DNA from: an uncultured Spartobacteria bacterium
Lineage (GTDB): Bacteria > Verrucomicrobiota > Verrucomicrobiia > Chthoniobacterales > Chthoniobacteraceae
Direction of reading: 5' to 3'
NCBI GenBank assembly: GCA_903882875.1
Contig: CAIRYQ010000030.1
Location: 1 to 64,000, forward strand
Length of the DNA: 64,000 nt
A program made the position numbers and the translations under genes. Every line of letters starts with the position of its first letter. Position 1 is the stretch's first letter. This document shows, one piece after another, positions 1 to 64,000 of the stretch. The notes beneath the pieces are model-generated. The model saw nothing but the letters and a program-made list of their open reading frames with translations. It did no database searches and had not been told where the DNA came from.

Positions 1-1
1 A

Positions 2-29
2 CCCAGCGCTAAAGCGCTGGGCTATTGTC
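2..29. repeat. Palindromic repeat unit (CAGCGCT family), copy 1
   Basis: Positions 2-21 form a near-perfect palindrome, CCCAGCGCTAAAGCGCTGGG, followed by CTATTGTC. The same palindrome plus the same CTATTGTC tail recurs at 13850-13877, and a third palindrome lies at 13739-13758. This copy sits directly after the stop codon of a methyltransferase fragment read on the minus strand, so it probably marks where that gene was cut. It looks like a REP-type dispersed element. The element may extend past the window edge. Confidence 0.75.
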
Positions 30-141
30 AGGCGTTGCCGCCCTTCACGGAGAAGAGGATCACCTGCGGCTTGGCCTTCGCGTCCGGGTGGTCGCGGAAG
101 AAGACCTTGCCGTCCACGCCGCCATCCGCGCCTTTCAGGAC
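28..141 (-). pseudogene. C-terminal remnant of a site-specific DNA methyltransferase (locus 1)
   Basis: Read on the minus strand, the frame ending at the TGA at 30-28 gives VLKGADGGVDGKVFF and then QVILFSVKGG before the stop. A (K)GADxGIDG block followed by a V-x-VK strand is typical of the C-terminal part of a family of bacterial N4/N6 DNA methyltransferases (from memory of the family). The matching N-terminal part lies at 1258-1700 on the same strand. The roughly 300 residues that should separate them are missing, and the TIR-like gene occupies that place. The fragment overlaps the last codons of the TIR-like gene in another frame and is cut by the palindromic repeat at 2-29. It is not a functional gene by itself. 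Confidence 0.6.
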
Positions 142-1265
142 TCGATGATTTTTTCGCGTTCAAGGACAAGCCGAATCTCCTCAAACGCAGCCTTGATATT
201 CCCTTTTGGAAATCGAATTTGGCCAAGGCCATGGATGTTGCTGAATTCTTCGCATCCTTCTTCAAGCAAGATGATGGCCTTCGTAAATCCAAGCTTTCCT
301 TGAAATAAGCCTGCTTCGTGGATCACATTTTCACGGGCTCGCACTGTTCCGTCTAGTTGTTCATCCTCGGCAGTCATAACCATGAATGCAATCGCGGCTT
401 CATCGAGCATCTGTGATAGGCGGGAAATGTTAGTCGTTCCTGCGATTGGAACTCGATTGAACTCATCCCAAGGCAATCCCATCCGGTCTTGAATGAAATC
501 TTTCAGATCCTTCCAAACAACAGATCGCCCGTGGCCAAAAAACACGTTTGTGCCAACCGTGCGCTTCTCGTGTTTGTGCCGTTCGCGCGTATCGAGGTGG
601 GAAGCTGCCCTACGTAGAACTTTGGCGAGCTCTGCGCATTTCTTGGGTGCATCTTCGACAGAATAAACTTCCGACAAAACTACGATGTGTGGCGGCGCTT
701 GAAAACCTTGGCCTGCAGCAAGTGTGTCGTAAGTGATGACTTTGACGTTAGGCTGAACCGCGTTCGCATAACTGTATTTACCCGCAATCTTCATCTCTTC
801 GACCTGCGCTTTCAGTCTAGAGAGAAAGGCATCGGACTTGTTTTCAAGTGAGACGGTTGCAATTGACAGAAATTCTTCACGAGCGTCGGCGAATGCTGTT
901 TTCGCGCGGCTTATCATCTCGTCAAATTGAGTCAGTGATTCCAACCCAGCCATGCTGAAGATGGCACCGTAAACTCCCTCAAACGTGTATTCTGCCCATT
1001 CGCCTATTGAACCGTGATCCCCAGACCAAAAATGCTTCATGCCCCATTCAACGCTGAAATTCGCGCCTGGCGGAGGGGGCTGAAGACCATCGTAGTAGAC
1101 TCGCGAATGGTATCCCATCCAAGAACCGCTTGAAGCACGCCCGATTTTGTTTGCGGCGTCACGGAGCTTACAAAGTGGCTCAGTGAGATTTGGCGACTCG
1201 GATTCCTTTCCGATCACTTCAAGCCTATCTGCACATTCAAACATCTTGTCTGCGAGCTCACTCAT
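135..1265 (-). CDS. TIR-like (PF10137-type) nucleotide-binding domain protein, probable anti-phage effector
   Basis: This 376-residue protein has a C-terminal TIR-like domain at about residues 240-352. It starts with NVFFGHGR, continues with an Asp/Glu-rich turn and RARENVIHEAGLFQGKLG (probable catalytic Glu317), and ends with the IHGL segment typical of predicted nucleotide-binding TIR-like proteins (PF10137/CAP12 type). In known systems such domains cleave NAD+ when triggered by a phage signal. The N-terminal 230 residues match nothing I recognise and may sense or oligomerise. No CD-NTase, cyclase or Argonaute partner is visible nearby. Base composition is clearly lower in GC than the surroundings. 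Its ATG overlaps the tail of the methyltransferase N-terminal fragment in an ATGAGTGA junction, so it sits inside a broken methyltransferase gene. Domain assignment is fairly secure; the defence role is inferred. Confidence 0.8.
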   Translation of the reverse strand: MSELADKMFECADRLEVIGKESESPNLTEPLCKLRDAANKIGRASSGSWMGYHSRVYYDGLQPPPPGANFSVEWGMKHFWSGDHGSIGEWAEYTFEGVYGAIFSMAGLESLTQFDEMISRAKTAFADAREEFLSIATVSLENKSDAFLSRLKAQVEEMKIAGKYSYANAVQPNVKVITYDTLAAGQGFQAPPHIVVLSEVYSVEDAPKKCAELAKVLRRAASHLDTRERHKHEKRTVGTNVFFGHGRSVVWKDLKDFIQDRMGLPWDEFNRVPIAGTTNISRLSQMLDEAAIAFMVMTAEDEQLDGTVRARENVIHEAGLFQGKLGFTKAIILLEEGCEEFSNIHGLGQIRFPKGNIKAAFEEIRLVLEREKIIES

Positions 1266-1700
1266 ATTTCGAGGCGGTGGGGTCGCAGTGGAGGTAGAGG
1301 GAGCCGGTGGGCTTGAGGGCGCGGCGGAGTTCGACGAGGCGCAGGGCCATCATGGCGAGGTAGGCCAACCTGTCGTTCGGGCCGAGGAATTCCATGAAGG
1401 CGCGCATGACGCTGCCGAGCTTGTCGCTGCGCAGGGAAAGCTCCTCGTAGGCGCGCTGGCTCTCGCTGTTCCACTCCCACGTGTCCTCGAACGCCTGAAT
1501 TTGCGCGGCGGCTGCTCGCCCTTCCTTCCAGCCTCCCTATTCCCCTCCGCCTCCTCGGCGGTGCCGTCCTTTTTCTGGAAGAAGGCGTTGGTGTTCTGCG
1601 CGCTGTTGAAGGGCGGGTCGAGATAGACGAGGTCCACGGAGGCGTCCGCGACGTAGCGCTGGAGGATGTCGAGATTGTCGCCGTAGTAGAGGGTGCCCAT
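1258..1700 (-). pseudogene. N-terminal remnant of a site-specific DNA methyltransferase, frameshifted and truncated (locus 1)
   Basis: From the ATG at 1700 the frame reads MGTLYYGDNLDILQ and then YLDPPFNS, the catalytic motif IV of an amino-DNA methyltransferase. After QKKDGTA about 40 extra purine-rich bases shift the frame. The true sequence resumes in another frame near 1510 with IQAFEDTWEW and runs through LKPTGSLYLHCDPTAS. At this point intact relatives continue with His-Tyr, but here the sequence turns to KYE and stops (TGA 1260-1258), overlapping the start of the TIR-like gene. So it is broken twice: by a small insertion and by replacement of everything downstream. The C-terminal end of the same family is at 28-141. 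Confidence 0.8.
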
Positions 1701-1790
1701 GCGCGGGAGGGTTTTAGCGGAAGATCGCCTGTGCTGGAAGGAGAAAGCCGGGCGAGGTGGACACTGCGCGGCGTTCCCGTCCTCCACTCC

Positions 1791-3161
1791 TCATTTCACC
1801 GTCCGCCCGGCCTGTGCGGCGGCGCGCCTGACGGCGGTGACGAGGGCTTCCTCCACGCCCAGGGCGAACCAGCCTGTGCCGAAGTAGAGGCCGCGCGTCT
1901 CGTAGCCGCCTTCCCGGATGATTTGATCGGAGGGGATGTAGCCGACGACTTCCTGGTTGTATCCGCTGATCCAGAGCCGAAGGGGGCCCACGGCCCGCTC
2001 GATGTCCGGGACGTATTGCGCGACGACCTCGTCGGGGAGCGCGATGAGGGTGAGGTCCTGTCCGAATTGCCACGCCCCGACCGGCGCGTGAAAGACCGGC
2101 GGCAGCGGCTTGCCGGAATCGAGCGTGGCGAGCATTTGCTGGGCGGGGCCCTTGCTGAGCCTGGGGCCGTCCTTCGCAATCGCCTCCAGCGCGGCGCGGT
2201 CGGGCGTCTGCAACGGAAGCTCCGCCGTCACCTCCGCGCACTTCAGCGGGCCGTGGACAGGCAGGAGCTTTGCCTCCATCACCCGGCAGACTTCCCTGCC
2301 GAGAATGTCGCCGTATTCCTTCGTCCGTTCAAAGGTGTTGCGCATGTAGGGATTCGCGTCCGCGCCGCAGCCGATCATGAACATCGCCTGTGCGCCGGGC
2401 ACATGTTCCTGGATGTACTGCTTGGCGTAACCCTCGTAGTCTCCGCTCACCGCCAGGCGATCGTGCGGCATCGTCGTGTTGTGGCACGCGTAGCCGAAGA
2501 GCACCACGCGGGGCTTTCCATCCGGCGCATCCACGCGCAGCACGGGCACGCTGCGATCCACCAGCCCGCGCGGATTGTGGCCGAGGATGATTCCCCTGTC
2601 GGTGAATTCACGCCGGTTGATCGCAAAGCTGGCGAATCCGACGCCCCACGACAGCTTCGCCGGCTCCATGTGCGCGGCGGCCTCCCCGGCAATTTCCACC
2701 AGCCGATCGCACAGCCATTGCGTGTAGGCGATGGTCTCGTCATTCGTCACGGGAACCACCCCGTCGGTCGCGGGCTTGTTGTGGAGCTTTACGGCGGGGG
2801 CCGAATGGGAATGGGCGACGTTCAGCAGGATGGCCGATTCTTCGATGCCCGTTTTTTCCGCGACGCGCCTGCGCACGAGCTGGCCGATCTCGCCGTGCAG
2901 GACGCACAAGTCAACCGTCAGCAAAATCGCACGGGATCCCTGCGCGTCCTTCAAGGCCAGCGCCTTGGCATCAATGTCCATGTCCACCGACTCGAACGGC
3001 TTGACACGGTGCGCATAGCCCTCAAGCGGGATCGGTCTGGCCGGCGTGATCTTCGCCGTCGCGATGCCCGCCGACCACTCCGCAGGAGCCTCGGCGGCAT
3101 GAGCCGCTGCGGAGATGAGCAGGATGAATGAACGGGCAGCGCGTTGGAATTGGGGGATCAT
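1791..3161 (-). CDS. Neutral/alkaline ceramidase-like secreted hydrolase
   Basis: This 456-residue protein has an N-terminal signal peptide (cleavage near AAHAAEA). The rest resembles the N-terminal catalytic domain of neutral/alkaline non-lysosomal ceramidases (PF04734). It shows AGIATAKITP at the start, the metal-site-like AHSHSAP at about residue 135, FGYACHNTTM, and MIGCGADANPYMR. In the family these residues bind zinc and cleave amide-linked acyl chains. Bacterial homologues of this length often lack the C-terminal domain of true ceramidases and their substrate is unknown. It would act in the periplasm or outside the cell. The stop lies close to the methyltransferase remnant, so the gene marks the end of the disturbed region. 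Confidence 0.82.
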   Translation of the reverse strand: MIPQFQRAARSFILLISAAAHAAEAPAEWSAGIATAKITPARPIPLEGYAHRVKPFESVDMDIDAKALALKDAQGSRAILLTVDLCVLHGEIGQLVRRRVAEKTGIEESAILLNVAHSHSAPAVKLHNKPATDGVVPVTNDETIAYTQWLCDRLVEIAGEAAAHMEPAKLSWGVGFASFAINRREFTDRGIILGHNPRGLVDRSVPVLRVDAPDGKPRVVLFGYACHNTTMPHDRLAVSGDYEGYAKQYIQEHVPGAQAMFMIGCGADANPYMRNTFERTKEYGDILGREVCRVMEAKLLPVHGPLKCAEVTAELPLQTPDRAALEAIAKDGPRLSKGPAQQMLATLDSGKPLPPVFHAPVGAWQFGQDLTLIALPDEVVAQYVPDIERAVGPLRLWISGYNQEVVGYIPSDQIIREGGYETRGLYFGTGWFALGVEEALVTAVRRAAAQAGRTVK

Positions 3162-3265
3162 GATTGGGATCCCCTATCACGGCGGCTGCTGCGAATCCAG
3201 TCAGGTTGTTCCGGTGAAGTCTTGCTGGACTTTTCCCGGATACAAACATGCTTCAGATGCGGTCC

Positions 3266-3595
3266 CTATTTGTTCTTCTTGCGCTTGTGCCCACCGACGG
3301 TGATCTCGCTCGCGGTTCCCGCGGCGCTTTCCTTCACGATGACTTTTTTGCCGTTGAGCGCGCTGAGCGCGATGGTGCCGCCGTTTTCATCCTTGATGGA
3401 TGTACCCGCCGGGACGGTGATGGTTTCGCTCTTCGGGTTTTTCTTCCCGCCTGACTGGACAGTGATGGAGCTATCGGAGACGGCGGTGACTTTTCCACGG
3501 ACGGAGAGTCCGCCCTTTTTGCCTTTTGCCATCGAAGGCGAAGGAATGCCGAGCATGAGGATTGCGATGAGCAGGAAGGAGAGGAGTTTTTTCAT
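3266..3595 (-). CDS. Small exported DUF5666-like protein
   Basis: This 109-residue protein opens with MKKLLSFLLIAILMLG and a cleavage region near PSMAKG. The mature part is short and beta-rich, with GKVTAVSDSSITVQSG and ITVPAGTSIKD, and ends in a Lys/Arg-rich tail (HKRKKNK). The alternation of a 'V-S-x-x-S-I-T-V' strand with a 'T-x-I' strand resembles DUF5666-type domains. The exported protein at 54779 has the same layout, so the genome probably keeps a small family of them. Function unknown; periplasmic location inferred. Confidence 0.65.
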   Translation of the reverse strand: MKKLLSFLLIAILMLGIPSPSMAKGKKGGLSVRGKVTAVSDSSITVQSGGKKNPKSETITVPAGTSIKDENGGTIALSALNGKKVIVKESAAGTASEITVGGHKRKKNK

Positions 3596-3718
3596 TTTGG
3601 ATGTTGTGACGGTGTTGGTCGGAAATTGCAGCGACAGTGTGTGCCGGATCTCCGATTCGAAAACAGGAACAGCGCACGGGCGGGCCAGTGCGACAAAAAT
3701 CGTCGGAAAAAGTGCCGC

Positions 3719-4546
3719 TCATTGCTCCCGCTCGCCGCGCTCGCGCAGCAGTCGCACGCGGCGGCGGATTTTCACCTGCGGCACCCCAGCCAGCGGATCC
3801 TCCGGCGCTGGCAGCGTGCCGGGTCGGATGCGGAAGGAATCCGGCGCGAGCGCGCCGATTTGAAGCCAGATGAGGCTGTCCTCGCAACGCTGATCCACGA
3901 GGCCCGTCACGAGCAGTGCGTCGAGCATCCGACGACGGCGGCGCTCGTCGGGAAACAGCGCGGGGAGTTCCTGCAGCGACGTGCGCTGTTCGGTCTTCAG
4001 GTGATCCATCAGCCGCACGGCGTCCGGCATCTCGCGGCGGCCGAGATGCGCAAGCGCGCCGAGATTTTGCCAGCACGACATGGTGAACCGCGGGACGAAA
4101 AAAAGGATGTCCGCGAAATGCTCCACCGGCGGGCGCTCGTCGGGCATGCGCTCGTCCGGGAAGAACCACTGGTCAATCCGCGCGGCGAGCATGAGGACGG
4201 TGGCCGAGCCGAAGAACACCAGGTTGAACACTTGCGGCACGCCGCCATCGCCGTTGTTTCGCACCGAGACAAGAATCAGCGTCGCCCAGTATGAAGCCCC
4301 GTAGAGCACTGCCCACCCGATGGTGGAAAAGATGAGCGCCACACCGGAGGCCATGAGCACATTGGCATTGTGCGAACGCAGGTGCGCGCGCAGGGCCTGT
4401 TCTGTGGGAATCGGAGACACCGGAGACACGCCCGAGTGTCGCCGAAACGGCCGCGTGCGTCCACATCGCAGCATCGGACCCCATTCCTGCGGCGCACCCG
4501 TTCGCTCTTCCATGCGACGCATTTTCGATAAGTCCACCCCTCGCAT
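3719..4546 (-). CDS. Hypothetical membrane protein with two TM segments
   Basis: I do not recognise this 275-residue protein. Two hydrophobic stretches, at about residues 62-85 (VLMASGVALIFSTIGWAVL) and 103-122 (FNLVFFGSATVLMLAA), suggest a helical hairpin. A soluble, charged C-terminal part of about 150 residues follows and ends in an Arg-rich tail. The N-terminal 45 residues are low in conservation signals, so the real start may lie further in, for example near the segment IPTEQALRAHL. It is divergent from the Sel1 gene. Confidence that it is a real gene comes from length, codon character and membrane pattern rather than homology. Confidence 0.55.
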   Translation of the reverse strand: MRGVDLSKMRRMEERTGAPQEWGPMLRCGRTRPFRRHSGVSPVSPIPTEQALRAHLRSHNANVLMASGVALIFSTIGWAVLYGASYWATLILVSVRNNGDGGVPQVFNLVFFGSATVLMLAARIDQWFFPDERMPDERPPVEHFADILFFVPRFTMSCWQNLGALAHLGRREMPDAVRLMDHLKTEQRTSLQELPALFPDERRRRRMLDALLVTGLVDQRCEDSLIWLQIGALAPDSFRIRPGTLPAPEDPLAGVPQVKIRRRVRLLRERGEREQ

Positions 4547-4586
4547 CTTGCGGAATCCCGATTCCCGGCGTTACGCTCCGCGCATC

Positions 4587-5234
4587 GTGAAAACCCGACT
4601 GTTCGCTTTCCTCATTCTCACCGCCTCATGTCTAGCCCAGCAGGATGCGCCCGATCTCAAGGCGCTGGAAAAAAAAGCGACTGCCGGCGACCCGGCGGCG
4701 CAGATCGCGCTTGGGAAGGCGTATGATGAAGGCCGCGGCGTGGATCAGGATCGGCGGAAGGCCGCAGAATGGTATCAAAAGGCGGCGGCGCAGGGCGTCC
4801 CGGAGGCGCAGTTCAACCTCGGCACGATGTACGCACACGGGACCGGCGTGCGAAAGGATCAGGCAAAGGCGTTCGCATGGTTTGAAAAAGCCGCGGAGCA
4901 GGGCTTCGCGGATGCGCAGTTCAACCTTGCAGTCATGTTGTACAAGGAAGGACACGGCACGGCGGAAAACCTCTCGCGTGCAGTCACGTGGTTTGACAGG
5001 GCGGGAATTCAGGGAATGACGCGGGCGCAGTACAATCTCGGCTTCATGTACGCGGCTGGTCAGGGCGTGCCTGCGAATTCCGTGAAGGCCTACGCGTGGT
5101 GCTCCCTGGCTGCCGCGGACGGCGATCCGGCTGCAAAGAAGCTCTGTGATTTGATCTGGAGCAGGACGAACGCCGAGCAGCACGAGACGCTGACGAAAGT
5201 GGCGGCGGATCTCGCGACAAAGATCAAAAAATGA
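4587..5234 (+). CDS. Secreted Sel1-repeat (TPR-like) protein
   Basis: A GTG start at 4587 gives a 215-residue protein with a short signal peptide (VKTRLFAFLILTASCLAQ). About four and a half Sel1 repeats follow, each about 36 residues, carrying the A-x-x-x-L-G-x-x-Y and G-V-x-x-D-x-x-K-A-x-x-W-(Y/F) pattern. Examples are IALGKAYDEGRGV, FNLGTMYAHGTGV and YNLGFMYAAGQGV. Such solenoids usually mediate protein-protein contacts in the periplasm. An upstream in-frame ATG exists but would place about 12 charged residues before the signal peptide, so I prefer the GTG. Partner unknown. It is convergent with the flavodoxin gene. Confidence 0.8.
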   Translation: MKTRLFAFLILTASCLAQQDAPDLKALEKKATAGDPAAQIALGKAYDEGRGVDQDRRKAAEWYQKAAAQGVPEAQFNLGTMYAHGTGVRKDQAKAFAWFEKAAEQGFADAQFNLAVMLYKEGHGTAENLSRAVTWFDRAGIQGMTRAQYNLGFMYAAGQGVPANSVKAYAWCSLAAADGDPAAKKLCDLIWSRTNAEQHETLTKVAADLATKIKK

Positions 5235-5258
5235 CTCCCGCGGCGCGCGGAGCGTCCC

Positions 5259-5816
5259 CTACCCCGCGCCGAGCCGCTGATCTTTTTTCTTCGCGGGATG
5301 CTCGTCCTTTTTCCCGTGGATGCACACGGCCACCCACTCAGCGAGCCGCTGTCCTAGCAGTCGGCACGCGGCGGCATCGTCCTCGCTGCGCGGCTCCTTT
5401 GCGACGACCGCGCCGTAGTGGGCGGTGCGCAGCTTCGTCGCGTAGTCGGTGACTCCGAAGACAAGGAAGCCGAAGTTCATCAGCACAGTGAGGATGGACT
5501 GGCAGGCGAGTTCCATGCCGCCGCCCCACGCGCCGGCGGAGGAAAAGGCGCAGGCGATTTTTCCGTCCACTTCCATCCAGTGCGGCATCATGGCCTCGTC
5601 CCAGAAGCGTTTCATTTTCCATGAAAGGATGCCCATGTTCGTCGGGCTGCCGACGGCGAGGCCGTCGCACCAGAGCACGTCGTCCGCGGTCGCATCGTCC
5701 ACGGAGCGCACGCGCACTTCGGTGTCCGCGATGCGCTGCGCGCCCCCGGCGATGAACGCGGCCATCTTTGCGAGATTGCCGGATTTTGAATCGTAGAGGA
5801 CGAGGATGCGGTTCAC
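5259..5816 (-). CDS. Flavodoxin / WrbA-like FMN oxidoreductase
   Basis: This 185-residue protein starts with ILVLYDSKSGNLAKMA, the phosphate-binding loop of flavodoxin-fold proteins. It carries GLAVGSPTNMG (the second flavin loop) and AFSSAGAWGGGMELA (the third), in the order expected for NAD(P)H-quinone oxidoreductase or WrbA-type proteins that bind FMN. The C-terminal tail is long and basic (KKDEHPAKKKDQR). It is 13 bp downstream of the cupin gene and probably co-transcribed with it. Cytoplasmic redox role; the exact substrate cannot be told from the sequence. Confidence 0.85.
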   Translation of the reverse strand: MNRILVLYDSKSGNLAKMAAFIAGGAQRIADTEVRVRSVDDATADDVLWCDGLAVGSPTNMGILSWKMKRFWDEAMMPHWMEVDGKIACAFSSAGAWGGGMELACQSILTVLMNFGFLVFGVTDYATKLRTAHYGAVVAKEPRSEDDAAACRLLGQRLAEWVAVCIHGKKDEHPAKKKDQRLGAG

Positions 5817-5829
5817 GGAAAAAGGGCGC

Positions 5830-6315
5830 TCAGTGCGGAGGCGGGAGCATCACGATGCCGTAGCGCGGTGCGACAGCGAGGAGCTTTTCTATTTCTCCGG
5901 GCTGCGGAGGAATGGGCGGCGCATCGGCGGAAGGAAGTTCGGTGGCGAATTCCGCCATGAATTTTTCAAAGCCCGCAGGCACGCACAGGATGAGCATGCG
6001 CGCGGGTTTTGCCGCGGTGTTTTTGAACGCATGCGGCGTCCCGCGGGGAATCTGGACGAATGTTCCCGGCCTGCCGACGACCGTGCGACCATCCACTGTG
6101 AACGTGATTTCGCCCTCGGTGACATAGAACGATTCCTCCTCGCGCGTGTGGTAGTGCGGTGGCGGGCCGCCGCCGGGCGGCACTGTGGCGTCGGCGAGGC
6201 AGTAGGCGCCGCCGGTCTGTTCGCCGGTGGCGAGCACCGTGTATTTGTCGCCGACGGCGGAAAAGACCTTCAAGTGACCGGGCGTGGAGTGGATGAATTG
6301 CGCGGGCGTGCTCAT
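5830..6315 (-). CDS. Cupin-domain protein
   Basis: I start this gene at the ATG at 6315 (MSTPAQFIHS), giving 161 residues. It has a single cupin barrel. The first cupin motif is PHYHTREEESFYVTEGE, with the metal-binding His-x-His and Glu, and the second is PRGTPHAFKN with the last His. Small cupins of this kind are often quercetin dioxygenase-like or simple metal-binding proteins. It is the first gene of a likely two-gene operon with the flavodoxin. Specific reaction unknown. Confidence 0.8.
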   Translation of the reverse strand: MSTPAQFIHSTPGHLKVFSAVGDKYTVLATGEQTGGAYCLADATVPPGGGPPPHYHTREEESFYVTEGEITFTVDGRTVVGRPGTFVQIPRGTPHAFKNTAAKPARMLILCVPAGFEKFMAEFATELPSADAPPIPPQPGEIEKLLAVAPRYGIVMLPPPH

Positions 6316-6496
6316 GCTTGGAAGAGAATCACGGGCGTGAGTGCGGGGCAACATCCGGCACGCACTGGAATGAGGGGTCCAACAGCCGCCCCAGCCGTGC
6401 GTTTCGCGATCCTAAAGACACACGCGATAACTTTTTTTTCATCGCGGGAACATTTGCATCACATGCAAGCCGCGGCGAGGTAGCCAAACGCACCAA

Positions 6497-7828
6497 ATGA
6501 CGAGCATTTCCCCAACCCCATCATCACTTCCAAGGAGTGCGCCGGTAACCCCGTCGTCCCCTCCCGGAGGCGCAGCCTCAACTCCGACTTCCAAAAAAAG
6601 CACCCGGCGCGTCCCCGGCAGTCGCATGCTGCGACGGGTGCTGCTTCTGCTCGCAGGAATCACCATCGGCGTGATCGCGGCGCATTTCATTCCATATAAG
6701 AAACATAACGCCGAACTTGCGGCGGAACTCGGCTCACGCTTGAAATCAGGCCCGTGGGGCGAGGTTTACGTGGTTCCCTTTGTCATCGCCGCCCCGGATG
6801 AACTCCTCCCCGTGCGCGCCATCGAATCCGGCGGCACACACTGGGTTTTCAAAAACTGCACCGTCTCCGAAATTTCGCGCCTGCTCGAATCCGCCGACAT
6901 GCCCGCGGACCAGCGCGACGCCCTGCTCGCACCGCCGGTCGCGCAGGTGAAGGGCATCGATCTCGAAGTCACACCGACGCCCGCGATGGCCGCAGCCCTG
7001 CCGGACAAGGCGCGCGCCGCGCTCTACCGAAAGCTGGCTTCATTCAAGGAAAACCGCTCCGCATTTTTCTTCATCCACAAAGACACGCTCGCTGACCGCT
7101 TCGACGACAGCGGCATCGCGAAGGACACGCTGGCGATGTTCCGGAAGTTCTGCTGCGAACACGGCGACTACCTCGTCTTCGGCGGCCTGCCATCCATGCT
7201 CGCGCTGCTGCCGGACTCCGCCGAAAAGGTGCGCTTCGTGAAGGCGCTCACGCGGCAGAGGACGATGCTCGTGCGTCTCCGCATCACGAAGGATTCCGAC
7301 GCGAAGAAGCTCGCCGAGTATTGGGGAAAAGGCGTTTGGGCGCCGAACATCCGGGCGATCCTCGACGGCCTTGAGCACGTGCAAGGCGGCACCTTCACGA
7401 GCATCCTCGCGCTGCTGCCGCCGCTGCCGGCATCCGAGGCGTACTTCTATCCCGTCGTGCAGGACAATCCGCTCAACGGCCCCGTCACCGTGCATGACTG
7501 CCACTGGACTTCGCTGAATTTCTTCCGCGACCCCACCGACACGAAGCCCGTGGACGCCGCGACCTTCACAAAGGAAATCGCCACGGGCTATTTTCCGATT
7601 TCCGGCGACCCGCGCTACGGCGACCTCGTCATCGTGAGCACCCCGAACGGCGAAGTCGTCCACTCCGCAGTCTTTATCGCGGACGAGATCGTGTTCACGA
7701 AAAACGGCGCGACGGCGATCTACCCGTGGATGTTTGCCACCGTCGCAGACCTGTTGAAACAGTACTCCTTCCTCGCGCCCGAAGGCCAGCAGCTCGTGCT
7801 GCGCTATTTCCGAAACAAGAGCCCGTAG
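6497..7828 (+). CDS. Membrane-anchored protein with possible papain-like (NlpC/YiiX-type) C-terminal domain
   Basis: This 443-residue protein has a Ser/Pro/Thr-rich N-terminus followed by one TM segment (about 45-66, VLLLLAGITIGVIAAHFI). The large periplasmic part ends in a region that looks like a cysteine peptidase or amidase fold. That region contains VTVHDCHWTSLNF (possible catalytic Cys), then GDLVIVSTP and VVHSAVFIAD (possible catalytic His), and FTKNG. This order (Cys, then 'GDL', then His) is the one seen in NlpC/P60-like enzymes acting on cell-wall peptides. I do not recognise the central 250 residues. The function is an inference from motif order only. Confidence 0.55.
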   Translation: MTSISPTPSSLPRSAPVTPSSPPGGAASTPTSKKSTRRVPGSRMLRRVLLLLAGITIGVIAAHFIPYKKHNAELAAELGSRLKSGPWGEVYVVPFVIAAPDELLPVRAIESGGTHWVFKNCTVSEISRLLESADMPADQRDALLAPPVAQVKGIDLEVTPTPAMAAALPDKARAALYRKLASFKENRSAFFFIHKDTLADRFDDSGIAKDTLAMFRKFCCEHGDYLVFGGLPSMLALLPDSAEKVRFVKALTRQRTMLVRLRITKDSDAKKLAEYWGKGVWAPNIRAILDGLEHVQGGTFTSILALLPPLPASEAYFYPVVQDNPLNGPVTVHDCHWTSLNFFRDPTDTKPVDAATFTKEIATGYFPISGDPRYGDLVIVSTPNGEVVHSAVFIADEIVFTKNGATAIYPWMFATVADLLKQYSFLAPEGQQLVLRYFRNKSP

Positions 7829-7838
7829 GCGGCCCTGC

Positions 7839-7856
7839 GACGATCGCTAGATCGTC
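7839..7856. terminator. Short hairpin after the 6497 gene
   Basis: GACGATC-gcta-GATCGTC forms a perfect 7-bp stem with a 4-base loop, 10 bp after the stop codon at 7828. There is no T-run, so a rho-independent terminator is only possible. Confidence 0.35.
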
Positions 7857-7904
7857 ACAACTCCGCGCTCGCATTTCCGTACAGCCACGGAATAAATCAC
7901 AGGC

Positions 7905-8309
7905 ATGAGCACTCCCGAATCTTCATCATCCGACTGCACGCAACACATGAACAGCATCGCCTGGAACGAACTGATCACGCCCGACCCCGCGGGCGCGATT
8001 CAATTCTACGGCGAACTCTTCGGCTGGACCACCGAGGCTTTCGGCGGCGGCCCGAAGCCTTACACGCTTTTCAAACACGGCGACCGCATGTTCGGCGGTG
8101 TGATGGCACCGCCGCAGCCCGGAATCCCGCCGCACTGGCTGAACTACGTCGCAGTCGCCGACCTCGACGTCGCATTTGCAAAGGCCAAGAGCCTCGGCGC
8201 AACGGTATGCCTCGAACCGATGGACATCGGCGAGGCGGGCCGCATCGCCGTGCTGCGCGATCCGCAGGGCGCGGGCTTCGGCCTGCACCAGCCGCCGGCG
8301 ATGAAGTGA
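7905..8309 (+). CDS. VOC-family (glyoxalase/bleomycin-resistance fold) protein
   Basis: This 134-residue protein has the paired beta-alpha-beta layout of the vicinal oxygen chelate superfamily. WNELITPDPAGAIQFYGELFGW is the usual first module and WLNYVAVADLDVAFAKAKSLGA the second, ending with ISVLRDPQG-like text (IAVLRDPQGAGFGL). Members include metal-dependent lyases and dioxygenases, but many small ones are uncharacterised. An alternative start is the internal ATG at 7947. It stands alone and is convergent with the PepSY/ApbE pair. Inverted GTAGCGC/GCGCTAC arms lie in the 44-bp gap that follows. Confidence 0.8.
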   Translation: MSTPESSSSDCTQHMNSIAWNELITPDPAGAIQFYGELFGWTTEAFGGGPKPYTLFKHGDRMFGGVMAPPQPGIPPHWLNYVAVADLDVAFAKAKSLGATVCLEPMDIGEAGRIAVLRDPQGAGFGLHQPPAMK

Positions 8310-8353
8310 CAGCTCGGAAAATGTAGCGCAGGCACTCCTGTCCACAGCTCGCG

Positions 8354-8971
8354 CTACGGCACGAATACGAGATACACCGCGACGCACACGCCCGCGCACA
8401 CCACGAGCGCGGCGATCCCTAGCGGACGCCACTTTGGCACGAGCAGCCACAGCACGAGGCCGGTGAACGAACTCAGCAGCAGCAGGATCGCCGTCGCATC
8501 AATCACGAGCCGCCACGCAGGGCCCGCCTCGGTGCCGCGGTGAAGCTCGACGAAGCGCCCTGCAAAACCGTGCGTCTCGATGCTCACCTCCGCGTGCCCG
8601 TCGGCGCGCGCGATCGTCGCCTCGGTGCGGCGGCCCGGTGATTTGAAAACGAGCGCCAGATCGTCGTCGCGCACGTCGAACGAATCGAGCGCGCCCGTCG
8701 CGCCGAAATCCTTCCGCAGCTTCTCGACGATCCCGAACTTGTCCGGCTCGCCAGACTTGCCGGATTCATCCGGCTTGCCGAGCAGCGCCACGGGCACCGT
8801 GCCCTCGTTCTTTTTCACGCGCGGCTCCGCATAGCCGAACCATTCCTCGTGGTTCAGCATGAGGCCCGTGATCGAAAAAAACACGACCGCCAGCAGGCCG
8901 AGCATCGAGAGGTAAATGTGGAGGAGACGCGACCACTTTTTGAAAAGCAGCCGGAAGTGATGCGATGTCAT
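8354..8971 (-). CDS. PepSY-associated TM helix protein, electron-transfer partner of ApbE protein
   Basis: The start is set at 8971 (MTSHHFRLLFKKWSRLLH), giving 205 residues. A TM helix with the family signature follows (SRLLHIYLSMLGLLAVVFFSITGLMLNHEEWF). After it come a periplasmic PepSY-like domain and a pair of C-terminal TM segments. The conserved His residues near the helix ends could bind heme or sense metals, as proposed for related PepSY membrane proteins. It lies directly after the ApbE gene (about 2 bp) and must be co-transcribed with it. Such pairs are associated with flavin-based electron flow across the membrane. Confidence 0.75.
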   Translation of the reverse strand: MTSHHFRLLFKKWSRLLHIYLSMLGLLAVVFFSITGLMLNHEEWFGYAEPRVKKNEGTVPVALLGKPDESGKSGEPDKFGIVEKLRKDFGATGALDSFDVRDDDLALVFKSPGRRTEATIARADGHAEVSIETHGFAGRFVELHRGTEAGPAWRLVIDATAILLLLSSFTGLVLWLLVPKWRPLGIAALVVCAGVCVAVYLVFVP

Positions 8972-8973
8972 GA

Positions 8974-10476
8974 TTATTGCACCGGCGGCCCGAACGTAAT
9001 CAGGCCCTCGCTGAATTCCGCCGACGCGGCGATCTTCCCCTGCGCCGCAGCCTTTGCACACGCGATCGTGCCCCGCTCGATGCAATACGTCCCGTGCTCG
9101 CGGTTCACCTCGAGCACGACGGTGTAAGTGCCCGGCGGCAGGGGCGCACCCTTGTCATCCATGCCGTCCCACGCGACGCGGTGCGAACCGGCGGAGCGTG
9201 TCGCGCGTGTGATCGTCGAGGCCCAAGCCGGGTCCGCACTCGCGATCTTCCACCATTCGCGGAGATCGGGCAGATACTTCCGCGCGTTGCCCCACACGGC
9301 GACCGTACGAACGCGTTTGCCCTCGGCATCTTCGATCCACACGGCGACATAAGGCCGTTTCACACGCTTCCCGCCACCGCCCGCAGTCGGTGTCTTGAGC
9401 GTGAGCGAGAGCGTGACTTGGAATCCCTTCGGCCACGCGCCACCCGTCGCAGCCGGTGTGGCCGGCGTCGTTCCTGGAAGCACGGCCGCGGCCGGTGGAC
9501 GATCTTCGAGCGGTGCAAAATTCGCCGTGCGAAGCTGGCGTCCGTCCGCAGCAACGATGAGACACGCGACACCGGGAATCGTCTTTGCAAACGCGAGCCC
9601 CTCGTCCGGCTTCAGCACGCAGAGCGTCGTCGCAAGCGCATTCGCCACGGCGTTGCTCGATGCGACGACCGTCGCGCTCGCCGTGCCCGCCGCCGGCATC
9701 CCCGTGCGCGGATCGAAAATGTGCGAGTAGCGCCGCCCGCCGATCGTGTAGCCGCGCTCGTATGCGGCGCTCGTGGAGATCGCGAGATTCCTGAGGTTCA
9801 CCTCCGTGAGCGGCGGCGAATTGTCCGCGCTGCTCTTCGGATCGGCGACGCCGATCTTCCACACGCGCCCGCCTGCAAAAATGTCGCCGCCGATATTCAG
9901 CAGAAAACCTTGCGGCGCCTTCGCAGCCGCAACCGCCGCCGCCTTGCTGATGATGTAGCCCTTGCCGAGCGAGTCCACATTCAGCGGCTGCGCCGTCGTG
10001 CGCGTCACCGTTTTCGCAGCGGCATCGAGCTTCCACGCCGGCACGCGCAGCGTCGCAACCGTGCGCTGGAGCACCGTCGCATCCGGCAGCGTGCCCGCCT
10101 TCTCCGCCGCACGCCACACGCCGATCAGATCGCCGAGATGCCCGTTGTACGCGCCGCCGGATTTCGCGTTCCACCAGTCGTAGCCGGCGAGCACCTCGAT
10201 TAATTCCTGCGAGGCCGGCACCGTGCCCGTGGCCGCGTTCAGCCTGCTGATTTCACTCGCAGGATCGTACGTGCTCAGGATTTTCCGCATCCGCTCGATC
10301 TCCGCGAGCACCGCCGCCTCCACTGCCGCCGCCTGCTGCGCGTCGGCGGCTACAATCTTCAGATCGAGCGAAGTGCCGAGCACGCCCTCGTGATGAAAGG
10401 AAAATTCGCCCGGCTCCGCGGCGCGGAGGTTCGGCGGCAGGACGAGCGCGCAAAGCAGGAGGAACGCTTTCAGCAT
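8974..10476 (-). CDS. apbE: FAD:protein FMN transferase (ApbE) fused to a DUF2271 domain
   Basis: This 500-residue protein has a signal peptide (MLKAFLLLCALVLPPNLRA). Residues about 25-320 are an ApbE domain, with MGTSLDLKI-like start (GVLGTSLDLKIV), STYDPASEISRLN, VDSLGKGYI, LLNIGGDI and the metal-site SHIFDPRTG. ApbE attaches FMN to Thr/Ser of extracytoplasmic target proteins. A Pro/Ala-rich linker joins it to a C-terminal DUF2271 domain (about 355-500, with PYVAVWIEDAEG, DGMDDKG and YTVVLEVNREHGTY). DUF2271 is often found beside ApbE and PepSY proteins and may be the flavinylated or partner module; here it is fused. The PepSY membrane protein follows at once. Divergent from the MFS gene. 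Confidence 0.88.
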   Translation of the reverse strand: MLKAFLLLCALVLPPNLRAAEPGEFSFHHEGVLGTSLDLKIVAADAQQAAAVEAAVLAEIERMRKILSTYDPASEISRLNAATGTVPASQELIEVLAGYDWWNAKSGGAYNGHLGDLIGVWRAAEKAGTLPDATVLQRTVATLRVPAWKLDAAAKTVTRTTAQPLNVDSLGKGYIISKAAAVAAAKAPQGFLLNIGGDIFAGGRVWKIGVADPKSSADNSPPLTEVNLRNLAISTSAAYERGYTIGGRRYSHIFDPRTGMPAAGTASATVVASSNAVANALATTLCVLKPDEGLAFAKTIPGVACLIVAADGRQLRTANFAPLEDRPPAAAVLPGTTPATPAATGGAWPKGFQVTLSLTLKTPTAGGGGKRVKRPYVAVWIEDAEGKRVRTVAVWGNARKYLPDLREWWKIASADPAWASTITRATRSAGSHRVAWDGMDDKGAPLPPGTYTVVLEVNREHGTYCIERGTIACAKAAAQGKIAASAEFSEGLITFGPPVQ

Positions 10477-10582
10477 GGCGAGATGTCCTACTTTGTGTGC
10501 GGGGGAATTTCAAACTCTGATTCTCGCCAAGGCTGGCGCACCGCCACACGCAGCTTGCCCATCGCCACGTCGCGGCCATTGA

Positions 10583-11884
10583 ATGCGCGCGATGCCCGAC
10601 TCCCCACGGCCCACGAACATCCGCAGCCGCATCATCGGCGTCACGATGCTCGTCGCGTTCATCATGTATCTCGACCGCGTCTGCATGGCCGAGATCGTGA
10701 AGTCGGCCTCGTTCGCAGGGGACCTGGCGCTCGGCGAAAAGGAGACCGGCCGAATCCTCAGCGCGTTCTTTTTTGCGTACGCCCTCCTGCAAGTCCCCGC
10801 TGGCTGGGCAAGCGACCGCTTCGGCGCGCGCTCCACGCTCACGATCTACATCGTGCTGTGGTCGCTCTTCACGATCGCGACCGGCCTCGCCGTCGGCTTC
10901 GCCACCCTGCTCGCCGCACGGCTGCTGTGCGGGATGGCCGAGGCCGGCGCGTATCCCACGGCAATGGCGATGGTGCGAAAATGGATCCCGCTCGCGGGCC
11001 GCGCACGCGCGAGCGGAATGGTCGCGCTCGGCGGTCGCATCGGCGGCACGCTCGCGCCGTTCCTCACGATCTGGATGGTCGTCCACATGGGCGGCTGGCG
11101 TACTTCGCTGTGGATTGACGGCACCGCGGGCCTGCTCATCGCATTCCTCTTTTGGAAAATCGTGCGCTCCGATCCGCAGTCGCACCCCGGCGTGAACGCC
11201 GCCGAACTCGCGCTGATCGGCCGGCCCAAAATCGAGCCGCCCCTCACCGGGCGCGAACTCGGACACGCGCTGAAAAATTTCTCGAAGAGCGCAAGCCTGT
11301 GGTGCAATTCAGCCTATCAGGTGTTCGTGAACATCGGCTGGAGCTTCCTCATCACATGGCTGCCGACCTATCTCAAAAATGAGCACCACGTCGGCGAGAT
11401 CGAAGGCGGCAGAATGGTCACCTGCGTGCTTGCGCTCGGCATGGCGGGCCAGTTCGCCGGCGGCTGGTATTGCGACTGGGCCACGCGACGGCTCGGGCTG
11501 CGCGCGGGCCGCGTGCTGCCGGTCGCGAGCGCCATGCTCGTGGCCGCGATCGCATACGCTTGCGCGCCTTTCACCGGCTCCGTGTGGCTCTTCATCGCGT
11601 GCTGCGCCGCCGTCTCCTTCTGCACCGATCTCGCGAATCCCGCGATGTGGGCCTTCATGGGCGACGTGGGCGGACGCGCCACCGCCGCCGCGGGCGGCTG
11701 GGGCAACATGTGGGGCAATCTCGGCGCGAGCGCCGGCGCGCTGCTCTTCCCGTGGCTGAAGGCGCACGGCGGCGGCGACGGAAAGTATTTCGTCTTCTTC
11801 ACCCTCGCCACCGCGATGCTCCTCGCCGGCCTCGTCGTCCTCCCGATGAATGCGACGAAGAAGCTCCTGCCAAACGAAAGGTGA
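10583..11884 (+). CDS. MFS transporter, anion:cation symporter-like (ACS family)
   Basis: This 433-residue protein has about 12 hydrophobic segments. The loop-2 signature between TM2 and TM3 is present in GWASDRFGARS, and the matching motif in the second half is WYCDWATRRLGLRAGR. MYLDRVCM near the first helix and the 'GAYPTAMAMVRKWIP' segment are typical of ACS-family organic anion transporters (hexuronate, tartrate and similar). The probable substrate is an organic acid, but none of the neighbouring genes confirms one. It is divergent from apbE, with about 106 bp between the starts. Confidence 0.85.
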   Translation: MRAMPDSPRPTNIRSRIIGVTMLVAFIMYLDRVCMAEIVKSASFAGDLALGEKETGRILSAFFFAYALLQVPAGWASDRFGARSTLTIYIVLWSLFTIATGLAVGFATLLAARLLCGMAEAGAYPTAMAMVRKWIPLAGRARASGMVALGGRIGGTLAPFLTIWMVVHMGGWRTSLWIDGTAGLLIAFLFWKIVRSDPQSHPGVNAAELALIGRPKIEPPLTGRELGHALKNFSKSASLWCNSAYQVFVNIGWSFLITWLPTYLKNEHHVGEIEGGRMVTCVLALGMAGQFAGGWYCDWATRRLGLRAGRVLPVASAMLVAAIAYACAPFTGSVWLFIACCAAVSFCTDLANPAMWAFMGDVGGRATAAAGGWGNMWGNLGASAGALLFPWLKAHGGGDGKYFVFFTLATAMLLAGLVVLPMNATKKLLPNER

Positions 11885-12094
11885 CGACACCCGCAGCGGC
11901 CTCTCCACCGCTCCACATTCTTCATACCGTTTTCCGCAACTGCCGCGCTTCCACAACACATCGCCATGACGATGCCATATCCGCCGTGGAATGCAGACGC
12001 TCATGCACCACCTGCTTACTGAATTCTGTTCCGCATGATCAAAAGCCGTGCGGCGTTCCTTGCTGTGCCCTGCGGCTTTGCTACGGTCGCCCGG

Positions 12095-12976
12095 ATGTCC
12101 CCGCTCGTCCGAATCGCCGCCGGTTTGTGCCTTTCCTGCACCGCTGCCATCGCGGGCACTGCCGCCAAACCCGACGAAGACAAGACCGCCCGCGACATCT
12201 TTTCCTACGACACGAGCTACACCGGCGGCGGCAGCCTGAAGAACAACGCCACGGGCCGCGGCGACTCGCACTACACCGACTTCACCTACGACCACCGCTT
12301 CCCCGTTTCCGGGAAATGGTATTTCCGCACCGGCTTCGAATACGAGCGATTCGACTTCGGCGGCTCGCAGGCCGGCCTGCCGAACCACCTCCAGGCAGCC
12401 TTCGCCCACCTCGCGCTCGAATACATCGTGCAGGATCACGCCGGCGCAGGCATCAGCATCGAGCCCGGCTTCTATTTTCAAAACCGCGTCGGCATCGAAT
12501 CATTCGACGTGCCGTGGCGCCTCTGGATCAGCTTCCCGTTGAAAAAGGACAGGCTCTTCGGCGTCCTCGGCGTCGGCGGTGCGCTCTACCAGGATCCCGT
12601 CGTTGCACCCGGCGGCGGCATCATCTGGCTCATCAGCGAAAAGGTCCGCCTCGAAGGCGTCATCCCAAAGCCCGCGCTCGTCGTGGACCTCTCGGACGAC
12701 TGGGAACTCCGCATCCACGGGGAGCTGCTCTTCGAGAGCTTCCGCACCGACGACGTCATCCGCCCCTCCCGCGCCCTGAACCTCCACAATGCCGTCGTCG
12801 AATACAGCGAATACCGCGCCGGCGTGCAGCTCACCTGCAACCGATGGAAGCCCTTCGCCATCACCCTCGGCGGAGGCTACTCCTTCGAGCGTGAATTCCA
12901 CTTCTTCCGCGCAAACCAGCGCCAGACCATCGGCGGTGCGCGGTATGCGAAAGTGGGCGTCGAGGCGAAGTTTTAG
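12095..12976 (+). CDS. DUF6268-like outer-membrane beta-barrel protein
   Basis: I chose the ATG at 12095 because it begins directly with a signal peptide (MSPLVRIAAGLCLSCTAAIAG), giving 293 residues. The mature part is a series of amphipathic beta strands with alternating aromatic residues (YTDFTYDHRFPVSGKWYF, FEYERFDFG, FRTDDVIRPSRAL) and ends in a C-terminal strand closing with Phe (AKVGVEAKF). That ending is typical of outer-membrane barrels recognised by the BAM complex. The pattern is like the DUF6268 family. No transported substrate can be inferred. The 21-bp repeat array follows. Confidence 0.7.
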   Translation: MSPLVRIAAGLCLSCTAAIAGTAAKPDEDKTARDIFSYDTSYTGGGSLKNNATGRGDSHYTDFTYDHRFPVSGKWYFRTGFEYERFDFGGSQAGLPNHLQAAFAHLALEYIVQDHAGAGISIEPGFYFQNRVGIESFDVPWRLWISFPLKKDRLFGVLGVGGALYQDPVVAPGGGIIWLISEKVRLEGVIPKPALVVDLSDDWELRIHGELLFESFRTDDVIRPSRALNLHNAVVEYSEYRAGVQLTCNRWKPFAITLGGGYSFEREFHFFRANQRQTIGGARYAKVGVEAKF

Positions 12977-13093
12977 GCCGGGATGGGCAGGATCAGGGAT
13001 CAGAAAAGGCCTCACGCACCGCTCATCCGCGCGACCCAAGTTCTCACGACATCGAACCCATGATACCCGGCTTTGGGCAGGCATGAGGGACGA

Positions 13094-13429
13094 TTTTCCC
13101 GCTGCCACGCAGCCTTTTCCCGACATAGGTTTGACTCTTCCTCGTACAGGGGAAGCTCTTCCCGGTACGGGCCAGGCTTTCCGAGACCTGGTTTTGCCTC
13201 TTCCCCATATGGTTTTGTCCTTTCCCTGTACAGGGAAGCCTCTTCCCTACCTAGCTCACGCTCAAACCACCCAGTTTTGCCGCTTCCCTGTACGGGGAAA
13301 ACATTTCCCCATATCGCTTTTCCCCTTCCCCGTACCTGCCAGCCCCTTCCATGTACGGGGAAATCTCTTCCCTGTACGTGGAAATGTTTTCCCTGTACAT
13401 GGAAGGCCTTTCCCCGTACGGAAAAAAGC
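13094..13429. repeat. 21-bp tandem array, 16 units in exact register
   Basis: Sixteen consecutive 21-bp units run without a single base of slippage. Eleven or so carry a TTCC-n-GTAC core or a close variant (for example TTCCCTGTACAGGGAA and TTCCCCGTACGGGGAA), which is itself a palindrome. Others keep only the TTCCCC start or an ATAT centre. The unit length is a multiple of three and stop codons are rare, so several frames stay open across the array and spell heptapeptide repeats such as FPVRGKH. I consider these frames non-coding. It lies between the barrel gene and the broken methyltransferase. A second, different 21-bp array is at 56048-56194. Confidence 0.9.
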
Positions 13430-13508
13430 TCCCAAAATCCTGAAAAGCTGGGTTTCGGCACACATCCGCCTTGCGATCTCCCATGCGCCTGCGGCAGCGT
13501 CCCCGCCC

Positions 13509-14018
13509 ATGCCTCCGGCAAAACCCTCCGCACTCGTGGATACTCGCGTCATCTACTGCGGGGACAATCTGGAACAGCTCCAAAAGCTCCCCGCCGCCTG
13601 CGTGGACCTCATCTACATCGTCCCGCCGTTCAACTCGCACCGCAACTACGAGGGTCCGGGCCGGACTGGCATCATCTGGGGCGAGATGAAGGAGAAGCGC
13701 AGCTTCGAGGACCGGCGCGAGAGCATCCTTGAAACTAGCCCAGCGCTTCAGCGCTGGGAATCGCGTCCAATTTACCCGATGCCAGTCCCGTCAGGGACGG
13801 AAGATTTCTGCCGTCCCTTGCGGGACTCACGCCTTGGTTTCACCCGTCACCCAGCGCTGAAGCGCTGGGCTATTGTCGGGGAAGGAATGCGCCCGCGCTG
13901 CGTGGAGATGGCCCGCGTGCTCAAGAAGACCGGCAATTCCTACTACCACTGCGACTGGCACGCCTCGCATTACTTTTCCTTGACTGGCACCGATAGATGT
14001 AATTGCAAATATGAGTGA
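13509..14018 (+). pseudogene. N-terminal remnant of a second DNA methyltransferase, inactivated (locus 2)
   Basis: From the ATG at 13509 the frame reads VIYCGDNLEQLQKLP, then LIYIVPPFNSHRNYE. Relatives have Asp-Pro-Pro-Phe here; the Asp is Val38, so the catalytic motif IV is destroyed. WGEMKEKRSFEDRRES and MRPRCVEMARVLKKTG follow, and HCDWHASHY is the last recognisable block. Between them an in-frame palindromic repeat (13739-13869) replaces the expected ten or so residues, and a smaller palindrome (13654-13666) is inserted after RNYE. After ASHY the sequence departs from the family and stops at 14018, overlapping the ATG of the next gene. Further pieces of the same methyltransferase appear at 15053-15139 (tentative) and 16562-16657. 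Confidence 0.82.
13739..13869. repeat. Composite palindromic repeat (CAGCGCT family), copies 2 and 3 around an inner inverted repeat
   Basis: Two outer palindromes (CCCAGCGCTTCAGCGCTGGG at 13739-13758 and CCCAGCGCTGAAGCGCTGGG at 13850-13869) flank an imperfect 17-bp inverted repeat, AGTCCCGTCAGGGACGG at 13784-13800 and CCGTCCCTTGCGGGACT at 13811-13827. The right palindrome carries the same CTATTGTC tail as the copy at the window start. The composite is inserted in frame in the methyltransferase remnant. This layout resembles paired REP units (BIME-like) moved by a transposase acting in trans; no such transposase is in the window. Confidence 0.85.
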
Positions 14019-15042
14019 CCCGCGACGCAAACAGGGTGAGGAAACATGGTTTCGCCTCTTAGAGTGGACAAAAGACCAAGCCGCTTCCGAACGTCTGGCC
14101 GCATTGATCCTACACACCGAGAGTTTCCGCTCTATTGACCCAAGCCATCCTCTCGGTGGAAAAGATGGGCTCAAGGATATGGTTTGTGAACACAACGGCA
14201 AACGCTGGGTGGCGGCGGCATATTTTCCTCGTGGTCAGCAAACATTCAAAGACATCGAGAATAAATTCCAAGACGATGTAGCAGGGAGCCATAAAAATAA
14301 CGCTCAAGGATTCATATTTATTACTAACCAAGAATTGCGAATAAAGGAGCGAGAAACACTCAAACTATATGACGCAAGCGTTGAAGTGGAAATATATCAC
14401 TTGGAAAGGTTGAGTTCTATCTTGAATACTCCAGGGTGCTATGGAATACGGCTCGAATTTCTTGATATTGAGATGGAAAAGACGGAGCAAATCGCGTTTT
14501 TCGCCAACTTCCGTTCTTGGTTTCTTGAGCGGTTTGATCAGCAGCGTGAGCAATTACGTGAACAATTAGACAGAATCGAAGCAAGCCTAGTTCAGAACGG
14601 CCTAGTAGGAGGGGCACCGATGGATGCATTGCTGCAATCTCAAAGTTTGCTTGATTCAATAGCGCACCCGAGTTTGAGCATGTTTGGCAGCAGCGGCTTG
14701 CTGCCTTATGGGTTAACTACTGAACTTCCCCTCGCGCTTCAAAATCTAAAAGAACTCGAGGAGACATTCCTTCGTCTTACTAGCTTGTTTGGATTTACCG
14801 GACAATTGCCGTATGCGATGAGTGGCGATCTCGCCTTGGCGCTGCAAAATTTGAAGGAATTCGAGGAGACGCTCCAACGCGCCAGTAACTTGCTTTTGGC
14901 AATTTCTCCATTTGGAGGCTTACCGAATTCGGTTCAGAACAACCTTGACGCGTTGCTTCAATATGAAGGTGCCCTCGATCGTATTCTTGCAAAACAAAAT
15001 TTGATTCAACTACCTTCTGTTTCGGAGGGTGGAGAAATGTAA
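14011..15042 (+). CDS. Lower-GC accessory protein with GGKDG-type N-terminal domain and internal repeats; possible defence protein
   Basis: This 343-residue protein has clearly lower GC and different codon use from its neighbours. Residues about 8-145 form a conserved-looking domain with GGKDGLKD (Asp56), GKRWVAAAYFPRGQ, FKDIENKFQDD and GFIFITNQEL. The layout recalls the N-terminal, possibly PD-(D/E)XK-like, domain of several accessory proteins, though no clear ExK is seen. A coiled-coil stretch follows (about 170-195, QQREQLREQLDRIE). About three degenerate repeats of roughly 45 residues come last, sharing LPYxxxxxLxLALQNLKExEET. The ATG overlaps the stop of the methyltransferase remnant in the same ATGAGTGA arrangement as locus 1. 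Function unknown; a defence role is inferred from placement. Confidence 0.7.
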   Translation: MSDPRRKQGEETWFRLLEWTKDQAASERLAALILHTESFRSIDPSHPLGGKDGLKDMVCEHNGKRWVAAAYFPRGQQTFKDIENKFQDDVAGSHKNNAQGFIFITNQELRIKERETLKLYDASVEVEIYHLERLSSILNTPGCYGIRLEFLDIEMEKTEQIAFFANFRSWFLERFDQQREQLREQLDRIEASLVQNGLVGGAPMDALLQSQSLLDSIAHPSLSMFGSSGLLPYGLTTELPLALQNLKELEETFLRLTSLFGFTGQLPYAMSGDLALALQNLKEFEETLQRASNLLLAISPFGGLPNSVQNNLDALLQYEGALDRILAKQNLIQLPSVSEGGEM

Positions 15043-15052
15043 CAAGCAATGT

Positions 15053-15139
15053 CTCCGAGACGTCATCGCGCTCGACGGGCGCAGCTTCTCCGTCTCCGCT
15101 CTGACCGTCCACGGTGCGCCGGGCGCAAAAGGCGAATTC
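15053..15139 (+). pseudogene. Tentative middle fragment of the locus 2 methyltransferase
   Basis: Immediately after the stop of the 14011 gene, GC rises again and one frame reads LRDVIALDGRSFSVSALTV and then a GEF tripeptide. Methyltransferases of the HCDWHASHY class have a 'GIDGRIFPVSA' block at the corresponding point (from memory), so this could be where the gene resumes. The similarity is short and the assignment is weak. Between 15140 and 15218 nothing recognisable is seen. Confidence 0.35.
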
Positions 15140-15218
15140 GGAACAGCAAAGGCGGGATTGCGGCATTTTCGTCGCTTGCGGCTGGGCCGTCCCCCTGCGA
15201 TTGAACTCCCGGAAGTCC

Positions 15219-16529
15219 ATGGAAACATCGCTGCCAAAAACGGGGAATCACGACGGCTTTCCGGGTTTTGACGGGGTGCGCTGGCTGGCGGCTTGGGCGG
15301 TTGTCTTTTCCCATTCCTATTCGATCGCGACTGACTCAAAGGTATTGGACCCGCTCACCAGCCTCCTCGGGGACGGCAATAGCTTCGGTAATTACGCGGT
15401 CCGCGTCTTTTTCATCCTCAGCGGCTTTCTCCTCATGCGCAGCTTGGATCATGAGAAGAGTGATCCGCTGCGTTTCCTTGCCAACCGTATCCTGCGAATT
15501 GTCCCGGGCTTTTGCTTTGCGATCATTGTCACGATCCTTGTCCTCGGGCCCTTTCTCTCCGGCCTCAACCTAAAGGAGTTACTCCTTTCCGACGATGCCT
15601 GGAGTTCCATCTATTGGTCCATCGCCGGCTTGGGCGATTTCAGCTCGCTCCCGGCGCACGCTTCCCGCTATCCAAGTCTCGCAGGCTTTGTCAATGGGTC
15701 ACTGTGGTCCATTCCCTATGAAGTGGTCTGCTATCTCTTTCTGCTCTCGCTGCACATGCTCCTGCGCAATGCGAAGACAGTGGGGATCGTGGCCACCATA
15801 GCCAGTCTCATTGCCGTGCTCGGTCCGCGGATGGGCTGGGCCACTGCGGATATGGACGAGGGTGCCCATCTGTTCCAGCTCCCGGCCATGATGCTCGATA
15901 CGACCCTCCCTTATTTCTGTGGGGGCGTCGCCTTTCATTCGATTCACAAGCGCTGGCCCTATTCCCAAAAAATCCTGGCCCTCTCCGCTCTCGTCCTTTT
16001 GGTCTCGGGATTCTTTCGACGCCAAGTCGAGTTCTTTGCCTTTTGCGGGCCCGCCTTGATTGTCTGGATTGGTCGCTGGGCCTGGATTTCGAGGCCCATG
16101 CGCAAGACCGGTGATGTCTCATACGGGATCTATCTTTTTGGCTGGCCGGTCGCTCTCGTCGCCGCGCTCAAGATCAAGGTTGCCAGCCCGCTCCTGGTTT
16201 TCCTTGCCAGCGTTCCTTTCGTTTTGCTCTTCGCCTATCTGATGCGCCGCTGGGTGGAGAAGCCCGTGAGCGATCGGCTCAAGCCCGCCTTATTGCGGCG
16301 GATCCCACGCTTCGCCACATTTCGCACGCCTGCCTCCAGTCTCTCCGGCCTCCAGCATTGGATTCACCGGCTGGCCTATTGGGGATTCTTCCTCGGTCTC
16401 GCCCGCTTCGTCTTATACCCATGGCCCGGCAGCGCCAATTGGTTTGGCGATCAGGTCTATCAGCTCGGGGGCCTCGCGTGCCTCGTCGCTCTCACTCTCC
16501 GCGTTGGCCAGCGGCAAAAACCAGTGTGA
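15219..16529 (+). CDS. Acyltransferase 3 family membrane protein (OafA-like)
   Basis: The ATG at 15219 gives 436 residues. The N-terminus has the family signature FDGVRWLAAWAVVFSHS, where the Arg and His are the conserved catalytic-site residues of acyltransferase 3 proteins, followed by AVRVFFILSGFLL. About ten hydrophobic segments make up the rest, and 'RRWVEKPVSDR' near the end matches the usual RxxEKP motif. Such enzymes O-acetylate lipopolysaccharide, capsule or other glycans in the membrane. It sits between pieces of the broken methyltransferase, so it was probably a separate later insertion. Its GC is a little lower than that of the chromosome around it. Confidence 0.88.
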   Translation: METSLPKTGNHDGFPGFDGVRWLAAWAVVFSHSYSIATDSKVLDPLTSLLGDGNSFGNYAVRVFFILSGFLLMRSLDHEKSDPLRFLANRILRIVPGFCFAIIVTILVLGPFLSGLNLKELLLSDDAWSSIYWSIAGLGDFSSLPAHASRYPSLAGFVNGSLWSIPYEVVCYLFLLSLHMLLRNAKTVGIVATIASLIAVLGPRMGWATADMDEGAHLFQLPAMMLDTTLPYFCGGVAFHSIHKRWPYSQKILALSALVLLVSGFFRRQVEFFAFCGPALIVWIGRWAWISRPMRKTGDVSYGIYLFGWPVALVAALKIKVASPLLVFLASVPFVLLFAYLMRRWVEKPVSDRLKPALLRRIPRFATFRTPASSLSGLQHWIHRLAYWGFFLGLARFVLYPWPGSANWFGDQVYQLGGLACLVALTLRVGQRQKPV

Positions 16530-16561
16530 GCGAGGCCGGCTGCGGTTTTGCAGCTTCCGGG

Positions 16562-16657
16562 TTACTGGGATCGTTATTTGTGGAGGAGTGGCGCATTATC
16601 ATTCCCGTGACCGTGCGCGAAATCCTCGACGAGCAGATCGCGCACAAGCTGGCGTAA
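16562..16657 (+). pseudogene. C-terminal remnant of the locus 2 DNA methyltransferase
   Basis: The 31 codons before the TAA at 16657 read LLGSLFVEEWRIIIPV and then TVREILDEQIAHKLA. A '(I/V)(I/V)PLTVREILDEQIARKLA'-type ending is how methyltransferases of the HCDWHASHY class finish (from memory). Position, strand and family all fit the N-terminal remnant at 13509-14018. Everything between is now occupied by the 14011 gene, a doubtful middle fragment and the acyltransferase. Confidence 0.6.
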
Positions 16658-16687
16658 GGAGCGCCTGTCCGGGCGGGCTTTCCATTT

Positions 16688-17848
16688 TCACTTTCCCGCC
16701 TTCGGCACCCAGCGCGGCTCGGCGAGGAAGAAGGGCGAGGCGACTCCATTACGGTAGGCGTCGAGCGCGCCGGGCGAGGAATTCACGCGCAGGTCGCTGT
16801 AAGTGCCCGCGTTTTCCTTCGTGGATTCGTCCACCTCGTCGGCGCTGTTCTGCCATCGCTCGTGCCAGAAGACGGCGGCCTTCAGGCGCGGGAATTTCTT
16901 CTCGTCCGACATCAGCTTGAAGCCGTCGCGGATCCAGCCGCCCTTGTCGCCGACCTTCGGAAATTCGCCGACTCCCCATTCGCAAAGCATGATGGGTTTG
17001 TTCGGGTCGAGCAGTGTCATCTCCGTGTAAGGCCAGTCTATGAGGCCGAAAAATGGTGCCCACTCGTGGTCGCTCACAAACTGGTTTCCGTAGAGGCTGA
17101 AGCCGATCCAGTCCACGTAGTCCGGGCCGGGGTAGAATTCCCGCGCCATGTTCCAGGTGTCATTTGGCAGCGAAAAATCCATCACGTGAAAGACCCACAG
17201 CACATTGTCCGCGCCGCGCGCGCGCACGCGATCCACGACGTGCCGCCACGCCTGCTTGAAAACCTCCGGCCCCTCGAAGCGCACAGGATCGGTACCGGGG
17301 ATCTTGTTCCCCGCGCCGTAGTGCGAGCCGCTCCACGGGAACCATGTGCCGTTCATCTCGTTGCAAAATGAGACCATGATCGGCGCGGCGTGCGCTTTCG
17401 CGCCGTCGGCCCATCGGTCAATGTAAGCGTCGTGCTCGCCGGCGATGATGCGGCGCAGCGAATATTTGTCCGGCCCGAGTCCTTCCTTGTAAGGCCGGTC
17501 CCAAGGCGACCAGAACACGAGCGGGACCGAATTGTGCCGCGCGATGAGCCTCATGTTTTCAACCGGGAATCGCTCCTCCCCCCAGTACGACGACGACGCA
17601 AGGATCGCCTGATGCTTCCCGACCAGCGTCTCGAACGCCTCGATTTTTTCCAGCGTCACCTCGTCCTCGTGATCGCCGAAATCCGCATACGCGCCCGAGT
17701 AGATCCCGTGCTCGGGCACCGCGAGCCGCGAACGCTGCGCAAGCGCCTCGATCTCCGCGACGCTCTTCGCCTCCGGCGGGGCGGCACGCTTGCAGCACGG
17801 CAGCACGAGCAGCAGCAGGACGGAAACAATGTGGGGCGCGGTTTTCAT
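16688..17848 (-). CDS. Glycoside hydrolase family 26-like lipoprotein
   Basis: The ATG at 17848 gives 386 residues with a hydrophobic signal ending in a Cys pair (LLLLVLPCC), so it is probably a lipoprotein. The body is a (beta/alpha)8 barrel of GH26 type (mannanase/lichenase clan GH-A). VSFCNEMNGTWFPW carries the acid/base Glu and PIMLCEWGVGEF the nucleophile Glu. FWSPWDRPYKEG and YVDWIGFSLYGNQ also fit. It begins 11 bp after the large GT2/CE4 fusion gene and is surely its operon partner. Trimming or release of the polymer made by that enzyme is a reasonable inference, as with glycoside hydrolases paired with exopolysaccharide synthases. Confidence 0.85.
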   Translation of the reverse strand: MKTAPHIVSVLLLLVLPCCKRAAPPEAKSVAEIEALAQRSRLAVPEHGIYSGAYADFGDHEDEVTLEKIEAFETLVGKHQAILASSSYWGEERFPVENMRLIARHNSVPLVFWSPWDRPYKEGLGPDKYSLRRIIAGEHDAYIDRWADGAKAHAAPIMVSFCNEMNGTWFPWSGSHYGAGNKIPGTDPVRFEGPEVFKQAWRHVVDRVRARGADNVLWVFHVMDFSLPNDTWNMAREFYPGPDYVDWIGFSLYGNQFVSDHEWAPFFGLIDWPYTEMTLLDPNKPIMLCEWGVGEFPKVGDKGGWIRDGFKLMSDEKKFPRLKAAVFWHERWQNSADEVDESTKENAGTYSDLRVNSSPGALDAYRNGVASPFFLAEPRWVPKAGK

Positions 17849-17859
17849 GCGATCCGCTT

Positions 17860-20800
17860 TCACTGCGTCTTCCCGACCATCGCGGTGCGGTCCAACTTTC
17901 CCCAGCCGACGAGCGCGCCCTTCATGATGCGGTAGATGGATTTCCACACGACCCATGCAAGCAGCCAGCGGTACACGAAGCGCATCGGGATGATGAGCAG
18001 CGCGCGGACGAGAGGCTCCTCCTCCATCCAGCACGCGAGCGCGGCGAGCACGAGGTCCAGCCCGAGGAAGACGGCGAAGTACTGCCAGATGTCCAGCGCG
18101 CTTCCCGTCACGATCGAAAACACGAGCACGAGATCCACGAGCGGCACGAGCGCGACGAGCAGCAACTGGAAAAACCAGATGCCCGGCAGGCTGAACCACC
18201 CGAGCGCGCGGTAGCGCGGATTGAAAGTCATGTCGCGGTGCTTCCACAGGCACTGCATCGTGCCGAAGCACCAGCGGAACCGCTGCTTTGCCAGCCCTCG
18301 CCACGTCTCCGGCGCCTCGGTCCACGCGATCGCCTCGGGCGAATAATCCAGCCGGTAGCCGAGGCGATGGAAAGTGAGCGTGAGGTCCGTATCCTCCGCC
18401 AGCGTGTCGTGGCTGAAGCCGCCCGCCTCTTCCAGCGCGCTGCGGCGGATCGCGCTCACCGCGCCGGGGATCACGGTGATGCAGTTCCACTCGCTGTAGG
18501 CGCGGCGATCGAGATTGAAGCCGCATGCGTATTCGAGCGACTGGCAGCGGGTGACGAAATTCCGCCGGTTCCCGACCTTCGCGTGGCCGGAGACCGCAGC
18601 GATCTTCGGATCCTCCAGCCGCTCGATGAGCGCGCGAATCGTCTGCCGTTCGAAGTGCGTGTCCGCATCGAGAAAAACGAACACGCCGTGTTTTGCATTT
18701 GCGATCGCATTCGTGAGCGCCGCGGATTTTCCCGCATTTGCCTGCCGCACAAGCCTCACGCGCGGCTGCCATGCGATGAATCGCCGCACGACCTCCGCCG
18801 TGTCATCCGTCGAGCCGTCGTCCACCACGATGAACTCGATCTCCCCCGGATAGTCCGTGTCCACGACCGCGCGCAGCGTGTGCTCGATCACCTTGCCCTC
18901 GTTGAACGCCGCAATCAGCACGCTCACCGCAGGCGCGCGCGCGGCAAATGCGGCATCCGGCTCCGCGGTGGTGCGTGCGTGGTGTCGGCGCGCGAGCCAG
19001 ATCACGAGCAAGGTGCGCGCGACCGTGAGCACCGTCGCCGCAATCATGAACGCCCAGAAAAATTCCACCACGCTGCGGCTGATCGGGAACGCCGCGCTCG
19101 ACACAAAACGCCAGAATCCCCACTCGCTGCTCGCACTCGCAAGCGGCATCAGATCGTCGTGCGGGATGTTCAGCAGTTCGCCGATGGAGACGATCTGATC
19201 CCCTCGCGCCTGGAGCCAGTCTATGATCCGCGGCAGCGCCTCCACCGTCTGCGAACGATCACCGCCCGCATCGTGCAGGAGGATGATATTGCCGTCCTTC
19301 CGCTGCTCCTTCACGCGTTGCAAAATCACATCGGCACCCGGCCGCGACCAATCCTGCGGATCGATCTTCTCCAGCACGATCGTGTAGCCCATTTCGTCAC
19401 TCTCCGCGAATTTCAGCGGCATAAGCTCCTCCAGCCGGCTGGGCGTCGAGTCCGCGTTGTAAGGCGGGCGGAACAGCGTCGTACTGCGCCCCGTGAGGCT
19501 CTCAATGAGCCGCTGCGTCGCATCAAGTTCGAGGCGCATCCGCACCTGCGAAATCTTGGTCAGTTTCGCATGGGTGTACGTGTGGTTCCCGATCTCGTGC
19601 CCCTCCTCGACGATGCGTTTCACAAGCGACGGATTGAACTCGCCGTTATGTCCGACGATGAAAAACGTCGCCTTCACACCGCGAGCCTTCAGCACGTCGA
19701 GAATCTTGGGCGTCCACACCGCATCGGGGCCGTCATCAAACGTAAAGCTCACCTTGTGCGGGTCCGATGCGCCCTGATGATACAGCACCGGATACGTCGG
19801 GAAATCCGTGTACGTCCCCTGCATCTGCCCTTTGGAATCCATCCACAGCTTTCGCAATCCGTCGTCCATCGAGTCATCCACGGACACGACCTCGCCGCGG
19901 CCGATGTGCGTCACCGTCTGGTCCGCGCGCATCTTGCCGAGGGCCGCGAGCGCGCCTTTCCCCGGCTCGCCCTTCATCTCCAGCACGTCCCATATCTGCG
20001 GATCCTCGCTGCCAATCCGCCGGATGCCGACGCCGCCGAGTTTCGCCGTCCGCACCATCTTGAGCTGGTTGTAAAAAGTGATCGCGTCGAGAAACGTCAC
20101 CGAGTGCTCGCCATACGGCTCGGAGTAAACGTAGCGCCCGTTGTATTCCGGCGGACCGACCGTGACGCCGTTCGCCTTGTCCAGCCCGGCGTAACTCGCG
20201 CGGCTCATCGCATCGCGAAAAGTGATCGTCTCCGCGCGATCCTTGCCGAGATTCCAATCGTAGCCGAACGCGCCGAGGCCCGCAATCCACTGGTCGCTGT
20301 CGCCGTAATTTCCGATCACCTGGAGCCAGCCCTGGAACCACTCGCGCGATGCGATCGGCCCCGGCGCGTCCGTGTCATCCGCCTCGTCGTACATCTGCGC
20401 GACAAACCGGTCCGCCGCATCATCCAGCGCCTCCAGATCGAGCGAGTCGAGCTGATCGCCGAGCGAGACGCACAGCCACATCTCGCGCCCCGCGGCGTGC
20501 AGTGCCGCGGACATCTCGGTGAGCAGCGTCGTGAACTCCTTCCTATAGGCCGGATCGAGCTGATCAAATTCCACCATCACGCCCGCCACCTTCAGCTCCA
20601 CGAGTTTCGCCACGAGCAGCCGGATGAACCGCGCCCGATTTTCCGCGGGGCCGCGCGCGAGATTCTCGACCGCCTCCGGCTGCCAGCGGTCGCCCTCGAG
20701 ATTCCGCAGCACCGGCATCACCGCGATGCCGCGCGCCGCGCAGAATTCCACCAGCGCCGGATCGCCCGCTGACACGAGCCGGCCTTCCGTTCCGACGATC

Positions 20801-21231
20801 GAAAGCCACTCCGGCGCGAGATGCGTGAGCTGGCCCGCATGATCGTGCAGCGAGGCGAGCGCATTCGGATCGGTGTCGGAATAAAATCCCAGCCGCACCT
20901 CGCCCGCCGGACGAGCCGACACTTTGCCAGTCACCGCCCGCATCTGCGCGAGACGCGCGGGCACGCTGCGCGACTTGTCGAGATAGGTCTTCCACTTTTC
21001 CGCGTTCCGGTTCGGCGCAGTCTCGGGATGCTTCGCTATGTCCGTCTTGAGCTGCCCCTTCAGCTCGCGCACCGAGGCCGGCAGCCGCAGCGCGGGATGA
21101 ATCAGCAGCGACCAGACCGTGAGCACGATGCCTGCGAGCAGCGACACCAGGCCGAGCAAAAGCGCGAGACGCATCCGCGGCCAGCGGCGTCCCCGCGGAT
21201 CGAGAAAGACGAAGCTACCGCGCCGTGGCAT
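17860..21231 (-). CDS. Three-domain fusion: GH18-like, CE4 polysaccharide deacetylase, GT2 glycosyltransferase
   Basis: This 1123-residue membrane protein has a TM helix at about 21-43. A GH18-like domain follows (about 110-440, with VMVEFDQLDP). A NodB-type CE4 deacetylase spans about 495-690, with TFDDGPD at 497-503, GNHTYTH (His550, His554), RPPYN at 588-592 and LLHDAGG at 651. After a TM segment (about 720-748) a processive GT2 domain starts at 768, with DDGST 804-808, DADT 855-858, EDTD 946-949 and QRFRW 983-987. C-terminal TM helices complete it. The same three activities, as separate proteins, build and deacetylate poly-N-acetylglucosamine (PgaC/PgaB). So this probably makes a partly deacetylated beta-linked glycan at the inner membrane. 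GH26 follows in the operon. Confidence 0.9.
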   Translation of the reverse strand: MPRRGSFVFLDPRGRRWPRMRLALLLGLVSLLAGIVLTVWSLLIHPALRLPASVRELKGQLKTDIAKHPETAPNRNAEKWKTYLDKSRSVPARLAQMRAVTGKVSARPAGEVRLGFYSDTDPNALASLHDHAGQLTHLAPEWLSIVGTEGRLVSAGDPALVEFCAARGIAVMPVLRNLEGDRWQPEAVENLARGPAENRARFIRLLVAKLVELKVAGVMVEFDQLDPAYRKEFTTLLTEMSAALHAAGREMWLCVSLGDQLDSLDLEALDDAADRFVAQMYDEADDTDAPGPIASREWFQGWLQVIGNYGDSDQWIAGLGAFGYDWNLGKDRAETITFRDAMSRASYAGLDKANGVTVGPPEYNGRYVYSEPYGEHSVTFLDAITFYNQLKMVRTAKLGGVGIRRIGSEDPQIWDVLEMKGEPGKGALAALGKMRADQTVTHIGRGEVVSVDDSMDDGLRKLWMDSKGQMQGTYTDFPTYPVLYHQGASDPHKVSFTFDDGPDAVWTPKILDVLKARGVKATFFIVGHNGEFNPSLVKRIVEEGHEIGNHTYTHAKLTKISQVRMRLELDATQRLIESLTGRSTTLFRPPYNADSTPSRLEELMPLKFAESDEMGYTIVLEKIDPQDWSRPGADVILQRVKEQRKDGNIILLHDAGGDRSQTVEALPRIIDWLQARGDQIVSIGELLNIPHDDLMPLASASSEWGFWRFVSSAAFPISRSVVEFFWAFMIAATVLTVARTLLVIWLARRHHARTTAEPDAAFAARAPAVSVLIAAFNEGKVIEHTLRAVVDTDYPGEIEFIVVDDGSTDDTAEVVRRFIAWQPRVRLVRQANAGKSAALTNAIANAKHGVFVFLDADTHFERQTIRALIERLEDPKIAAVSGHAKVGNRRNFVTRCQSLEYACGFNLDRRAYSEWNCITVIPGAVSAIRRSALEEAGGFSHDTLAEDTDLTLTFHRLGYRLDYSPEAIAWTEAPETWRGLAKQRFRWCFGTMQCLWKHRDMTFNPRYRALGWFSLPGIWFFQLLLVALVPLVDLVLVFSIVTGSALDIWQYFAVFLGLDLVLAALACWMEEEPLVRALLIIPMRFVYRWLLAWVVWKSIYRIMKGALVGWGKLDRTAMVGKTQ

Positions 21232-21381
21232 TCCCGTTTTCCCCGCCGGTGGCCCGCCGGTGCGCCCGCCGGCGGGCGGACGGAAGCTTCTGTGAAATAC
21301 GGACCGGTGACATTGCCGCGCATCCTACGACGGGGAGATCCATTCGCAAGCACGCCGCTGTGTCCCGAAACAAATCCACCT

Positions 21382-22413
21382 CTACCGTTCGCCCGGAAAC
21401 GGATCGGCGGAGAGCCGTGCACCGACTTCCTCCGCAGTCCACGGGCCGGTCCCGGGAAATGTCCGCGCAATCACCGGCTTGAAGGACGCGCACGCGAGGA
21501 GCATCAGCGCCACGCCGCAGCACAGCGCGGAATCCGTGAAACGCAGCCAGCGCCCCGCCTCGCGCATGGGCACGAGGATACGATGCACACGCTGTTCGAG
21601 CTTGCCACGGCCAGGCGCGGCCATCGCGAGAGATGCGGCCCCGGCAAGACGCGATCCCTGCGCGGCAGCTCCCATCTTCCACAGCACCGTCGCGTAATCC
21701 GCCGGTGCGGCGCCGCGCGAGACGACGAGCGCATCGCACGCAAATTCACGCTCCACCGCGAGGTGCCGGTGCAGCAGCCACACGAAGGGATTGAACCAAT
21801 GGATCGCGCACGCAATCTGCCCGAGCACGTGCGCCCACAGATCGCCGCGGCGGAAATGGCCGAGCTCATGCAGCAGCACGAGCCGGCGCTGCGCGTGCGA
21901 CCAGCCCGCGGCCTCGTCCGGCAGGAGCACGGCGCGGCGCAAAAGCCCCGTCGCGCTCGGAATGAATCCCGGCCCTGCGAAAAGCACCCGCACATTCCCG
22001 CGCAGCCCGAGCGTGCGACGGCATTCGATGAGCAGCTTCCTCCACGCCCGTCCCCGCACCGGAAGCGACCGTCGCACAAACCTCGCGATCACAAACATGC
22101 CCGCAAGCGTGCGCACGAGAAGCAGCGAGGCGACGGTTCCAAAAATCCCGATGAGCCAGGGAGCGGACCATCCGCCCGCAGCAGCCGCCCACCGCGTCAC
22201 GATTTCCGGAGCTTTCACATCCATGCCCGGAAGCGGTCGCACGAGGCCGACGCCGAGCGCGACGAGCACCGCGAACGCAATCACCGGTACAATCTGCACC
22301 ACCCGCCGCAGCCGCAGCCGCAAACCCGACGGGCACAGCATCACGCACACGGAGGCCGTGCCCGCGACGACGACACTGCGAAAAAGCCAGTCGTGAAATG
22401 CCACGAGGTTCAT
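21382..22413 (-). CDS. M56-family (BlaR1-like) membrane metallopeptidase, no sensor domain
   Basis: This 343-residue protein has several N-terminal TM segments. The zinc-peptidase motif HELGH (in LVLLHELGHFRRGD) follows, with a downstream EREFACDALVV segment giving the third ligand, as in BlaR1/MecR1. Those sensors are near 600 residues because of a C-terminal penicillin-binding domain; this one ends shortly after a last TM helix (CCGVALMLLACASF), so the signal it reads is unknown. Its ATG overlaps the stop of the blaI-like gene (ATGA), a typical two-gene operon. The expected action is to cleave the repressor and release its target genes. Confidence 0.85.
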   Translation of the reverse strand: MNLVAFHDWLFRSVVVAGTASVCVMLCPSGLRLRLRRVVQIVPVIAFAVLVALGVGLVRPLPGMDVKAPEIVTRWAAAAGGWSAPWLIGIFGTVASLLLVRTLAGMFVIARFVRRSLPVRGRAWRKLLIECRRTLGLRGNVRVLFAGPGFIPSATGLLRRAVLLPDEAAGWSHAQRRLVLLHELGHFRRGDLWAHVLGQIACAIHWFNPFVWLLHRHLAVEREFACDALVVSRGAAPADYATVLWKMGAAAQGSRLAGAASLAMAAPGRGKLEQRVHRILVPMREAGRWLRFTDSALCCGVALMLLACASFKPVIARTFPGTGPWTAEEVGARLSADPFPGER

Positions 22414-22793
22414 TTCTTTTTCTTCTGATCGATCAGCTTCCGGATCCGGGCCAGCTCGTCCGAATCCACGTCCTTCGGATCGAGCAGCGTCGCGACGAGG
22501 CTCGCCGGGCTGTTGTTGAAAAATGTGGAGAGCAGCCTGCGCAGCGCGCTTTTTCCGGCCTTCTCCTGCGATGCGACAGGCTCATACACGTATCGCTTTC
22601 CGTCGCGCTCGTGGCGGAGGTGGCCCTTGTTCACGAGGACGGCGAGCAGTGCGCGCACCGCGGAATAGCTCGGCGCGTCCGGCAGGCTTCCGTGGATTTC
22701 CATCACGGTCGCACGGCCTGCGCGCCAGATGACGTCCATGATCTGCCGCTCGCGGCGGGAAAGCGGATCGTGGTCGTGACGGCTTGCTGGCAT
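22410..22793 (-). CDS. blaI: BlaI/MecI/CopY-family transcriptional repressor
   Basis: The ATG at 22793 gives 127 residues. LSRRERQIMDVIWRAGRATVMEIHGSL and SYSAVRALLAVLVNKGHLRHERDG match the winged-helix DNA-binding domain of BlaI/MecI repressors, including the usual 'K-G-x-L' turn at the wing. A short C-terminal dimerisation region ends in a Lys-rich tail (DQKKKK). It is co-transcribed with the M56 peptidase gene that should inactivate it. Two 16-bp operator-like sites lie upstream at 22836 and 22880. A further in-frame ATG 28 codons upstream would overlap the first site, so I prefer the inner start. Confidence 0.85.
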   Translation of the reverse strand: MPASRHDHDPLSRRERQIMDVIWRAGRATVMEIHGSLPDAPSYSAVRALLAVLVNKGHLRHERDGKRYVYEPVASQEKAGKSALRRLLSTFFNNSPASLVATLLDPKDVDSDELARIRKLIDQKKKK

Positions 22794-22835
22794 GGCTGCG
22801 AAAATCGGCTGCTCGCGGCGGACGGTCAAGCCAAA

Positions 22836-22895
22836 TGCTGCTTTTTTAGCAAAAAGAACTTGCCTCCATCGGAACATACTGCTGTTTTTTTAGCA
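22836..22895. promoter_or_regulatory. Two operator-like sites between blaI and the divergent lipoprotein gene
   Basis: TGCTGCTTTTTTAGCA at 22836-22851 and TGCTGTTTTTTTAGCA at 22880-22895 differ at one base and have the same orientation. Each has TGCT/AGCA ends in dyad symmetry, as BlaI-type repressors require. Their centres are 44 bp apart, about four helical turns. The second ends one base before the ATG of the 22897 gene, so a bound repressor would block its translation start region. Confidence 0.55.
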
Positions 22896-22896
22896 C

Positions 22897-23595
22897 ATGA
22901 AACACCTCGTCATCGTCGCCATCGCCGCCGCACTTGTTTGCTCCGGCTGCTCGTCCTACGTGAACTCCCCCGCAGCCACCCGCGCACGCGATGCGAAGCG
23001 CGCCGAGTTCTCCGACCCGCTCATCGCGCGCGCTGCGAATGCAAAGCCCACGATGCAGTTCCCCGCAACGATCGCCATTGCGCCGAACGACCACGGCGTG
23101 CGCGAGCATGTCCGCGCGCTTTCCGCATTTGGAAAACTCGACGCGCTCAATTCGCTCCCTCAGCTCGCGCGCACCACGGTCATCAGCCCAACCATCATCG
23201 GCGAGACGGATCACGAGCACCGCATCTCCGCCGACCTCCGGCTCCGCGAGGCCGCGGCAAAACTGCACGCGGACGCCGTCCTCTTCATCGCGATCGAGAC
23301 GCAGGCGACCGACGGACGCATCATCGCGCCGCTCACCGAACTCTCGCTCGGCCTGCTGCCGAACAAACGCTACGAGCTGATCGCCACCGCATTTGCCGCG
23401 CTCGTGGACACGCGCACCGGCTACGTCTATGGCACGGATGAAAAGAGCCGCGCAAAGTCGGGCATCACGATGGCGTGGGGCAGCAGCGACGTGGTTCAGC
23501 GCGCCCGATCAAAAGTCGAGCGCGAGGCGACGGAGAAACTCTTCGCAGACTTCCCGGCGTTCTGGCGCGGCATCGTGGCCACGCACCGCCGGTGA
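22897..23595 (+). CDS. Probable lipoprotein, possible BlaI-regulated gene
   Basis: This 232-residue protein begins MKHLVIVAIAAALVCSGCSS; the SGC just after the hydrophobic core is a plausible lipoprotein signal. The mature part has short beta/alpha stretches (TIAIAPNDHGVREHVRAL, ADAVLFIAIETQ, ELIATAFAALVDTRTGYVYG) that resemble envelope proteins which sum up parameters, but I cannot name a family. Its start abuts the second BlaI-like operator, so it is the best candidate for the regulon. Function unknown. Confidence 0.65.
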   Translation: MKHLVIVAIAAALVCSGCSSYVNSPAATRARDAKRAEFSDPLIARAANAKPTMQFPATIAIAPNDHGVREHVRALSAFGKLDALNSLPQLARTTVISPTIIGETDHEHRISADLRLREAAAKLHADAVLFIAIETQATDGRIIAPLTELSLGLLPNKRYELIATAFAALVDTRTGYVYGTDEKSRAKSGITMAWGSSDVVQRARSKVEREATEKLFADFPAFWRGIVATHRR

Positions 23596-23606
23596 CGCGC
23601 ACGGCA

Positions 23607-23742
23607 GGGAGTGGAAAGTTGAGAGTTGAGAGGCGTGCCTGCGACATGACACCATTGCCTTCAGACGCAGCGCATCCACGCGAAGCACACGTGGCGCACC
23701 CAAACACTTCAGCCATCCATCAGCTCTCAACTTTCCGCTCCC
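23607..23742. repeat. Intergenic element with 19-bp terminal inverted repeats
   Basis: GGGAGTGGAAAGTTGAGAG at 23607-23625 and its near-exact reverse complement at 23724-23742 (one mismatch) enclose about 98 bp. The left arm continues with a second GTTGAG copy. It fills the whole gap between two lipoprotein genes. No coding potential is seen in it. It looks like a small mobile palindromic or MITE-like element. Confidence 0.7.
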
Positions 23743-23752
23743 GACACCCCTG

Positions 23753-24544
23753 ATGAACCTCGCCCGCGCAGCACTCCTCCTGCTTGCCGCCATTCTCGCC
23801 GGATGCGCGACGCAGACTAGGGAACGCCCGGAAGCCGCACGCAGCCGCGGCCTCACGCCCGCGCTGGAACGCCCCGGCCTCGGCACGTCGTGGGGCGAGC
23901 AGCGAGAGTCATGGATCGAGCCCGCGCCGTTCGCGCGCTCGTCGGCAGAGCGGCCCGCGGCGCAGGCGCGCATTTTCTACAACGACCGCGAGGGCGCGGA
24001 TGCGATGCTCGCCTTTCTCGGCGGCGAACCGAAACACTGCGAGAGCCTGCATCTCACGGCGGGCCCGCTGCTGCGCCTCGGCCTGCGCGGCGGAAATGGC
24101 GAATGGCTCGCGTGCCGCGAGTCGCACGGTCGCCACATCGCGACCGCCGACCACGGTTCGCGCTACGAGATCGTGCTGAAAAATGACGCGCGACGCGCAG
24201 TGGAAGTTGTCGTGAGCGTGGACGGCCTCGACGTGATGGACGGCAAGCCTGCGTCGTTCAAAAAGCGCGGCTACGCCCTCGCGCCGTTCGAGACGCTTGA
24301 AGTCTGCGGATTCCGCACCAGTGCGTCCACCGTCGCCGCATTCCGCTTCGGCGGGATGTTCGACAGCTACGGCCACCGGCGTCACGGGAACACCGCAAAC
24401 GCCGGCGTCGTCGGTGTCGCGGTCTTCGAGGAAAAGCGCCGCCCCGGCGCGGATACCGGCGATCCAAAGGACCACGCGTGGCGCGCCACCGCCACGCGCC
24501 CTCCCGCTGTCGCCCACGATTTTTCCACACCGCCCGAGGCGTGA
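23753..24544 (+). CDS. Hypothetical lipoprotein
   Basis: This 263-residue protein has a clear lipoprotein signal, LLLLAAILAGCATQ, with the L-A-G-C lipobox. The mature part contains YEIVLKNDARRAVEVVVSVDGLDVMDGKPASF and KRGYALAPFETLEVCGFRTS, which looks like one beta-sandwich domain. I do not recognise a family or function. It is separated from the preceding lipoprotein gene only by the inverted-repeat element and may share its transcript. Confidence 0.65.
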   Translation: MNLARAALLLLAAILAGCATQTRERPEAARSRGLTPALERPGLGTSWGEQRESWIEPAPFARSSAERPAAQARIFYNDREGADAMLAFLGGEPKHCESLHLTAGPLLRLGLRGGNGEWLACRESHGRHIATADHGSRYEIVLKNDARRAVEVVVSVDGLDVMDGKPASFKKRGYALAPFETLEVCGFRTSASTVAAFRFGGMFDSYGHRRHGNTANAGVVGVAVFEEKRRPGADTGDPKDHAWRATATRPPAVAHDFSTPPEA

Positions 24545-24618
24545 GGGAAGCGCCGTGCCCGCGCACATCCGCGAGCGCGTAATTGCCAACGGAACACCGC
24601 GCCATCATGCTCGCACGA

Positions 24619-25995
24619 ATGTCCGCTCCCCTGCCCCGCAAGCGTTGGTATCGCGTCCTCTACATCCAGGTGCTCATCGCCGTGGCGCTGGGCATCGTCG
24701 TCGGGCATAATTGGCAGGCGATCGGAAAGGCGGCCGTACGCAGCGGAATTTTCGGCGCGGGCTTCGCGTGGCCGGATGTCGAGTCGGCGATGAAGCCGCT
24801 CTCGGACGGTTTCATCAAACTGGTGAAGATGATGATCGCGCCGATCATTTTCTGCACCGTCGTCCACGGCATCGCCTCGATGGGCGACCTGAAAAAACTC
24901 GGCCGCGTCGGGTTGAAATCGCTGTTCTATTTTGAAGTCGCCTCGACGGTCGCGCTCATCATCGGCCTCGTCGTCGTGAATGTGATGCAGCCGGGCGCTG
25001 GATTCCACCACACCGCGTCCGCACACGAAATCGAGCTGGCGCAAAAATTTGCAACCAAGGCGCACGCCCTGAGCACGAAGGATTTTCTGCTCAACATCAT
25101 CCCCGACACATTCCTCGGCGCGTTCACCTCCGGCGATCTGCTGCAGGTGCTGTTCATTTCGCTGCTCACCGCCTTTGCCCTCACGGCGATGGGCGGGCGC
25201 GCCCGGCCCGTGCTGAATGCCATCGAATATGCCTCGCAGCTTTTCTTCGGCGTGATGCGGATCGTCGTGAGGCTCGCACCCATCGGCGCGTTCGGCGCGA
25301 TGGCGTTCACCATCGGCAGCTACGGCCTCGGCGCGCTCACCAATCTGCTGAAGCTGATGGCCGGCTTTTACCTCACCGCGGGATGCTTCATCGTGTTCGT
25401 GCTCGGCGGGATCGCGCGCTCGTGCGGCGTGTCCATTTTCCGCCTGCTCGCGTACCTCAAGGACGAACTGCTGCTCGTGCTCGGCACCAGTTCGTCCGAG
25501 ACGGCGCTGCCTGGGCTCATGGAAAAAATGCAGCGCCTCGGCTGCTCACGCTCCACGGTCGGCCTCGTGGTGCCGACCGGCTACAGTTTCAATCTCGACG
25601 GCACGAACATCTATATGGCGATGGGTGCGATCTTCCTCGCGCAGGCAACGAACACCCCGCTCGATCTGAAACACCAGATCGGCCTGCTGCTCATCGCGAT
25701 GATCACCTCGAAAGGCGCGAGCGGCGTGACTGGCGCAGGCCTCATCACGCTGGCCGCAACACTTTCCGCCGTGCCGAGCATTCCCATCGAATCCCTCGCG
25801 CTGCTCGTGGGCATTGACCGCTTCATGAGCGAATGCCGCTCGCTCACGAATTTCATCGGCAACGGCGTGGCAACGATCGTGATCAGCCGTTGGGAAAAGG
25901 AAGTCACGCCCGAAACCTTGCGCGAGAATCTGCGCAACCCGCCACCGCTAATCCCACACTTTGCGGAGGAATCCAAACCGGGCACCGGGCACTGA
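24619..25995 (+). CDS. Dicarboxylate/amino acid:cation symporter (DAACS, DctA/GltP-like)
   Basis: I start at the ATG at 24619 ([15 protein letters not shown]), giving 458 residues. TM-rich sequence carries the family signatures: [17 protein letters not shown] (re-entrant loop HP1), [14 protein letters not shown] (TM7 with the substrate/Na+ site), and [22 protein letters not shown] (HP2). These proteins import C4-dicarboxylates or Glu/Asp with Na+ or H+. Substrate choice cannot be told from these motifs alone. Two upstream in-frame ATGs exist. It is about 100 bp upstream of folD. Confidence 0.9.
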
Positions 25996-26093
25996 GCACT
26001 CTTGCCCGATCGATAGAGCGCCAGCCTCCTTGCTTCGGCGACTGCGGAGGTTTCGTCATTGCCACCGCCCGCGCCGCCCGCCACTCGTCTCGC

Positions 26094-26972
26094 ATGACTT
26101 TGATTGACGGAAAAGCCATCGCACAACGCATCAACGAGCAGACCCGCGCCGCGGTCGCGGAACTCACTGCGCGCGGCGTGAAACCGGGGCTCGCGGTCGT
26201 CGTGGTCGGCGATGATCCCGCGTCGCACGCGTACGTCCGAAGCAAGGAAAAGACCTCCACGGAACTCGGGATGCACAGCGTGAAGCACGCGCTGCCGCAC
26301 GACACCACGCAGGCGCAGTTGCTCGAAGTAGTCCGCACTTTGAACAACAACCCGGCCATCCACGGCATCCTCGTGCAGTCGCCGCCGCCGAAGCACATTG
26401 ACGAGCGCGCCATCGTCGAGGCGCTCGACCCGCGCAAGGACGTGGACGGCTTCCATCCCATCAACGTCGCGAAGCTCGCGCTCGGCGATGCGGACGCCTT
26501 CGTCCCCTGCACACCGCTCGGCTGCCAGCGGCTGCTCATCGAGAGCGGCATCGAGACGGCGGGCGCAAATGTCGTCGTCCTCGGCCGCAGCATGATCGTC
26601 GGCAAGCCGATGGCGCTGCTGCTCATGAACAAAGGCCGCGGCGGCGATGCCACCGTGACCGTCGCGCATTCGCGCACGCGCAATCTCGCGGAAGTGTGCA
26701 GCCGCGCGGACATCCTCATCGCGGCCATCGGCCAGCCGGAATTTGTGAAGGCGAACTTCGTCCGCGAGGGCGCGGTGGTGATTGATGTCGGCATCAATCG
26801 CGTGGCTGATCCGTCGTCGGCGAAAGGCTCGCGGCTCGTCGGCGATGTCGCATTCGCCGAGGTCGCGCCGAAGTGCAGCGCCATCACGCCCGTGCCCGGC
26901 GGAGTCGGCCCGATGACCATCGCGATGCTCATGCACAATACGGTGCTTGCCGCGCAGAGGATCTCACGGTGA
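26094..26972 (+). CDS. folD: Bifunctional methylenetetrahydrofolate dehydrogenase/cyclohydrolase
   Basis: The ATG at 26094 ([16 protein letters not shown]) gives 292 residues, the usual FolD length. It contains [20 protein letters not shown], where the Tyr and Lys are the catalytic pair, [12 protein letters not shown], the [10 protein letters not shown] block, [14 protein letters not shown] and [14 protein letters not shown]. It interconverts methylene-, methenyl- and formyl-tetrahydrofolate using NADP+. The EamA transporter gene starts inside its stop codon. Confidence 0.95.
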
Positions 26973-27967
26973 TCGGCGGCGCGCGGACTTCGCCGGTGAA
27001 CATCACGCGCACCGCCATCGTCCGACTCACGCTCGCGACCGCGGCGTGGGGACTGAGCTTTCCGACGGCGAAGGCAGTGATGCTCGCGCAGGCGACCGCC
27101 GCGCCAGGACACGCCGAGTGGTTTCACGCCGCGCTCATCCTTTTCAACCGCATGGTGCTCGCGACTCTCGTCATGCTCGCGCTGCTCGGTGCGCGGCGTC
27201 GCGGCTTCACGCGGCTCGAAGTGCGGCAGGGCCTCGAACTCGGGCTGTTCGGCGGGCTCGGCATGTTGCTCCAGACCGACGCGCAAAACACCATCGCCGC
27301 GAGCACGTCCGCATTCTTCACGCAGTTCACGTGCATCTTCGTGCCGCTCACCGTCGCGCTGCGCTCGCGGCGGATGCCGTCGCTGCTCGTCATCGGCGCG
27401 TGCGGGCTCGTCATGGCCGGATGCGCGGTGCTGAGCGGCGTGGAGTTTGGAAAAATCCGGCTCGGCCGTGGAGAATGGGAGACAATCGTGAGCGCGGTCC
27501 TTTTCACCGGGCAGATCCTCTGCCTCGAGCGCACGCGCTTCCACGGCAACGACTCGGGCCGCACATCCACCGTGATGTTTGCAGTGAAAGGCACGCTGCT
27601 CGCGACATTCGTGATCGCAGGCGGGTCGCGCGCCGCGGCGCATGTGTACGCCTCGCCCGCAGTGCTCACGCTCACGGCGCTGCTCACCGTCGTCTGCACC
27701 GTGTACGCGTATTTCACGATGACGCACTGGCAGCCGCGCGTGACCTCCACGCAGGCCGGACTCATCTATGCGACCGAGCCGGTATTTGCGTCCGCGTGGG
27801 CGCTGTTCCTGCCTGGCTGGTATTCGCGCTTCGGCGGATTTTCCTACGCGAATGAACACGTCACCTGGCAGCTCTTCGCCGGCGGCGCGCTCATCCTTGC
27901 CGCAAATCTCCTGCTCATCGCACGCCCCGATCAGCCAAAGCACGGCGATACGCCGGCAGCGACGTGA
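26969..27967 (+). CDS. EamA/DMT-family transporter
   Basis: A GTG at 26969 overlaps the folD stop (GTGA), giving 332 residues; another GTG at 26996 is possible. About ten TM segments are arranged as two EamA repeats. [16 protein letters not shown] opens the first and [26 protein letters not shown] matches the usual 'T-x-A-x-x-A-x-F' helix pair. The second ends with [23 protein letters not shown]. The family exports or imports small metabolites such as amino acids. Translational coupling to folD is clear, but a metabolic link is not. Confidence 0.8.
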
Positions 27968-28087
27968 GCCGCAGCGATTGGAGCAAAGTCGTCGCCGCGA
28001 CGAACACGGCGTGAAATGGTGCGGCGAATGCCCTCGGCACTCGACACATCTCGCCGCGGGCCGTTAGCGTTCGCGGCCTTACAAAAA

Positions 28088-29482
28088 ATGATCAAACCCG
28101 TCCGACACGTCCACTTTCTCGGCATCTGCGGCACGGCGATGGGGGCGGTGGCGGCAGCGATGAAGGAGCAGGGCTTCACGGTGACCGGATCGGATGAAAA
28201 AGTGTTTCCGCCGATGTCGGATTTTCTCCGCGAATGCGGCATCGCGCTGAAGGAAGGCTACTGCGCAGCGAACATCCCCGACGACGCGGATCTCGTCGTC
28301 GTCGGCAACGCGATCGGGCGCGGCAACGCGGAGCTCGAGGCGGTGCTGGATCGGCGACTCGCGTACCAATCGCTGCCCGAGACATTGCGACATTACTTTC
28401 TGCGCGGACGGCGGAATCTGGTCGTCGCCGGCACGCACGGAAAAACTACGACGGCGGCGATGCTCACGCACATCCTGCGCAGCGGCGGGCTGAATCCCGC
28501 GTTCATGATCGGCGGCATCGCGGAGGATCTCGGCAAGGGCGCGAGCCTGCACGATTCGGAGACCGTCGTGATCGAGGGCGACGAGTATGACACGGCGTTC
28601 TTCGACAAGGGGCCGAAGTTCGCGCACTACCTGCCGTCGCTCGCGATCCTGAATGCCGTCGAGCTGGATCAGATGGACATCTATGAGAATCTCGCCGCGG
28701 TGAAAAAGGCGTTCGGCCTGCTCATGCGCGTGCTGCCGGAAAACGGCGTGCTCATTTTCAATGCCGACGATCCGAACTCGCGCGAAGTCGCCACGGCCTC
28801 GCGGACGAAGATCAAATTTGCAGCGGGCCTCGGTGCGGATGCGGATGAAAAATCGCGCGCGACAGATCTCCGCCACGAGCCGGAGGCATCGCACTTCACG
28901 CTGCTCGGCACGCGCTTCTCGGTGCCGATGGTCGGGGAAATCTACGTGCGCAACGCGGCGATGGCGATCCTCGCTGCGCACCACTGCGGCGTGCCACTCG
29001 ATGTGATTCAAAGCGCGGTCGCAAGTTTCCGCGGCGTGCTGCGGCGGCAGGTGCTGCGCGGCGAACGCGACGGCGTGCGCTTCATCGAGGATTTCGGCAA
29101 GCACCCGACCAACATCCGCGAAACGATCAAGGCGCTGCGGCACCGCTTCCCCGGTGCGCGCGTGTGGGCCGCCGTGGACCCGCGCTCAAACACGATGTGC
29201 CGCGCGGCGATCCAGCACGATCTCACGGATGCCCTCGCACACGCCGACGGTGCGCTCATCGGCCCCGTGGACCGGCCCGAGCGCTTCGGCCCCGGCCAGG
29301 CGCTCGATCCCGCGGGCGTCGCGCGCGATCTGATCACGCAGGGCCGGCGCGCATTTTCCGAGAGCGGGCCGGATGCGATCGTCACACGGCTCCGCGAAAT
29401 CACGAAGCCCGGCGATGTGGTGGCGCTTTTCAGCAGCGGCAGCTTCGGGGGGATTTACGACAAGCTGCTGCCACGCGGGTAG
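28088..29482 (+). CDS. mpl: UDP-N-acetylmuramate:L-alanyl-gamma-D-glutamyl-meso-diaminopimelate ligase
   Basis: The ATG at 28088 (MIKPVRHVHFLGICGTAMG) gives 464 residues. It has the Mur-ligase UDP-binding loop at the N-terminus, the ATP loop VVAGTHGKTTTAAML at about 113, EGDEYDTAFFDKGPKF as in Mpl proteins, and AILNAVELDQMDIY. Mpl recycles the murein tripeptide by joining it to UDP-MurNAc. In the C-terminal domain the block EDFGKHPTNIRETI replaces the common 'DFAHHPTA', so two usually conserved residues differ. Stand-alone gene. Confidence 0.88.
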   Translation: MIKPVRHVHFLGICGTAMGAVAAAMKEQGFTVTGSDEKVFPPMSDFLRECGIALKEGYCAANIPDDADLVVVGNAIGRGNAELEAVLDRRLAYQSLPETLRHYFLRGRRNLVVAGTHGKTTTAAMLTHILRSGGLNPAFMIGGIAEDLGKGASLHDSETVVIEGDEYDTAFFDKGPKFAHYLPSLAILNAVELDQMDIYENLAAVKKAFGLLMRVLPENGVLIFNADDPNSREVATASRTKIKFAAGLGADADEKSRATDLRHEPEASHFTLLGTRFSVPMVGEIYVRNAAMAILAAHHCGVPLDVIQSAVASFRGVLRRQVLRGERDGVRFIEDFGKHPTNIRETIKALRHRFPGARVWAAVDPRSNTMCRAAIQHDLTDALAHADGALIGPVDRPERFGPGQALDPAGVARDLITQGRRAFSESGPDAIVTRLREITKPGDVVALFSSGSFGGIYDKLLPRG

Positions 29483-29630
29483 CAGCATCGCAGCATCGCC
29501 GCCCGGCAAATTTTCAAAACCGCCGCTGCCGCCGGCCGGCCATCGTCCGCACGATGGAGCCAGTAGAAATCCGGCGGCGATTTCCCTCGGCCGTCTGAAC
29601 TCCGGCAGCGGGACAGATGCTGGGCAGATC

Positions 29631-30452
29631 ATGGATTCTCTGGCGCATGGATTGCTGATAAATAACCCCATGTCCTCAGCCACAGACAGAACCTGCCTTC
29701 AAAAATCGGCATCCCGGCTGAACAATCTCCTCCAAGTCATCACGCGTTCATCCACCGCCCTTGAGCCAATCTGCGGGGAAAATGCCGAGGCAAGACGCCA
29801 TCTCAACGCACTCGCCACCGGCCTCGCGGGTGCCAGGCTGGTGGTCGGCGATCTGCTCAAGCAACTCGAGGCTCCACCGGCGGAGCCGCCACCGGAAGCG
29901 ACGCGCGCAGTCGTGGCACAGGATCCACAGCCTGCCGTGACGACAGCCACACCTTCCGAAACCGCGGCACCACCGGACACACGATCCGCCATTGAGAATC
30001 CCGACGGAGAAAAGGAACTCGTCCTCATCATTGATGACGAGCGGACCATCGTCACCTACGTCACGGAGACGCTCACGCGGGACGGCTACCGCGTCATCGG
30101 CTGCATCAATCCCTTTGAAGCGATCGAAGCCTACAAGCGGTCCAAGGATTCGATCGCCCTCGTGATCCTCGACTACACGCTGCCGATCATGAACGGCCAG
30201 GAAGTCTTCGACGAACTGCGGAGCCTGAATCCCCGCGTCGCCGTCATGCTCAGCAGCGGATTCGCCGAGCAGAAGGACGTGAATTCGATGCTCGCGCGCG
30301 GCCTCCGCGGCTTCCTGCCGAAGCCCTACACCCAGGAACGTCTGCTCGCCCAAGTCCGCTCCACCATCGCGGCGTCACGCGTAGGAAGCTCCATACCGCC
30401 CGCCACTCCAGCAGCGCCACCTGTGGCTGTGGAGGTTCCAGGAGCGGCGTGA
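29631..30452 (+). CDS. Response regulator with degenerate histidine-phosphotransfer-like N-terminus
   Basis: Two ATG starts (29631 and 29670) are possible; the first gives 273 residues. The N-terminal 75 residues contain ASRLNNLLQVITRSS, like the H-D-F-N-N-L-L-x-x-I dimerisation helix of histidine kinases, but the His-Asp pair is Ser-Arg. A Pro/Ala-rich linker follows, then a receiver domain at about 128-250 with acidic pocket Asp135-Asp136, phosphoacceptor Asp181 (VILDYTLPIMNGQ), LSSG and FLPKPYT. No output domain follows; the tail is Pro/Ala-rich. It may act as a dimeric phosphate relay or sink. No kinase is adjacent. Confidence 0.75.
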   Translation: MDSLAHGLLINNPMSSATDRTCLQKSASRLNNLLQVITRSSTALEPICGENAEARRHLNALATGLAGARLVVGDLLKQLEAPPAEPPPEATRAVVAQDPQPAVTTATPSETAAPPDTRSAIENPDGEKELVLIIDDERTIVTYVTETLTRDGYRVIGCINPFEAIEAYKRSKDSIALVILDYTLPIMNGQEVFDELRSLNPRVAVMLSSGFAEQKDVNSMLARGLRGFLPKPYTQERLLAQVRSTIAASRVGSSIPPATPAAPPVAVEVPGAA

Positions 30453-30621
30453 ATCAAACAACCGGCCCGCGACGTCGCGGCGGTGATCGTTTGCCTGCGG
30501 CAAGTCTCCGGCCTCATCCCGGCTGGCGGGAATAGGTCGGAACGAACCACACGAAGTTTCTCTGACTCGGCTTGTCTCTTTGCGCCTTCGCATTTTCGCG
30601 CGAGGCACTTTTCCCGGCCTC

Positions 30622-31152
30622 TCAGGGCTTCACCTCGAAGACCATGATGATCTGCCCGCGCGCGTTCACAGGACCAGCGATGAAAAGGGGCTCACCTGGG
30701 CCGAGCATGTCCTCGTACTTCAGCAGCAAACGTTTGTCCTGGAAAAACTCCATCTTCACTCCGTACCCGATGTGCAGGCGCGTGGCCTGGACGCTCAGCC
30801 AGAAATTCTTGGTCGGCACGAGCCAGTGTTCCTTCTCTCCTTGCATGGCCTTCGTTTCAGAGCCGACGATTTTGAACTGATCGTAACCGAGGAACTTTGT
30901 GAGTTTTGCGGCAAAGGGGGCGAGTTCCGGCGGCAGCGGCACGGGCTTCGTGCCTTTCTCCGACTTGGTCGCGATCACCACGGCGCTCCACACCTTGCCC
31001 TCCGCCGCGGGCATGAATGAGAAGGGCTTCTTCATCTCAGTGTGCGGCGGCTGGGCCACTGCCCGCGCCGCTGCCACGAACCATGTGCCGAGCGCAAGAA
31101 TCGCGGGGCTACTCAAGCGCATAATCATCCGGGAGCGGTTCCAGTCCATCAA
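30622..31152 (-). CDS. Secreted hypothetical protein in the sigma/anti-sigma operon
   Basis: This 176-residue protein has a signal peptide best seen from the inner Met (MRLSSPAILALGTWFVAAARAVA), so the true start may be at 31122. The mature part has AAEGKVWSAVVIATKSEKG, FLGYDQFKIVGSETKAM and YEDMLGPGEPLFIAGP, which look like a single small beta-domain. I do not recognise a family. It overlaps the end of the anti-sigma gene by up to about 44 bp and is the third gene of that operon. It may help the cell sense or respond to envelope stress. Confidence 0.65.
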   Translation of the reverse strand: MMDWNRSRMIMRLSSPAILALGTWFVAAARAVAQPPHTEMKKPFSFMPAAEGKVWSAVVIATKSEKGTKPVPLPPELAPFAAKLTKFLGYDQFKIVGSETKAMQGEKEHWLVPTKNFWLSVQATRLHIGYGVKMEFFQDKRLLLKYEDMLGPGEPLFIAGPVNARGQIIMVFEVKP

Positions 31153-31621
31153 TCCAAATCATCTTGAGGCCCTCCGCATCGAGCACCGTCGCGCCGAGCA
31201 GCCGGTCGCCCGGCGTCAGCGAGGTCTCCAGCGCGGCATATCGCTCCTGCTTTTCACCTTCGCCGCCGCCGCGCACAAATGCCGCCCATACAGCGACCGC
31301 GGCGACGAGGCAGGCTGCGCCCGCAAAGGCGAGGCGCCACAGCGAAAACAGGCCGCGCCCGTTCGCGGGAGCGGCTGGCACCGACACCGGCGCCGCGGCG
31401 ATTTCGCGCAGGATTGATGCGTTGAAAAACTCCGGATTGCGGAGTTTCGGAGCGGGCGAATGCCGACGCACGGCACCGATGATCCGCGTGTGAACCGCGC
31501 GCTCGGCGGCGGCATCGGGGTGCTCGCGCTCGAATGCGGCGGCGTCCGGAGCCGAGAGTTTCCCGTCAAGGTAGGCTGTCCATTTTTCCTCGGGCGATGA
31601 TGGCAGTTCAGAGTTGTTCAT
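31109..31621 (-). CDS. Probable anti-sigma factor, single-pass membrane protein
   Basis: This 170-residue protein has an acidic cytoplasmic N-terminus (SPEEKWTAYLDGKLSAPDAAAFE), a segment common at the start of anti-sigma factors. One TM helix follows at about 93-113 (LAFAGAACLVAAVAVWAAF), then a short periplasmic part. It starts 14 bp inside the end of the sigma factor gene and is translationally coupled to it, which supports the role. It would hold the ECF sigma factor inactive until the envelope signal arrives. Confidence 0.72.
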   Translation of the reverse strand: MNNSELPSSPEEKWTAYLDGKLSAPDAAAFEREHPDAAAERAVHTRIIGAVRRHSPAPKLRNPEFFNASILREIAAAPVSVPAAPANGRGLFSLWRLAFAGAACLVAAVAVWAAFVRGGGEGEKQERYAALETSLTPGDRLLGATVLDAEGLKMIWIDGLEPLPDDYALE

Positions 31622-32306
31622 GGACGTCGCGGAGCATGGTTTGGAGTTTCCGGCGGGCGTAAAATAACCGTGACATCACGGTACCGATGGAACAGCCGAT
31701 CGCATCTGCAATTTCGTGGTATTCCATGCCGTCGAGTTCGCGCATGACGATCACCGTCCGGTGCTCATCGCTGAGCCTGGCGATGGCCTCGTCAATGCGC
31801 TTGCGAATTTCCTGATCGGCGAGCTTCACCGCGGGCTCGACCACGGCCTGCGGCGCGGTCACTGCGCCGGGAGCGATGCCGGGCAGCCCGACCGAGTCGT
31901 CAAACTCCTGCCCGCTCTCGATTTTTTTCCGGCGCAGCCAGTCGAGCGCCACATTCGTCATGATGCGGTAGAGCCATGTGAAAAATGACGACTGCCCTCG
32001 GAAATTGGCCAGGCTGCGCCACGCGCGCACGAAGCCGTCCTGGGTGAGATCCCAGGCGTCCTCTTCGTTTCTGACCATCTGGTAAATCATGGAAAAACAG
32101 CGTTGGCGGTGGCGGGTGACGAGTTCGTTGAAAGCCTGCGTGTCCCCGGCGCGGCACCGGGCGACGAGTTCAATATCGCCCGGCCCCTCGGCAGGGACAT
32201 CGGCTTCAGGCTTGGACGGGGAATCGCTCAATCTATTCAGTCGCGCCGGGGATTTCAGAGCCCTAGCGCCCGCCGCGCCGACGGCGGAACTCCGAACGGC
32301 ACTCAC
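31608..32306 (-). CDS. ECF RNA polymerase sigma factor (RpoE-like)
   Basis: This protein of up to 232 residues contains sigma region 2 (AFNELVTRHRQRCFSMIYQMVRNEEDA and FFTWLYRIMTNVALDWLRRKK split by region 2.4) and sigma region 4 (ARLSDEHRTVIVMRELDGMEY with IADAIGCSIGTVMSRLFYARRKL). The far N-terminus (about 45 residues) is not conserved and overlaps the preceding gene by 44 bp, so a later non-ATG start is possible. It directs transcription of an envelope-stress or similar regulon. The anti-sigma factor and a secreted protein follow in one operon. Confidence 0.88.
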   Translation of the reverse strand: MSAVRSSAVGAAGARALKSPARLNRLSDSPSKPEADVPAEGPGDIELVARCRAGDTQAFNELVTRHRQRCFSMIYQMVRNEEDAWDLTQDGFVRAWRSLANFRGQSSFFTWLYRIMTNVALDWLRRKKIESGQEFDDSVGLPGIAPGAVTAPQAVVEPAVKLADQEIRKRIDEAIARLSDEHRTVIVMRELDGMEYHEIADAIGCSIGTVMSRLFYARRKLQTMLRDVHEQL

Positions 32307-32916
32307 CCATCTTGCTCACGATGCCGTCGCGGATCGAAAAAATCCGCCCCCTGAGCATCTCAAGCTGCCCATCCCCGAGCAGCCGTTCGTCGTGCAGCGT
32401 CACCGCCGCGTTCAGCGACACGGTGAGCGCACGCAGGCCCCGCTTGAGGTAGGCGATGCTCATCCCGAGTTCGTCAATGTCGTCGTCGTTCAGCGCCGCG
32501 GCGAGCTTGGCCGCGGTAAGCGTCGTCTCCTCCCGCAGCGTGATCGCCGCAGGGTGCTCGCGCACTTTTTCGTCTACGCGCACAAACATTTCATCCAGCT
32601 CCGCGCTGAAGGCGATCGTCTCGCGGTAGAGCGGGTGCTTTTCAAAGCCGAATGTCACCGGCTCCTCGGACGGCTCCACGTCATCGTCGGAAACGGCATC
32701 CTCAAACGACGACTCCACCTCGTCCTCCCAGTCGCGGGTCTCGCCTCCGATGAGATGAGTCCAGCCCATCTCGTGCGCAATGATCGCATCGCGGTCCGGG
32801 TGATCCATGTATTTTTCGAGCAGGCCCATGTATTTCTCGGTGCGACGCTCCTGCTCCTGGAGAAATCTCTCCCAGTCGTATTCGTCCCAGGCTTTGTCGG
32901 CATTTTCTTCCGGCAT
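32263..32916 (-). CDS. Acidic hypothetical cytoplasmic protein
   Basis: This 217-residue protein is rich in Glu, Asp and Arg, with no signal peptide or TM helix. It begins MPEENADKAWDEYDWERFLQEQERRTEKY and carries a helical, alternating-charge region, then ALNDDDIDELGMSIAYLKRGLRALT, and ends in an Arg-rich tail (RSEFRRRRGGR). I do not recognise the family. It overlaps the start region of the ECF sigma gene and may be the first gene of that operon. It is divergent from gltB, with a 260-bp gap in between where I see no clear regulatory site. Confidence 0.6.
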   Translation of the reverse strand: MPEENADKAWDEYDWERFLQEQERRTEKYMGLLEKYMDHPDRDAIIAHEMGWTHLIGGETRDWEDEVESSFEDAVSDDDVEPSEEPVTFGFEKHPLYRETIAFSAELDEMFVRVDEKVREHPAAITLREETTLTAAKLAAALNDDDIDELGMSIAYLKRGLRALTVSLNAAVTLHDERLLGDGQLEMLRGRIFSIRDGIVSKMGECRSEFRRRRGGR

Positions 32917-33177
32917 ATCGCGCTACGTAACGCGCACTTTGCCGCAGCGCAAATGGGAATCTTCATCCGCGGCCCGCTTTGAAATTTCGGGAGTCGGCGG
33001 GCCAAGCGAAATTTCCTGAGAAAAAATCCTGTTGCGACGCGGGCAAGGGTGTTATGTGCCGCCGCCAATTTTGAAAAAACAGCCAGCATTCACAGAGCAA
33101 CATCCCCTGAAAAAAACGGCGCATCACGAAGCGTCAGGCCGTGGAATTTTTGTATGGCTGAACGGCACAGTTGAGAT

Positions 33178-36100
33178 ATGAACATGCGCGGCTCTTTGCA
33201 GACCGACATCACCGAAATGAAGAACCAGGGACTTCCGCAGAAACAGGGACCAACGCAGAATCAGGGACTGCCCGAAAAGCAGGGACTCTATGATCCGCAG
33301 TTTGAACACGACGCTTGTGGCGTCGGGTTCGTCGTTCACATGAAGGGCAGGCAGTCGCACAGCATCGTGCAGAATGCGCTGACCATCCTCGTGAACCTCG
33401 ACCACCGCGGCGCGACGGGTGCGGAGAAAAATTCGGGCGATGGCGCGGGCATCCTCATGCAGCTCCCGCACAAGTTCCTGAAGAAAGTCGCGGGCTTCCC
33501 GCTGCCGGCGCCGGGGCAGTATGGCGTGGGCAGCATCTATGGTTCGCCGGATGCGGCGGCGCGGAAAAAGGGACGCGAGCTTTTTGAACAGATCGCAAAG
33601 TCCGAGGGCCTCACGGTGCTCGGCTGGCGCGATGTGCCGACGGACAACTCGTCGCTCGGCCACACGGCGCAGGCGAGCGAGCCGTTCATGCAGCAGGTGT
33701 TCATTCAGCGCGCGGCGGAGATCAAGGACGACGCGACTTTCGAGCGAAAGCTTTACGTGCTGCGCAAGCTCACGCACAAGGCCATCCGCGGCGGAGGCGT
33801 GGACAAGTTTTGGTATGCGCCGAGCTTTTCGAGCCGCACGCTTGTTTACAAAGGCATGCTGATGCCGGAGCAGGTCGGGAAATATTTTCTCGACCTCGCG
33901 GACCCGGACATCGAGAGCGCGCTCGCGCTGGTGCATTCGCGTTTCTCGACAAACACGTTCCCGAGCTGGGAGCGTTCGCATCCGTATCGTTACATCGCGC
34001 ACAATGGCGAAATCAACACGCTGCGCGGCAATATCAACTGGATGAAGGCGCGCGAGTCGCTGCTCGCCAGCCCGCTGTTTGATGACGTGAAAAAAATCCT
34101 CCCGATCGTGAATGAGGCGGGATCGGATTCGGCGATGTTCGACAACGTGCTCGAACTGCTCGTGCAGGGCGGGCGTTCGCTGCCGCATGCGATGATGATG
34201 ATGATTCCCGAGCCGTGGGCCGGGCATGAGTCCATGAGCGAGGAGAAGAAGGCGTTTTACGAATTCCACTCCTGCCTGATGGAGCCGTGGGACGGCCCGG
34301 CGTCGGTCGCCTTCACCGATGGCACGATGATCGGTGCGACGCTCGATCGCAACGGTCTGCGCCCCTCGCGCTATTATGTGACGAAGGACGACCTCGTGAT
34401 CATGGCGAGCGAAGCTGGCGTGCTGCCGGTCGCACCGGAGAATATCGTATCGAAAGGACGCCTGCAGCCCGGACGCATGTTCATCGTGAACATGGAGGAA
34501 GGCCGCATCGTTCCCGACGACGAAATCAAGAGCCGCATCGCGGGCGAAAAGCCGTACCGCCAGTGGCTCGACAAGCACCTCGTGCATCTTGCGGACATCA
34601 AGGACGGCGAACCCGTCGCGCCGCCGGATCACAAGACGATGCTCCAGCGCCAGCATGCGTTCGGCTATTCGTTTGAGGATCTCCGCATGTTGATGGTGCC
34701 GATGGCGCGCGATGGTGTGGAAGCCATCGGCTCGATGGGCACCGACACGCCGATCGCGGTGCTCTCGGAGCGTCCGAAACTGCTGTTCGATTATTTCAAG
34801 CAGCTTTTCGCGCAGGTCACGAATCCGCCGATTGACTGCATCCGCGAGGAGATCATCACGTCTTCCGTCACCACGATCGGCGCAGAGGGCAACCTGCTCA
34901 ATCCGACGCCGGAGAGCTGCCACCTCATCGAGTTGAAGACGCCGATCCTCAGCAACGAGGAACTCGCGAAACTCAAGGCCGTGACCGACGGACAATTTTC
35001 TGCCGTCTCGATTCCGATCCTTTTCGATCCGCGCGGCGGTACTGCGGCGATGGAAAAGGCGCTTGATGAAATTTTCGCGCAGGCGGATCGCTCGATCGCG
35101 GCTGGCAAGAACATCCTTATCCTTTCCGACCGCGGGACGAGCAAGGACAACGCGCCGATCCCTTCGCTGCTCGCAGTGTCGGGCCTGCACCATCATCTCA
35201 TCCGCAAAGGCACGCGCACGCAGGTGGACCTCGTGCTCGAAAGTGGCGAGCCGCGCGAGGTGCATCACTTCTGCACGCTCATCGGCTACGGCTGCGGCGC
35301 GATCAATCCCTACCTCGCATTCGAGACGCTCGACGACATGATCCGCCAGGGTCTGCTCGTGAAAGTGGATCACAAGACGGCGTGCAAGAACTACATCAAG
35401 GCCGCGACGAAAGGCGTGATCAAGGTCGCGTCAAAGATCGGCATCTCCACGATGCAGAGCTACCGCGGCGCACAAATCTTCGAGGCCGTCGGACTCAATC
35501 AGGCGATCGTGGACAAGTATTTCACGACGACCGCGACGCGCATTGAGGGCTCGGACATCGGCATCATCGCCACGGAGGCACTCGCGCGGCACAGCCACGC
35601 ATTTCCCGACCGCCAGACGAACGGCAACACGCTCGAAGTCGGCGGCGAATACCAGTGGCGCCGTGAGGGCGAGGCGCACCTTTTCAATCCGCAGACGATC
35701 CACACGCTGCAAAAGGCGGTGCGCAGCGGGAGCTACGAGACGTTCAAGCAATACAGCAAGCTCGTGGACGAGCAGGTGAAGAACTTCTACACGCTGCGCG
35801 GGCTGCTGGACTTCAAGGCTCAGACGCCGGTGCCGATCGAGGAAGTGGAGTCGGTCGAGACGATCCTGAAGCGTTTCAAGACGGGCGCGATGAGCTACGG
35901 CTCGATTTCCAGCGAGGCGCACGAGGCGCTCGCCATCGCGATGAACCGCATCGGCGGCAAATCGAACACCGGCGAGGGCGGCGAAGATTCCGCGCGCTAC
36001 ACTTGGACAAATGAGCGCGGCGACTCGAAGAACAGCGCGATCAAGCAGGTGGCCTCGGGCCGTTTCGGCGTCACGAGCCTCTATCTCTCGCAGGCGAAGG

Positions 36101-37830
36101 AACTGCAGATCAAAATGGCGCAGGGCGCAAAGCCCGGCGAAGGCGGCCAGCTTCCCGGCGCGAAAGTGTATCCTTGGATCGCAAAGGTGCGGCATTCTAC
36201 GCCCGGCGTGGGACTCATCTCGCCGCCGCCGCATCACGACATCTATTCCATCGAGGATCTCGCGGAGCTGATTCACGATCTGAAAAACTCGAACCGCCAC
36301 GCACGTATCAGCGTGAAGCTCGTGAGCGAAGTCGGTGTCGGCACGATCGCCGCGGGCGTCTCAAAGGCGCACGCGGATGTGGTGCTCATCTCGGGTTTCG
36401 ATGGCGGCACGGGTGCTTCGCCGCAGACTTCGATCAAGCACGCCGGCATCCCGTGGGAACTCGGCCTCGCCGAGACGCACCAGACGCTCGTGCTGAACAA
36501 TCTCCGCTCGCGCATCGTCGTCGAGGCGGACGGCCAGATGAAGACCGGACGCGACGTGATCGTCGCCGCGTTGCTCGGCGCGGAGGAGTTTGGTTTCGCG
36601 ACCGCACCGCTCGTCACGCTCGGCTGCATCATGATGCGCGTGTGCCATCTCAATACGTGTCCCGTCGGAATCGCCACGCAGGATCCGCAGCTCCGTGCGA
36701 AGTTCACGGGCGATCCTGAATACGCGGCGAACTTCATGCGGTTCATCGCGCAGGAAGTGCGCGAACTCATGGCACAGCTCGGCTTCCGCAAGCTCGAGGA
36801 CATGGTCGGCCGCACCGACATTCTTGAAGCGCGCAAGGCCGTAGATCACTGGAAGGCGAAGGGCCTCGACTTCTCGAAAATCCTCTACCAGCCGCCGGTC
36901 GGCCCCGAAGTCGGGCGTTTCTGCACCGAGGCGCAGGATCACGGCCTCGAAAAATCCCTCGACCTCACGCAGCTCCTCGACATCTGCAAACCCGCCATTG
37001 AGCGCGGCGAAAAAGTGACGGCGACACTGCCGATCCGAAACGTCAACCGCGTGGTTGGAACGATCCTCGGCTACGAGATCACCAAGCGCCACTGGCAGGG
37101 ACTTCCCGATGACACGGTGCATCTGAAATTCAACGGCAGCGCGGGCCAGAGCTTCGGCGCATTCATCCCGAAGGGCGTGACGCTCGAACTCGAAGGCGAC
37201 GCGAATGACTATGTCGGAAAGGGAATGAGCGGCGGCAGGATCATCGTCTATCCGCCCGCCGGGTCCACGTTCACTGCGGAGGACAACATCATCGCCGGAA
37301 ACGTTGCGCTCTACGGTGCCACGGCGGGCGAGCTTTTCCTGCGGGGCATGGCTGGCGAACGCTTCGGCGTGCGCAACTCCGGCGTGGATGCCGTCGTCGA
37401 GGGCGTCGGCGATCACGGTTGTGAATACATGACCGGTGGTCGCGTCGTCATCCTCGGACTCACGGGCCGCAATTTTGCCGCAGGCATGAGTGGCGGCGTC
37501 GCGTATGTGCTCGACGAAGCCGGTGACTTTGCCACGCGCTGCAACACGCAGATGGTCGCACTCGAAAAGGTCGAGGATCGCGCGGAAATTGACGCCCTTT
37601 ACACGCTGATCAAAAAGCACGCGGACTACACGAAGAGCCAGAAGGCCTTCAAGGTGCTCGCGCTATGGGAGGAGACGGTGCCGAAGTTCGTGAAGGTCAT
37701 GCCGAAGGACTACAAGCGTGTGCTGCAGGCGCTCAAGAAAGCGGAGGCCGACGGCCTCAGCGGCGACGACGCACTCAACGCAGCCTTCGAGGCCAATGCC
37801 CGCGATGTCGCGCGCATCGGTGGTGGCTAG
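33178..37830 (+). CDS. gltB: Glutamate synthase (NADPH) large subunit
   Basis: This 1550-residue protein is the usual GltB size. The N-terminal nucleophile is the Cys in DACGVGFV (residue 47 from the first Met), exposed by removal of the propeptide. After it come the class II glutamine amidotransferase domain and the central domain. The FMN-binding synthase domain has [29 protein letters not shown] and GEGGQLPG, with the 3Fe-4S cluster Cys residues near [21 protein letters not shown]-rich C-terminal beta-helix ends the protein. It makes glutamate from glutamine and 2-oxoglutarate with GltD. The propeptide carries the 18-bp repeats noted at 33223. Confidence 0.97.
33223..33294 (+). repeat. Four 18-bp repeats in the gltB propeptide
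   Basis: Four consecutive 18-bp units translate as [18 protein letters not shown] and KQGLYD. The last is the native start of the GltB N-terminal region (KQGLYDP), so the others look like upstream duplications of it. They lie in the stretch removed before the catalytic Cys is exposed, where length is probably tolerated. Confidence 0.85.
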
Positions 37831-37855
37831 GCGCAACAACAATTTCGACACGACA

Positions 37856-39340
37856 ATGGGAAAACCAACTGGCTTCATTGAATATCTCCGCGAAATTCCG
37901 GCGGACCGCGCACCGCTCGAACGCGTTCGCGACTGGAGTGAATTCCATCTCCACATGCCCGAGCCAGCGCTCAAGACGCAGGGCGCACGGTGCATGGATT
38001 GCGGCGTTCCATTTTGCCACACCGGCACGCTCATCAGCGGCATGGCGAGCGGCTGCCCGATTAACAATCTCATCCCCGAGTGGAATGACCTCGTCTATCG
38101 CGGACTGTGGAAGGAAGCACTCGAGCGCCTGCACAAGACGAACAACTTCCCCGAGTTCACCGGCCGCGTGTGCCCCGCGCCGTGCGAAGGCTCGTGCGTG
38201 CTCGGCATCAATGAGCCGCCGGTCACGATCAAGAACATCGAGGTCGCAATTATTGACCGGGGTTGGGAGGAAGGCTGGGTCGTGGCCGAACCGCCGGCGA
38301 AGCGCACCGGAAAGAAAGTCGCGATCATCGGTTCCGGCCCGGCGGGACTTTCCGCCGCTGCACAGCTCAACAAGGCCGGGCACACCGTCGCCGTTTACGA
38401 GCGCGCGGATCGTCCGGGCGGCCTGCTCATGTATGGCATCCCGAACATGAAACTCGATAAGAACGAGGTCGTGCTCCGCCGCATCAAGCTGCTCGAAAGC
38501 GAGGGCGTGAAATTCGTCTGCAACACCGAGGTCGGGAAAAATTATCCCGCGGAAAAACTGATGGCCGAATCCGACGCCGTGGTCCTCGCGACCGGCGCGA
38601 CCAAGCCGCGCGACCTTCCCATCGAGGGACGTGCGCTGAAGGGCATCCACTTCGCGATGGAGTTTCTCACCGCAAACACGAAGTCGCTTTTGGACAGGCA
38701 CAAGAATGGCGACTTCATTGATGCGACTGCCAAGGACGTCGTCGTCATCGGCGGCGGCGACACAGGCACGGACTGCGTGGGCACCTCGATGCGCCACGGC
38801 TGCACGAGCCTCGTGCAGCTCGAAATCCTGCCGAAGTCTCCGGACGACCGCGCGAAGGACAACCCGTGGCCCGAGTGGCCGAAGGTTTACAAGATGGACT
38901 ATGGCCAGGAGGAAGCCGCCGCGAAATTCGGCGACGACCCGCGCGTTTACCTCACGACCGCGACGAAGTTCGAGGGCGATGCGAACGGCCATGTGAAGGC
39001 CGTTCACACCGTGCAGGTCGAGTGGACGCGAAACGACAAGGGCCAGTTCATCCCGAAGAATGTTCCCGGCAGCGAGAAGGTGCTGCCCGCGCAGATCGTG
39101 CTGCTCGCGATGGGCTTCCTCGGGCCGGAGCAGCCGCTGCTTGATGCGCTCGGCGTCGAACGCGATCCGCGCAGCAACGTGAAGGCCGAATACGGCAAAT
39201 ACGGCACCAGCATTCCGAAAGTGTTTGCCGCCGGCGACTGCCGCCGCGGCCAGAGCCTCATCGTGTGGGCCTTCAATGAAGGCCGCGGCGCCGCACGCGA
39301 GTGCGACCGCTTCCTCATGGGCGCCACGGATCTGCCGTAG
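37856..39340 (+). CDS. gltD: Glutamate synthase small subunit
   Basis: The ATG at 37856 ([24 protein letters not shown]) gives 494 residues. The N-terminal Fe-S region has [14 protein letters not shown] and [14 protein letters not shown]. The FAD site [20 protein letters not shown], the NADPH site [20 protein letters not shown] and the final FAD block [21 protein letters not shown] are all present. It passes electrons from NADPH to GltB. It lies 26 bp after gltB in the same operon. Confidence 0.96.
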
Positions 39341-39484
39341 GCAATACCCGGACCTGCATCGCTCCCTCGAATTCAAAAGGGCACCCCGTGTCTTTGCGCA
39401 CTGGTTTGACCTAATCGGTTCGGAATAGAAAATTGGGACGATTGCGGCTTGCGGAGCGGGCGTATCCTGTCCGAGAGGATCACC

Positions 39485-40108
39485 ATGAATGCGCTTGGCC
39501 GTTCATTTTTCCAACGCGATCCGGTGACGTGCGCACGGGAACTGATCGGCTGCACGCTACGCTGGGGGGATTGCGCGGGGGTGATCGTGGAGACGGAGGC
39601 GTACGGTGCGCTGAACGACGAGGCGAGCCACATCTGGTCGCGACCGAGTGCGCGCGCGTTCGTCGCGAACCATCCGGCGGGCGCGGCGTATGTGTATTTC
39701 AACTACGGGATGCACTGGATGCTGAACGTGCTCGTGAAAGGCGGGAGCGAGGACGGCTTCGTGCTGTTCCGCGCGATCGAGCCGGTGGAGGGAATCGCGG
39801 CGATGACGCGGCGGCGCGCGAAGAATTCAAGTTTCAAAATCCAACGTCCGAAATCCAACTCGTGGCTATGCAGCGGGCCGGGGAAGCTCGCGCAGGCGCT
39901 CGGGGTGACGGGACGCGATCACGGGCGGGATTTTTGCGCGGGTGTGGGCGTGGGATTTTTTCCGTCCGCGACTGCGGTGGAGATCGAATCGGGAGCGCGC
40001 ATCGGAATTTCGCGCGCTCAGCATCTCGCGTGGCGCTTCATGCTGCACGGGAGCGGACACGTTTCCGTGAAGCCATCCTCGAAGCTGCGGCTCCCGGAAA
40101 AAGAGTGA
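39485..40108 (+). CDS. 3-methyladenine DNA glycosylase (AAG/MPG type), with small in-frame insertion
   Basis: The ATG at 39485 (MNALGRSFFQRDPVTCAREL) gives 207 residues. VIVETEAYGALNDEASH carries the catalytic Glu of the alkyladenine glycosylase family, and YFNYGMHWMLNVLV and the 'GPGKLAQALGV' block match. The enzyme removes alkylated purines in base excision repair. Between the RRRAKN segment and GPGKLA about 14 residues (SSFKIQRPKSNSWL) are not expected. The encoding bases (about 39824-39863) contain TCCAACGTCC, shared with the repeat at 40903-40921. Probably still functional since the insertion lies in a loop. Confidence 0.88.
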   Translation: MNALGRSFFQRDPVTCARELIGCTLRWGDCAGVIVETEAYGALNDEASHIWSRPSARAFVANHPAGAAYVYFNYGMHWMLNVLVKGGSEDGFVLFRAIEPVEGIAAMTRRRAKNSSFKIQRPKSNSWLCSGPGKLAQALGVTGRDHGRDFCAGVGVGFFPSATAVEIESGARIGISRAQHLAWRFMLHGSGHVSVKPSSKLRLPEKE

Positions 40109-40136
40109 GGCCAGGCTGGACGAATCCAGCCTGGCC
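40109..40136. terminator. Strong bidirectional hairpin between glycosylase and small lipoprotein genes
   Basis: GGCCAGGCTGG-acgaat-CCAGCCTGGCC is a perfect 11-bp stem with a 6-base loop, starting at the glycosylase stop codon. It separates two convergent genes. There is no long T-run on either side (a CCCCAAAA stretch follows), so it may terminate weakly or simply protect 3' ends. Confidence 0.7.
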
Positions 40137-40166
40137 CCAAAAGGGTAAACCTCCCGGAGGGGAAGG

Positions 40167-40298
40167 TTACTTCCTGTAACCGTGGTGATGGTGCACGGTC
40201 TTGCCGTCCGGCGTCGGCGCCGGCGGAGGGGTGTGCTTCGCGCAGGACGCGAAGCCGAAGCTCATGGCCGCGAGTGCGATGATGGTGAGAATACGCAT
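40167..40298 (-). CDS. Tiny lipoprotein (43 aa)
   Basis: On the minus strand an ATG at 40298 opens MRILTIIALAAMSFGFASC, a signal with an F-A-S-C lipobox, followed by only 24 mature residues. The mature part is Pro-rich (HTPPPAPTPDGK) and ends in VHHHHGYRK, a cluster of four His. Size and content resemble small entericidin-like lipoproteins, but the His run is unusual and could bind metal. It is too short for automatic length cut-offs. The gene is supported by a full signal, a lipobox, a clean stop and convergence on the hairpin at 40109. Confidence 0.7.
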   Translation of the reverse strand: MRILTIIALAAMSFGFASCAKHTPPPAPTPDGKTVHHHHGYRK

Positions 40299-40422
40299 TT
40301 TATAGTGTCACCCCCTTCTGTGCTGGTTGCATGTGGCGGGGATGTAGGCGGTCTGACCGAATTGTGACAACAGAATTCTTCGGAAATCCTCCGTTCTTGA
40401 TTCGTCCGCGGACGGGTTTGCG

Positions 40423-40878
40423 TCAGTCGCCCGCCTCGATGATCACTTCGATGCCCTCGGGCACGGTGTCAAAAAGGTCGATCACGTCCGCATTCGAGAG
40501 CCGCACGCAGCCGTGGCTCGCAGACATGCCGATGAGATGCTCGGCATTCGTGCCGTGGATGTAGATGTAGCGATCTTTTGTGTTCGCGTTTTCGGCATCG
40601 AGCCCGTCGAGCCAGAGGATGCGCGTGGTGACGTGATCGCCTTCCAAACTGTGCGCGGCGATTTCGCCGGTCGGTTTGCGGCCTTTGAAAATCATCCCCG
40701 GCGGCGCGCTGTGGCCGTGCTTTTCGGCGATGCGGAATTTTCCGAGCGGCGTGCGGTTCGAGCCGGGCTCGGTGCCGGTGCCAAATTTCGACGTGGAGCA
40801 CGCGTAGCGCCGCAGCAGCGCGCCGGAGTCGTCGAGAAGGTCGAGTGTCTGGCTCGAGATATGAACGAAGATACGCAT
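40423..40878 (-). CDS. L,D-transpeptidase (YkuD domain)
   Basis: The ATG at 40878 (MRIFVHISSQTLDLLDDSG) gives 151 residues, a single YkuD domain. RTPLGKFRIAEKHG, IYIHGTN and the catalytic motif SASHGCVRLSNADVIDLFD (nucleophile Cys) are clear. It forms 3-3 peptidoglycan cross-links or attaches proteins to the wall. No signal peptide is visible, though the very short N-terminus resembles that of other verrucomicrobial copies; a role on the cell-wall side is inferred. An 81-bp inverted repeat lies immediately upstream. Confidence 0.9.
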   Translation of the reverse strand: MRIFVHISSQTLDLLDDSGALLRRYACSTSKFGTGTEPGSNRTPLGKFRIAEKHGHSAPPGMIFKGRKPTGEIAAHSLEGDHVTTRILWLDGLDAENANTKDRYIYIHGTNAEHLIGMSASHGCVRLSNADVIDLFDTVPEGIEVIIEAGD

Positions 40879-40880
40879 GG

Positions 40881-40961
40881 GCGGAAGCGAACAATGTCCG
40901 GCGTCCAACGTCCAACGTCCAATTTGGCAGACTAGGCCCGGTGGACGTTGTTCGCTTCCGC
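40881..40961. repeat. Palindromic element with 19-bp arms and GTCCAAC tandem core
   Basis: GCGGAAGCGAACAATGTCC at 40881-40899 is matched by GGACGTTGTTCGCTTCCGC at 40943-40961 (one mismatch). The centre holds a run of GTCCAAC copies (40903-40921). It sits directly upstream of the L,D-transpeptidase start. A copy of the TCCAACGTCC core is found inside the glycosylase gene. Confidence 0.75.
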
Positions 40962-41016
40962 GGTTTGACACCTTCCGGTCCGGCGGATAACGTCGCGGAC
41001 TCTGCACGACGACCTC

Positions 41017-42135
41017 ATGCGCCCTCCGTCTCCCATCCAGTCTCCACGCTTCGGGCGCACGGCAGGGATTGCGGCGGCGATTCTGGCTACCGTCGCCGTG
41101 CTCCAGCTTGGCGCGGTGACGGTAGCCTTTTTCCGGAAATCCCCGCGCGGCATCGCGGAAAATGGCGACGAAGTGCCGCACCCGCCGCCGCTGAAGATTG
41201 ATGTGAGCAAGATCGTCGCGGCGTCGCCGCCGCCGGAAAATCCCGGCGCGCTGCTCGTGGATCCTCTGCTGCCATCGCGCGAGGAGCGCCCGCCGGGGCC
41301 GCGTCCGCTGCTGCCGCACGCGGAGCCGCTGCCGCTGCCGGCGGAGACGACGACGGAGCCAGCGAGTGTCCTGCCGCCGCGTCCGACGCCGGTGCCTTTG
41401 ATCGCGTTCACGCCGAAGACGGATCCGCGTTACGGCGAACTCGTCGAAGAGGGAAAGCTGCTCCGCAACAGCGGCGACACGGCCGCGGCACTCGTGAAAT
41501 TCCGCGAGGGTGTGACGATCGAGCCGGGCAATCCGCTCGCGATCGCGGAGATGGCGTTCACCTTTGAAAAAATGAGCCTGCCGGAGAAGGCGGCGGAGCA
41601 GTGGAAGCGCATTTTCGTGATGGGCGATCGCGCGGGCGTCTTCTACGCGATGGCGAGGACGAAGCTCGAGTCCGCCGTGCAGGACACGATGCGCACGGTC
41701 GGTGGTCCCGCGGGGGTCGCAAACGGCAAGGTTCTCTCGATCGGCGCGCTGGCGCTGGCGGATGATCCCGATCCCTCCGCTGCAAAACGCTTCGCGCTCA
41801 CGGTGCCGATCCGCGCGCGCGCGGGGGAGGACGTGGCGGTGAATGAGATGAAGGTGTTCGTGCTTTTCTACGAGCGCGTGAACGGCAAGGACATCGCGAA
41901 GACAATCGCCGAGGTGGGCAACCGCTGGACTTCCGCGCCCGTGGACTGGAAGGACGGCGACACGGAGACGCTCGAGGTGAGCTACGATCTCAGCGCGCAG
42001 CAGGCGCGCGCCGAGCGCCGCGAATATCACGGCTACATCGTCAGGCTTTACTACCGCGGGGATTTGCAGGACACGAAGGCCGAGCCGGCGAGCCTGAGCC
42101 AGAAATTCCCCGCCCCTCTGACGATTTCGGAGTAG
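41017..42135 (+). CDS. Membrane-anchored TPR-like protein with Pro-rich linker
   Basis: This 372-residue protein has one TM helix at about 16-39 (AGIAAAILATVAVLQLGAVTVAFF). A Pro/Glu-rich linker of about 85 residues follows, then a TPR-like part (about 135-200, with LVEEGKLLRNSGDTAAALVKFREGVTIEPGNPLAIAEMAF) and a C-terminal beta-rich domain containing VPIRARAGEDVAVNEMKVFVLFYE. It is 11 bp before the receiver/pseudokinase/FGE gene, so the two are co-transcribed. I do not recognise a named family. It may be a periplasmic scaffold for that system. Confidence 0.6.
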   Translation: MRPPSPIQSPRFGRTAGIAAAILATVAVLQLGAVTVAFFRKSPRGIAENGDEVPHPPPLKIDVSKIVAASPPPENPGALLVDPLLPSREERPPGPRPLLPHAEPLPLPAETTTEPASVLPPRPTPVPLIAFTPKTDPRYGELVEEGKLLRNSGDTAAALVKFREGVTIEPGNPLAIAEMAFTFEKMSLPEKAAEQWKRIFVMGDRAGVFYAMARTKLESAVQDTMRTVGGPAGVANGKVLSIGALALADDPDPSAAKRFALTVPIRARAGEDVAVNEMKVFVLFYERVNGKDIAKTIAEVGNRWTSAPVDWKDGDTETLEVSYDLSAQQARAERREYHGYIVRLYYRGDLQDTKAEPASLSQKFPAPLTISE

Positions 42136-42146
42136 CGAACCCATTC

Positions 42147-44450
42147 ATGAGAATCCTGATTGTTGACGACGAGGCGGACGTTTTGCAGTCCATCATGGCC
42201 ATTGTGAGGGCGGTGCCAGGGCACGAGGTGCGCGTCGCCGCGAATGCGCAGAAGGCGATGGATCACGCGGCGGCTTTCGGCGGTGTGGACATCCTGATCA
42301 CCGACGTGGTGATGGAGCCGACAAACGGCTTCACGCTGCGCGCCACGCTCCAGGAAGCGTATCCGGCGATGCGGACCATTTTCGTGAGCGGCTACGATCT
42401 GAGCGACTACGCCGAGCAGATCGGCGAGGCTGCCGTGGTGCCGAAGCCCGTGGATGCAATGGCGCTCATCACCGAGATCGGCCGGGCGCTCGGACATGAT
42501 GCCGCCCCTGCGGCCACAGCGGCTGTGCCGGAAAAGGCGCGCGTCGCGGGAAAGACGACCGCCATCACCGTGCCTGCCACGGTGGTAAGCGCACCAGCGG
42601 CTGCGCCCGTGCCGGTCGCGGTGCCGGTGCAGGCTGTGGCAGTCGCTTCAGTGCCAGCGGTCGTGCAGCAGGCTCCGGTCGTTGAGAGCGGCGTGAGAGC
42701 AGTACCGCAGTCGGGCATCGTGGCGCGGCCCGTTGCGTCCGAGGAGGGCGTCGCTGATCCGCTCATCGGCGTGCAGCTCGGCGACTACCGCGTGCAGCAG
42801 GTCATCGGCGAGGGGAAATGGGGGCGCGTCTATCTCGCATTGCAGCTCAGCGTGAACCGGCGCGTCGGACTGAAGGTGCTCGACCCCGCGCGGGCGGAGG
42901 ATGCGGATGTGCGCGCGCAATTTCTCGCGGACGCGCGCGCGAAGGCCGCCGTGCAGCATCCGTTCATCATGTCCGTATTCGAGGCCGACGAAAAAAACGG
43001 GCTCGCATTTTTCACGCAGGAATTCCTCGACGGAGCGAGCCTCGGGGAACTCATCGCGCGAGGGCAGAAGCTCGATGAAAAGGCGGCGCTCCAGGTGCTC
43101 AAAGTCGCCGGCGAGGGCCTCCATTACCTGTGGTCGCACAATCTCTCGCACGCCCCGGTGGACGAGGACAGCTTCCGCCTCGGCAGTGACAAGATCGCGC
43201 GGATGGCGAACATCGCCAGCGCCGATGCGGATCCGGCAGTCACGGTCGAACGTGAGCTGTTGACGGTGGGCACCATCGTCAAACAGCTCACGCAGGAGGA
43301 TTCCATCACCGTCGGCCTGCGGATGCTCCTGAGCCGCATGACCGGCGGCCCGAACCCCGTGACCGGCTGGCCTCCCGTGCTCCAAGCCGTGAAGGCGCTC
43401 GAGCCAAAGGTCATCCCGGTCGAGGCCGCGAAAATGAAGGCGGCGGACGCCGCGGCGATGCGCGCGGTGGAGGCGCATCGCCGGGCCAAGAAGCGCGGCC
43501 TCATCATCAGCATCTGCACGCTGAGCCTGCTCCTGATCCTTCTCGGGTTCGTGATTTGGAAATTCGCGATTTCCAATGCGCGGAAACTCGACATGCAGGT
43601 GGCGATCCCGGCGGGCACCTACAATGTCGGTGACCCGCAAGTCGGCGCGAAGGCGCCGCTCGCGGCGTTCGACATAGACAAGTATGAGGTCACGATCGGC
43701 GAGTACGCGAAATTCATCGCATGGTGCGAACAGAACGAGACGCGGCAGCACGAGTTCGATCACCCGCGTGGAGATCGGAAGATCCCGCATGTGAACGCCG
43801 AGGTGCAGACGCTCATCCTGAACGCGACGCAGCGCGGGCGGCGTGTCTTCCCCCATCCGGCCGATCCCTCGCGGAAACTCGGCGAGGATCCCGGCGCGGA
43901 GGTGGATCTGAACTGCCCTATGGTCGGCGTCACTTTCTGGGATGCCTACGCGTACGCGCACTGGCGCGGGAACGACCTGCCGACCGAGGAGGAATGGGAG
44001 GCCGCTGCGCGCGGGACGAAGGGATTCAAGTATCCTTGGGGCGACAAGCTGGAGCTGAAAAATTTCAACTCGAACGCGGGCTACAACGCACTGATGCCCG
44101 GCGCGACGAAGACCGACGACGGCTACAACTACTGGGCGCCCGTGGATGCGTTTTCGGGCGACGTGAGCGAATTCAAGGTCGTCGGCATGGCCGGCAACGT
44201 GTGTGAATGGGTCTATCGCAAGGAAGGCGCGAAGGAACTTCCGCTGCTCAAGGGCGGCTCATTTGCGAGCGACCCGATCCCGATGTGGGGCCGCGTGCCG
44301 AAGATTCCCGCGGAAGACGCTTGGTTCGTCCATCCAGCTTCTGAGAAAAAGCCCGGGCCGACCACCGCCGAGGTGTATTATGTCGGCGACGAGGTGACGC
44401 CATCCTTTCGTTCGCTCTACGTCGGGTTCCGCACCGTCAAACGCAAATAA
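42147..44450 (+). CDS. Fusion: response-regulator receiver, pseudokinase, TM helix, FGE/SUMF1-like domain
   Basis: This 767-residue protein has a receiver domain at 1-115 with phosphoacceptor Asp53 (ILITDVVM) and Lys100. An Ala/Val/Pro-rich linker spans about 118-205. A Ser/Thr kinase-like domain starts at 213 with glycine loop IGEGKWGRVY (220-229) and Lys243, but the catalytic loop is HNLSHAPVDEDSF (331-343), lacking His-Arg-Asp, and no DFG is seen (RMANIA at 352). It is thus a pseudokinase. A TM helix lies at about 451-471. The periplasmic FGE-sulfatase-like domain covers 485-767 (PAGTYNVGD, DIDKYEVTIGEYAKF, LPTEEEWEAAARG, GMAGNVCEWVYR, LLKGGSF). The likely role is signal transfer from phosphorylation to an extracytoplasmic domain. 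Confidence 0.85.
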   Translation: MRILIVDDEADVLQSIMAIVRAVPGHEVRVAANAQKAMDHAAAFGGVDILITDVVMEPTNGFTLRATLQEAYPAMRTIFVSGYDLSDYAEQIGEAAVVPKPVDAMALITEIGRALGHDAAPAATAAVPEKARVAGKTTAITVPATVVSAPAAAPVPVAVPVQAVAVASVPAVVQQAPVVESGVRAVPQSGIVARPVASEEGVADPLIGVQLGDYRVQQVIGEGKWGRVYLALQLSVNRRVGLKVLDPARAEDADVRAQFLADARAKAAVQHPFIMSVFEADEKNGLAFFTQEFLDGASLGELIARGQKLDEKAALQVLKVAGEGLHYLWSHNLSHAPVDEDSFRLGSDKIARMANIASADADPAVTVERELLTVGTIVKQLTQEDSITVGLRMLLSRMTGGPNPVTGWPPVLQAVKALEPKVIPVEAAKMKAADAAAMRAVEAHRRAKKRGLIISICTLSLLLILLGFVIWKFAISNARKLDMQVAIPAGTYNVGDPQVGAKAPLAAFDIDKYEVTIGEYAKFIAWCEQNETRQHEFDHPRGDRKIPHVNAEVQTLILNATQRGRRVFPHPADPSRKLGEDPGAEVDLNCPMVGVTFWDAYAYAHWRGNDLPTEEEWEAAARGTKGFKYPWGDKLELKNFNSNAGYNALMPGATKTDDGYNYWAPVDAFSGDVSEFKVVGMAGNVCEWVYRKEGAKELPLLKGGSFASDPIPMWGRVPKIPAEDAWFVHPASEKKPGPTTAEVYYVGDEVTPSFRSLYVGFRTVKRK

Positions 44451-44454
44451 TTCC

Positions 44455-45321
44455 ATGAAACTCCACGCCATTTTTATTTTTCTCCTCGCCCTGCTTTCCG
44501 CCGCGGATGCGCAGCTCGAGGTCAGCCTGGATCTGAAGCGCACCATGTTCATGCGCGGCGAGCCGATGGAGGCCACCGTCATCATCCGCAATCTCGCGGG
44601 CAAGGACGTGATGCTCACGGACACCGACAACGAGCATTGGTTCGGCTTCGAAATCATGAAGGGCGAGGGCAACCCGATCGGGCCCTACAGCGGCACCTAC
44701 AAGAACGCGCCGCAGGTGCTCCTGAGCGGCGGCACGATGCGCCGCACGGTGGACCTCGTGCGGCTCTACCCGGTGAACGAATACGGCACCTACACCATCC
44801 GCGCGGCGATCTATTTTCAGGAGACGGGGAAATACATCGTCTCCGCACCGGCGAAAATTGACGTCAGCGAGGGGCGCAAACTCTGGTCCCAGACTGTCGG
44901 CGTGCCCGCATCGAAAGAAGGCGCCGGCGACTACCGCGTCGTGTCGCTCCTCACATTTCCGCATCCGAAGCAGATCATGCTCTACGCGCGCGTCGTGGAT
45001 GAAAAGACGGGCACCGTCTTCTGCACCTACCCGCTCGGCCGCTACCTGGCCGGAGCCGATCTGGGGCACGAGTTCGACCGCGAAAACTCGCTCCACGTCC
45101 TGCACATGATCGGGCCGAGCCAGTACTACCTTTCGAAAATCGGAGTGAACGGCGAATGGTACAGCCAGACGATGTGGGAATCCGGGAAAGGCCGGCCCAG
45201 CGTGAAAAAGAAAGAGGACGGCAGGATGGTCATCGTCGGCGCGACGCGCATGTCCGAACGTCCGCCGCCGGGCCCGGAAGTCCCACGCCTCAGCGACCGT
45301 CCCGTCGCGCTGCCGAAGTAG
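44455..45321 (+). CDS. Secreted hypothetical beta-sandwich protein
   Basis: This 288-residue protein has a signal peptide (MKLHAIFIFLLALLSAADA). The mature region starts with a bacterial Ig-like or CARDB-like stretch (LEVSLDLKRTMFMRGEPMEATVIIRN) and includes FGFEIMKGEGNPIGPYSGTYK and AKIDVSEGRKLWSQTVGVP. The second half is a separate beta domain ending in a Pro/Arg-rich tail. It starts 4 bp after the receiver/pseudokinase gene, so it is the third gene of that operon. No named family recognised. Confidence 0.6.
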   Translation: MKLHAIFIFLLALLSAADAQLEVSLDLKRTMFMRGEPMEATVIIRNLAGKDVMLTDTDNEHWFGFEIMKGEGNPIGPYSGTYKNAPQVLLSGGTMRRTVDLVRLYPVNEYGTYTIRAAIYFQETGKYIVSAPAKIDVSEGRKLWSQTVGVPASKEGAGDYRVVSLLTFPHPKQIMLYARVVDEKTGTVFCTYPLGRYLAGADLGHEFDRENSLHVLHMIGPSQYYLSKIGVNGEWYSQTMWESGKGRPSVKKKEDGRMVIVGATRMSERPPPGPEVPRLSDRPVALPK

Positions 45322-45333
45322 TTTGACGCGGCG

Positions 45334-45705
45334 CTACTCCACCGCCGCGTGCGCGCGGAGATCCTCCAGCGAAACCCACTCGAGCGCGGAAATGTGCGTG
45401 GACTCCATGACGACCTGCGGCGCGCGGCCGGCCTCAAGCGCATCTTTCCATCGCGTGACGCAGAGGCACCAGCGGTCGCCGTCGCACAGCCCCGGAAAAT
45501 CGTATTCCGGCACCGGCGTGCTGAGATCATTTCCCTGCGCCTGACTGAACGCCAGGAATTCGTCTGTCGCCACGATGCACACCGTGTGCATGCCACGATC
45601 GGTCGTCCCCGTGCGGCAGTAACCGTCGCGGAAAAAGCCCGTCATGGGATTGGTGCAGCAGCATTCCAGCGGAGTGCCGAGGACATTGGTCGGGGAAGCT
45701 TTCAT
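45334..45705 (-). CDS. DUF2237 family protein
   Basis: This 123-residue protein has TNVLGTPLECCCTNPMTGFFRDGYCRTGTTDRGMH, then VCIVATDEFLAFSQAQGNDLSTP and FPGLCDGDRWCLCVTRWKDAL, all typical of DUF2237. Its many conserved Cys and the WCLC motif suggest metal or redox chemistry, but the role is not established. It is convergent with the preceding secreted-protein gene. Confidence 0.88.
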   Translation of the reverse strand: MKASPTNVLGTPLECCCTNPMTGFFRDGYCRTGTTDRGMHTVCIVATDEFLAFSQAQGNDLSTPVPEYDFPGLCDGDRWCLCVTRWKDALEAGRAPQVVMESTHISALEWVSLEDLRAHAAVE

Positions 45706-45745
45706 CGTGGATTTGGCGGAAGTCGGAGTGTGCAGCGAGAGCGGG

Positions 45746-46279
45746 TCATTCGCAGAATTCCGACATGTCGTACAGCTTCGGATCGCGGGTGATTCGCCTT
45801 GCGCGCCGTGCCCTCACCTTCTTCGTGTCGCCGCCCGCAGTGGCTTCGTCCGCGGAATCCATCGCGTCGAAGACGTCGCCGTATTCGGCTTCGAGCTTGT
45901 CGGGATCCTCGCCTTTTTCGAGGCGCGCGATCACCTCGTCCATTTGCGCCGGGAGCTTCTGGCCGGAGAGTTCGCCCATGCGGCGCATCATCTTCGCGAG
46001 AGCACGCGGATCGGGGTTGTCGCTCTCCGCGACGTGTCCAAATTCCCGCTCCATCTCGCCCATTGCCGCCTCCATTTTCGCATCGTCAAAATCATCCGCG
46101 CCCGGCGCCCCCGCCTTTTCCTTCGCACGCCCCGTGATCGCAAATCCGCTGATCATTTTTTCCAGCGTCCACTTCGCATTGTCCGGGCAACGCGGCACGG
46201 CGTCAGCGAAGCGCAGGCTGCGCGCGAGGAAGGAATAGATGCGGCGGTTGCTCGGGCAGAAAAATTCGTAGATGGGCAT
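45746..46279 (-). CDS. FmdB-like zinc-ribbon protein
   Basis: The ATG at 46279 opens MPIYEFFCPSNRRIYSF, the FmdB start, giving 177 residues. FmdB domains have two CxxC pairs; here one Cys is present in FFCPSN and another in RCPDN, so the ribbon is degenerate. A long acidic helical tail follows (KMEAAMGEMEREFGH). FmdB proteins are small regulators of unknown mechanism. The extra C-terminal length is specific to this subgroup. Confidence 0.65.
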   Translation of the reverse strand: MPIYEFFCPSNRRIYSFLARSLRFADAVPRCPDNAKWTLEKMISGFAITGRAKEKAGAPGADDFDDAKMEAAMGEMEREFGHVAESDNPDPRALAKMMRRMGELSGQKLPAQMDEVIARLEKGEDPDKLEAEYGDVFDAMDSADEATAGGDTKKVRARRARRITRDPKLYDMSEFCE

Positions 46280-46389
46280 GGGTGTGTCGCTCTCGGCGGC
46301 GAGTTTGCGCACACGCGGAGATTTGGCAAAGCGGATTGCGCGGCGCATTTCTCGGGGCGCGACTGTTCGGCCCGTGCAAATCGAATGCC

Positions 46390-47115
46390 TCACCGGGTCG
46401 CGTATGCCTCCCAATCCGGAGGCAGCGGCGCGCGCTCGATCGCATCCGCGATGCGTCCCTCGAACTCGGGATTAAACTGCGTCGTCGTGCCGTACACCAT
46501 GATCGTGTCGCGCGAGCCCTCCGCGCGCAGCGCATGCGCGACGCCGGCGGGAATCACCACGCCCGCGTTGTTCGGCCCGCGCTGGTCGTCGCCCTCGATG
46601 ATGAAGCGCATCACCTTGCGCGGCATTCCCGCGCGCTCGTCCACGAGAATCATCTCCACGTTTCCCGCGACGAAAAACATCGCATCCCACTGCTCGCGGT
46701 CATACGGGCGCAGTGCGAAATTTTTAACATCCTCGACAAAGAGCCTGCGGAACCACGCCTCGGGCGTCGTGCCCTCGGGGATGTGCGGCGGGTGAATGTG
46801 GAAGCCCTTGCCCGTGCCCGCGAACATGCACGCCGTCGCCCATTGCCGCGGCCACATGCCGATCGCGTGCAGCGGCCCGTCACCCTGCCGCGCGAATTCG
46901 CCGAAAAATCCGCGGTGCCGCTGCGGGAAGATACGCCGTGAAAAAAGCTCCACGCCGGGAATCCACGCGGCATCCAGTTCCGCGCGCTTCGCGATCGCCT
47001 CGCCCGCCTCGATGCCCGTCGTGCCGAGGCGCTCCGAGGGCGATTTCTGGGAGTAGTCGCGCTGCCCGAGGCGTGCGGCGGCGGCGGGGTTCAGTCCTTT
47101 CCAAAGTGGATTCAT
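46390..47115 (-). CDS. RmlC-like cupin, dTDP-4-dehydrorhamnose 3,5-epimerase-related protein
   Basis: This 241-residue protein has a cupin-like body: RGFFGEFARQGDG, KGFHIHPPHIPEG, VEDVKNFALRPYDREQW, and NAGVVIPAGVAHALRAEG near the end. The last is the usual His-containing strand of an RmlC-type barrel, but no other rml gene is near. The family may act on nucleotide sugars or may be non-enzymatic. The start at 47115 is tight against the NnrD gene's end. Function uncertain. Confidence 0.6.
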   Translation of the reverse strand: MNPLWKGLNPAAAARLGQRDYSQKSPSERLGTTGIEAGEAIAKRAELDAAWIPGVELFSRRIFPQRHRGFFGEFARQGDGPLHAIGMWPRQWATACMFAGTGKGFHIHPPHIPEGTTPEAWFRRLFVEDVKNFALRPYDREQWDAMFFVAGNVEMILVDERAGMPRKVMRFIIEGDDQRGPNNAGVVIPAGVAHALRAEGSRDTIMVYGTTTQFNPEFEGRIADAIERAPLPPDWEAYATR

Positions 47116-47166
47116 GGGACGCGGACGCTAACGCACACGCGCGCCGCGAGTCTAGCGCAGCGCGGA

Positions 47167-48729
47167 TCAAAAACATCCCGCGCGCAAACCGCGGAAAGCC
47201 GCTCCGAGAAAATCCAGCATCCGCGACGGCGTCAGCGATTCCTCGCTCTCGCCGCCATGCGAAATCGCGATCTCACTCGCGCGCCCGCACAGCCACGCAC
47301 CGAACCGCGCGGCGTCGAACGGCCGCACCCGCTGGCCGATGAGCGCGGCGATGACGCCTGTGAGCGCATCGCCCATCCCTCCGACTGCCATGCCGGGATT
47401 TCCAGTCGTGTTGAAACTCAGCGGCTCGCCGGATTTGCAGACGAGCGTGCGTGCGCCCTTCAGTAAAAGTGTCGCCGGATATTTTTTCACAAACGCCTCC
47501 GCCGCCTCCCGACGCGTCCGCAATCCGGAGCCGGGCGCGAGCCGTTCCATCTCGCCGGGATGCGGCGTGAGCACGCGCTCGCCTGCGGCCTTGGCGAGCA
47601 CGGAGAGATCGGGCGCGATGGCATTCAGGCCGTCCGCATCAAGCACGATGGGGTGCGAAAAATTTAACACCAGCGCCGCGACATCTGCGGCCGGTTGAGT
47701 ATTCTCGACACATTCATCCCCCAAAAGTTCGCGTAGAATATCACTGCCAACAGGCACTGGCGGCAGCGCGCCGAGACCGGGGCCGATTGCGAGCACATCG
47801 AACTTCTCCGCGAGCAGTTCGTCCGTCGCCGACAGCACGCGCACCATCACCTCGGGCGCAACTTTGATCGCAAGCGCCTCCACAATCTCCGGCGGCGCAA
47901 ACAGCGTGACGAGCCCCGCGCCAGCGCGCACGCACGCCGCCGAGCACAGCACCGCCGCACCGAGGTAGCCCCGCGATCCCGCGATGATTCCGATGCGCCC
48001 GCAGTCGCCCTTGTGCGTGTCGCGCGCGCGCCGCGGCAGGAGCGGCCGCAGGATTTCCGGCGTGACCACGGTCGCGTCCGCACCCGCCTCATCGTGCCGC
48101 GCGCTGAGTTCGCGCAGCGGCAGCACGCTCAGACGACCGACAAAATTGGTCGCGCAGTCCGCGACGAGCCCGCGCTTGGCAAAGCCGATCGTGAGCGTGT
48201 GATCCGCAATGATGCACGCGGGATCCGCAGCGCCCGTGTCGCCATCCAGCCCGGTCGGGATGTCGAGCGCGAAGACGGCCGCATTGCCGCCGCTGCGAAG
48301 ACGGTTGATCGTGCGCGTGATGCCGGCCAGCGGCACGCGCAGCGCACCGCTCGCGCCGATGCCGAGCAGCCCGTCGAGAACCACAAGCGGCGTGCCGGCC
48401 AGCGAATCCAGCTCCGCGATTTCCGCGCTGCGGCACTGCGCCGCCGCCGCAAATTTCGCCCTCGGCAGCGGCCCCCATTCCGTTTCGGGAAACGCCGCGA
48501 CGAGCCGCACGTCCCACCCCCGCGCCGCAAGATGCCTCGCCGCGACGAGCGCATCGCCGCCGTTGTTGCCCTTTCCAAACACCGCGGCGCACACGCCGGG
48601 CTCCGGGAAAAACTGCCGCACTGCGCGCGCGATCTGCGCGCCGGCCTCCTCCATCAGCGCATCGGCGGAGACACCGGCGGCGAATGCCCGCCGCTCGACT
48701 TCCTTCATCTCAGCGCAGGTCAAAATCAT
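47167..48729 (-). CDS. nnr: Bifunctional NAD(P)H-hydrate repair enzyme (epimerase/dehydratase)
   Basis: The ATG at 48729 (MILTCAEMKEVERRAF) gives 520 residues. The N-terminal YjeF-N domain (epimerase) has FGKGNNGGDALVAARHL, ALDIPTGLDGDTG and LTIGFAKRGL. The C-terminal ribokinase-like domain (dehydratase) has HKGDCGRIGIIAGSRGYLGAAVL, LDADGLNAI, LTPHPGEMERL and the catalytic GGMGDALTGVIAAL. It repairs damaged NAD(P)HX. It is divergent from the nuclease-methyltransferase gene. Confidence 0.94.
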   Translation of the reverse strand: MILTCAEMKEVERRAFAAGVSADALMEEAGAQIARAVRQFFPEPGVCAAVFGKGNNGGDALVAARHLAARGWDVRLVAAFPETEWGPLPRAKFAAAAQCRSAEIAELDSLAGTPLVVLDGLLGIGASGALRVPLAGITRTINRLRSGGNAAVFALDIPTGLDGDTGAADPACIIADHTLTIGFAKRGLVADCATNFVGRLSVLPLRELSARHDEAGADATVVTPEILRPLLPRRARDTHKGDCGRIGIIAGSRGYLGAAVLCSAACVRAGAGLVTLFAPPEIVEALAIKVAPEVMVRVLSATDELLAEKFDVLAIGPGLGALPPVPVGSDILRELLGDECVENTQPAADVAALVLNFSHPIVLDADGLNAIAPDLSVLAKAAGERVLTPHPGEMERLAPGSGLRTRREAAEAFVKKYPATLLLKGARTLVCKSGEPLSFNTTGNPGMAVGGMGDALTGVIAALIGQRVRPFDAARFGAWLCGRASEIAISHGGESEESLTPSRMLDFLGAAFRGLRAGCF

Positions 48730-48878
48730 GTGCGGAGAGTGATGCCGCGCCGCTGCATCGGCACGCGAAAAGTGCCTGCGCGAGATTCCATGACGACCGA
48801 AGCCAACAGACGGTTGGGACGAAGCGGCGACCCTGCGGGCTTGCCTTGCCTCCGATCCGCAACGCACAGTCCGCACGC

Positions 48879-51800
48879 ATGACCCCTGTGGAAAGTTACC
48901 TCGCCGACCTGCTCGCAGCGCGCGGCGCGGGCACCGCCGAGACTTCCGGCTATCCGGCGCTCGCGAACCTGCTCAATGAAGTCGGCGGCGCGCTGAAGCC
49001 GAAAATCACCGCGGTCATCCATCCCGCGAACAGCGGCGCGGGGCTACCGGACGGCGGCTTTTTCTCCGCGAAGGAACTGCGTAAGCGACCCGACGAAACC
49101 TCCCTCTTCGAGCTGAAGCCCGAGCGCGGCGTGCTCGAAGTGAAGCCGCCCGATCACGATCTCGGCACGCTCGCGCAGAGCGCGCAGGTGCGGAACTATC
49201 TCGATCACTACGGCCAGATTCTCCTCACGAACTACCGCAGCTTTGCGCTCTGGACGTGGGAGGGCGGCAAGCCCGTCGCGGGCGAAAATTTTCACCTCGC
49301 GGAAAACGAGGGCGCATTCTGGGACATCGCGCGGCACGCGCGCGACCACCGGCTCCTCGGCGAACGCCTGCTGGAATACCTTCGCCGCGTCCTGCTGAAC
49401 CGCGCGCGGCTCGCTTCGCCGCAGGATCTCGCGGCGTATCTCGCCAGCTACGCACGCGAGGCGCGCGCACGCGTCGAGGGCGCGCCCGCCGACACGCTCG
49501 CGCCGGTCGCGGAGGCGCTCGGCACCGCGCTCGGCATCCGGTTCGAGGGGGAAAAGGGCGCGCACTTTTTCCGCTCCACGCTCATCCAGACGCTCTTTTA
49601 CGGCATCTTCTCCGCGTGGGTGCTGTGGAATGAGGGCAACCCGAAACCCGGCGACCGCTTCCGCTGGCGCGAGGCCGCGTACCACCTCGGCCTCCCGGTG
49701 CTGCGCACGCTCTTCCACCAGCTCGCGCATCCGCAGCAGCTCCGCGCGCTCGGGCTGGAGGAGGTGCTCGACTGGACGGAGTCCACGCTCGCCCGCGTCG
49801 AGCGCTCGGCGTTCTTCGCGCGCTTCCGGCTCGGCGAGGCCGTGCAGTATTTTTACGAACCGTTCCTCGCGGAATTCGATCCGGGGCTGCGCAAGCAGTT
49901 CGGCGTCTGGTACACGCCGCCGGAGATCGTGAAATACATGGTCGCCCGCGTGGACCGCGCGCTCGTGGAAAATTTCGGCATCGCCGACGGCCTCGCGAGC
50001 AGCAAGGTCATCGTCCTCGATCCGTGCTGCGGCACGGGCGCGTATCTCGTCGAGACGCTGCGGGTCATTCACGAGCGGATGAAGGAGCAGGTCGGCGAAT
50101 CGCTCGCGGGCGTGTTTGCAAAGGAAGCCGCGCAGAAGCGGCTCTTCGGCTTCGAGCTGCTGCCCGCGCCGTACATCATCGCGCACCTCCAGCTCGATCT
50201 CCTGCTCCAGCGTTTGAACGGCGCGCTCGATCACGCGAAGGGCGAGCGCGCGGGCGTCTTCCTCACGAATGCGCTCACCGGCTGGGTGCCGCCCGAGGAA
50301 CCGAAGACGCTCCTCTTCCCCGAACTCGCCGCCGAGCGCGACGCCGCGGACCGCGTGAAGCGCGACGCCGAGATCCTCGTCATCCTTGGCAATCCGCCGT
50401 ACGACGGCTTCGCGGGCATTTCCGTCGAGGAGGAGCGTTCGTTGAGCGAAGCCTACCGCACCACGAAGGCCGCGCCGAAGCCGCAGAGCCAGGGCCTGAA
50501 CGATCTCTACGTCCGCTTTTTCCGCATGGCCGAGCGCCGCATCGTCGAGGGCGCGCCTCAGACGGACGATCCCGCGATGCGCCCGCCCGCGCCGGGGCGG
50601 CACGGCATCGTCTGCTACATCTCGAATTATTCGTGGCTCGACGGACTCTCGCATCCGGGGATGCGCGAGCGGTTCCTCGATGTCTTCGACCGCGTCACCG
50701 TGGACTGCCTGAACGGCGACAAATACAAGACCGGCAAACGCACGCCCGACGGCCAGCCCGACCCGAGCGTCTTCAGCACGGAGCACAACCGCGAGGGCAT
50801 CCAAGTCGGCACCGCCATCGCGATGCTGGAGCGATGGCCGCGCCCGGAGGAAAATCTCGCGCCACCGCCACCGCTGCCGAAACAGCGCGCGCTCGATCTC
50901 CAGCCAAAGAAAACTGCGACGAAAACGAAGCCGCCGAAGCCGCACGCTGCCGACGTGAAGTTTCACCACTGGTGGGGAAAGGAGAAACGCGCGGAACTGC
51001 TCGGCTCGCTCGACACGAAGACGAGCTACGAAAAACTCAAGCCCGCGCTGCCGCTCGGCCTGCCGTTCGTGCCGCTCGCTGTGCGGCGTGAATTTGCGAA
51101 GTGGCCGCTGCTCGTGGAATTGCTCGGGGAGTTTTTCCCCGGCGTCCAAACGAAACAGGACAACCTGCTCACAGACATTTCGCGTGAACGACTCGAAGCG
51201 CGAATGAAGCTCTATTTCGATCCGAAGATTGGCGACCGAGAACTTGCGGAGCGAGTGCCGAATTCGATGGATGGAACAACGGCGTGCAACGCGAAAGAGA
51301 CGCGGGCTTACCTCGTCCAGCGAGGGTTCCTGCCAAAGTTCATCGTTCGCTACGCATTCCGTCCGTTCGATGTTCGCTGGCTCTACTGGGAACCCGAAAC
51401 CAAACTGCTTGGTCGCAAGGTTCCCGAATACTTTCCTCACGCCAAGGATGCCAACTGGACACTCGTGAGTCAGTCAAAGCCACGTCGCGAATGGTCGCCT
51501 CCCCTGCTCATCCGCCAGCTCGGTTGCCTCGATCTTTTCGACAGAAGCGCGAGCTGCTTTCCCGCTCTGCTTTACCCCAACGACACGACCTCCTCCGTCG
51601 TCCGCGAGACGCCCGATCTTTTCGCCGCCGACGCTGGCGGCGGTTTCGGCGGCGACGGGAAACCCGTGCCCAATCTCACGCCCTTCGCTCGCGACTACCT
51701 CGCGAAGCTCGGCGCGAAGCCCGAGGATCTTTTCTTCCACATCGTCGCGATCCTCCACGCGCCCGCGTATCGCACGGAGAATGCCGGCGCGCTGCGGCAG

Positions 51801-52340
51801 GACTGGCCGCGCATTCCGCTGCCGGAGGACGTGAAGACCCTGCGCGCCGGGGCCGCTCTCGGGCGGCAGGTCGCCGCGCTGCTCGATCCCGAGTCCGAAG
51901 TGCCCGGCGTGACGGACAAGAAAATCCACGCCGAACTGCGCGACCTCGCTGCGATCACTGTCTCACCCGACGGGAAATCGCCCGATCTCTCCGTCGCCGC
52001 GCGCTGGGGCCACGCCGGGCAGGGCGGCGTGGTGATGCCCGGCCCCGGCGACGTGCGCGCAGGCACGCGCGGCGCGGGCTTTGTGGATATCCACCTGAAC
52101 GCCACCACGCGCTGGAAGGACGTGCCCGCCGATGTGTGGGCCTACACGCTCGGCGGCTACCAGGTGCTCAAGAAATGGCTCAGCTACCGCGAGGCCGCCC
52201 TGCTCGGCCGCGCGCTCACCGCCGACGAGGCGCTCGAATTCACCAAGCACGTCCGCCGCATCGCCGCGCTGCTCGCGCTGCACCCGCAGCTCGACGCCCA
52301 TTACGCCGCGACGACCGCCTCCGCACACACCGGATCGTAA
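48879..52340 (+). CDS. Single-chain restriction-modification enzyme (nuclease-N6-adenine methyltransferase)
   Basis: The ATG at 48879 (MTPVESYLADLL) gives 1153 residues. An N-terminal PD-(D/E)XK-like nuclease is seen: Pro57-Asp58 (LPDGGFF) and Glu87-Val-Lys89 (VLEVKPPDHD). The helical connector runs to about 330. The N6-adenine MTase part has VWYTPPEIVKYM, motif I DPCCGTG (381-387) and motif IV NPPY (505-508). The C-terminal 650 residues hold the target-recognition part. No helicase motifs are seen, so a Type IIG or ISP-like layout fits better than Type I. Composition drops to about 55% GC within about 51140-51590 (residues about 754-904). It is a stand-alone defence gene. Confidence 0.88.
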   Translation: MTPVESYLADLLAARGAGTAETSGYPALANLLNEVGGALKPKITAVIHPANSGAGLPDGGFFSAKELRKRPDETSLFELKPERGVLEVKPPDHDLGTLAQSAQVRNYLDHYGQILLTNYRSFALWTWEGGKPVAGENFHLAENEGAFWDIARHARDHRLLGERLLEYLRRVLLNRARLASPQDLAAYLASYAREARARVEGAPADTLAPVAEALGTALGIRFEGEKGAHFFRSTLIQTLFYGIFSAWVLWNEGNPKPGDRFRWREAAYHLGLPVLRTLFHQLAHPQQLRALGLEEVLDWTESTLARVERSAFFARFRLGEAVQYFYEPFLAEFDPGLRKQFGVWYTPPEIVKYMVARVDRALVENFGIADGLASSKVIVLDPCCGTGAYLVETLRVIHERMKEQVGESLAGVFAKEAAQKRLFGFELLPAPYIIAHLQLDLLLQRLNGALDHAKGERAGVFLTNALTGWVPPEEPKTLLFPELAAERDAADRVKRDAEILVILGNPPYDGFAGISVEEERSLSEAYRTTKAAPKPQSQGLNDLYVRFFRMAERRIVEGAPQTDDPAMRPPAPGRHGIVCYISNYSWLDGLSHPGMRERFLDVFDRVTVDCLNGDKYKTGKRTPDGQPDPSVFSTEHNREGIQVGTAIAMLERWPRPEENLAPPPPLPKQRALDLQPKKTATKTKPPKPHAADVKFHHWWGKEKRAELLGSLDTKTSYEKLKPALPLGLPFVPLAVRREFAKWPLLVELLGEFFPGVQTKQDNLLTDISRERLEARMKLYFDPKIGDRELAERVPNSMDGTTACNAKETRAYLVQRGFLPKFIVRYAFRPFDVRWLYWEPETKLLGRKVPEYFPHAKDANWTLVSQSKPRREWSPPLLIRQLGCLDLFDRSASCFPALLYPNDTTSSVVRETPDLFAADAGGGFGGDGKPVPNLTPFARDYLAKLGAKPEDLFFHIVAILHAPAYRTENAGALRQDWPRIPLPEDVKTLRAGAALGRQVAALLDPESEVPGVTDKKIHAELRDLAAITVSPDGKSPDLSVAARWGHAGQGGVVMPGPGDVRAGTRGAGFVDIHLNATTRWKDVPADVWAYTLGGYQVLKKWLSYREAALLGRALTADEALEFTKHVRRIAALLALHPQLDAHYAATTASAHTGS

Positions 52341-52411
52341 GCGACCCATCGGAAGCCGCGCAGGGCAGCCCGGTTCCCAAGTGCGCGGCACAAGAATCCC
52401 GGCAAGCATGG

Positions 52412-52680
52412 CCGAGTCATCAAAATCGCACTGGCGAGCAGGGAAGCTTCCGGGTGGAGCACGCGACTCGCGTGCGGTTTCCGGCGACCCGCCGGAAACA
52501 CTTCGCAACGGATGGGCAAACACGCAGGATCGCCAAATCGGTGTGCGCTCAAATCTGAGCGCCGCTCACGCACACACGCGCCTCGGGTGTCTGCGGCGAG
52601 TCGCCGCAGACGGCACGCGAGTCGCGTGCTCCACCCGGGACCTTGCCTGCTTGCCAGCATCATGATTTTGATGCGTCAGC
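52412..52680. repeat. Long composite inverted repeat with internal hairpins (MITE/BIME-like)
   Basis: A perfect 24-bp inverted repeat at 52452-52475 and 52613-52636 (core AGCACGCGACTCGCGTGC) is flanked by further imperfect arms that share a TCATCAAAATC/GATTTTGATG block. Inside each arm sits a separate hairpin: GTTTCCGGC...GCCGGAAAC at 52477-52499, and GTCTGCGGCG...CGCCGCAGAC at 52589-52611. The 505-bp gap between the nuclease-methyltransferase and the Tudor-like gene holds nothing else. No transposase is present. Confidence 0.85.
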
Positions 52681-52845
52681 CCTGCCCCGGAACTGGAGTT
52701 GAAAAGGTGAGCGGCCGCGCACAGCCTGAACGCGCAGTAGCCATGAAAGGAAGCCCCTCCACTTTTCACACGCTGACATTTCCGCGCGCGGTGCCGTGCC
52801 ATTTTTCCGAGTGAGTCATCCGAAAAATCAAACCCAACCCAATCC

Positions 52846-53589
52846 ATGAAACTGCTCAACATCCTCGCGGCGCTCTGCCTCGCCGCATTCACCGCCGCAT
52901 CCGCCGCCGACGCAAATCCCGGGGATCGGGTCGCCGCGAAATTCACCGACGGCACCTGGTACCTCGCGACCGCGACCGCCGCGCGCGGCGCGGAATTCGA
53001 CGTGCTCTACGACGACGGCGACAAGGCCACCGTGCCCGCCGCGGACGTGATCCCGATTCCGCGCGGCACGGTGTTCAAGACGGGCGACATCGTGCTCGCG
53101 CCGTGGAGGACCGCGCAGATGTTTCCCGGCACCGTCACGGCGACCACGCGCTTCACGGTGACGGTGAAGTGGGACGACGGCGACGAACCGCTGGAGGTCG
53201 CGAACGATCGCGTCCTGATCATGAAGGCCGGATTCGCCGCGCAGGCCGCGCCCGCCGCGGCACTCGCCGCCGGCACGGGCGTCGCGGCGAAGTGGGGCGC
53301 CGACGGATTGTTCTACATCGGGACGATCACGGGTATCACCGACACGGGGAAATACCGCGTGGAATACGGCGACGGCGACAAGGGCAACGTGGCCGCGGCG
53401 GACGTGGTGCCGGTGAATGCGGCCCGCGAGATCGCCATCGGCGCACATGTGCTCGCGTGCTGGCGCGGCGCGCAGATGTTTCCCGGCACCGTCACCGCGC
53501 GCAACGGGAACAGCTACACGGTGAAATGGGACGACGGCGACACGCCGCTGGAAGTCCCGCGCGAAAAGATCGCGCCGCTCGCGCGCTGA
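52846..53589 (+). CDS. Secreted Tudor-like (SH3-barrel) repeat protein
   Basis: This 247-residue protein has a signal peptide (MKLLNILAALCLAAFTAASA). Four SH3-like beta domains follow in an A-B-A-B order. Type A has VAAKF/KW...Y...DGD (VAAKFTDGTWYLAT; VAAKWGADGLFYIG), and type B has VLAxWRxAQMFPGTVTA. Each ends with a strand carrying DDGD or YGDGD. The fold matches the Tudor/agenet-like domains of chromatin proteins, which bind methylated Lys or Arg or nucleic acid, yet here it is exported. Ligand unknown. Confidence 0.8.
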   Translation: MKLLNILAALCLAAFTAASAADANPGDRVAAKFTDGTWYLATATAARGAEFDVLYDDGDKATVPAADVIPIPRGTVFKTGDIVLAPWRTAQMFPGTVTATTRFTVTVKWDDGDEPLEVANDRVLIMKAGFAAQAAPAAALAAGTGVAAKWGADGLFYIGTITGITDTGKYRVEYGDGDKGNVAAADVVPVNAAREIAIGAHVLACWRGAQMFPGTVTARNGNSYTVKWDDGDTPLEVPREKIAPLAR

Positions 53590-53627
53590 ACTCCCAGTCT
53601 GCCGCACATGCCACACGCCGCAAGCCG

Positions 53628-53972
53628 ATGAACTGGCAGCCATTTGAAAACTGGTGGGCCGCACAGGGCCTCACGATCCGGCGGGCGCTGGCCGCGCTGC
53701 TCGCGCTCGTGTGCGCGGGATGCGCGTTCCTTTTCCTCTCCTGCGATCTGCAAACCGAACACTCGGCTGCGCTCGACCGCACGGGCTTCACGATGGGAAA
53801 ACCCGACGCGTGGCTGGTCTGGCGCAAGACCGTCAGGCACAGCCCGGAGAATGCCGGCTTCACGCGCGAGCATGGCCTCCGCGTGTTCACGCTCTCGTTC
53901 GGCGCGGGCGCGCTCGCATACGGGTGCGCGGTGATGCTCGTGCGAATCGCACGGCTGCGCCGCAGGGCGTGA
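53628..53972 (+). CDS. Small membrane protein with two TM segments
   Basis: The ATG at 53628 (MNWQPFENWWAAQGL) gives 114 residues. The first TM region is at about 20-40 (ALAALLALVCAGCAFLFLSC) and the second at about 88-105 (FTLSFGAGALAYGCAVMLV). The short loop carries the region between. No family is recognised. It follows the Tudor-like gene by about 38 bp and is convergent with the TlpA gene. Confidence 0.55.
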   Translation: MNWQPFENWWAAQGLTIRRALAALLALVCAGCAFLFLSCDLQTEHSAALDRTGFTMGKPDAWLVWRKTVRHSPENAGFTREHGLRVFTLSFGAGALAYGCAVMLVRIARLRRRA

Positions 53973-53980
53973 CCGCGCTC

Positions 53981-54478
53981 CTACTTCGCGAGCAGCTTCG
54001 CGACTTTCCCCTCGAGGTTCTCGCGCGCGTTCGTGTCCGCGAGGTTGCCGTCCTTGTCCACGAGCCACATCGCCGGGATTCCGCGGATGCCGTATTTCGA
54101 GCTGATGAGGTTGCCCCAGCCCTTGCCGTCGAAATACTGCGGCCATGCCATGCCCTGCGACTTCGTGAATTCCTGGAGCCGCCCGAGATCCTGATCGAGG
54201 CTGATGCCGACGACCTCGAAGCCCTTCGCGTGGTATCGGTCGTACGCGGCCTTCACATGCGGAATCTCGCCGACGCACGGCCCGCACCACGTCGCCCAGA
54301 AATCCACAAGCACGACCTTGCCCTGCATCTTCGAGAGATCCACATGGCGTCCGTCCACGGCCTGGAATTTGATGTCGAGCGGCTTGCCCGTGGCGGCGTC
54401 GCCGTTGTGCGAACACGCGGGCAGGGCGAGGAGTGCGGCAGCGATGGTCGCGAGGAAAAATATGCGGGGCTGGTGCAT
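53981..54478 (-). CDS. TlpA/ResA-like thiol:disulfide oxidoreductase (lipoprotein)
   Basis: The ATG at 54478 (MHQPRIFFLATIAAALLALPAC) gives 165 residues with a lipobox at the Cys of LPAC. The mature domain starts IKFQAVDGRHVDLSKMQGKVVLVDFWATWCGPC, with the thioredoxin active site Cys-Gly-Pro-Cys, and continues to GIRGIPAMWLVDKDG (cis-Pro). It reduces disulfides in the periplasm, for example for cytochrome c maturation. It stands alone. Confidence 0.93.
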   Translation of the reverse strand: MHQPRIFFLATIAAALLALPACSHNGDAATGKPLDIKFQAVDGRHVDLSKMQGKVVLVDFWATWCGPCVGEIPHVKAAYDRYHAKGFEVVGISLDQDLGRLQEFTKSQGMAWPQYFDGKGWGNLISSKYGIRGIPAMWLVDKDGNLADTNARENLEGKVAKLLAK

Positions 54479-54778
54479 GGCGTGGGCGTGCGGCGGAATC
54501 GTGGCAATGGTGTGCCGCAGCTCATCCGCAGGAATAATGCCGACCGGCTCGCGGACGCACCTCTTTTCCCGTCCCGGCCCGCCGGCTCCGTTTCCACGCC
54601 TGCGAAGACAGATGAATGCGACGCTCCCGCAGCGGCGGCAAGTCGGTCCACCCGCCCCACGCAAGCCGCCGGACCAGGGCTCGCACCCCGCTCGCATGGT
54701 GGAGACGTGAGCTATTTGTAATGACCAAGGAATTGCACCGGGAGGTGTGAAACGATTGAATCCCGTCACGCCATCAAC

Positions 54779-55129
54779 ATGAAAACGCTGCTCATCACCG
54801 CCATTGCCGCCATTTTCACCCTCTCGCTGCTCCCGACGGAGGCGGACGCAAGAGGCATCAGATTGCCGAGGCCCAAGCCGACTCCCGAGCCGGAAAAGAT
54901 CAACGCCTCCGGGTCGAAAATCGCGAAGGTCAGCGGCGACTCGGTCACGATTGAGTATTCAAAGACGAGCACGACCTACAAGGTGACGAACGAGACCCAG
55001 ATCACGGTGGACGGCAAGCGCGTCGGCTCTGCGGATCTGAAGCCCGGCATGCATGCCGAGATCACCGCAAGCACCCTCACGCCTTCCCTGCTGCTCTCCA
55101 TCCAGGCGACGACGCCGAAGAAGAGCTAG
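54779..55129 (+). CDS. Small exported DUF5666-like protein (second copy)
   Basis: This 116-residue protein has a signal peptide (MKTLLITAIAAIFTLSLLPTEADA) and a Pro-rich start (RGIRLPRPKPTPEP). The domain KIAKVSGDSVTIEYSKTSTTYKVTNETQITVDG and then DLKPGMHAEITA is the DUF5666 pattern. It is similar in layout to the 3266 protein. No neighbour suggests a partner. Confidence 0.7.
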   Translation: MKTLLITAIAAIFTLSLLPTEADARGIRLPRPKPTPEPEKINASGSKIAKVSGDSVTIEYSKTSTTYKVTNETQITVDGKRVGSADLKPGMHAEITASTLTPSLLLSIQATTPKKS

Positions 55130-55261
55130 GCGGAGAAATCCCGCCGTGCGCGGACGGACGCGGTGCCTGCATCCGGGCAATGAGGGCGGGTGTAATTCCC
55201 TGGTAGCTGCCGACGGCAGGAGGCGGGCGCGCTGAAATTACGCAGCGGGAAAATCAGCCCG

Positions 55262-55978
55262 CTACGGGGCGCTCGGCACTGCAAGCGTCTTCCTCGTCCC
55301 GTCGGGCACTTCGATCATTACTTTGTATGGCTCGATCGCGATCACCTTGTACGTCGTGTCGTGCTTGGGTGGCAGGGTGAATGTATGATCGAGTTGCGTT
55401 GTGAAATCGGGTGTGGGCTGCCCTCCGGGTTGCACCCATTTGCAGTGGAAGATGGCGTAAGACTTCCCTGTGATCTTCCGTTGGCGAGTTAGCACGATCC
55501 TTTCGCCGGTTTCCTTGTTGATGACGGTCACCTCGGAGACATCCTTCTTTTTTCCGTCCGCACCGGTGACTTCCTTATACTCGAAGGAATCAACCTTGAA
55601 CTTTGTGCCCGGAAGATCCGCGCCGACCGGCAGGCAGATATTCGAGACAAGCCCGTTTGTCACCTTGCCGAACATGAGCATCGTATCTGAGGGTTGTTTC
55701 GCATCGCGCGGCACATAGAGACCGTCGAATTCGAGTGGAAACCGATAGGGAACCAAAACGACCTTCACCAGTTCGAGCGCATCGAGCCCTGAAGGAGCGG
55801 GCTCTTGCTTCCCGGAGAGCGCACGCATTTCCTTCCCTGTGGCATCGTCGCCTTGGGGCCATCGGCTTCTCGTTTGCCAACGAACGAAAACAACCACGCA
55901 AACCAACGCGACGACGCCCGCGACGATGCTCCACAGCAGTGCGGTCTTCCTCGGGGAACGGCGGTCGCTGGGAGGCAT
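55262..55978 (-). CDS. Amuc_1099-like pilus-system membrane protein
   Basis: The ATG at 55978 (MPPSDRRSPRKTAL) gives 238 residues. One TM helix is seen at about 14-32 (LLWSIVAGVVALVCVVVFV). The periplasmic part has SEVTVINKETGERIVLTRQRKITGKSYAIF, then THTFTLP-like and YKVIAIEPYKVMIEVPDG. The block 'NKETGE-x-(V/I)-x-L-(V/T)' followed by a Ser/Tyr loop is what I recall from the verrucomicrobial Amuc_1099 family, which is encoded with type IV pilus-like genes. No other pilus genes are in the window. A second 21-bp array lies between this gene and the sulfatase. Confidence 0.6.
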   Translation of the reverse strand: MPPSDRRSPRKTALLWSIVAGVVALVCVVVFVRWQTRSRWPQGDDATGKEMRALSGKQEPAPSGLDALELVKVVLVPYRFPLEFDGLYVPRDAKQPSDTMLMFGKVTNGLVSNICLPVGADLPGTKFKVDSFEYKEVTGADGKKKDVSEVTVINKETGERIVLTRQRKITGKSYAIFHCKWVQPGGQPTPDFTTQLDHTFTLPPKHDTTYKVIAIEPYKVMIEVPDGTRKTLAVPSAP

Positions 55979-56047
55979 GGCTTCGGAAGTGGAGCGCGTT
56001 TGCCCAGCACTGGCAAGGCGGGAGGGACCGGGAACTGCCAACTTTCG

Positions 56048-56194
56048 GCATCGGGCGAGGAAAACTGGCCGTTTTCTGTGGAAAATTGGCGTTTATTAAT
56101 CCAAGCGGGATACTCGGTCACGGCAGACGAGTACTCAGTCACGGCAGACGAGTACTCGGATATGGCAGACGAGTACTCGGGCGTAGAGGAGTGG
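56048..56194. repeat. Second 21-bp tandem array
   Basis: Seven 21-bp units can be aligned. Four are strong: at 56111, 56132, 56153 and 56174, each starting TACTC and three containing GGCAGACGAG, so GAGTACTC palindromes span the joints. Three weaker units (56048, 56069, 56090) share a GGAAAA(C/T)TGG tail. The frame is open and spells heptapeptides such as TADEYSV; I take it as non-coding. Unit sequence is unrelated to the first array at 13094, but period and palindromic joints are the same. Confidence 0.8.
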
Positions 56195-56364
56195 CAGTGC
56201 TTTTCCGGGCCCGTTTAGTCGTTTGACAGGATGGAGGCCGACAGGGGCCGGAGAAGACCCCGCTTTCGAAGTGCCCTTTGCGCCCTTCGTGATTCCTCCT
56301 CCCGCCCTTTCCCCCAATGACCCGGCTCGACGGCGGGTTGTCCCGCGACAACACTCCCGCCGCC

Positions 56365-57864
56365 ATGACTCCCTTCCCCTTCCTCCGCACCGTCCTCCTT
56401 TTCCTGCTCACCGCAAGCGCCGCATTTTCCGCGGACCCCGCAGCGTCTGCTGCGACGAACCCGCGCAAGCCGAACTTCATCATCATCCTCGCCGACGACC
56501 TCGGCTATGGCGACCTCGGGTGCTACGGGCATCCGAGCATCCGCACGCCGAACCTCGACCGCATGGCGGCGGAGGGCGTGCGCTTCACGGATTTCTACGT
56601 CGCGGCGGAAGTCTGCACGCCGAGCCGCGCGGCGCTGCTCACCGGGCGCTATCCGATCCGGAGCGGGATGGCGCACAACCAGTTCCGCGTGCTGCGGCGC
56701 GAGTCGGTCGGCCATTTGCCGGATGATGAAATCACCATCGCCTCGCTGCTGAAGAAGCAGGGCTATTGGACGGGCGCGGTGGGAAAATGGCATCTCGGCA
56801 ACTGGATGAACAATCCGGCGGGGCACCCGATGAAGCACGGCTTCGACTCCTACTTCGGCCTCCCGCACTCGAACGACATGAACCGCGTGGCCGGCGGGCC
56901 GAAGGGCGAGGACAACAGCCTGGACCCGGACCCGAAGTGGTGGCAGGCGCCGCTCTTCGACGGCGAGCAGCTCATCGAGCAGCCCACCGACCAGACACAG
57001 CTCACGCGGCGCTACACGGAGAAGGCGGTGGAGTTCATCAAGCGGCACGCGGGCGAGCCGTGCGATCCGTTCTTCCTCTACTTCGCGTCCACCTTCCCGC
57101 ACACGCCGCTCTTCGCGTCGGAGAAATTCAAGGACAAGACGCCGCGCGGACGCTACGGCGATGTCGTCGAGGAACTCGACTGGGCCGTGGGCCAGATCCT
57201 CGACACGCTGCGCAGCGAGGGGCTGGACAAGAACACGTTCGTCTTCTTCACGAGCGACAACGGCCCGTGGCTCATCCGCGGCCTCGCGGGCGGCAGCGCC
57301 GGGCTGCTGCGCGACGGCAAGGGCAGCACTTGGGAAGGCGGGATGCGCGAGCCGGGCATCGCATGGTGGCCGGGGAAAATCCCAGCCGGGAAAGTCTGCC
57401 ACGAAATCGCGACGACGATGGATCTGCTGCCGACCATCGCGCGCTTTGCCGGGACGGAACCGCCGCAGGATCGCGAAATGGACGGCGTGGACATAGGGCC
57501 GCTGCTCAAGAATCCGGAAATCAGGGAAGAAGCGGTTGAGTTTGATGAATCGAAAAAACCAAAGGCGGTGCTCCGCCCGGTCGTGGATCGCAAAGTCTTC
57601 TGCTACTACCGCGGCACGGAGCTGTTCGCCGCGCGGCTCGGGCCGTGGAAGGCGCACTTCATCACGCAGGCCGCCTACGGCCAGCCCAAGGCCGAACCGC
57701 ACGACCCGCCGCTGCTCTTCAATCTCGAAGCCGACCCCGGCGAATCGTTCGAGTGTGCCGCCGACCACCCCGACGTGATCGCGCAAATCAAGGCCGCCGT
57801 GGAAAAGCACCGCGCGACGGTGAAGCCGGTGAAGAACCAGCTCGTCGAGACGGTGGCGAAGTAG
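56365..57864 (+). CDS. Secreted arylsulfatase (type I formylglycine sulfatase)
   Basis: The ATG at 56365 ([23 protein letters not shown]) gives 499 residues with a signal peptide. [20 protein letters not shown] carries the metal-site Asp pair. [16 protein letters not shown] carries the formylglycine Cys-x-Pro-x-Arg motif, and [11 protein letters not shown] and [11 protein letters not shown] the other catalytic blocks. It would hydrolyse sulfate esters of polysaccharides after maturation by a formylglycine-generating enzyme. The only FGE-like domain in this window is the fused one at 42147. The PepSY gene follows 63 bp later. Confidence 0.94.
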
Positions 57865-57927
57865 CGCTGTGCCGGGCCTGAAAAAAGATGGACATCGCGC
57901 GGCGGGCGGATGCTCTGTGCGCTCCCC

Positions 57928-59019
57928 ATGAATTTCCGCAAGCTCCTCCTCTTCCTCCACCTCACCGGCGGGCTGGTATCCGGCGTGTTCCTCATTTTCC
58001 TCGGCGGCAGCGGCGGGCTGCTGGTGTTTGAGGGCGAGATCGATCACTGGCTCAATGCGCGGCTCTCATGGGTGCAGCCCGAGGGCGCGCGCCTTTCGCT
58101 CGGCGAACTGAGCGACAAAGTCCTCGCGCGGCATCCGGGGAGCAAGGTGTCCGTGATCGTCCTGTCGAAAGACGATCGCATCGCGACAACCATTGCCCTG
58201 CGGCCGGCGGGGCCGGGAAAGTCGGTGAGCCTCCGGGTGAATCCGTACACAGGCGCGGAACTCGGTTCGACGGACACGGCGAACACGTTCATGGCCAAGG
58301 TGCATCAATTTCACACAAACCTGCTGCTCGGGCCGCCGGGCAAGCTCATCACGATGTGGGGCGCGATCTTCCTGCTCGGGCTTTCGGTGAGCGGGCTCAT
58401 TCTCTGGTGGCCGCGCAAGCTGTGGAAATTCGGCGGCGCGAAATCGGGCCGGGAAAGAAATTTCCAACTGCACAACGTCGCGGGCTTTTACTCCTGCGTC
58501 TTCATGTTCCTCTTCGCGGTGACGGGCATCGTGGTGCATTGGGACGATGAAGTGCGAAAGCTCATCAACAAAGCCACGCACGAGGAGGACGCGCCGATGC
58601 CCAGGGCCGTCACCGCGCCGAAGGATGCCGCACCGCAAGGACCGGATGCGCTGCTGGCCGCGGCGAACAAGGCCGTGCCCGGCGCGAGAGTGACGAGCAT
58701 CATGGGCATCGGCGGGAATGCCCCGGTGCGCGTCACGATGAAGTTCCCGGAAGATGGCACGCCCGCCGGCCGGACGAATCTCTACCTCGATCCCTTCACC
58801 GCCGATACGCTCTCGCTGCAAACTTCGCGCACCGCGCCGCTCGGCACGCGCATCGCAAAGCTCTGGAACCGCGAGATCCACACCGGCGACATCTTCGGCT
58901 GGCCGACGCGGATCATCGCGAGCATCGCGAGCTTCACGCTCCCGCTGCTGGTCGTCACCGGCGTGCTCATTTGGCTGGGGCGGATGCGGCGCAAGCGGCG
59001 GCAGGCGGCGGAAGCCTGA
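57928..59019 (+). CDS. PepSY-associated TM protein (COG3182-like)
   Basis: The inner ATG at 57928 (MNFRKLLLFLHLTGG) gives 363 residues. Four TM segments are seen: KLLLFLHLTGGLVSGVFLIFLGG, IFLLGLSVSGLILWW, FMFLFAVTGIVVHW and LPLLVVTGVLIWL. Two PepSY-type periplasmic loops separate them, and His residues flank the helices (HLTGG, HQFH, LHNV, EIHTGD), as in heme-linked members. These proteins are implicated in iron reduction or siderophore-related electron transfer. Likely in an operon with the sulfatase. No siderophore genes nearby. Confidence 0.85.
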   Translation: MNFRKLLLFLHLTGGLVSGVFLIFLGGSGGLLVFEGEIDHWLNARLSWVQPEGARLSLGELSDKVLARHPGSKVSVIVLSKDDRIATTIALRPAGPGKSVSLRVNPYTGAELGSTDTANTFMAKVHQFHTNLLLGPPGKLITMWGAIFLLGLSVSGLILWWPRKLWKFGGAKSGRERNFQLHNVAGFYSCVFMFLFAVTGIVVHWDDEVRKLINKATHEEDAPMPRAVTAPKDAAPQGPDALLAAANKAVPGARVTSIMGIGGNAPVRVTMKFPEDGTPAGRTNLYLDPFTADTLSLQTSRTAPLGTRIAKLWNREIHTGDIFGWPTRIIASIASFTLPLLVVTGVLIWLGRMRRKRRQAAEA

Positions 59020-59043
59020 ACCGCGATTGCACCAACGATTCGA

Positions 59044-60183
59044 CTACGCCTTCCACGCGGGCACTGCCCCGGCGATTTTCCACATCATGCGATCGAGCGC
59101 GAGGTCAATGCCCTCGGCGCGGGCATTTGCGAGCGCGGCCCAGCAGAGGCCGCGCGCGGTGCGGACGAGGATGGACGTGGTGCCGGGCAGGCTGCCGCCG
59201 TGCCACCAGTTCGGCACTTTGTTCACGGCCCAGCCGCAGGCGTAGCCGGGGTTCACGGTGCCGGGCGCGGCCATCGTTTTGATCGTGTCCGCGCGGAGGA
59301 TGTCCGGCGGATTCGGGAAGCCGTCCACGCGCATCGCGAACTCCACGAGATCACGCGCCGTCGCGATCCATCCGCCGTGCGAATCCATGCGCGCGACATT
59401 CATCGAGTAGGGATGCGCGCCGAGCAGCACGGAGAGATCGTGCGCATAATACGTGACTTCCATTTTCGCGCGTTCGGCGAGCGTGTTGCCCGCGATGCGC
59501 ATGGTGGTGACGCCGCATTTCGCGAGCACGTCGCGCCGCACGGCCTGCGCGTACGGGAGGCCGGTGAGCTTCTCGATGAGCCGGCCGAGGATGCAGTAGC
59601 CGAAATTGGAATACGCATACTTCGTCCCCGGCTTTTGCGTGAGCGGCTGGTTTTTGATCGTCCACTCGATGAGTTCGCGGTGGTTCATCGCGGGATGCCG
59701 GAACATCGGGTCCGTGCCGTCGTTCGTCCATCCGCCGCAGGTGTGCATGAGCAGATGATGCACGGTGATCTCCCGGACGCGCTCGGGAAGCGCCCTTCCG
59801 AAGTCGAATCCGAGCCTCCCCTTTTCGCCGAAGATCAAATCATCCAGCGCAAGCCCGCCCTGCTCGATGAGGGAGAAAACCGCGGCGGACGTGAAGGGCT
59901 TGCTCACGCTCGCAATGCGGAACAGGTGCTCGGGCGTCACCGGCACCTTCGTCTCGACATCCGCGACGCCGAAGCCCTCCGTGAGCACCATTTTCCCCTC
60001 CCGCGCAATCGCGACGGACAGGCCGGGAACCTTGAACCGCTCCATGAATTCGCGCGCGATCGTCGCGATGGCCTGCCGTTCGGACGGCTCCAGCGGGGGC
60101 GGAGCACCCAGCGACGGAGTGACGACTCCGGCAGCGCCAGCAAGCCCAAGCGTCCTCACGAATGCACGGCGACTCCGGTTCAT
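59044..60183 (-). CDS. Serine hydrolase, class C beta-lactamase/DD-peptidase-like, Tat substrate
   Basis: This 379-residue protein has a twin-arginine-like signal (NRSRRAFVRTLGLAGAAG). SVSKPF (Ser92, Lys95) is the S-x-x-K site, KYAYSNFGY the Tyr-x-Asn site, and WWHGGSLPG the third (K/H-x-G) box. The order matches class C beta-lactamases and esterase EstB-type enzymes. It acts in the periplasm, but whether on peptidoglycan, esters or beta-lactams cannot be decided from these motifs. Convergent with the PepSY gene. Confidence 0.9.
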   Translation of the reverse strand: MNRSRRAFVRTLGLAGAAGVVTPSLGAPPPLEPSERQAIATIAREFMERFKVPGLSVAIAREGKMVLTEGFGVADVETKVPVTPEHLFRIASVSKPFTSAAVFSLIEQGGLALDDLIFGEKGRLGFDFGRALPERVREITVHHLLMHTCGGWTNDGTDPMFRHPAMNHRELIEWTIKNQPLTQKPGTKYAYSNFGYCILGRLIEKLTGLPYAQAVRRDVLAKCGVTTMRIAGNTLAERAKMEVTYYAHDLSVLLGAHPYSMNVARMDSHGGWIATARDLVEFAMRVDGFPNPPDILRADTIKTMAAPGTVNPGYACGWAVNKVPNWWHGGSLPGTTSILVRTARGLCWAALANARAEGIDLALDRMMWKIAGAVPAWKA

Positions 60184-60245
60184 CCAATGAGAGGACTACG
60201 CGCAGTATTGCACGTCAAACCGGAAAGGACCGTCGCGCGTGCCGC

Positions 60246-60524
60246 TCAGAATCCCTCGTCGGGAATTTCATCCGGCAGCACGTCGAGCTTCACATCGAGG
60301 CCGGGGAGCGGGCGTGCCTTGTCGGCGTAGCGGTCGAAGCGGTTCGAGAGGATGAGCAGCGTCGGCGCCCACAGGCCGATGAAGATGCCGAACCGCTCGG
60401 CGTGCGCTGCGGCCTCCGGCGTGTTGCGATCGAGGAACCACCACACGCCGATGGAGCCGAGGATGGAAAACATCCCGGCAAAAAAGCAGATGGTCGAGAG
60501 GACACGGCACACGTGGCGGTTCAT
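60246..60524 (-). CDS. Small membrane protein with two TM segments
   Basis: The ATG at 60524 gives 92 residues: MNRHVCRVLSTICFFAGMF opens the first TM helix, IGVWWFLDRNTP separates them, and FGIFIGLWAPTLLILSNR is the second. The tail is acidic (LPDEIPDEGF). Unknown function. It precedes the serine hydrolase on the same strand by about 62 bp and may share its transcript. Confidence 0.6.
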   Translation of the reverse strand: MNRHVCRVLSTICFFAGMFSILGSIGVWWFLDRNTPEAAAHAERFGIFIGLWAPTLLILSNRFDRYADKARPLPGLDVKLDVLPDEIPDEGF

Positions 60525-60700
60525 ATCATCGCAGGATACAACGGCCGCCGCGCAGCAGGCTACACGGCATTTGCCGAAGCATGGGCGCGCATTGGCGGAG
60601 CCGGCCTGCGTGGAGGCGGTGCCGTTGAAAATGAATTGCCGCGCACGCCGCACGCGTCGCACTTTCCCGCGCGGATTTTTTTCCGCGTATCCCGAACCCC

Positions 60701-61987
60701 ATGCCCCCGATCTCCCATTCACTCCCGAGCAGTCCCGGCTGGCCGGGCCGCGCGGTGTCCGCCGCGGATGCCGTGGCGCATCTGAAAAGCGGGATGCGCG
60801 TGTTCGTCCACGGCGCATGTGCGACGCCGACGCCGCTGCTCGACGCGATGGTGCGGCGGACGGATCTCGAAGGCGTGCGGCTCTACCACCTGCATCTCGC
60901 GGGGCCGGTGCCGTTCGCGGAGCCGGAACACTCCGGGCGTTTTCGCTCGATCTCATTTTTCACCGGCGCTGCGCTGCGAAAGCCGATCGAGGAGGAGCGC
61001 GCGGACTTCATCCCGATCTTCCTCTCGGACATTCCGGGGCTTTTCCACTCGGGCCAGGTGCCGCTCGATGCGGCGCTGCTCCAGCTCTCGCCGCCGGACG
61101 CGCACGGCTGGTGTTCGCTCGGCACTTCCGTGGATGCGGCGCGCGCGGCGGCGGACACGGCAAAAATCATCATCGCGGAAATCAACGAGCAGATGCCGCG
61201 CACGCACGGCGCGGCGCATGTGCGCTTCGAGCGCGTCGCGGCGTTCGTCCACACGGACCGCGCGCTCGTGGAGCACGCGCCGGAGACGGTGACGGAGACG
61301 CACGCGCGCATCGGCCAGCTCATCGCGGATCTCGTGGAGGACGGCTCGGTGCTCCAGCTCGGCATCGGCGCGATCCCCGACGCCGTGCTCGCGCGGCTCG
61401 GCGGAAAGCGCGACCTCGGCGTCCATACCGAGATGTTTTCCGACGGCCTCGTGGACCTGCACGCGACCGGCGCGATCACGAACCGGCTCAAGGCCATTCA
61501 CCCAAACCGCATCGTGACGAGCTTTGTGAACGGCACGCGGCGCGTGTTTGATTTCGTGCGCGACAATCCCGAGGTGGAGTTCCACCCGTGCGACCGCACG
61601 AACGACACGCAGCTCCTGCGCAGGCTCGACAGGCTCGTGGCGATCAACTCGGCGATCGAAATTGATCTCACCGGCCAGGTGTGCGCGGACAGCATCGGAC
61701 ACCGCATTTTTTCCGGCATCGGCGGGCAGATGGATTTCATCCGCGGCGCGGCGCTCTCGCGCGGCGGCAGGCAGATCATCGCGCTGCCGTCCACCGCGGC
61801 GCACGGCACGGTGTCGCGCATCGTCCCGAAGCTGAAGCCGGGCGCAGGCGTGGTGACGACGCGCGGGCATGTGCATTGGATCGTGACGGAATTCGGCGCG
61901 GTGAACCTCCACGGCATGACGCTGCGCGAACGCCGCGACGCGCTGACTTCGATCGCGCATCCGGACTTCCGCGCAGAGCTGGCGTAG
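60701..61987 (+). CDS. Acetyl-CoA hydrolase/CoA-transferase family protein
   Basis: This 428-residue protein has VFVHGACATPTPLLDAM at the N-terminus, GIGAIPDAVL and GVHTEMFSDGLVDL with catalytic Glu244 in the C-terminal half, and ALSRGGRQIIALPSTA near the end. This is the layout of the family that includes 4-hydroxybutyrate CoA-transferase and succinyl-CoA:acetate CoA-transferase, which move CoA between acids through a Glu-CoA thioester. Substrate not clear from sequence alone. It lies 87 bp upstream of the GTPase gene. Confidence 0.9.
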   Translation: MPPISHSLPSSPGWPGRAVSAADAVAHLKSGMRVFVHGACATPTPLLDAMVRRTDLEGVRLYHLHLAGPVPFAEPEHSGRFRSISFFTGAALRKPIEEERADFIPIFLSDIPGLFHSGQVPLDAALLQLSPPDAHGWCSLGTSVDAARAAADTAKIIIAEINEQMPRTHGAAHVRFERVAAFVHTDRALVEHAPETVTETHARIGQLIADLVEDGSVLQLGIGAIPDAVLARLGGKRDLGVHTEMFSDGLVDLHATGAITNRLKAIHPNRIVTSFVNGTRRVFDFVRDNPEVEFHPCDRTNDTQLLRRLDRLVAINSAIEIDLTGQVCADSIGHRIFSGIGGQMDFIRGAALSRGGRQIIALPSTAAHGTVSRIVPKLKPGAGVVTTRGHVHWIVTEFGAVNLHGMTLRERRDALTSIAHPDFRAELA

Positions 61988-62074
61988 CTCCGCGGGCATT
62001 GTGAACGAAACGTTTTCGCGCCTTCAACGACAGCGCGTTGACCGCGGCGCGCAAACGATGAACGCTGCCGGCAC

Positions 62075-64000
62075 ATGAAAAGTGAAATTTTCCAATTCTG
62101 CACGATGTGCTCGCAAAGCCTCGGCACGCTCCCCGAGGCGATCCGCGCGGCGGCGGCGCAATTCGAGCGCGGCGGCGCCGCGCTGCAAGGCTCGCTGATC
62201 ACGCTGAACGATCTGCGCGCGCGGCTGCGTTCGCTCACGGACAAGCTAGAAAGCCAGAACGCCTACCTGCTCATTTTCGGCCCGCTGAAGAGCGGCAAGA
62301 GCACGCTGATGAATGCGATGAGCGGCACGTACGTGAGCGAAGTCACCTCACTGCCCGGCTATCCGTGCCTCGTCTTCGTGCAGCACTCGGAGACGCCACA
62401 CCACTCCGTCACGCGCTACAACGGGCGCGAGACCGTGCTCGGCAGCGGCATGGAGCTGAAGGCCGTGGTGGAGGACGCGCATCCCGTGCTCGCCGCGCAG
62501 ATCCGCGCGGCGGAGGAACGCGGCGGCGCATTCGATCCCGCCGTGGATTTTCCCGAGACGATCCGGCGCGTGGACATCAAGGTGCCCGTGCCGCCGCTCG
62601 ACGAATCCGCGATGATCCTCGTGGACACGCCGGGGCTGTACAGCCGGATGAATTTCGGCTACGACGTGCTCACGCGCGAGTTCCGCGACGGCGCGGCGTG
62701 CGCGGTCTTCGTGGTGAAGACGGACAACCTTTTCCTCGAACAGGTCTTCGCGGAATTCAACCAACTGCTCGGGATCTTCAGCCGCATCTTCATCGTGGTG
62801 AATGTGGACACCGGCAAGCGCGACCTCGCGCCCGACGGCAGCCTGTGCCCGAGCGCCGAGAGCGAACATCCTGAACGCGTGCTCGAGGCGTTCCGCACGC
62901 TCTCGATGGCCGGGCCGCTGCGCGCGGCGCACGACGCGGGGCGCGTGCGGATTCACGCCGTGGATCTGATGAGCGCGGCGTCCGCGATTCTCTCGCAGTC
63001 GGATGGGAAGCGGAAAAAGCTGCCGGCATTCGAGGCGTTCCAAAATGATCTGATCGAATACCTGAACAGCAGCGACTACACGCGGGAGTTCATCCGCGAC
63101 AGCCTGCGCCAGGGGCAGACGCTGTGCGGCGAGATGCAGGCCGTCGTGTCAGGCGAGGAGGTTGCTGCACTGCTCGCGAAGCAGGACGCACTCGGCGCGG
63201 AAATTCTCGCGCTGAATGCAAGAATCGCGGCGACCGACCAACTGCTCCAGACCGACTGGAGCGCGCTTTTCCAGCCGCTGCGCGAGGAACACCGGCGCGG
63301 TGTGGAAGACGCCGTCGCCGCAAAGACCGCGCAGGTGCGCGAGGAAATCCGCCAAGGCTTCACGCGCTGGATGGCCGGTGACGAAAGCCTCGTGGCGCTG
63401 CCGCATCTGCACTGGAATCCCACGCTGGCTGAAGCCGCGCGTTCGCTCGCCGACGATAGCCGCGCGCGCCTCCAGCGGCTTTCCGGCACCGCGCACGCCG
63501 GGCTCCACCTTGCGCCGGCGATGATCGCCGATCTGACGACCTCCGGATTTTCGCTGCGCGAAAACGGCGAGCGGGCGTTCGCAGCCGCGCGCGCGGACGA
63601 GGAACTCTCCGCATACCGGATGTCCGTGGACATGGAGACAATCCCCGTGCGAAAGACGCCGGCCGACTGGCTGCTTTTCCGCGGCCGGGCAAAAGTGCGC
63701 CTGCGCCTCTTCGGGGCGGACGGCAGCCGCAGCATCGCACCGCTCGAAAAGGAGCGCCGCCTGCCGCTGAACAGCCGCGCGGAATTCGAGCGCCAGTGGG
63801 AAAACACGATCCGCGAACGCTTCCCCGCGAAACCCGTCACGTTCGCCGCGAGGCTCGCCGAGAGCTACATCACCGGCGCAGCAGACAACATCCGCTCGGG
63901 ACTGCGCGCGCTCCGTTCCACACTCGCCGCCGAACGCGACGCCCGGCAGACACCATTCGACATGCAGGCGGCAATCCTGCGATCCGCCGACGATCTCACA
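62075..64000 (+). CDS. Dynamin-like large GTPase, partial (runs off window end)
   Basis: The ATG at 62075 (MKSEIFQFCTMCSQSL) opens a frame with no stop before the window ends (642 codons). The GTPase domain has the P-loop GPLKSGKST (69-77), a switch region TSLPGYPC, G3 Asp-Thr-Pro-Gly (184-187) in ILVDTPGLYSRMN and a G4-like NVDTGKRD (243-250). The segment after it is helical with LREEHRRGVEDAV and LNARIAATDQLLQ, as in bacterial dynamin-like proteins that act on membranes. The C-terminus is missing, and so is any partner gene beyond the edge. The gene is easily overlooked because it lacks a stop in this window. Confidence 0.8.
   Translation, partial: MKSEIFQFCTMCSQSLGTLPEAIRAAAAQFERGGAALQGSLITLNDLRARLRSLTDKLESQNAYLLIFGPLKSGKSTLMNAMSGTYVSEVTSLPGYPCLVFVQHSETPHHSVTRYNGRETVLGSGMELKAVVEDAHPVLAAQIRAAEERGGAFDPAVDFPETIRRVDIKVPVPPLDESAMILVDTPGLYSRMNFGYDVLTREFRDGAACAVFVVKTDNLFLEQVFAEFNQLLGIFSRIFIVVNVDTGKRDLAPDGSLCPSAESEHPERVLEAFRTLSMAGPLRAAHDAGRVRIHAVDLMSAASAILSQSDGKRKKLPAFEAFQNDLIEYLNSSDYTREFIRDSLRQGQTLCGEMQAVVSGEEVAALLAKQDALGAEILALNARIAATDQLLQTDWSALFQPLREEHRRGVEDAVAAKTAQVREEIRQGFTRWMAGDESLVALPHLHWNPTLAEAARSLADDSRARLQRLSGTAHAGLHLAPAMIADLTTSGFSLRENGERAFAAARADEELSAYRMSVDMETIPVRKTPADWLLFRGRAKVRLRLFGADGSRSIAPLEKERRLPLNSRAEFERQWENTIRERFPAKPVTFAARLAESYITGAADNIRSGLRALRSTLAAERDARQTPFDMQAAILRSADDLT

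Follow-up and report, generated by a model that had tools for sequence, protein, structure and literature searches.

YukC is a membrane pseudokinase that makes contact with every component of the type VIIb secretion system (T7SSb) and does not bind ATP (PMC9600267). In the type IX secretion ring, PorK contains an FGE fold without catalytic cysteines that serves as a docking hub (PMC12421860), and FGE/CLec domains have been proposed to act as sensors in other bacterial proteins (PMC10907252). Here we describe gene B, which lies in a 64,000-nt stretch of DNA from an uncultured Spartobacteria bacterium (contig CAIRYQ010000030.1; hereafter, the window) and encodes a protein with similarities to both systems. 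Like YukC/EssB, it has a cytosolic Hanks-type pseudokinase followed by a membrane anchor and an extracytoplasmic domain, an order of compartments that is predicted in the case of B; unlike in YukC/EssB, the extracytoplasmic domain is FGE-like and a receiver is often added. With PorK/GldK it shares an FGE fold that lacks the two catalytic cysteines, for which we propose a similar hub role in B, whereas PorK/GldK is outer-membrane-associated and has neither kinase nor receiver. Tests of membership in these families were negative: B had no match to the EssB/YukC Pfam family at E up to 1, no T7SS genes were found among its conserved neighbours, and the NCBIfam GldK model scored 43.8 bits on B against a cut-off of 350. 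YukC and PorK are analogies for B, which belongs to neither family.

Architecture of gene B and its neighbours

Gene B is the middle member of a three-gene unit, A-B-C, with the following features.

41017..42135 (+): gene A; N-terminal transmembrane (TM) anchor, low-complexity linker, TPR and a C-terminal region without a recognised family
42147..44450 (+): gene B; 767-aa protein that joins a receiver, linker, pseudokinase, TM helix and FGE-like domain (ORF, Pfam)
42147..42494 (+): receiver domain of B, residues 1-116; D7, D8, D53, S81 and K100 intact (Pfam Response_reg at 3-110, 3.8e-13)
42495..42761 (+): Ala/Pro/Val-rich linker of B, residues 117-205; weakly constrained (dN/dS 0.29-0.40)
42762..43421 (+): Hanks-type pseudokinase of B, residues 206-425; HRD replaced by HAP and DFG by MAN; R238, N355 and W408 conserved (Pfam, alignment)
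43488..43583 (+): TM helix of B, residues ~448-479; positive side toward the pseudokinase (Kyte-Doolittle scan)
43593..44447 (+): FGE/SUMF1-like domain of B, residues 483-767; FGE Cys pair absent; predicted periplasmic (Pfam FGE-sulfatase, PF03781, at 483-690, 5.6e-34)
44455..45321 (+): gene C; begins with a signal peptide and continues with Ig-like and other all-beta sequence; matches no Pfam family; homologues phylum-wide

The domain order and membrane crossing that an earlier note had read from this DNA are borne out by the Pfam domains and by a single TM helix, which is preceded by a KKR cluster and followed by the FGE-like domain. This topology would place the pseudokinase in the cytoplasm and the FGE-like domain in the periplasm. 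The spacing is 11 nt from A to B and 4 nt from B to C, and the TM anchor of A and the signal peptide of C agree with the note's description of tightly linked, membrane-anchored and secreted neighbours. Pfam and PDB profile searches assigned no confident family to gene C or to gene A beyond the TPR. The best of five structure models of C had a pLDDT of 61.8 (the others about 42), with weak Foldseek matches to beta-sandwich proteins.

Every domain of B is under purifying selection. When window B was compared with its counterparts L054 and L055 from the same genus, dN/dS was 0.12-0.17 in the receiver, 0.14-0.16 in the pseudokinase and 0.18-0.22 in the FGE-like domain, against 0.29-0.40 in the linker; these values rule out gene B as a decaying pseudogene. 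Structure prediction from the same three sequences gave a mean pLDDT of 37.9 and a sensible shape for the receiver only. The model is therefore uninformative on the pseudokinase, and the assignment of B as a dead enzyme is carried by alignments and not by structure.

The outer flanks of A-B-C vary among loci. In the window, an L,D-transpeptidase gene (40423-40878, −; YkuD 5.8e-23) is divergent from gene A. Short TCCAACGTCCAA repeats occur at 39840-39851 and 40904-40922 (three matches, 0.24 expected); one lies within a methylpurine glycosylase gene, where it resembles an in-frame insert, and the others are intergenic. Further downstream are a Type ISP restriction-modification-like protein (48684-52340, +; Type_ISP_C 7.8e-49, N6_Mtase 5.1e-10) and a protein of 247 aa whose start resembles a signal peptide and which carries two Tudor/Agenet-type domains (52846-53586, +; Tudor_3 1.4e-18, DUF4537 2.2e-18), a eukaryote-like fold that is apparently exported.

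The kinase and FGE-like domains lack catalytic residues

The kinase region of window B matches Pkinase (PF00069) at residues 214-335 (2e-12), which covers the first 121 of the 263 profile positions. By sequence its nearest kinase is PknB, with an alignment across the whole domain (residues 214-429, 4e-14), but PknB and other bacterial Ser/Thr kinases are active enzymes with HRD and DFG. In the alignment to PknB, HRDVKPAN corresponds to HAPVDEDS and DFG to MAN in window B, as the claim of a kinase-like domain without these catalytic residues had implied. Of the features of an active Hanks-type kinase, window B has the profile match, a glycine loop (GEGKWG) and the VAIK lysine (VGLKV), and lacks the HRD and DFG aspartates; neither the loop nor the lysine is conserved family-wide. 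HRD and DFG are both intact in five kinase relatives from the genome that contains the window.

No HRD or DFG tripeptide was found in the kinase region of any of 80 homologues. An active site restored by shifted residues was also sought by alignment and none was found, with an acidic residue at the DFG-Asp column in 0/80 homologues and at the catalytic-Asp (HRD) column in 2/80. Other positions are close to fixed: R238 and A231 in about 100% of the homologue alignment, N355 in 77/80 (96%) and W408 in 87%. Unconventional catalysis or functional ATP binding would fit the glycine loop and VAIK lysine of window B, but the family offers no acidic substitute at the DFG and catalytic columns and the VAIK lysine is retained in only 31/80 homologues, so that ATP binding is not the property conserved in the B family; we regard retained kinase function as highly improbable. 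Taken together, the alignments predict that the kinase domain of B is catalytically dead across the family.

The FGE-like domain, too, lacks its catalytic Cys pair, and does so family-wide, a feature beyond those that the earlier note had described. Window B matches the FGE-sulfatase profile, yet past the conserved GG it reads GGSFASDPIPMWGR, with no cysteine, and no FGE-type Cys pair was seen in the B family homologues. By sequence, the closest solved structure to this domain is SUMF2 (1.7e-16), an FGE paralogue known to lack FGE activity; SUMF2 itself, however, is eukaryotic and free-standing. The domain could instead catalyse a different reaction, such as EgtB-like iron chemistry. The FGE-sulfatase family contains such enzymes and the domain has weak matches to EgtB and SenA, but its best solved relative is SUMF2 and the NCBIfam enzyme models score far under their cut-offs, which makes this reading quite improbable.

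Gene B is inherited vertically beside A and C

Of 40 genomes in the family, 36 have a strong match to B, as do 86 of 213 in the order; each carries one such gene (listed in two pieces in some genomes). Of 171 genera sampled across the class, 69 contain relatives with E no higher than 1e-20, a count that may take in non-orthologous kinase-FGE proteins. The nearest named records come from Verrucomicrobiota and 'Spartobacteria' genomes. The B gene tree broadly tracks taxonomy, and gene B is vertically inherited. The earlier note had considered that the domain order might be common and already named; it is common within the class, but we found no name for it anywhere. A search of open-licence papers for FGE/pseudokinase proteins in Akkermansia or Verrucomicrobia and for Akkermansia essential genes returned nothing on the B protein.

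The linkage of the three genes also holds up in comparative genomics. Among 80 B loci, A lies nearby in 65 and C in 60, on the same strand and mostly adjacent, many with a 4-nt overlap, and no neighbours of B other than these two are conserved. The unit is distributed over much of the class and reaches the gut bacterium Akkermansia muciniphila ATCC BAA-835, in which A, B and C are consecutive near 2.174-2.178 Mb. There, B has no receiver and Pfam reports only its FGE part, and the family profile detects the pseudokinase at 4.8e-53.

The receiver is repeatedly degraded or lost

All five active-site residues of the receiver (D7, D8, D53, S81 and K100) are present in window B, in line with the intact phosphoacceptor noted earlier, and the receiver is also intact in the examined members of the window's own genus. 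Among 81 homologues, 30 keep all five, 37 miss at least one and 14 have no receiver or a truncated one, some of these 14 being cut by contig ends. The 37 are pseudo-receivers under a published definition (PMC12632262). A quick gene tree implies 12 changes of receiver state, and well-supported branches alone force eight changes of the 'degenerate' label, although losses are possibly overcounted given the distant alignment. In more than half of the homologues, the pseudokinase, TM helix and FGE-like domain are retained while the receiver degenerates or disappears. This repeated degeneration and loss speaks for a receiver that serves as an optional input instead of driving the protein.

These observations bear on the phosphorylation-driven switch that the earlier note had suggested. 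In such a switch, a histidine kinase would phosphorylate D53 and the pseudokinase would pass the change across the membrane, by way of the TM helix, to the FGE-like domain in the periplasm. The intact quintet in the window and its genus, and the low dN/dS of the receiver, speak for such inside-out signalling. Against it stand the repeated degeneration and loss of the receiver in homologues that keep the rest of the protein, the receiver-less A. muciniphila B, and conserved neighbours that include A and C but no histidine kinase. We therefore consider it unlikely. As a general mechanism the suggestion is not supported, with intact receivers in only 30/81 homologues; in the window's own genus, a phospho-input through the receiver is possible.

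A and C flank a variable slot

A and C are far more widespread than B, occurring in 176/213 and 181/213 genomes of the order, and in a phylum-wide sample of 387 genomes the C profile has matches in 269, almost always a single one. At three loci (L175, L176 and L185), A is directly beside C and B is absent. C sits on a separate contig from B in two genomes (G007 and G008), and is distant from B in several genomes of family f15. Many genomes of the order retain A and C but have no B, so B is dispensable for whatever A and C do.

In more distant lineages, C occurs on its own, with neither A nor B. About 14-17 of 35 loci have a glycosyltransferase-9 (heptosyltransferase) and a calcineurin-like phosphoesterase gene immediately 5′ of C, and an N-acetylmuramoyl-L-alanine amidase gene lies 3′ of C in five of the distant-lineage loci (one example each: Glyco_transf_9 1.9e-50, Metallophos_2 2.5e-18, Amidase_3 5e-48). 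The position of C beside heptosyltransferase (LPS core) or amidase genes points to a possible part in envelope assembly or maintenance.

In f11, a family of the same order, we inspected the interval between A and C in 20 genomes. In four genomes of genus g40, the slot holds a pseudo-receiver, DUF4388 and a pseudokinase, without a TM helix or FGE. In 14 genomes it encodes a receiver-like protein 150-267 aa long, one of them truncated at a contig end, and the two of these that were scanned both carry DUF4388; the interval gave no match in the remaining 2/20.

L193:117-1577, L198:298-1041 and L200:155-835: f11 proteins of the A-C slot with a pseudo-receiver and DUF4388, with or without a pseudokinase

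The contents of the A-C slot keep changing while A and C remain in place. The f11 proteins also weigh on an outside-in sensor, in which the FGE-like (C-type-lectin-type) fold would bind a periplasmic ligand and the pseudokinase and receiver would transmit the signal. FGE/CLec domains are proposed sensors elsewhere (PMC10907252) and one TM helix connects the two halves of B; however, B has no recognisable cytoplasmic output domain, and the f11 slot proteins keep cytoplasmic parts without an FGE-like domain. We find such a sensor improbable.

A proposed envelope scaffold

By analogy with YukC and PorK, we propose that B is a single-pass envelope scaffold of Verrucomicrobiota that has no catalytic activity and docks A and C, a reading to which we give about an even chance. 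B would work like YukC/EssB inside and like PorK outside. In the cytoplasm, the pseudokinase would be a docking platform, to which an optional receiver or pseudo-receiver would add regulation or docking; in the periplasm, the membrane-anchored TPR protein A and the exported, Ig-like C would dock on the FGE-like fold as their hub. Both the scaffold function and a physical A-B-C complex are suggested by comparative evidence. More tentatively, and with somewhat less than an even chance in our estimate, B may belong to an unnamed Verrucomicrobiota envelope complex that comprises the phylum-wide exported C, the TPR protein A and a variable slot in the inner membrane or cytoplasm, filled by dead-enzyme modules (a receiver or pseudo-receiver, a pseudokinase, an FGE-like hub and DUF4388), and that has a conserved envelope job.

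If this proposal is correct, B would represent a new trans-envelope pseudoenzyme family in Verrucomicrobiota, about whose envelope biology little is known. One member is found in a culturable gut commensal, A. muciniphila, where its pseudokinase has been missed by Pfam. The A-C locus would also offer a natural series in which a single slot keeps, loses or swaps the receiver, the pseudokinase and the FGE-like domain, making the role of each dead domain testable.

What the first reader, a model, noticed from the sequence alone, without database searches (positions are those of the whole stretch)
56048..56194. Second 21-bp array with unrelated units but same period and palindromic joints
GAGTACTC palindromes span the joints of units spaced 21 bp, and older units upstream still fit the frame. 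Two unrelated sequences sharing the same odd period in one window suggests a general mechanism or a common constraint in this genome.
Basis: seen in the sequence. Interest (0 to 1): 0.5.

Follow-up and report, generated by a model that had tools for sequence, protein, structure and literature searches.

The report
Intergenic 21-bp satellites with varying sequence
[quoted passage not shown] such constant-length satellites have been described in other bacteria, but what they do is unknown.

Summary
In detail: three GAGTACTC palindromes lie exactly 21 bp apart (56129, 56150, 56171), with a decayed fourth in frame and an older 21-bp pair upstream. In 43 stretches (777 kb), 18 of 24 strong arrays have period 21, 42 or 63. 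In intergenic DNA the repeat signal at lag 21 is 116 times the median lag; at lag 20 it is 1.4 times. Twenty-nine array segments fall into 16 sequence families, all at 21 bp, and as a group the units show two-fold (dyad) symmetry. The focal family occurs at three loci here and in none of the other 383 genomes of the class that were searched. Two other genera of the family have 21-bp arrays with other units. This fits the known, unexplained class of bacterial satellites with constant size (20-21 or 52 nt) and variable sequence (PMC8161180), so it is a new member. Dyad symmetry, in-phase family switching and a one-unit length difference are details seen here. Best reading: a platform for a dimeric protein every two helical turns; a mutational ruler is not excluded.

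The parts
56105..56188 (.). Focal array: four 21-bp units joined at GAGTACTC palindromes (56129-56136, 56150-56157, 56171-56178); the first joint is decayed (GGATACTC, 56108-56115)
56059..56100 (.). Older pair of A/T-rich units GGAAAACTGGC / GGAAAATTGGC, 21 bp apart, with the near-palindrome AAAACTGGCCGTTTT at 56061-56075
   Evidence: read directly; no statistical test of its own
13077..13462 (.). Second 21-bp array of the window, units with TTCCC-GTAC-GGGAA-like dyads; TRF core 13346-13404
   Evidence: dyad symmetry of 13346-13429 p = 0.0002
56365..57864 (+). Neighbouring gene to the right: sulfatase (PF00884), start about 170 bp from the array
55262..55978 (-). Neighbouring gene to the left, divergent, no Pfam match at E 0.01; the start at 55978 is my choice, about 70 bp from 56049

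Best explanation
The array is one locus of a genome-wide set of intergenic satellites whose repeat length is fixed at 21 bp while the unit sequence differs from locus to locus; this places it in the published class of bacterial satellites with constant repeat size and variable sequence (I put this part at about 0.9). Most likely mechanism, inferred: each array is a platform on which a dimeric DNA-binding protein sits side by side, one dimer per two helical turns. It reads a short dyad-symmetric core plus the spacing rather than one fixed sequence. Arrays grow and shrink by whole units through slippage; other length changes are selected against because they turn the next site off the same face of the helix. 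Shown here: constant spacing, position mostly between genes, dyad symmetry as a group property, a one-unit length difference between two duplicate copies, and many unrelated families at one period. Inferred: the protein, its binding, the selection, and any effect on nucleoid or transcription.
For: Period. Sixteen sequence families among 29 own segments, all at 21 bp. Unit steps: 377 of 384 are 21, six are 22, one is 19, none is 20, over 43 segments of which 10 are from relatives. Dyad symmetry against column permutation: 12 of 25 own segments at p < 0.05, Fisher 9e-21; 3 of 10 segments from two other genera, Fisher 4e-5. 18 of 23 arrays do not overlap called genes. Duplicate arrays L034 and L224 are 88% identical with gaps that sum to 21 bases. 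Family switching in phase within single arrays. G-T and A-C mismatches across the dyads are equal, 237 and 231 in 26 segments, so no RNA wobble signature in sum. CGGA/TCCG occurs in 11 of 16 family representatives (p = 0.008 against shuffles, maximum over all 4-mers), like the short characteristic sequences reported for the class.
Against: No protein was identified and nothing shows binding. Several strong arrays have no dyad symmetry (L029 p = 0.62, L230 first segment 0.86, second 0.46, L232 0.21), the focal array reaches only 0.078, and 2 of 9 coding or low-identity control arrays also pass 0.05 (Fisher 0.04). Dyads are not kept at 21-bp spacing between dissimilar units: 1 of 41. Orientation of the flanking genes shows no promoter bias. 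Array finding by lag 21 favours constant spacing. In G014 the all-sequence spectrum peaks at lag 51, with 21 no higher than 24, and 0 of its 6 TRF arrays of period 21n is free of indels.
Confidence: 0.45

Rival explanations
1. Mutational ruler without function: a replication or repair process of this lineage makes tandem duplications of two helical turns, and self-complementary units are favoured because slipped strands fold into hairpins. The satellites are by-products.
For: Whole-unit length difference between duplicates; higher-order periods 42 and 63; no common neighbouring gene seen and no orientation bias; arrays without dyad symmetry.
Against: Spacing stays 21 while units change by at least 423 substitutions in 31 segments; non-coding alignments with relatives have about one indel per ten substitutions (46 to 461). 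A ruler that only makes duplications would not stop later indels. Ascertainment by lag 21 weakens this.
Confidence: 0.33
2. RNA-level function: arrays are transcribed and act as tandem hairpins or small RNAs. Subirana and Messeguer discuss small RNAs for the class and report transcription of 52-nt satellites in Bacillus coagulans.
For: Dyad symmetry could mean hairpins; the published class is transcribed in one species.
Against: No G-U excess over A-C in sum (237 against 231); no Rfam match near gathering score at the focal array; no preferred orientation to genes.
Confidence: 0.08
3. Ordinary slippage satellites without any constraint; the shared period is inherited from one ancestral array that spread and diverged.
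For: Some families clearly spread: 10 segments in one family, 3 in the focal one; in-phase family switching within arrays.
Against: Sixteen families too different to align should have picked up period changes at the non-coding indel rate seen with relatives; none has period 19, 20, 22 or 23 as its main period.
Confidence: 0.05
4. Coding heptad repeats: 21 bp is seven codons.
For: 5 of 23 arrays overlap called genes (L024, L025, L028:19347, L058:16749, window:41217); published 21-nt families include one coding case.
Against: 18 of 23 arrays do not overlap called genes. L028:19347, L058:16749 and window:41217 lack dyad symmetry (p 0.91, 0.58, 0.28).
Confidence: 0.02
5. REP elements moved by RAYT (Y1) transposases.
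For: Three Y1_Tnp genes in the genome, one about 0.9 kb from the array of L028.
Against: By reading, the palindromes beside the three genes are other sequences; arrays are contiguous with fixed spacing; no common GTAG or CGTC tag in the array units as read.
Confidence: 0.01

Closest known systems
Bacterial tandem repeats of constant size (20-21 or 52 nt) and variable sequence: Subirana and Messeguer 2021, PMC8161180 (part 1 of 5, passages, and sections 3.3 and 4.1 read); their 2020 paper, J Bacteriol 202:e00229-20, is not held and I know it only from its citation and by recall
   Same: Mostly non-coding, one repeat length with several unrelated families in one genome, families private to the species, a short sequence common to many units, length of two helical turns (their remark).
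   Different: Probably another phylum; length 21 in 377 of 384 steps; dyad symmetry as a group property, in-phase family switching and a one-unit difference between duplicates. 'Palindrom' and 'Verrucomicrob' do not occur in the main text of PMC8161180.
Heptamer direct repeats: TAACTGA of Beggiatoaceae, PMC4679880 (passages read), and cyanobacterial STRR (listing)
   Same: Many short intergenic tandem arrays in one genome.
   Different: Period 7 and, for TAACTGA, one fixed sequence; here 21 bp, many sequences, and no internal 7-bp repetition in the units (lag-7 z = 0.8). Short 7-bp arrays do occur in this genome and in G003/G004.
REP elements, PMC3733652 (passages read)
   Same: Intergenic palindromes of about 20 bp.
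   Different: REPs carry GTAG or CGTC tags and belong to sequence families; the arrays are contiguous, evenly spaced and differ in sequence between loci.
Intergenic tandem repeats of freshwater Planctomycetota, PMC9426551 (passages read)
   Same: Intergenic tandem repeats, there linked with deletions in lake populations.
   Different: No repeat length in the passages that I saw; another phylum.

Membership tests
Constant-size, variable-sequence bacterial satellites (PMC8161180) | One repeat length of 20-21 (20-23) nt dominates the satellites of the genome | tested here: met
   18 of 24 strong arrays at 21, 42 or 63; intergenic lag 21 at 116 times the median
Constant-size, variable-sequence bacterial satellites (PMC8161180) | Several families with unrelated sequence in one genome | tested here: met
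   29 own segments form 16 families
Constant-size, variable-sequence bacterial satellites (PMC8161180) | Families specific to the species | tested here: met
   For the focal family only: exact pair pattern in 1 of 384 genomes of the class, the window's own. Other families were not searched this way; nine segments from G014/G016 matched no own family
Constant-size, variable-sequence bacterial satellites (PMC8161180) | Non-coding | tested here: met
   18 of 23 arrays have no overlap with genes called by a home-made codon model; 5 overlap. Not tested for arrays of G014/G016
   15 units at C26 and about 4 in the focal array, one decayed
Constant-size, variable-sequence bacterial satellites (PMC8161180) | A characteristic short sequence in most repeats of the species | tested here: inconclusive
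   CGGA in 11 of 16 family representatives, p = 0.008; no 5-mer passes; in relatives the best 4-mer has p = 0.11
Constant-size, variable-sequence bacterial satellites (PMC8161180) | A protein polymerised on the array (their hypothesis) | not testable with these tools
   needs footprinting or pull-down
REP elements of RAYT transposases | GTAG or CGTC tag and similarity to palindromes flanking a Y1 transposase | tested here: not met
   Loci of three Y1 genes read; their palindromes differ from the arrays. By inspection, not by a statistical search
Heptamer repeats (STRR, TAACTGA) | 7-bp period | tested here: not met
   Period 21; no lag-7 similarity within units, z = 0.8 over 29 segments
CRISPR array | Constant repeats separated by unique spacers | tested here: not met
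   Whole unit repeats; nothing like unique spacers in the arrays read

The most novel reading that the evidence does not exclude
The repeat length of this class of satellites is set by the DNA helix: a dimeric, filament-forming nucleoid protein reads two-fold symmetric DNA at exactly two-turn spacing with almost no base specificity. The genome can therefore rewrite the sequence of every array, family by family and in half-unit blocks, as long as symmetry and phase stay. The published 52-nt class would be the five-turn version of the same rule.
Probability: 0.2. Interest if true: 0.85.

Novelty: new member of a known kind. Interest (0 to 1): 0.5.

Why it matters
Satellites of constant length and variable sequence are a published puzzle without a mechanism. 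This genome is a dense example: 16 intergenic arrays in 40 unselected stretches of 695 kb would extrapolate to about 130 in the genome, perhaps too many because contig starts are over-represented and arrays sit at contig ends. It adds measurable clues: dyad symmetry as a group property, spacing of 21 with 22 rarely and 20 never seen, and in-phase replacement of one unit family by another. These point to a helix-phased site and make the question testable with array DNA of several unrelated families.

Tried and rejected
Dyads kept at 21-bp spacing between dissimilar units: 1 of 41, no signal. Descent of the units from heptamers: no internal 7-bp similarity. RNA wobble: equal in sum; single arrays are skewed either way because one consensus mismatch repeats in every unit, so I make nothing of them. 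Promoter-like orientation: none. Common neighbour: of eight proteins scanned, five had no Pfam match, one is a sulfatase, one a membrane transporter and one a Type ISP restriction-modification protein that is not an array neighbour. Orthologous loci in relatives: alignments to G003 and G004 stop short of the array sites, so presence or absence at the same site could not be judged. Viral contigs: 18 stretches with one focal pair each, not followed up. Naming the organism: no 16S match in the assembly; best GltB hits include cyanobacteria and several Verrucomicrobiota MAGs, so Verrucomicrobiota is inferred, not shown. Rfam: only two matches far below gathering score at the focal region.

Rows left out of counts: one search tested 25 of 33 own segments; L036:461, L063, L224, L228, L233 and the second segments of L226, L232 and L236 were not given to it. 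In one search neighbouring segments of one array share scanned flanks, so some steps are counted twice. In one search the own set includes stretches fetched because they matched arrays. Rows for relatives are inflated by runs of N; one search repeats the scan with N masked.

Full report
What is there. The focal stretch holds four 21-bp units, joined at GAGTACTC palindromes at 56129, 56150 and 56171 and at a decayed, in-frame GGATACTC at 56108. GAGTACTC occurs nowhere else in the 64-kb window. Upstream, two A/T-rich units, GGAAAACTGGC and GGAAAATTGGC, are also 21 bp apart; their dyad centre misses the extrapolated frame by about 1.5 bp (read). The array lies between two divergent genes, one without a Pfam match and one sulfatase.

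The same family elsewhere. In the genome (5.78 Mb, 129 contigs) the family recurs at C26:1167-1485, about 15 units, and at C80:16629-16774, more varied. About 1 kb of flank on each side of the three loci shows no similarity between loci at E 0.01. The exact pair pattern is in 1 of 384 genomes of the class, the window's own.

Is 21 special? I took the first 20 kb, or the whole if shorter, of 40 contigs, plus the window and two stretches that hold the focal family: 43 stretches, 777,159 bases. TRF found 87 arrays; of the 24 with score 80 or more, 8 have period 21, 5 period 42 and 5 period 63. Without the window and the two chosen stretches it is 14 of 20 (rows); a few of these are probably coding. 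A six-unit scan at mean identity 0.55 gave 20 stretches at period 21 and 10 at 42, against 7 at all other periods from 12 to 45. In called-intergenic DNA of 42 stretches the rate of near-matches at lags 21, 42, 63 and 84 is 116, 130, 102 and 105 times the median lag; lag 20 is 1.4, lag 22 is 3.3, lag 43 is 8.7, lag 7 is 14 and lag 14 is 7.4. In 72 stretches of other named bacteria (1.38 Mb) 6 of 37 strong arrays are multiples of 21 and none is 21.

Sequence families. Twenty-nine own segments cluster into families of 10, 3, 2 and 2 and twelve singletons at 16 of 21 identity; the null reaches 14 at its 99.9th percentile. The largest family shares a CCGGAYGG-like half and differs in the other half, by my reading. 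Within single arrays one family gives way to another in phase (L057, L230, L232). The arrays of L034 and L224 are duplicates, 88% identical over 641 columns with gaps that sum to 21 bases.

Symmetry. Against column permutation, 12 of 25 own segments have whole-unit dyad symmetry at p below 0.05 (Fisher 9e-21), 3 of 10 segments from two other genera (Fisher 4e-5) and 2 of 9 coding or low-identity controls (Fisher 0.04). An earlier test with wider boundaries gave a combined p of 2e-16 over 22 loci. The focal array alone gives 0.078, and several strong arrays show none. Dyads are not kept at 21-bp spacing between dissimilar units (1 of 41). So symmetry is a group tendency, not a rule.

Spacing. 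Of 384 unit steps in 43 segments (33 own, 10 from relatives) 377 are 21, six are 22, one is 19 and none is 20. At least 423 substitutions are needed for the variation among 298 units of 31 segments; non-coding alignments with G003 and G004 have 46 indels per 461 substitutions in 2,654 aligned bases. Because arrays were found by lag 21, this is suggestive rather than proof. With an indel-tolerant TRF setting, 23 of 40 own arrays of period 21n have no indel, against 0 of 18 in other named bacteria; G016 has 3 of 5 and G014 0 of 6.

Context. Eighteen of 23 arrays have no overlap with called genes and five do. Orientation around 12 arrays (6 tandem, 4 divergent, 2 convergent) matches that of 170 intergenic gaps of 150 bp or more (100, 46, 24). 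AAACGGC and AAAACGG are found in 11 and 10 of 45 array flanks, about 1.0 and 0.9 expected, the top of a list without correction. Three Y1 transposase genes exist; by reading, the palindromes beside them are unlike the arrays.

Relatives. G014 and G016, two other genera of the same family, have 21-bp arrays with units of their own: L175, L270 and two in L272; L182, L277, L280 and two in L286 (199 kb and 165 kb examined). I did not call genes there. Lag 21 is the top of the spectrum in G016 but not in G014, where lag 51 is highest and lags 21 and 24 are equal. In 252 kb of the close relatives G003 and G004 the only two strong lag-21 stretches are runs of 7-bp units. Elsewhere in 702 kb of relatives, L175 and L182 were the only long 21-bp arrays; L166 also passed 0.56 and looks like a coding repeat.

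What is known. Subirana and Messeguer describe bacterial tandem repeats with constant size, 20-21 or 52 nt, and variable sequence. Families are species-specific, 20-23 nt repeats occur in individual species of many groups, the length is noted to equal two helical turns, and a protein that polymerises on the DNA is one of their suggestions (PMC8161180; part 1 of 5, passages and two sections read). Their 2019 survey (PMC6749651; parts 1-3 of 5 read) finds few satellites in most prokaryotes. Their 2020 paper is not held. This case meets the description, so I file it as a new member. In the paper library, searches that joined 21-bp, tandem or intergenic repeats with Verrucomicrobia, Planctomycetes, palindromes or helical turns listed no report of it; subscription journals are mostly not held.

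Mechanism. Constant spacing with free sequence, two-fold symmetry and whole-unit length change fit a dimeric protein bound every two turns, but nothing here shows a protein. A mutational ruler with hairpin-assisted slippage explains most of the facts too; it accounts less well for spacing kept through many substitutions. I give 0.45 and 0.33.

Noticed in passing
G004 and G003 stretches, e.g. L258:2250-2386, L262:5393-5482, L256:14429-14506, L244:7768-7881; own genome L027:4851-4943: Tandem 7-bp arrays that often come as inverted pairs with a 20-110 nt centre and fold into long hairpins. Not the same as the 21-bp arrays; origin and function unknown.
   Followed up: partly
window:13737-13870: REP-like palindromes (CCCAGCGCTTCAGCGCTGGG and GTCCCGTCAGGGAC types) inside what looks like a broken DNA methyltransferase gene; the same palindromes lie beside a Y1 transposase on C92.
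   Followed up: no
L029:1, L046:1, L226:1, L233:1, L280:1, ends of L063, L228 and L230: Arrays sit at contig ends, so short-read assembly probably breaks at them and true arrays may be longer.
   Followed up: no
flanks of arrays, e.g. L034:12105-12125 and L025:4525-4538: A palindrome around AAAACGGC ... GTTTT recurs at array edges, once as a 21-bp unit in frame.
   Followed up: partly
window:33322-37827: The GltB-like protein is 75-77% identical to two cyanobacterial sequences, above its best Verrucomicrobiota hits at 73-74%; perhaps horizontal transfer.
   Followed up: no
L111:16013-16280 (Bacillus sp. BA3): A 21-bp array, CTCACGAGTAAAAGCGCCGAA, turned up in the control set and may belong to the published Bacillus class; dyad symmetry p = 0.125.
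   Followed up: partly
window:33221-33287: An 18-bp repeat (AGAAACAGGGACTACCGC, 3.7 copies) just before the conserved part of the GltB gene.
   Followed up: no
window:48684-52340: Type ISP restriction-modification protein (PF18135, PF02384) about 4 kb from the focal array.
   Followed up: no
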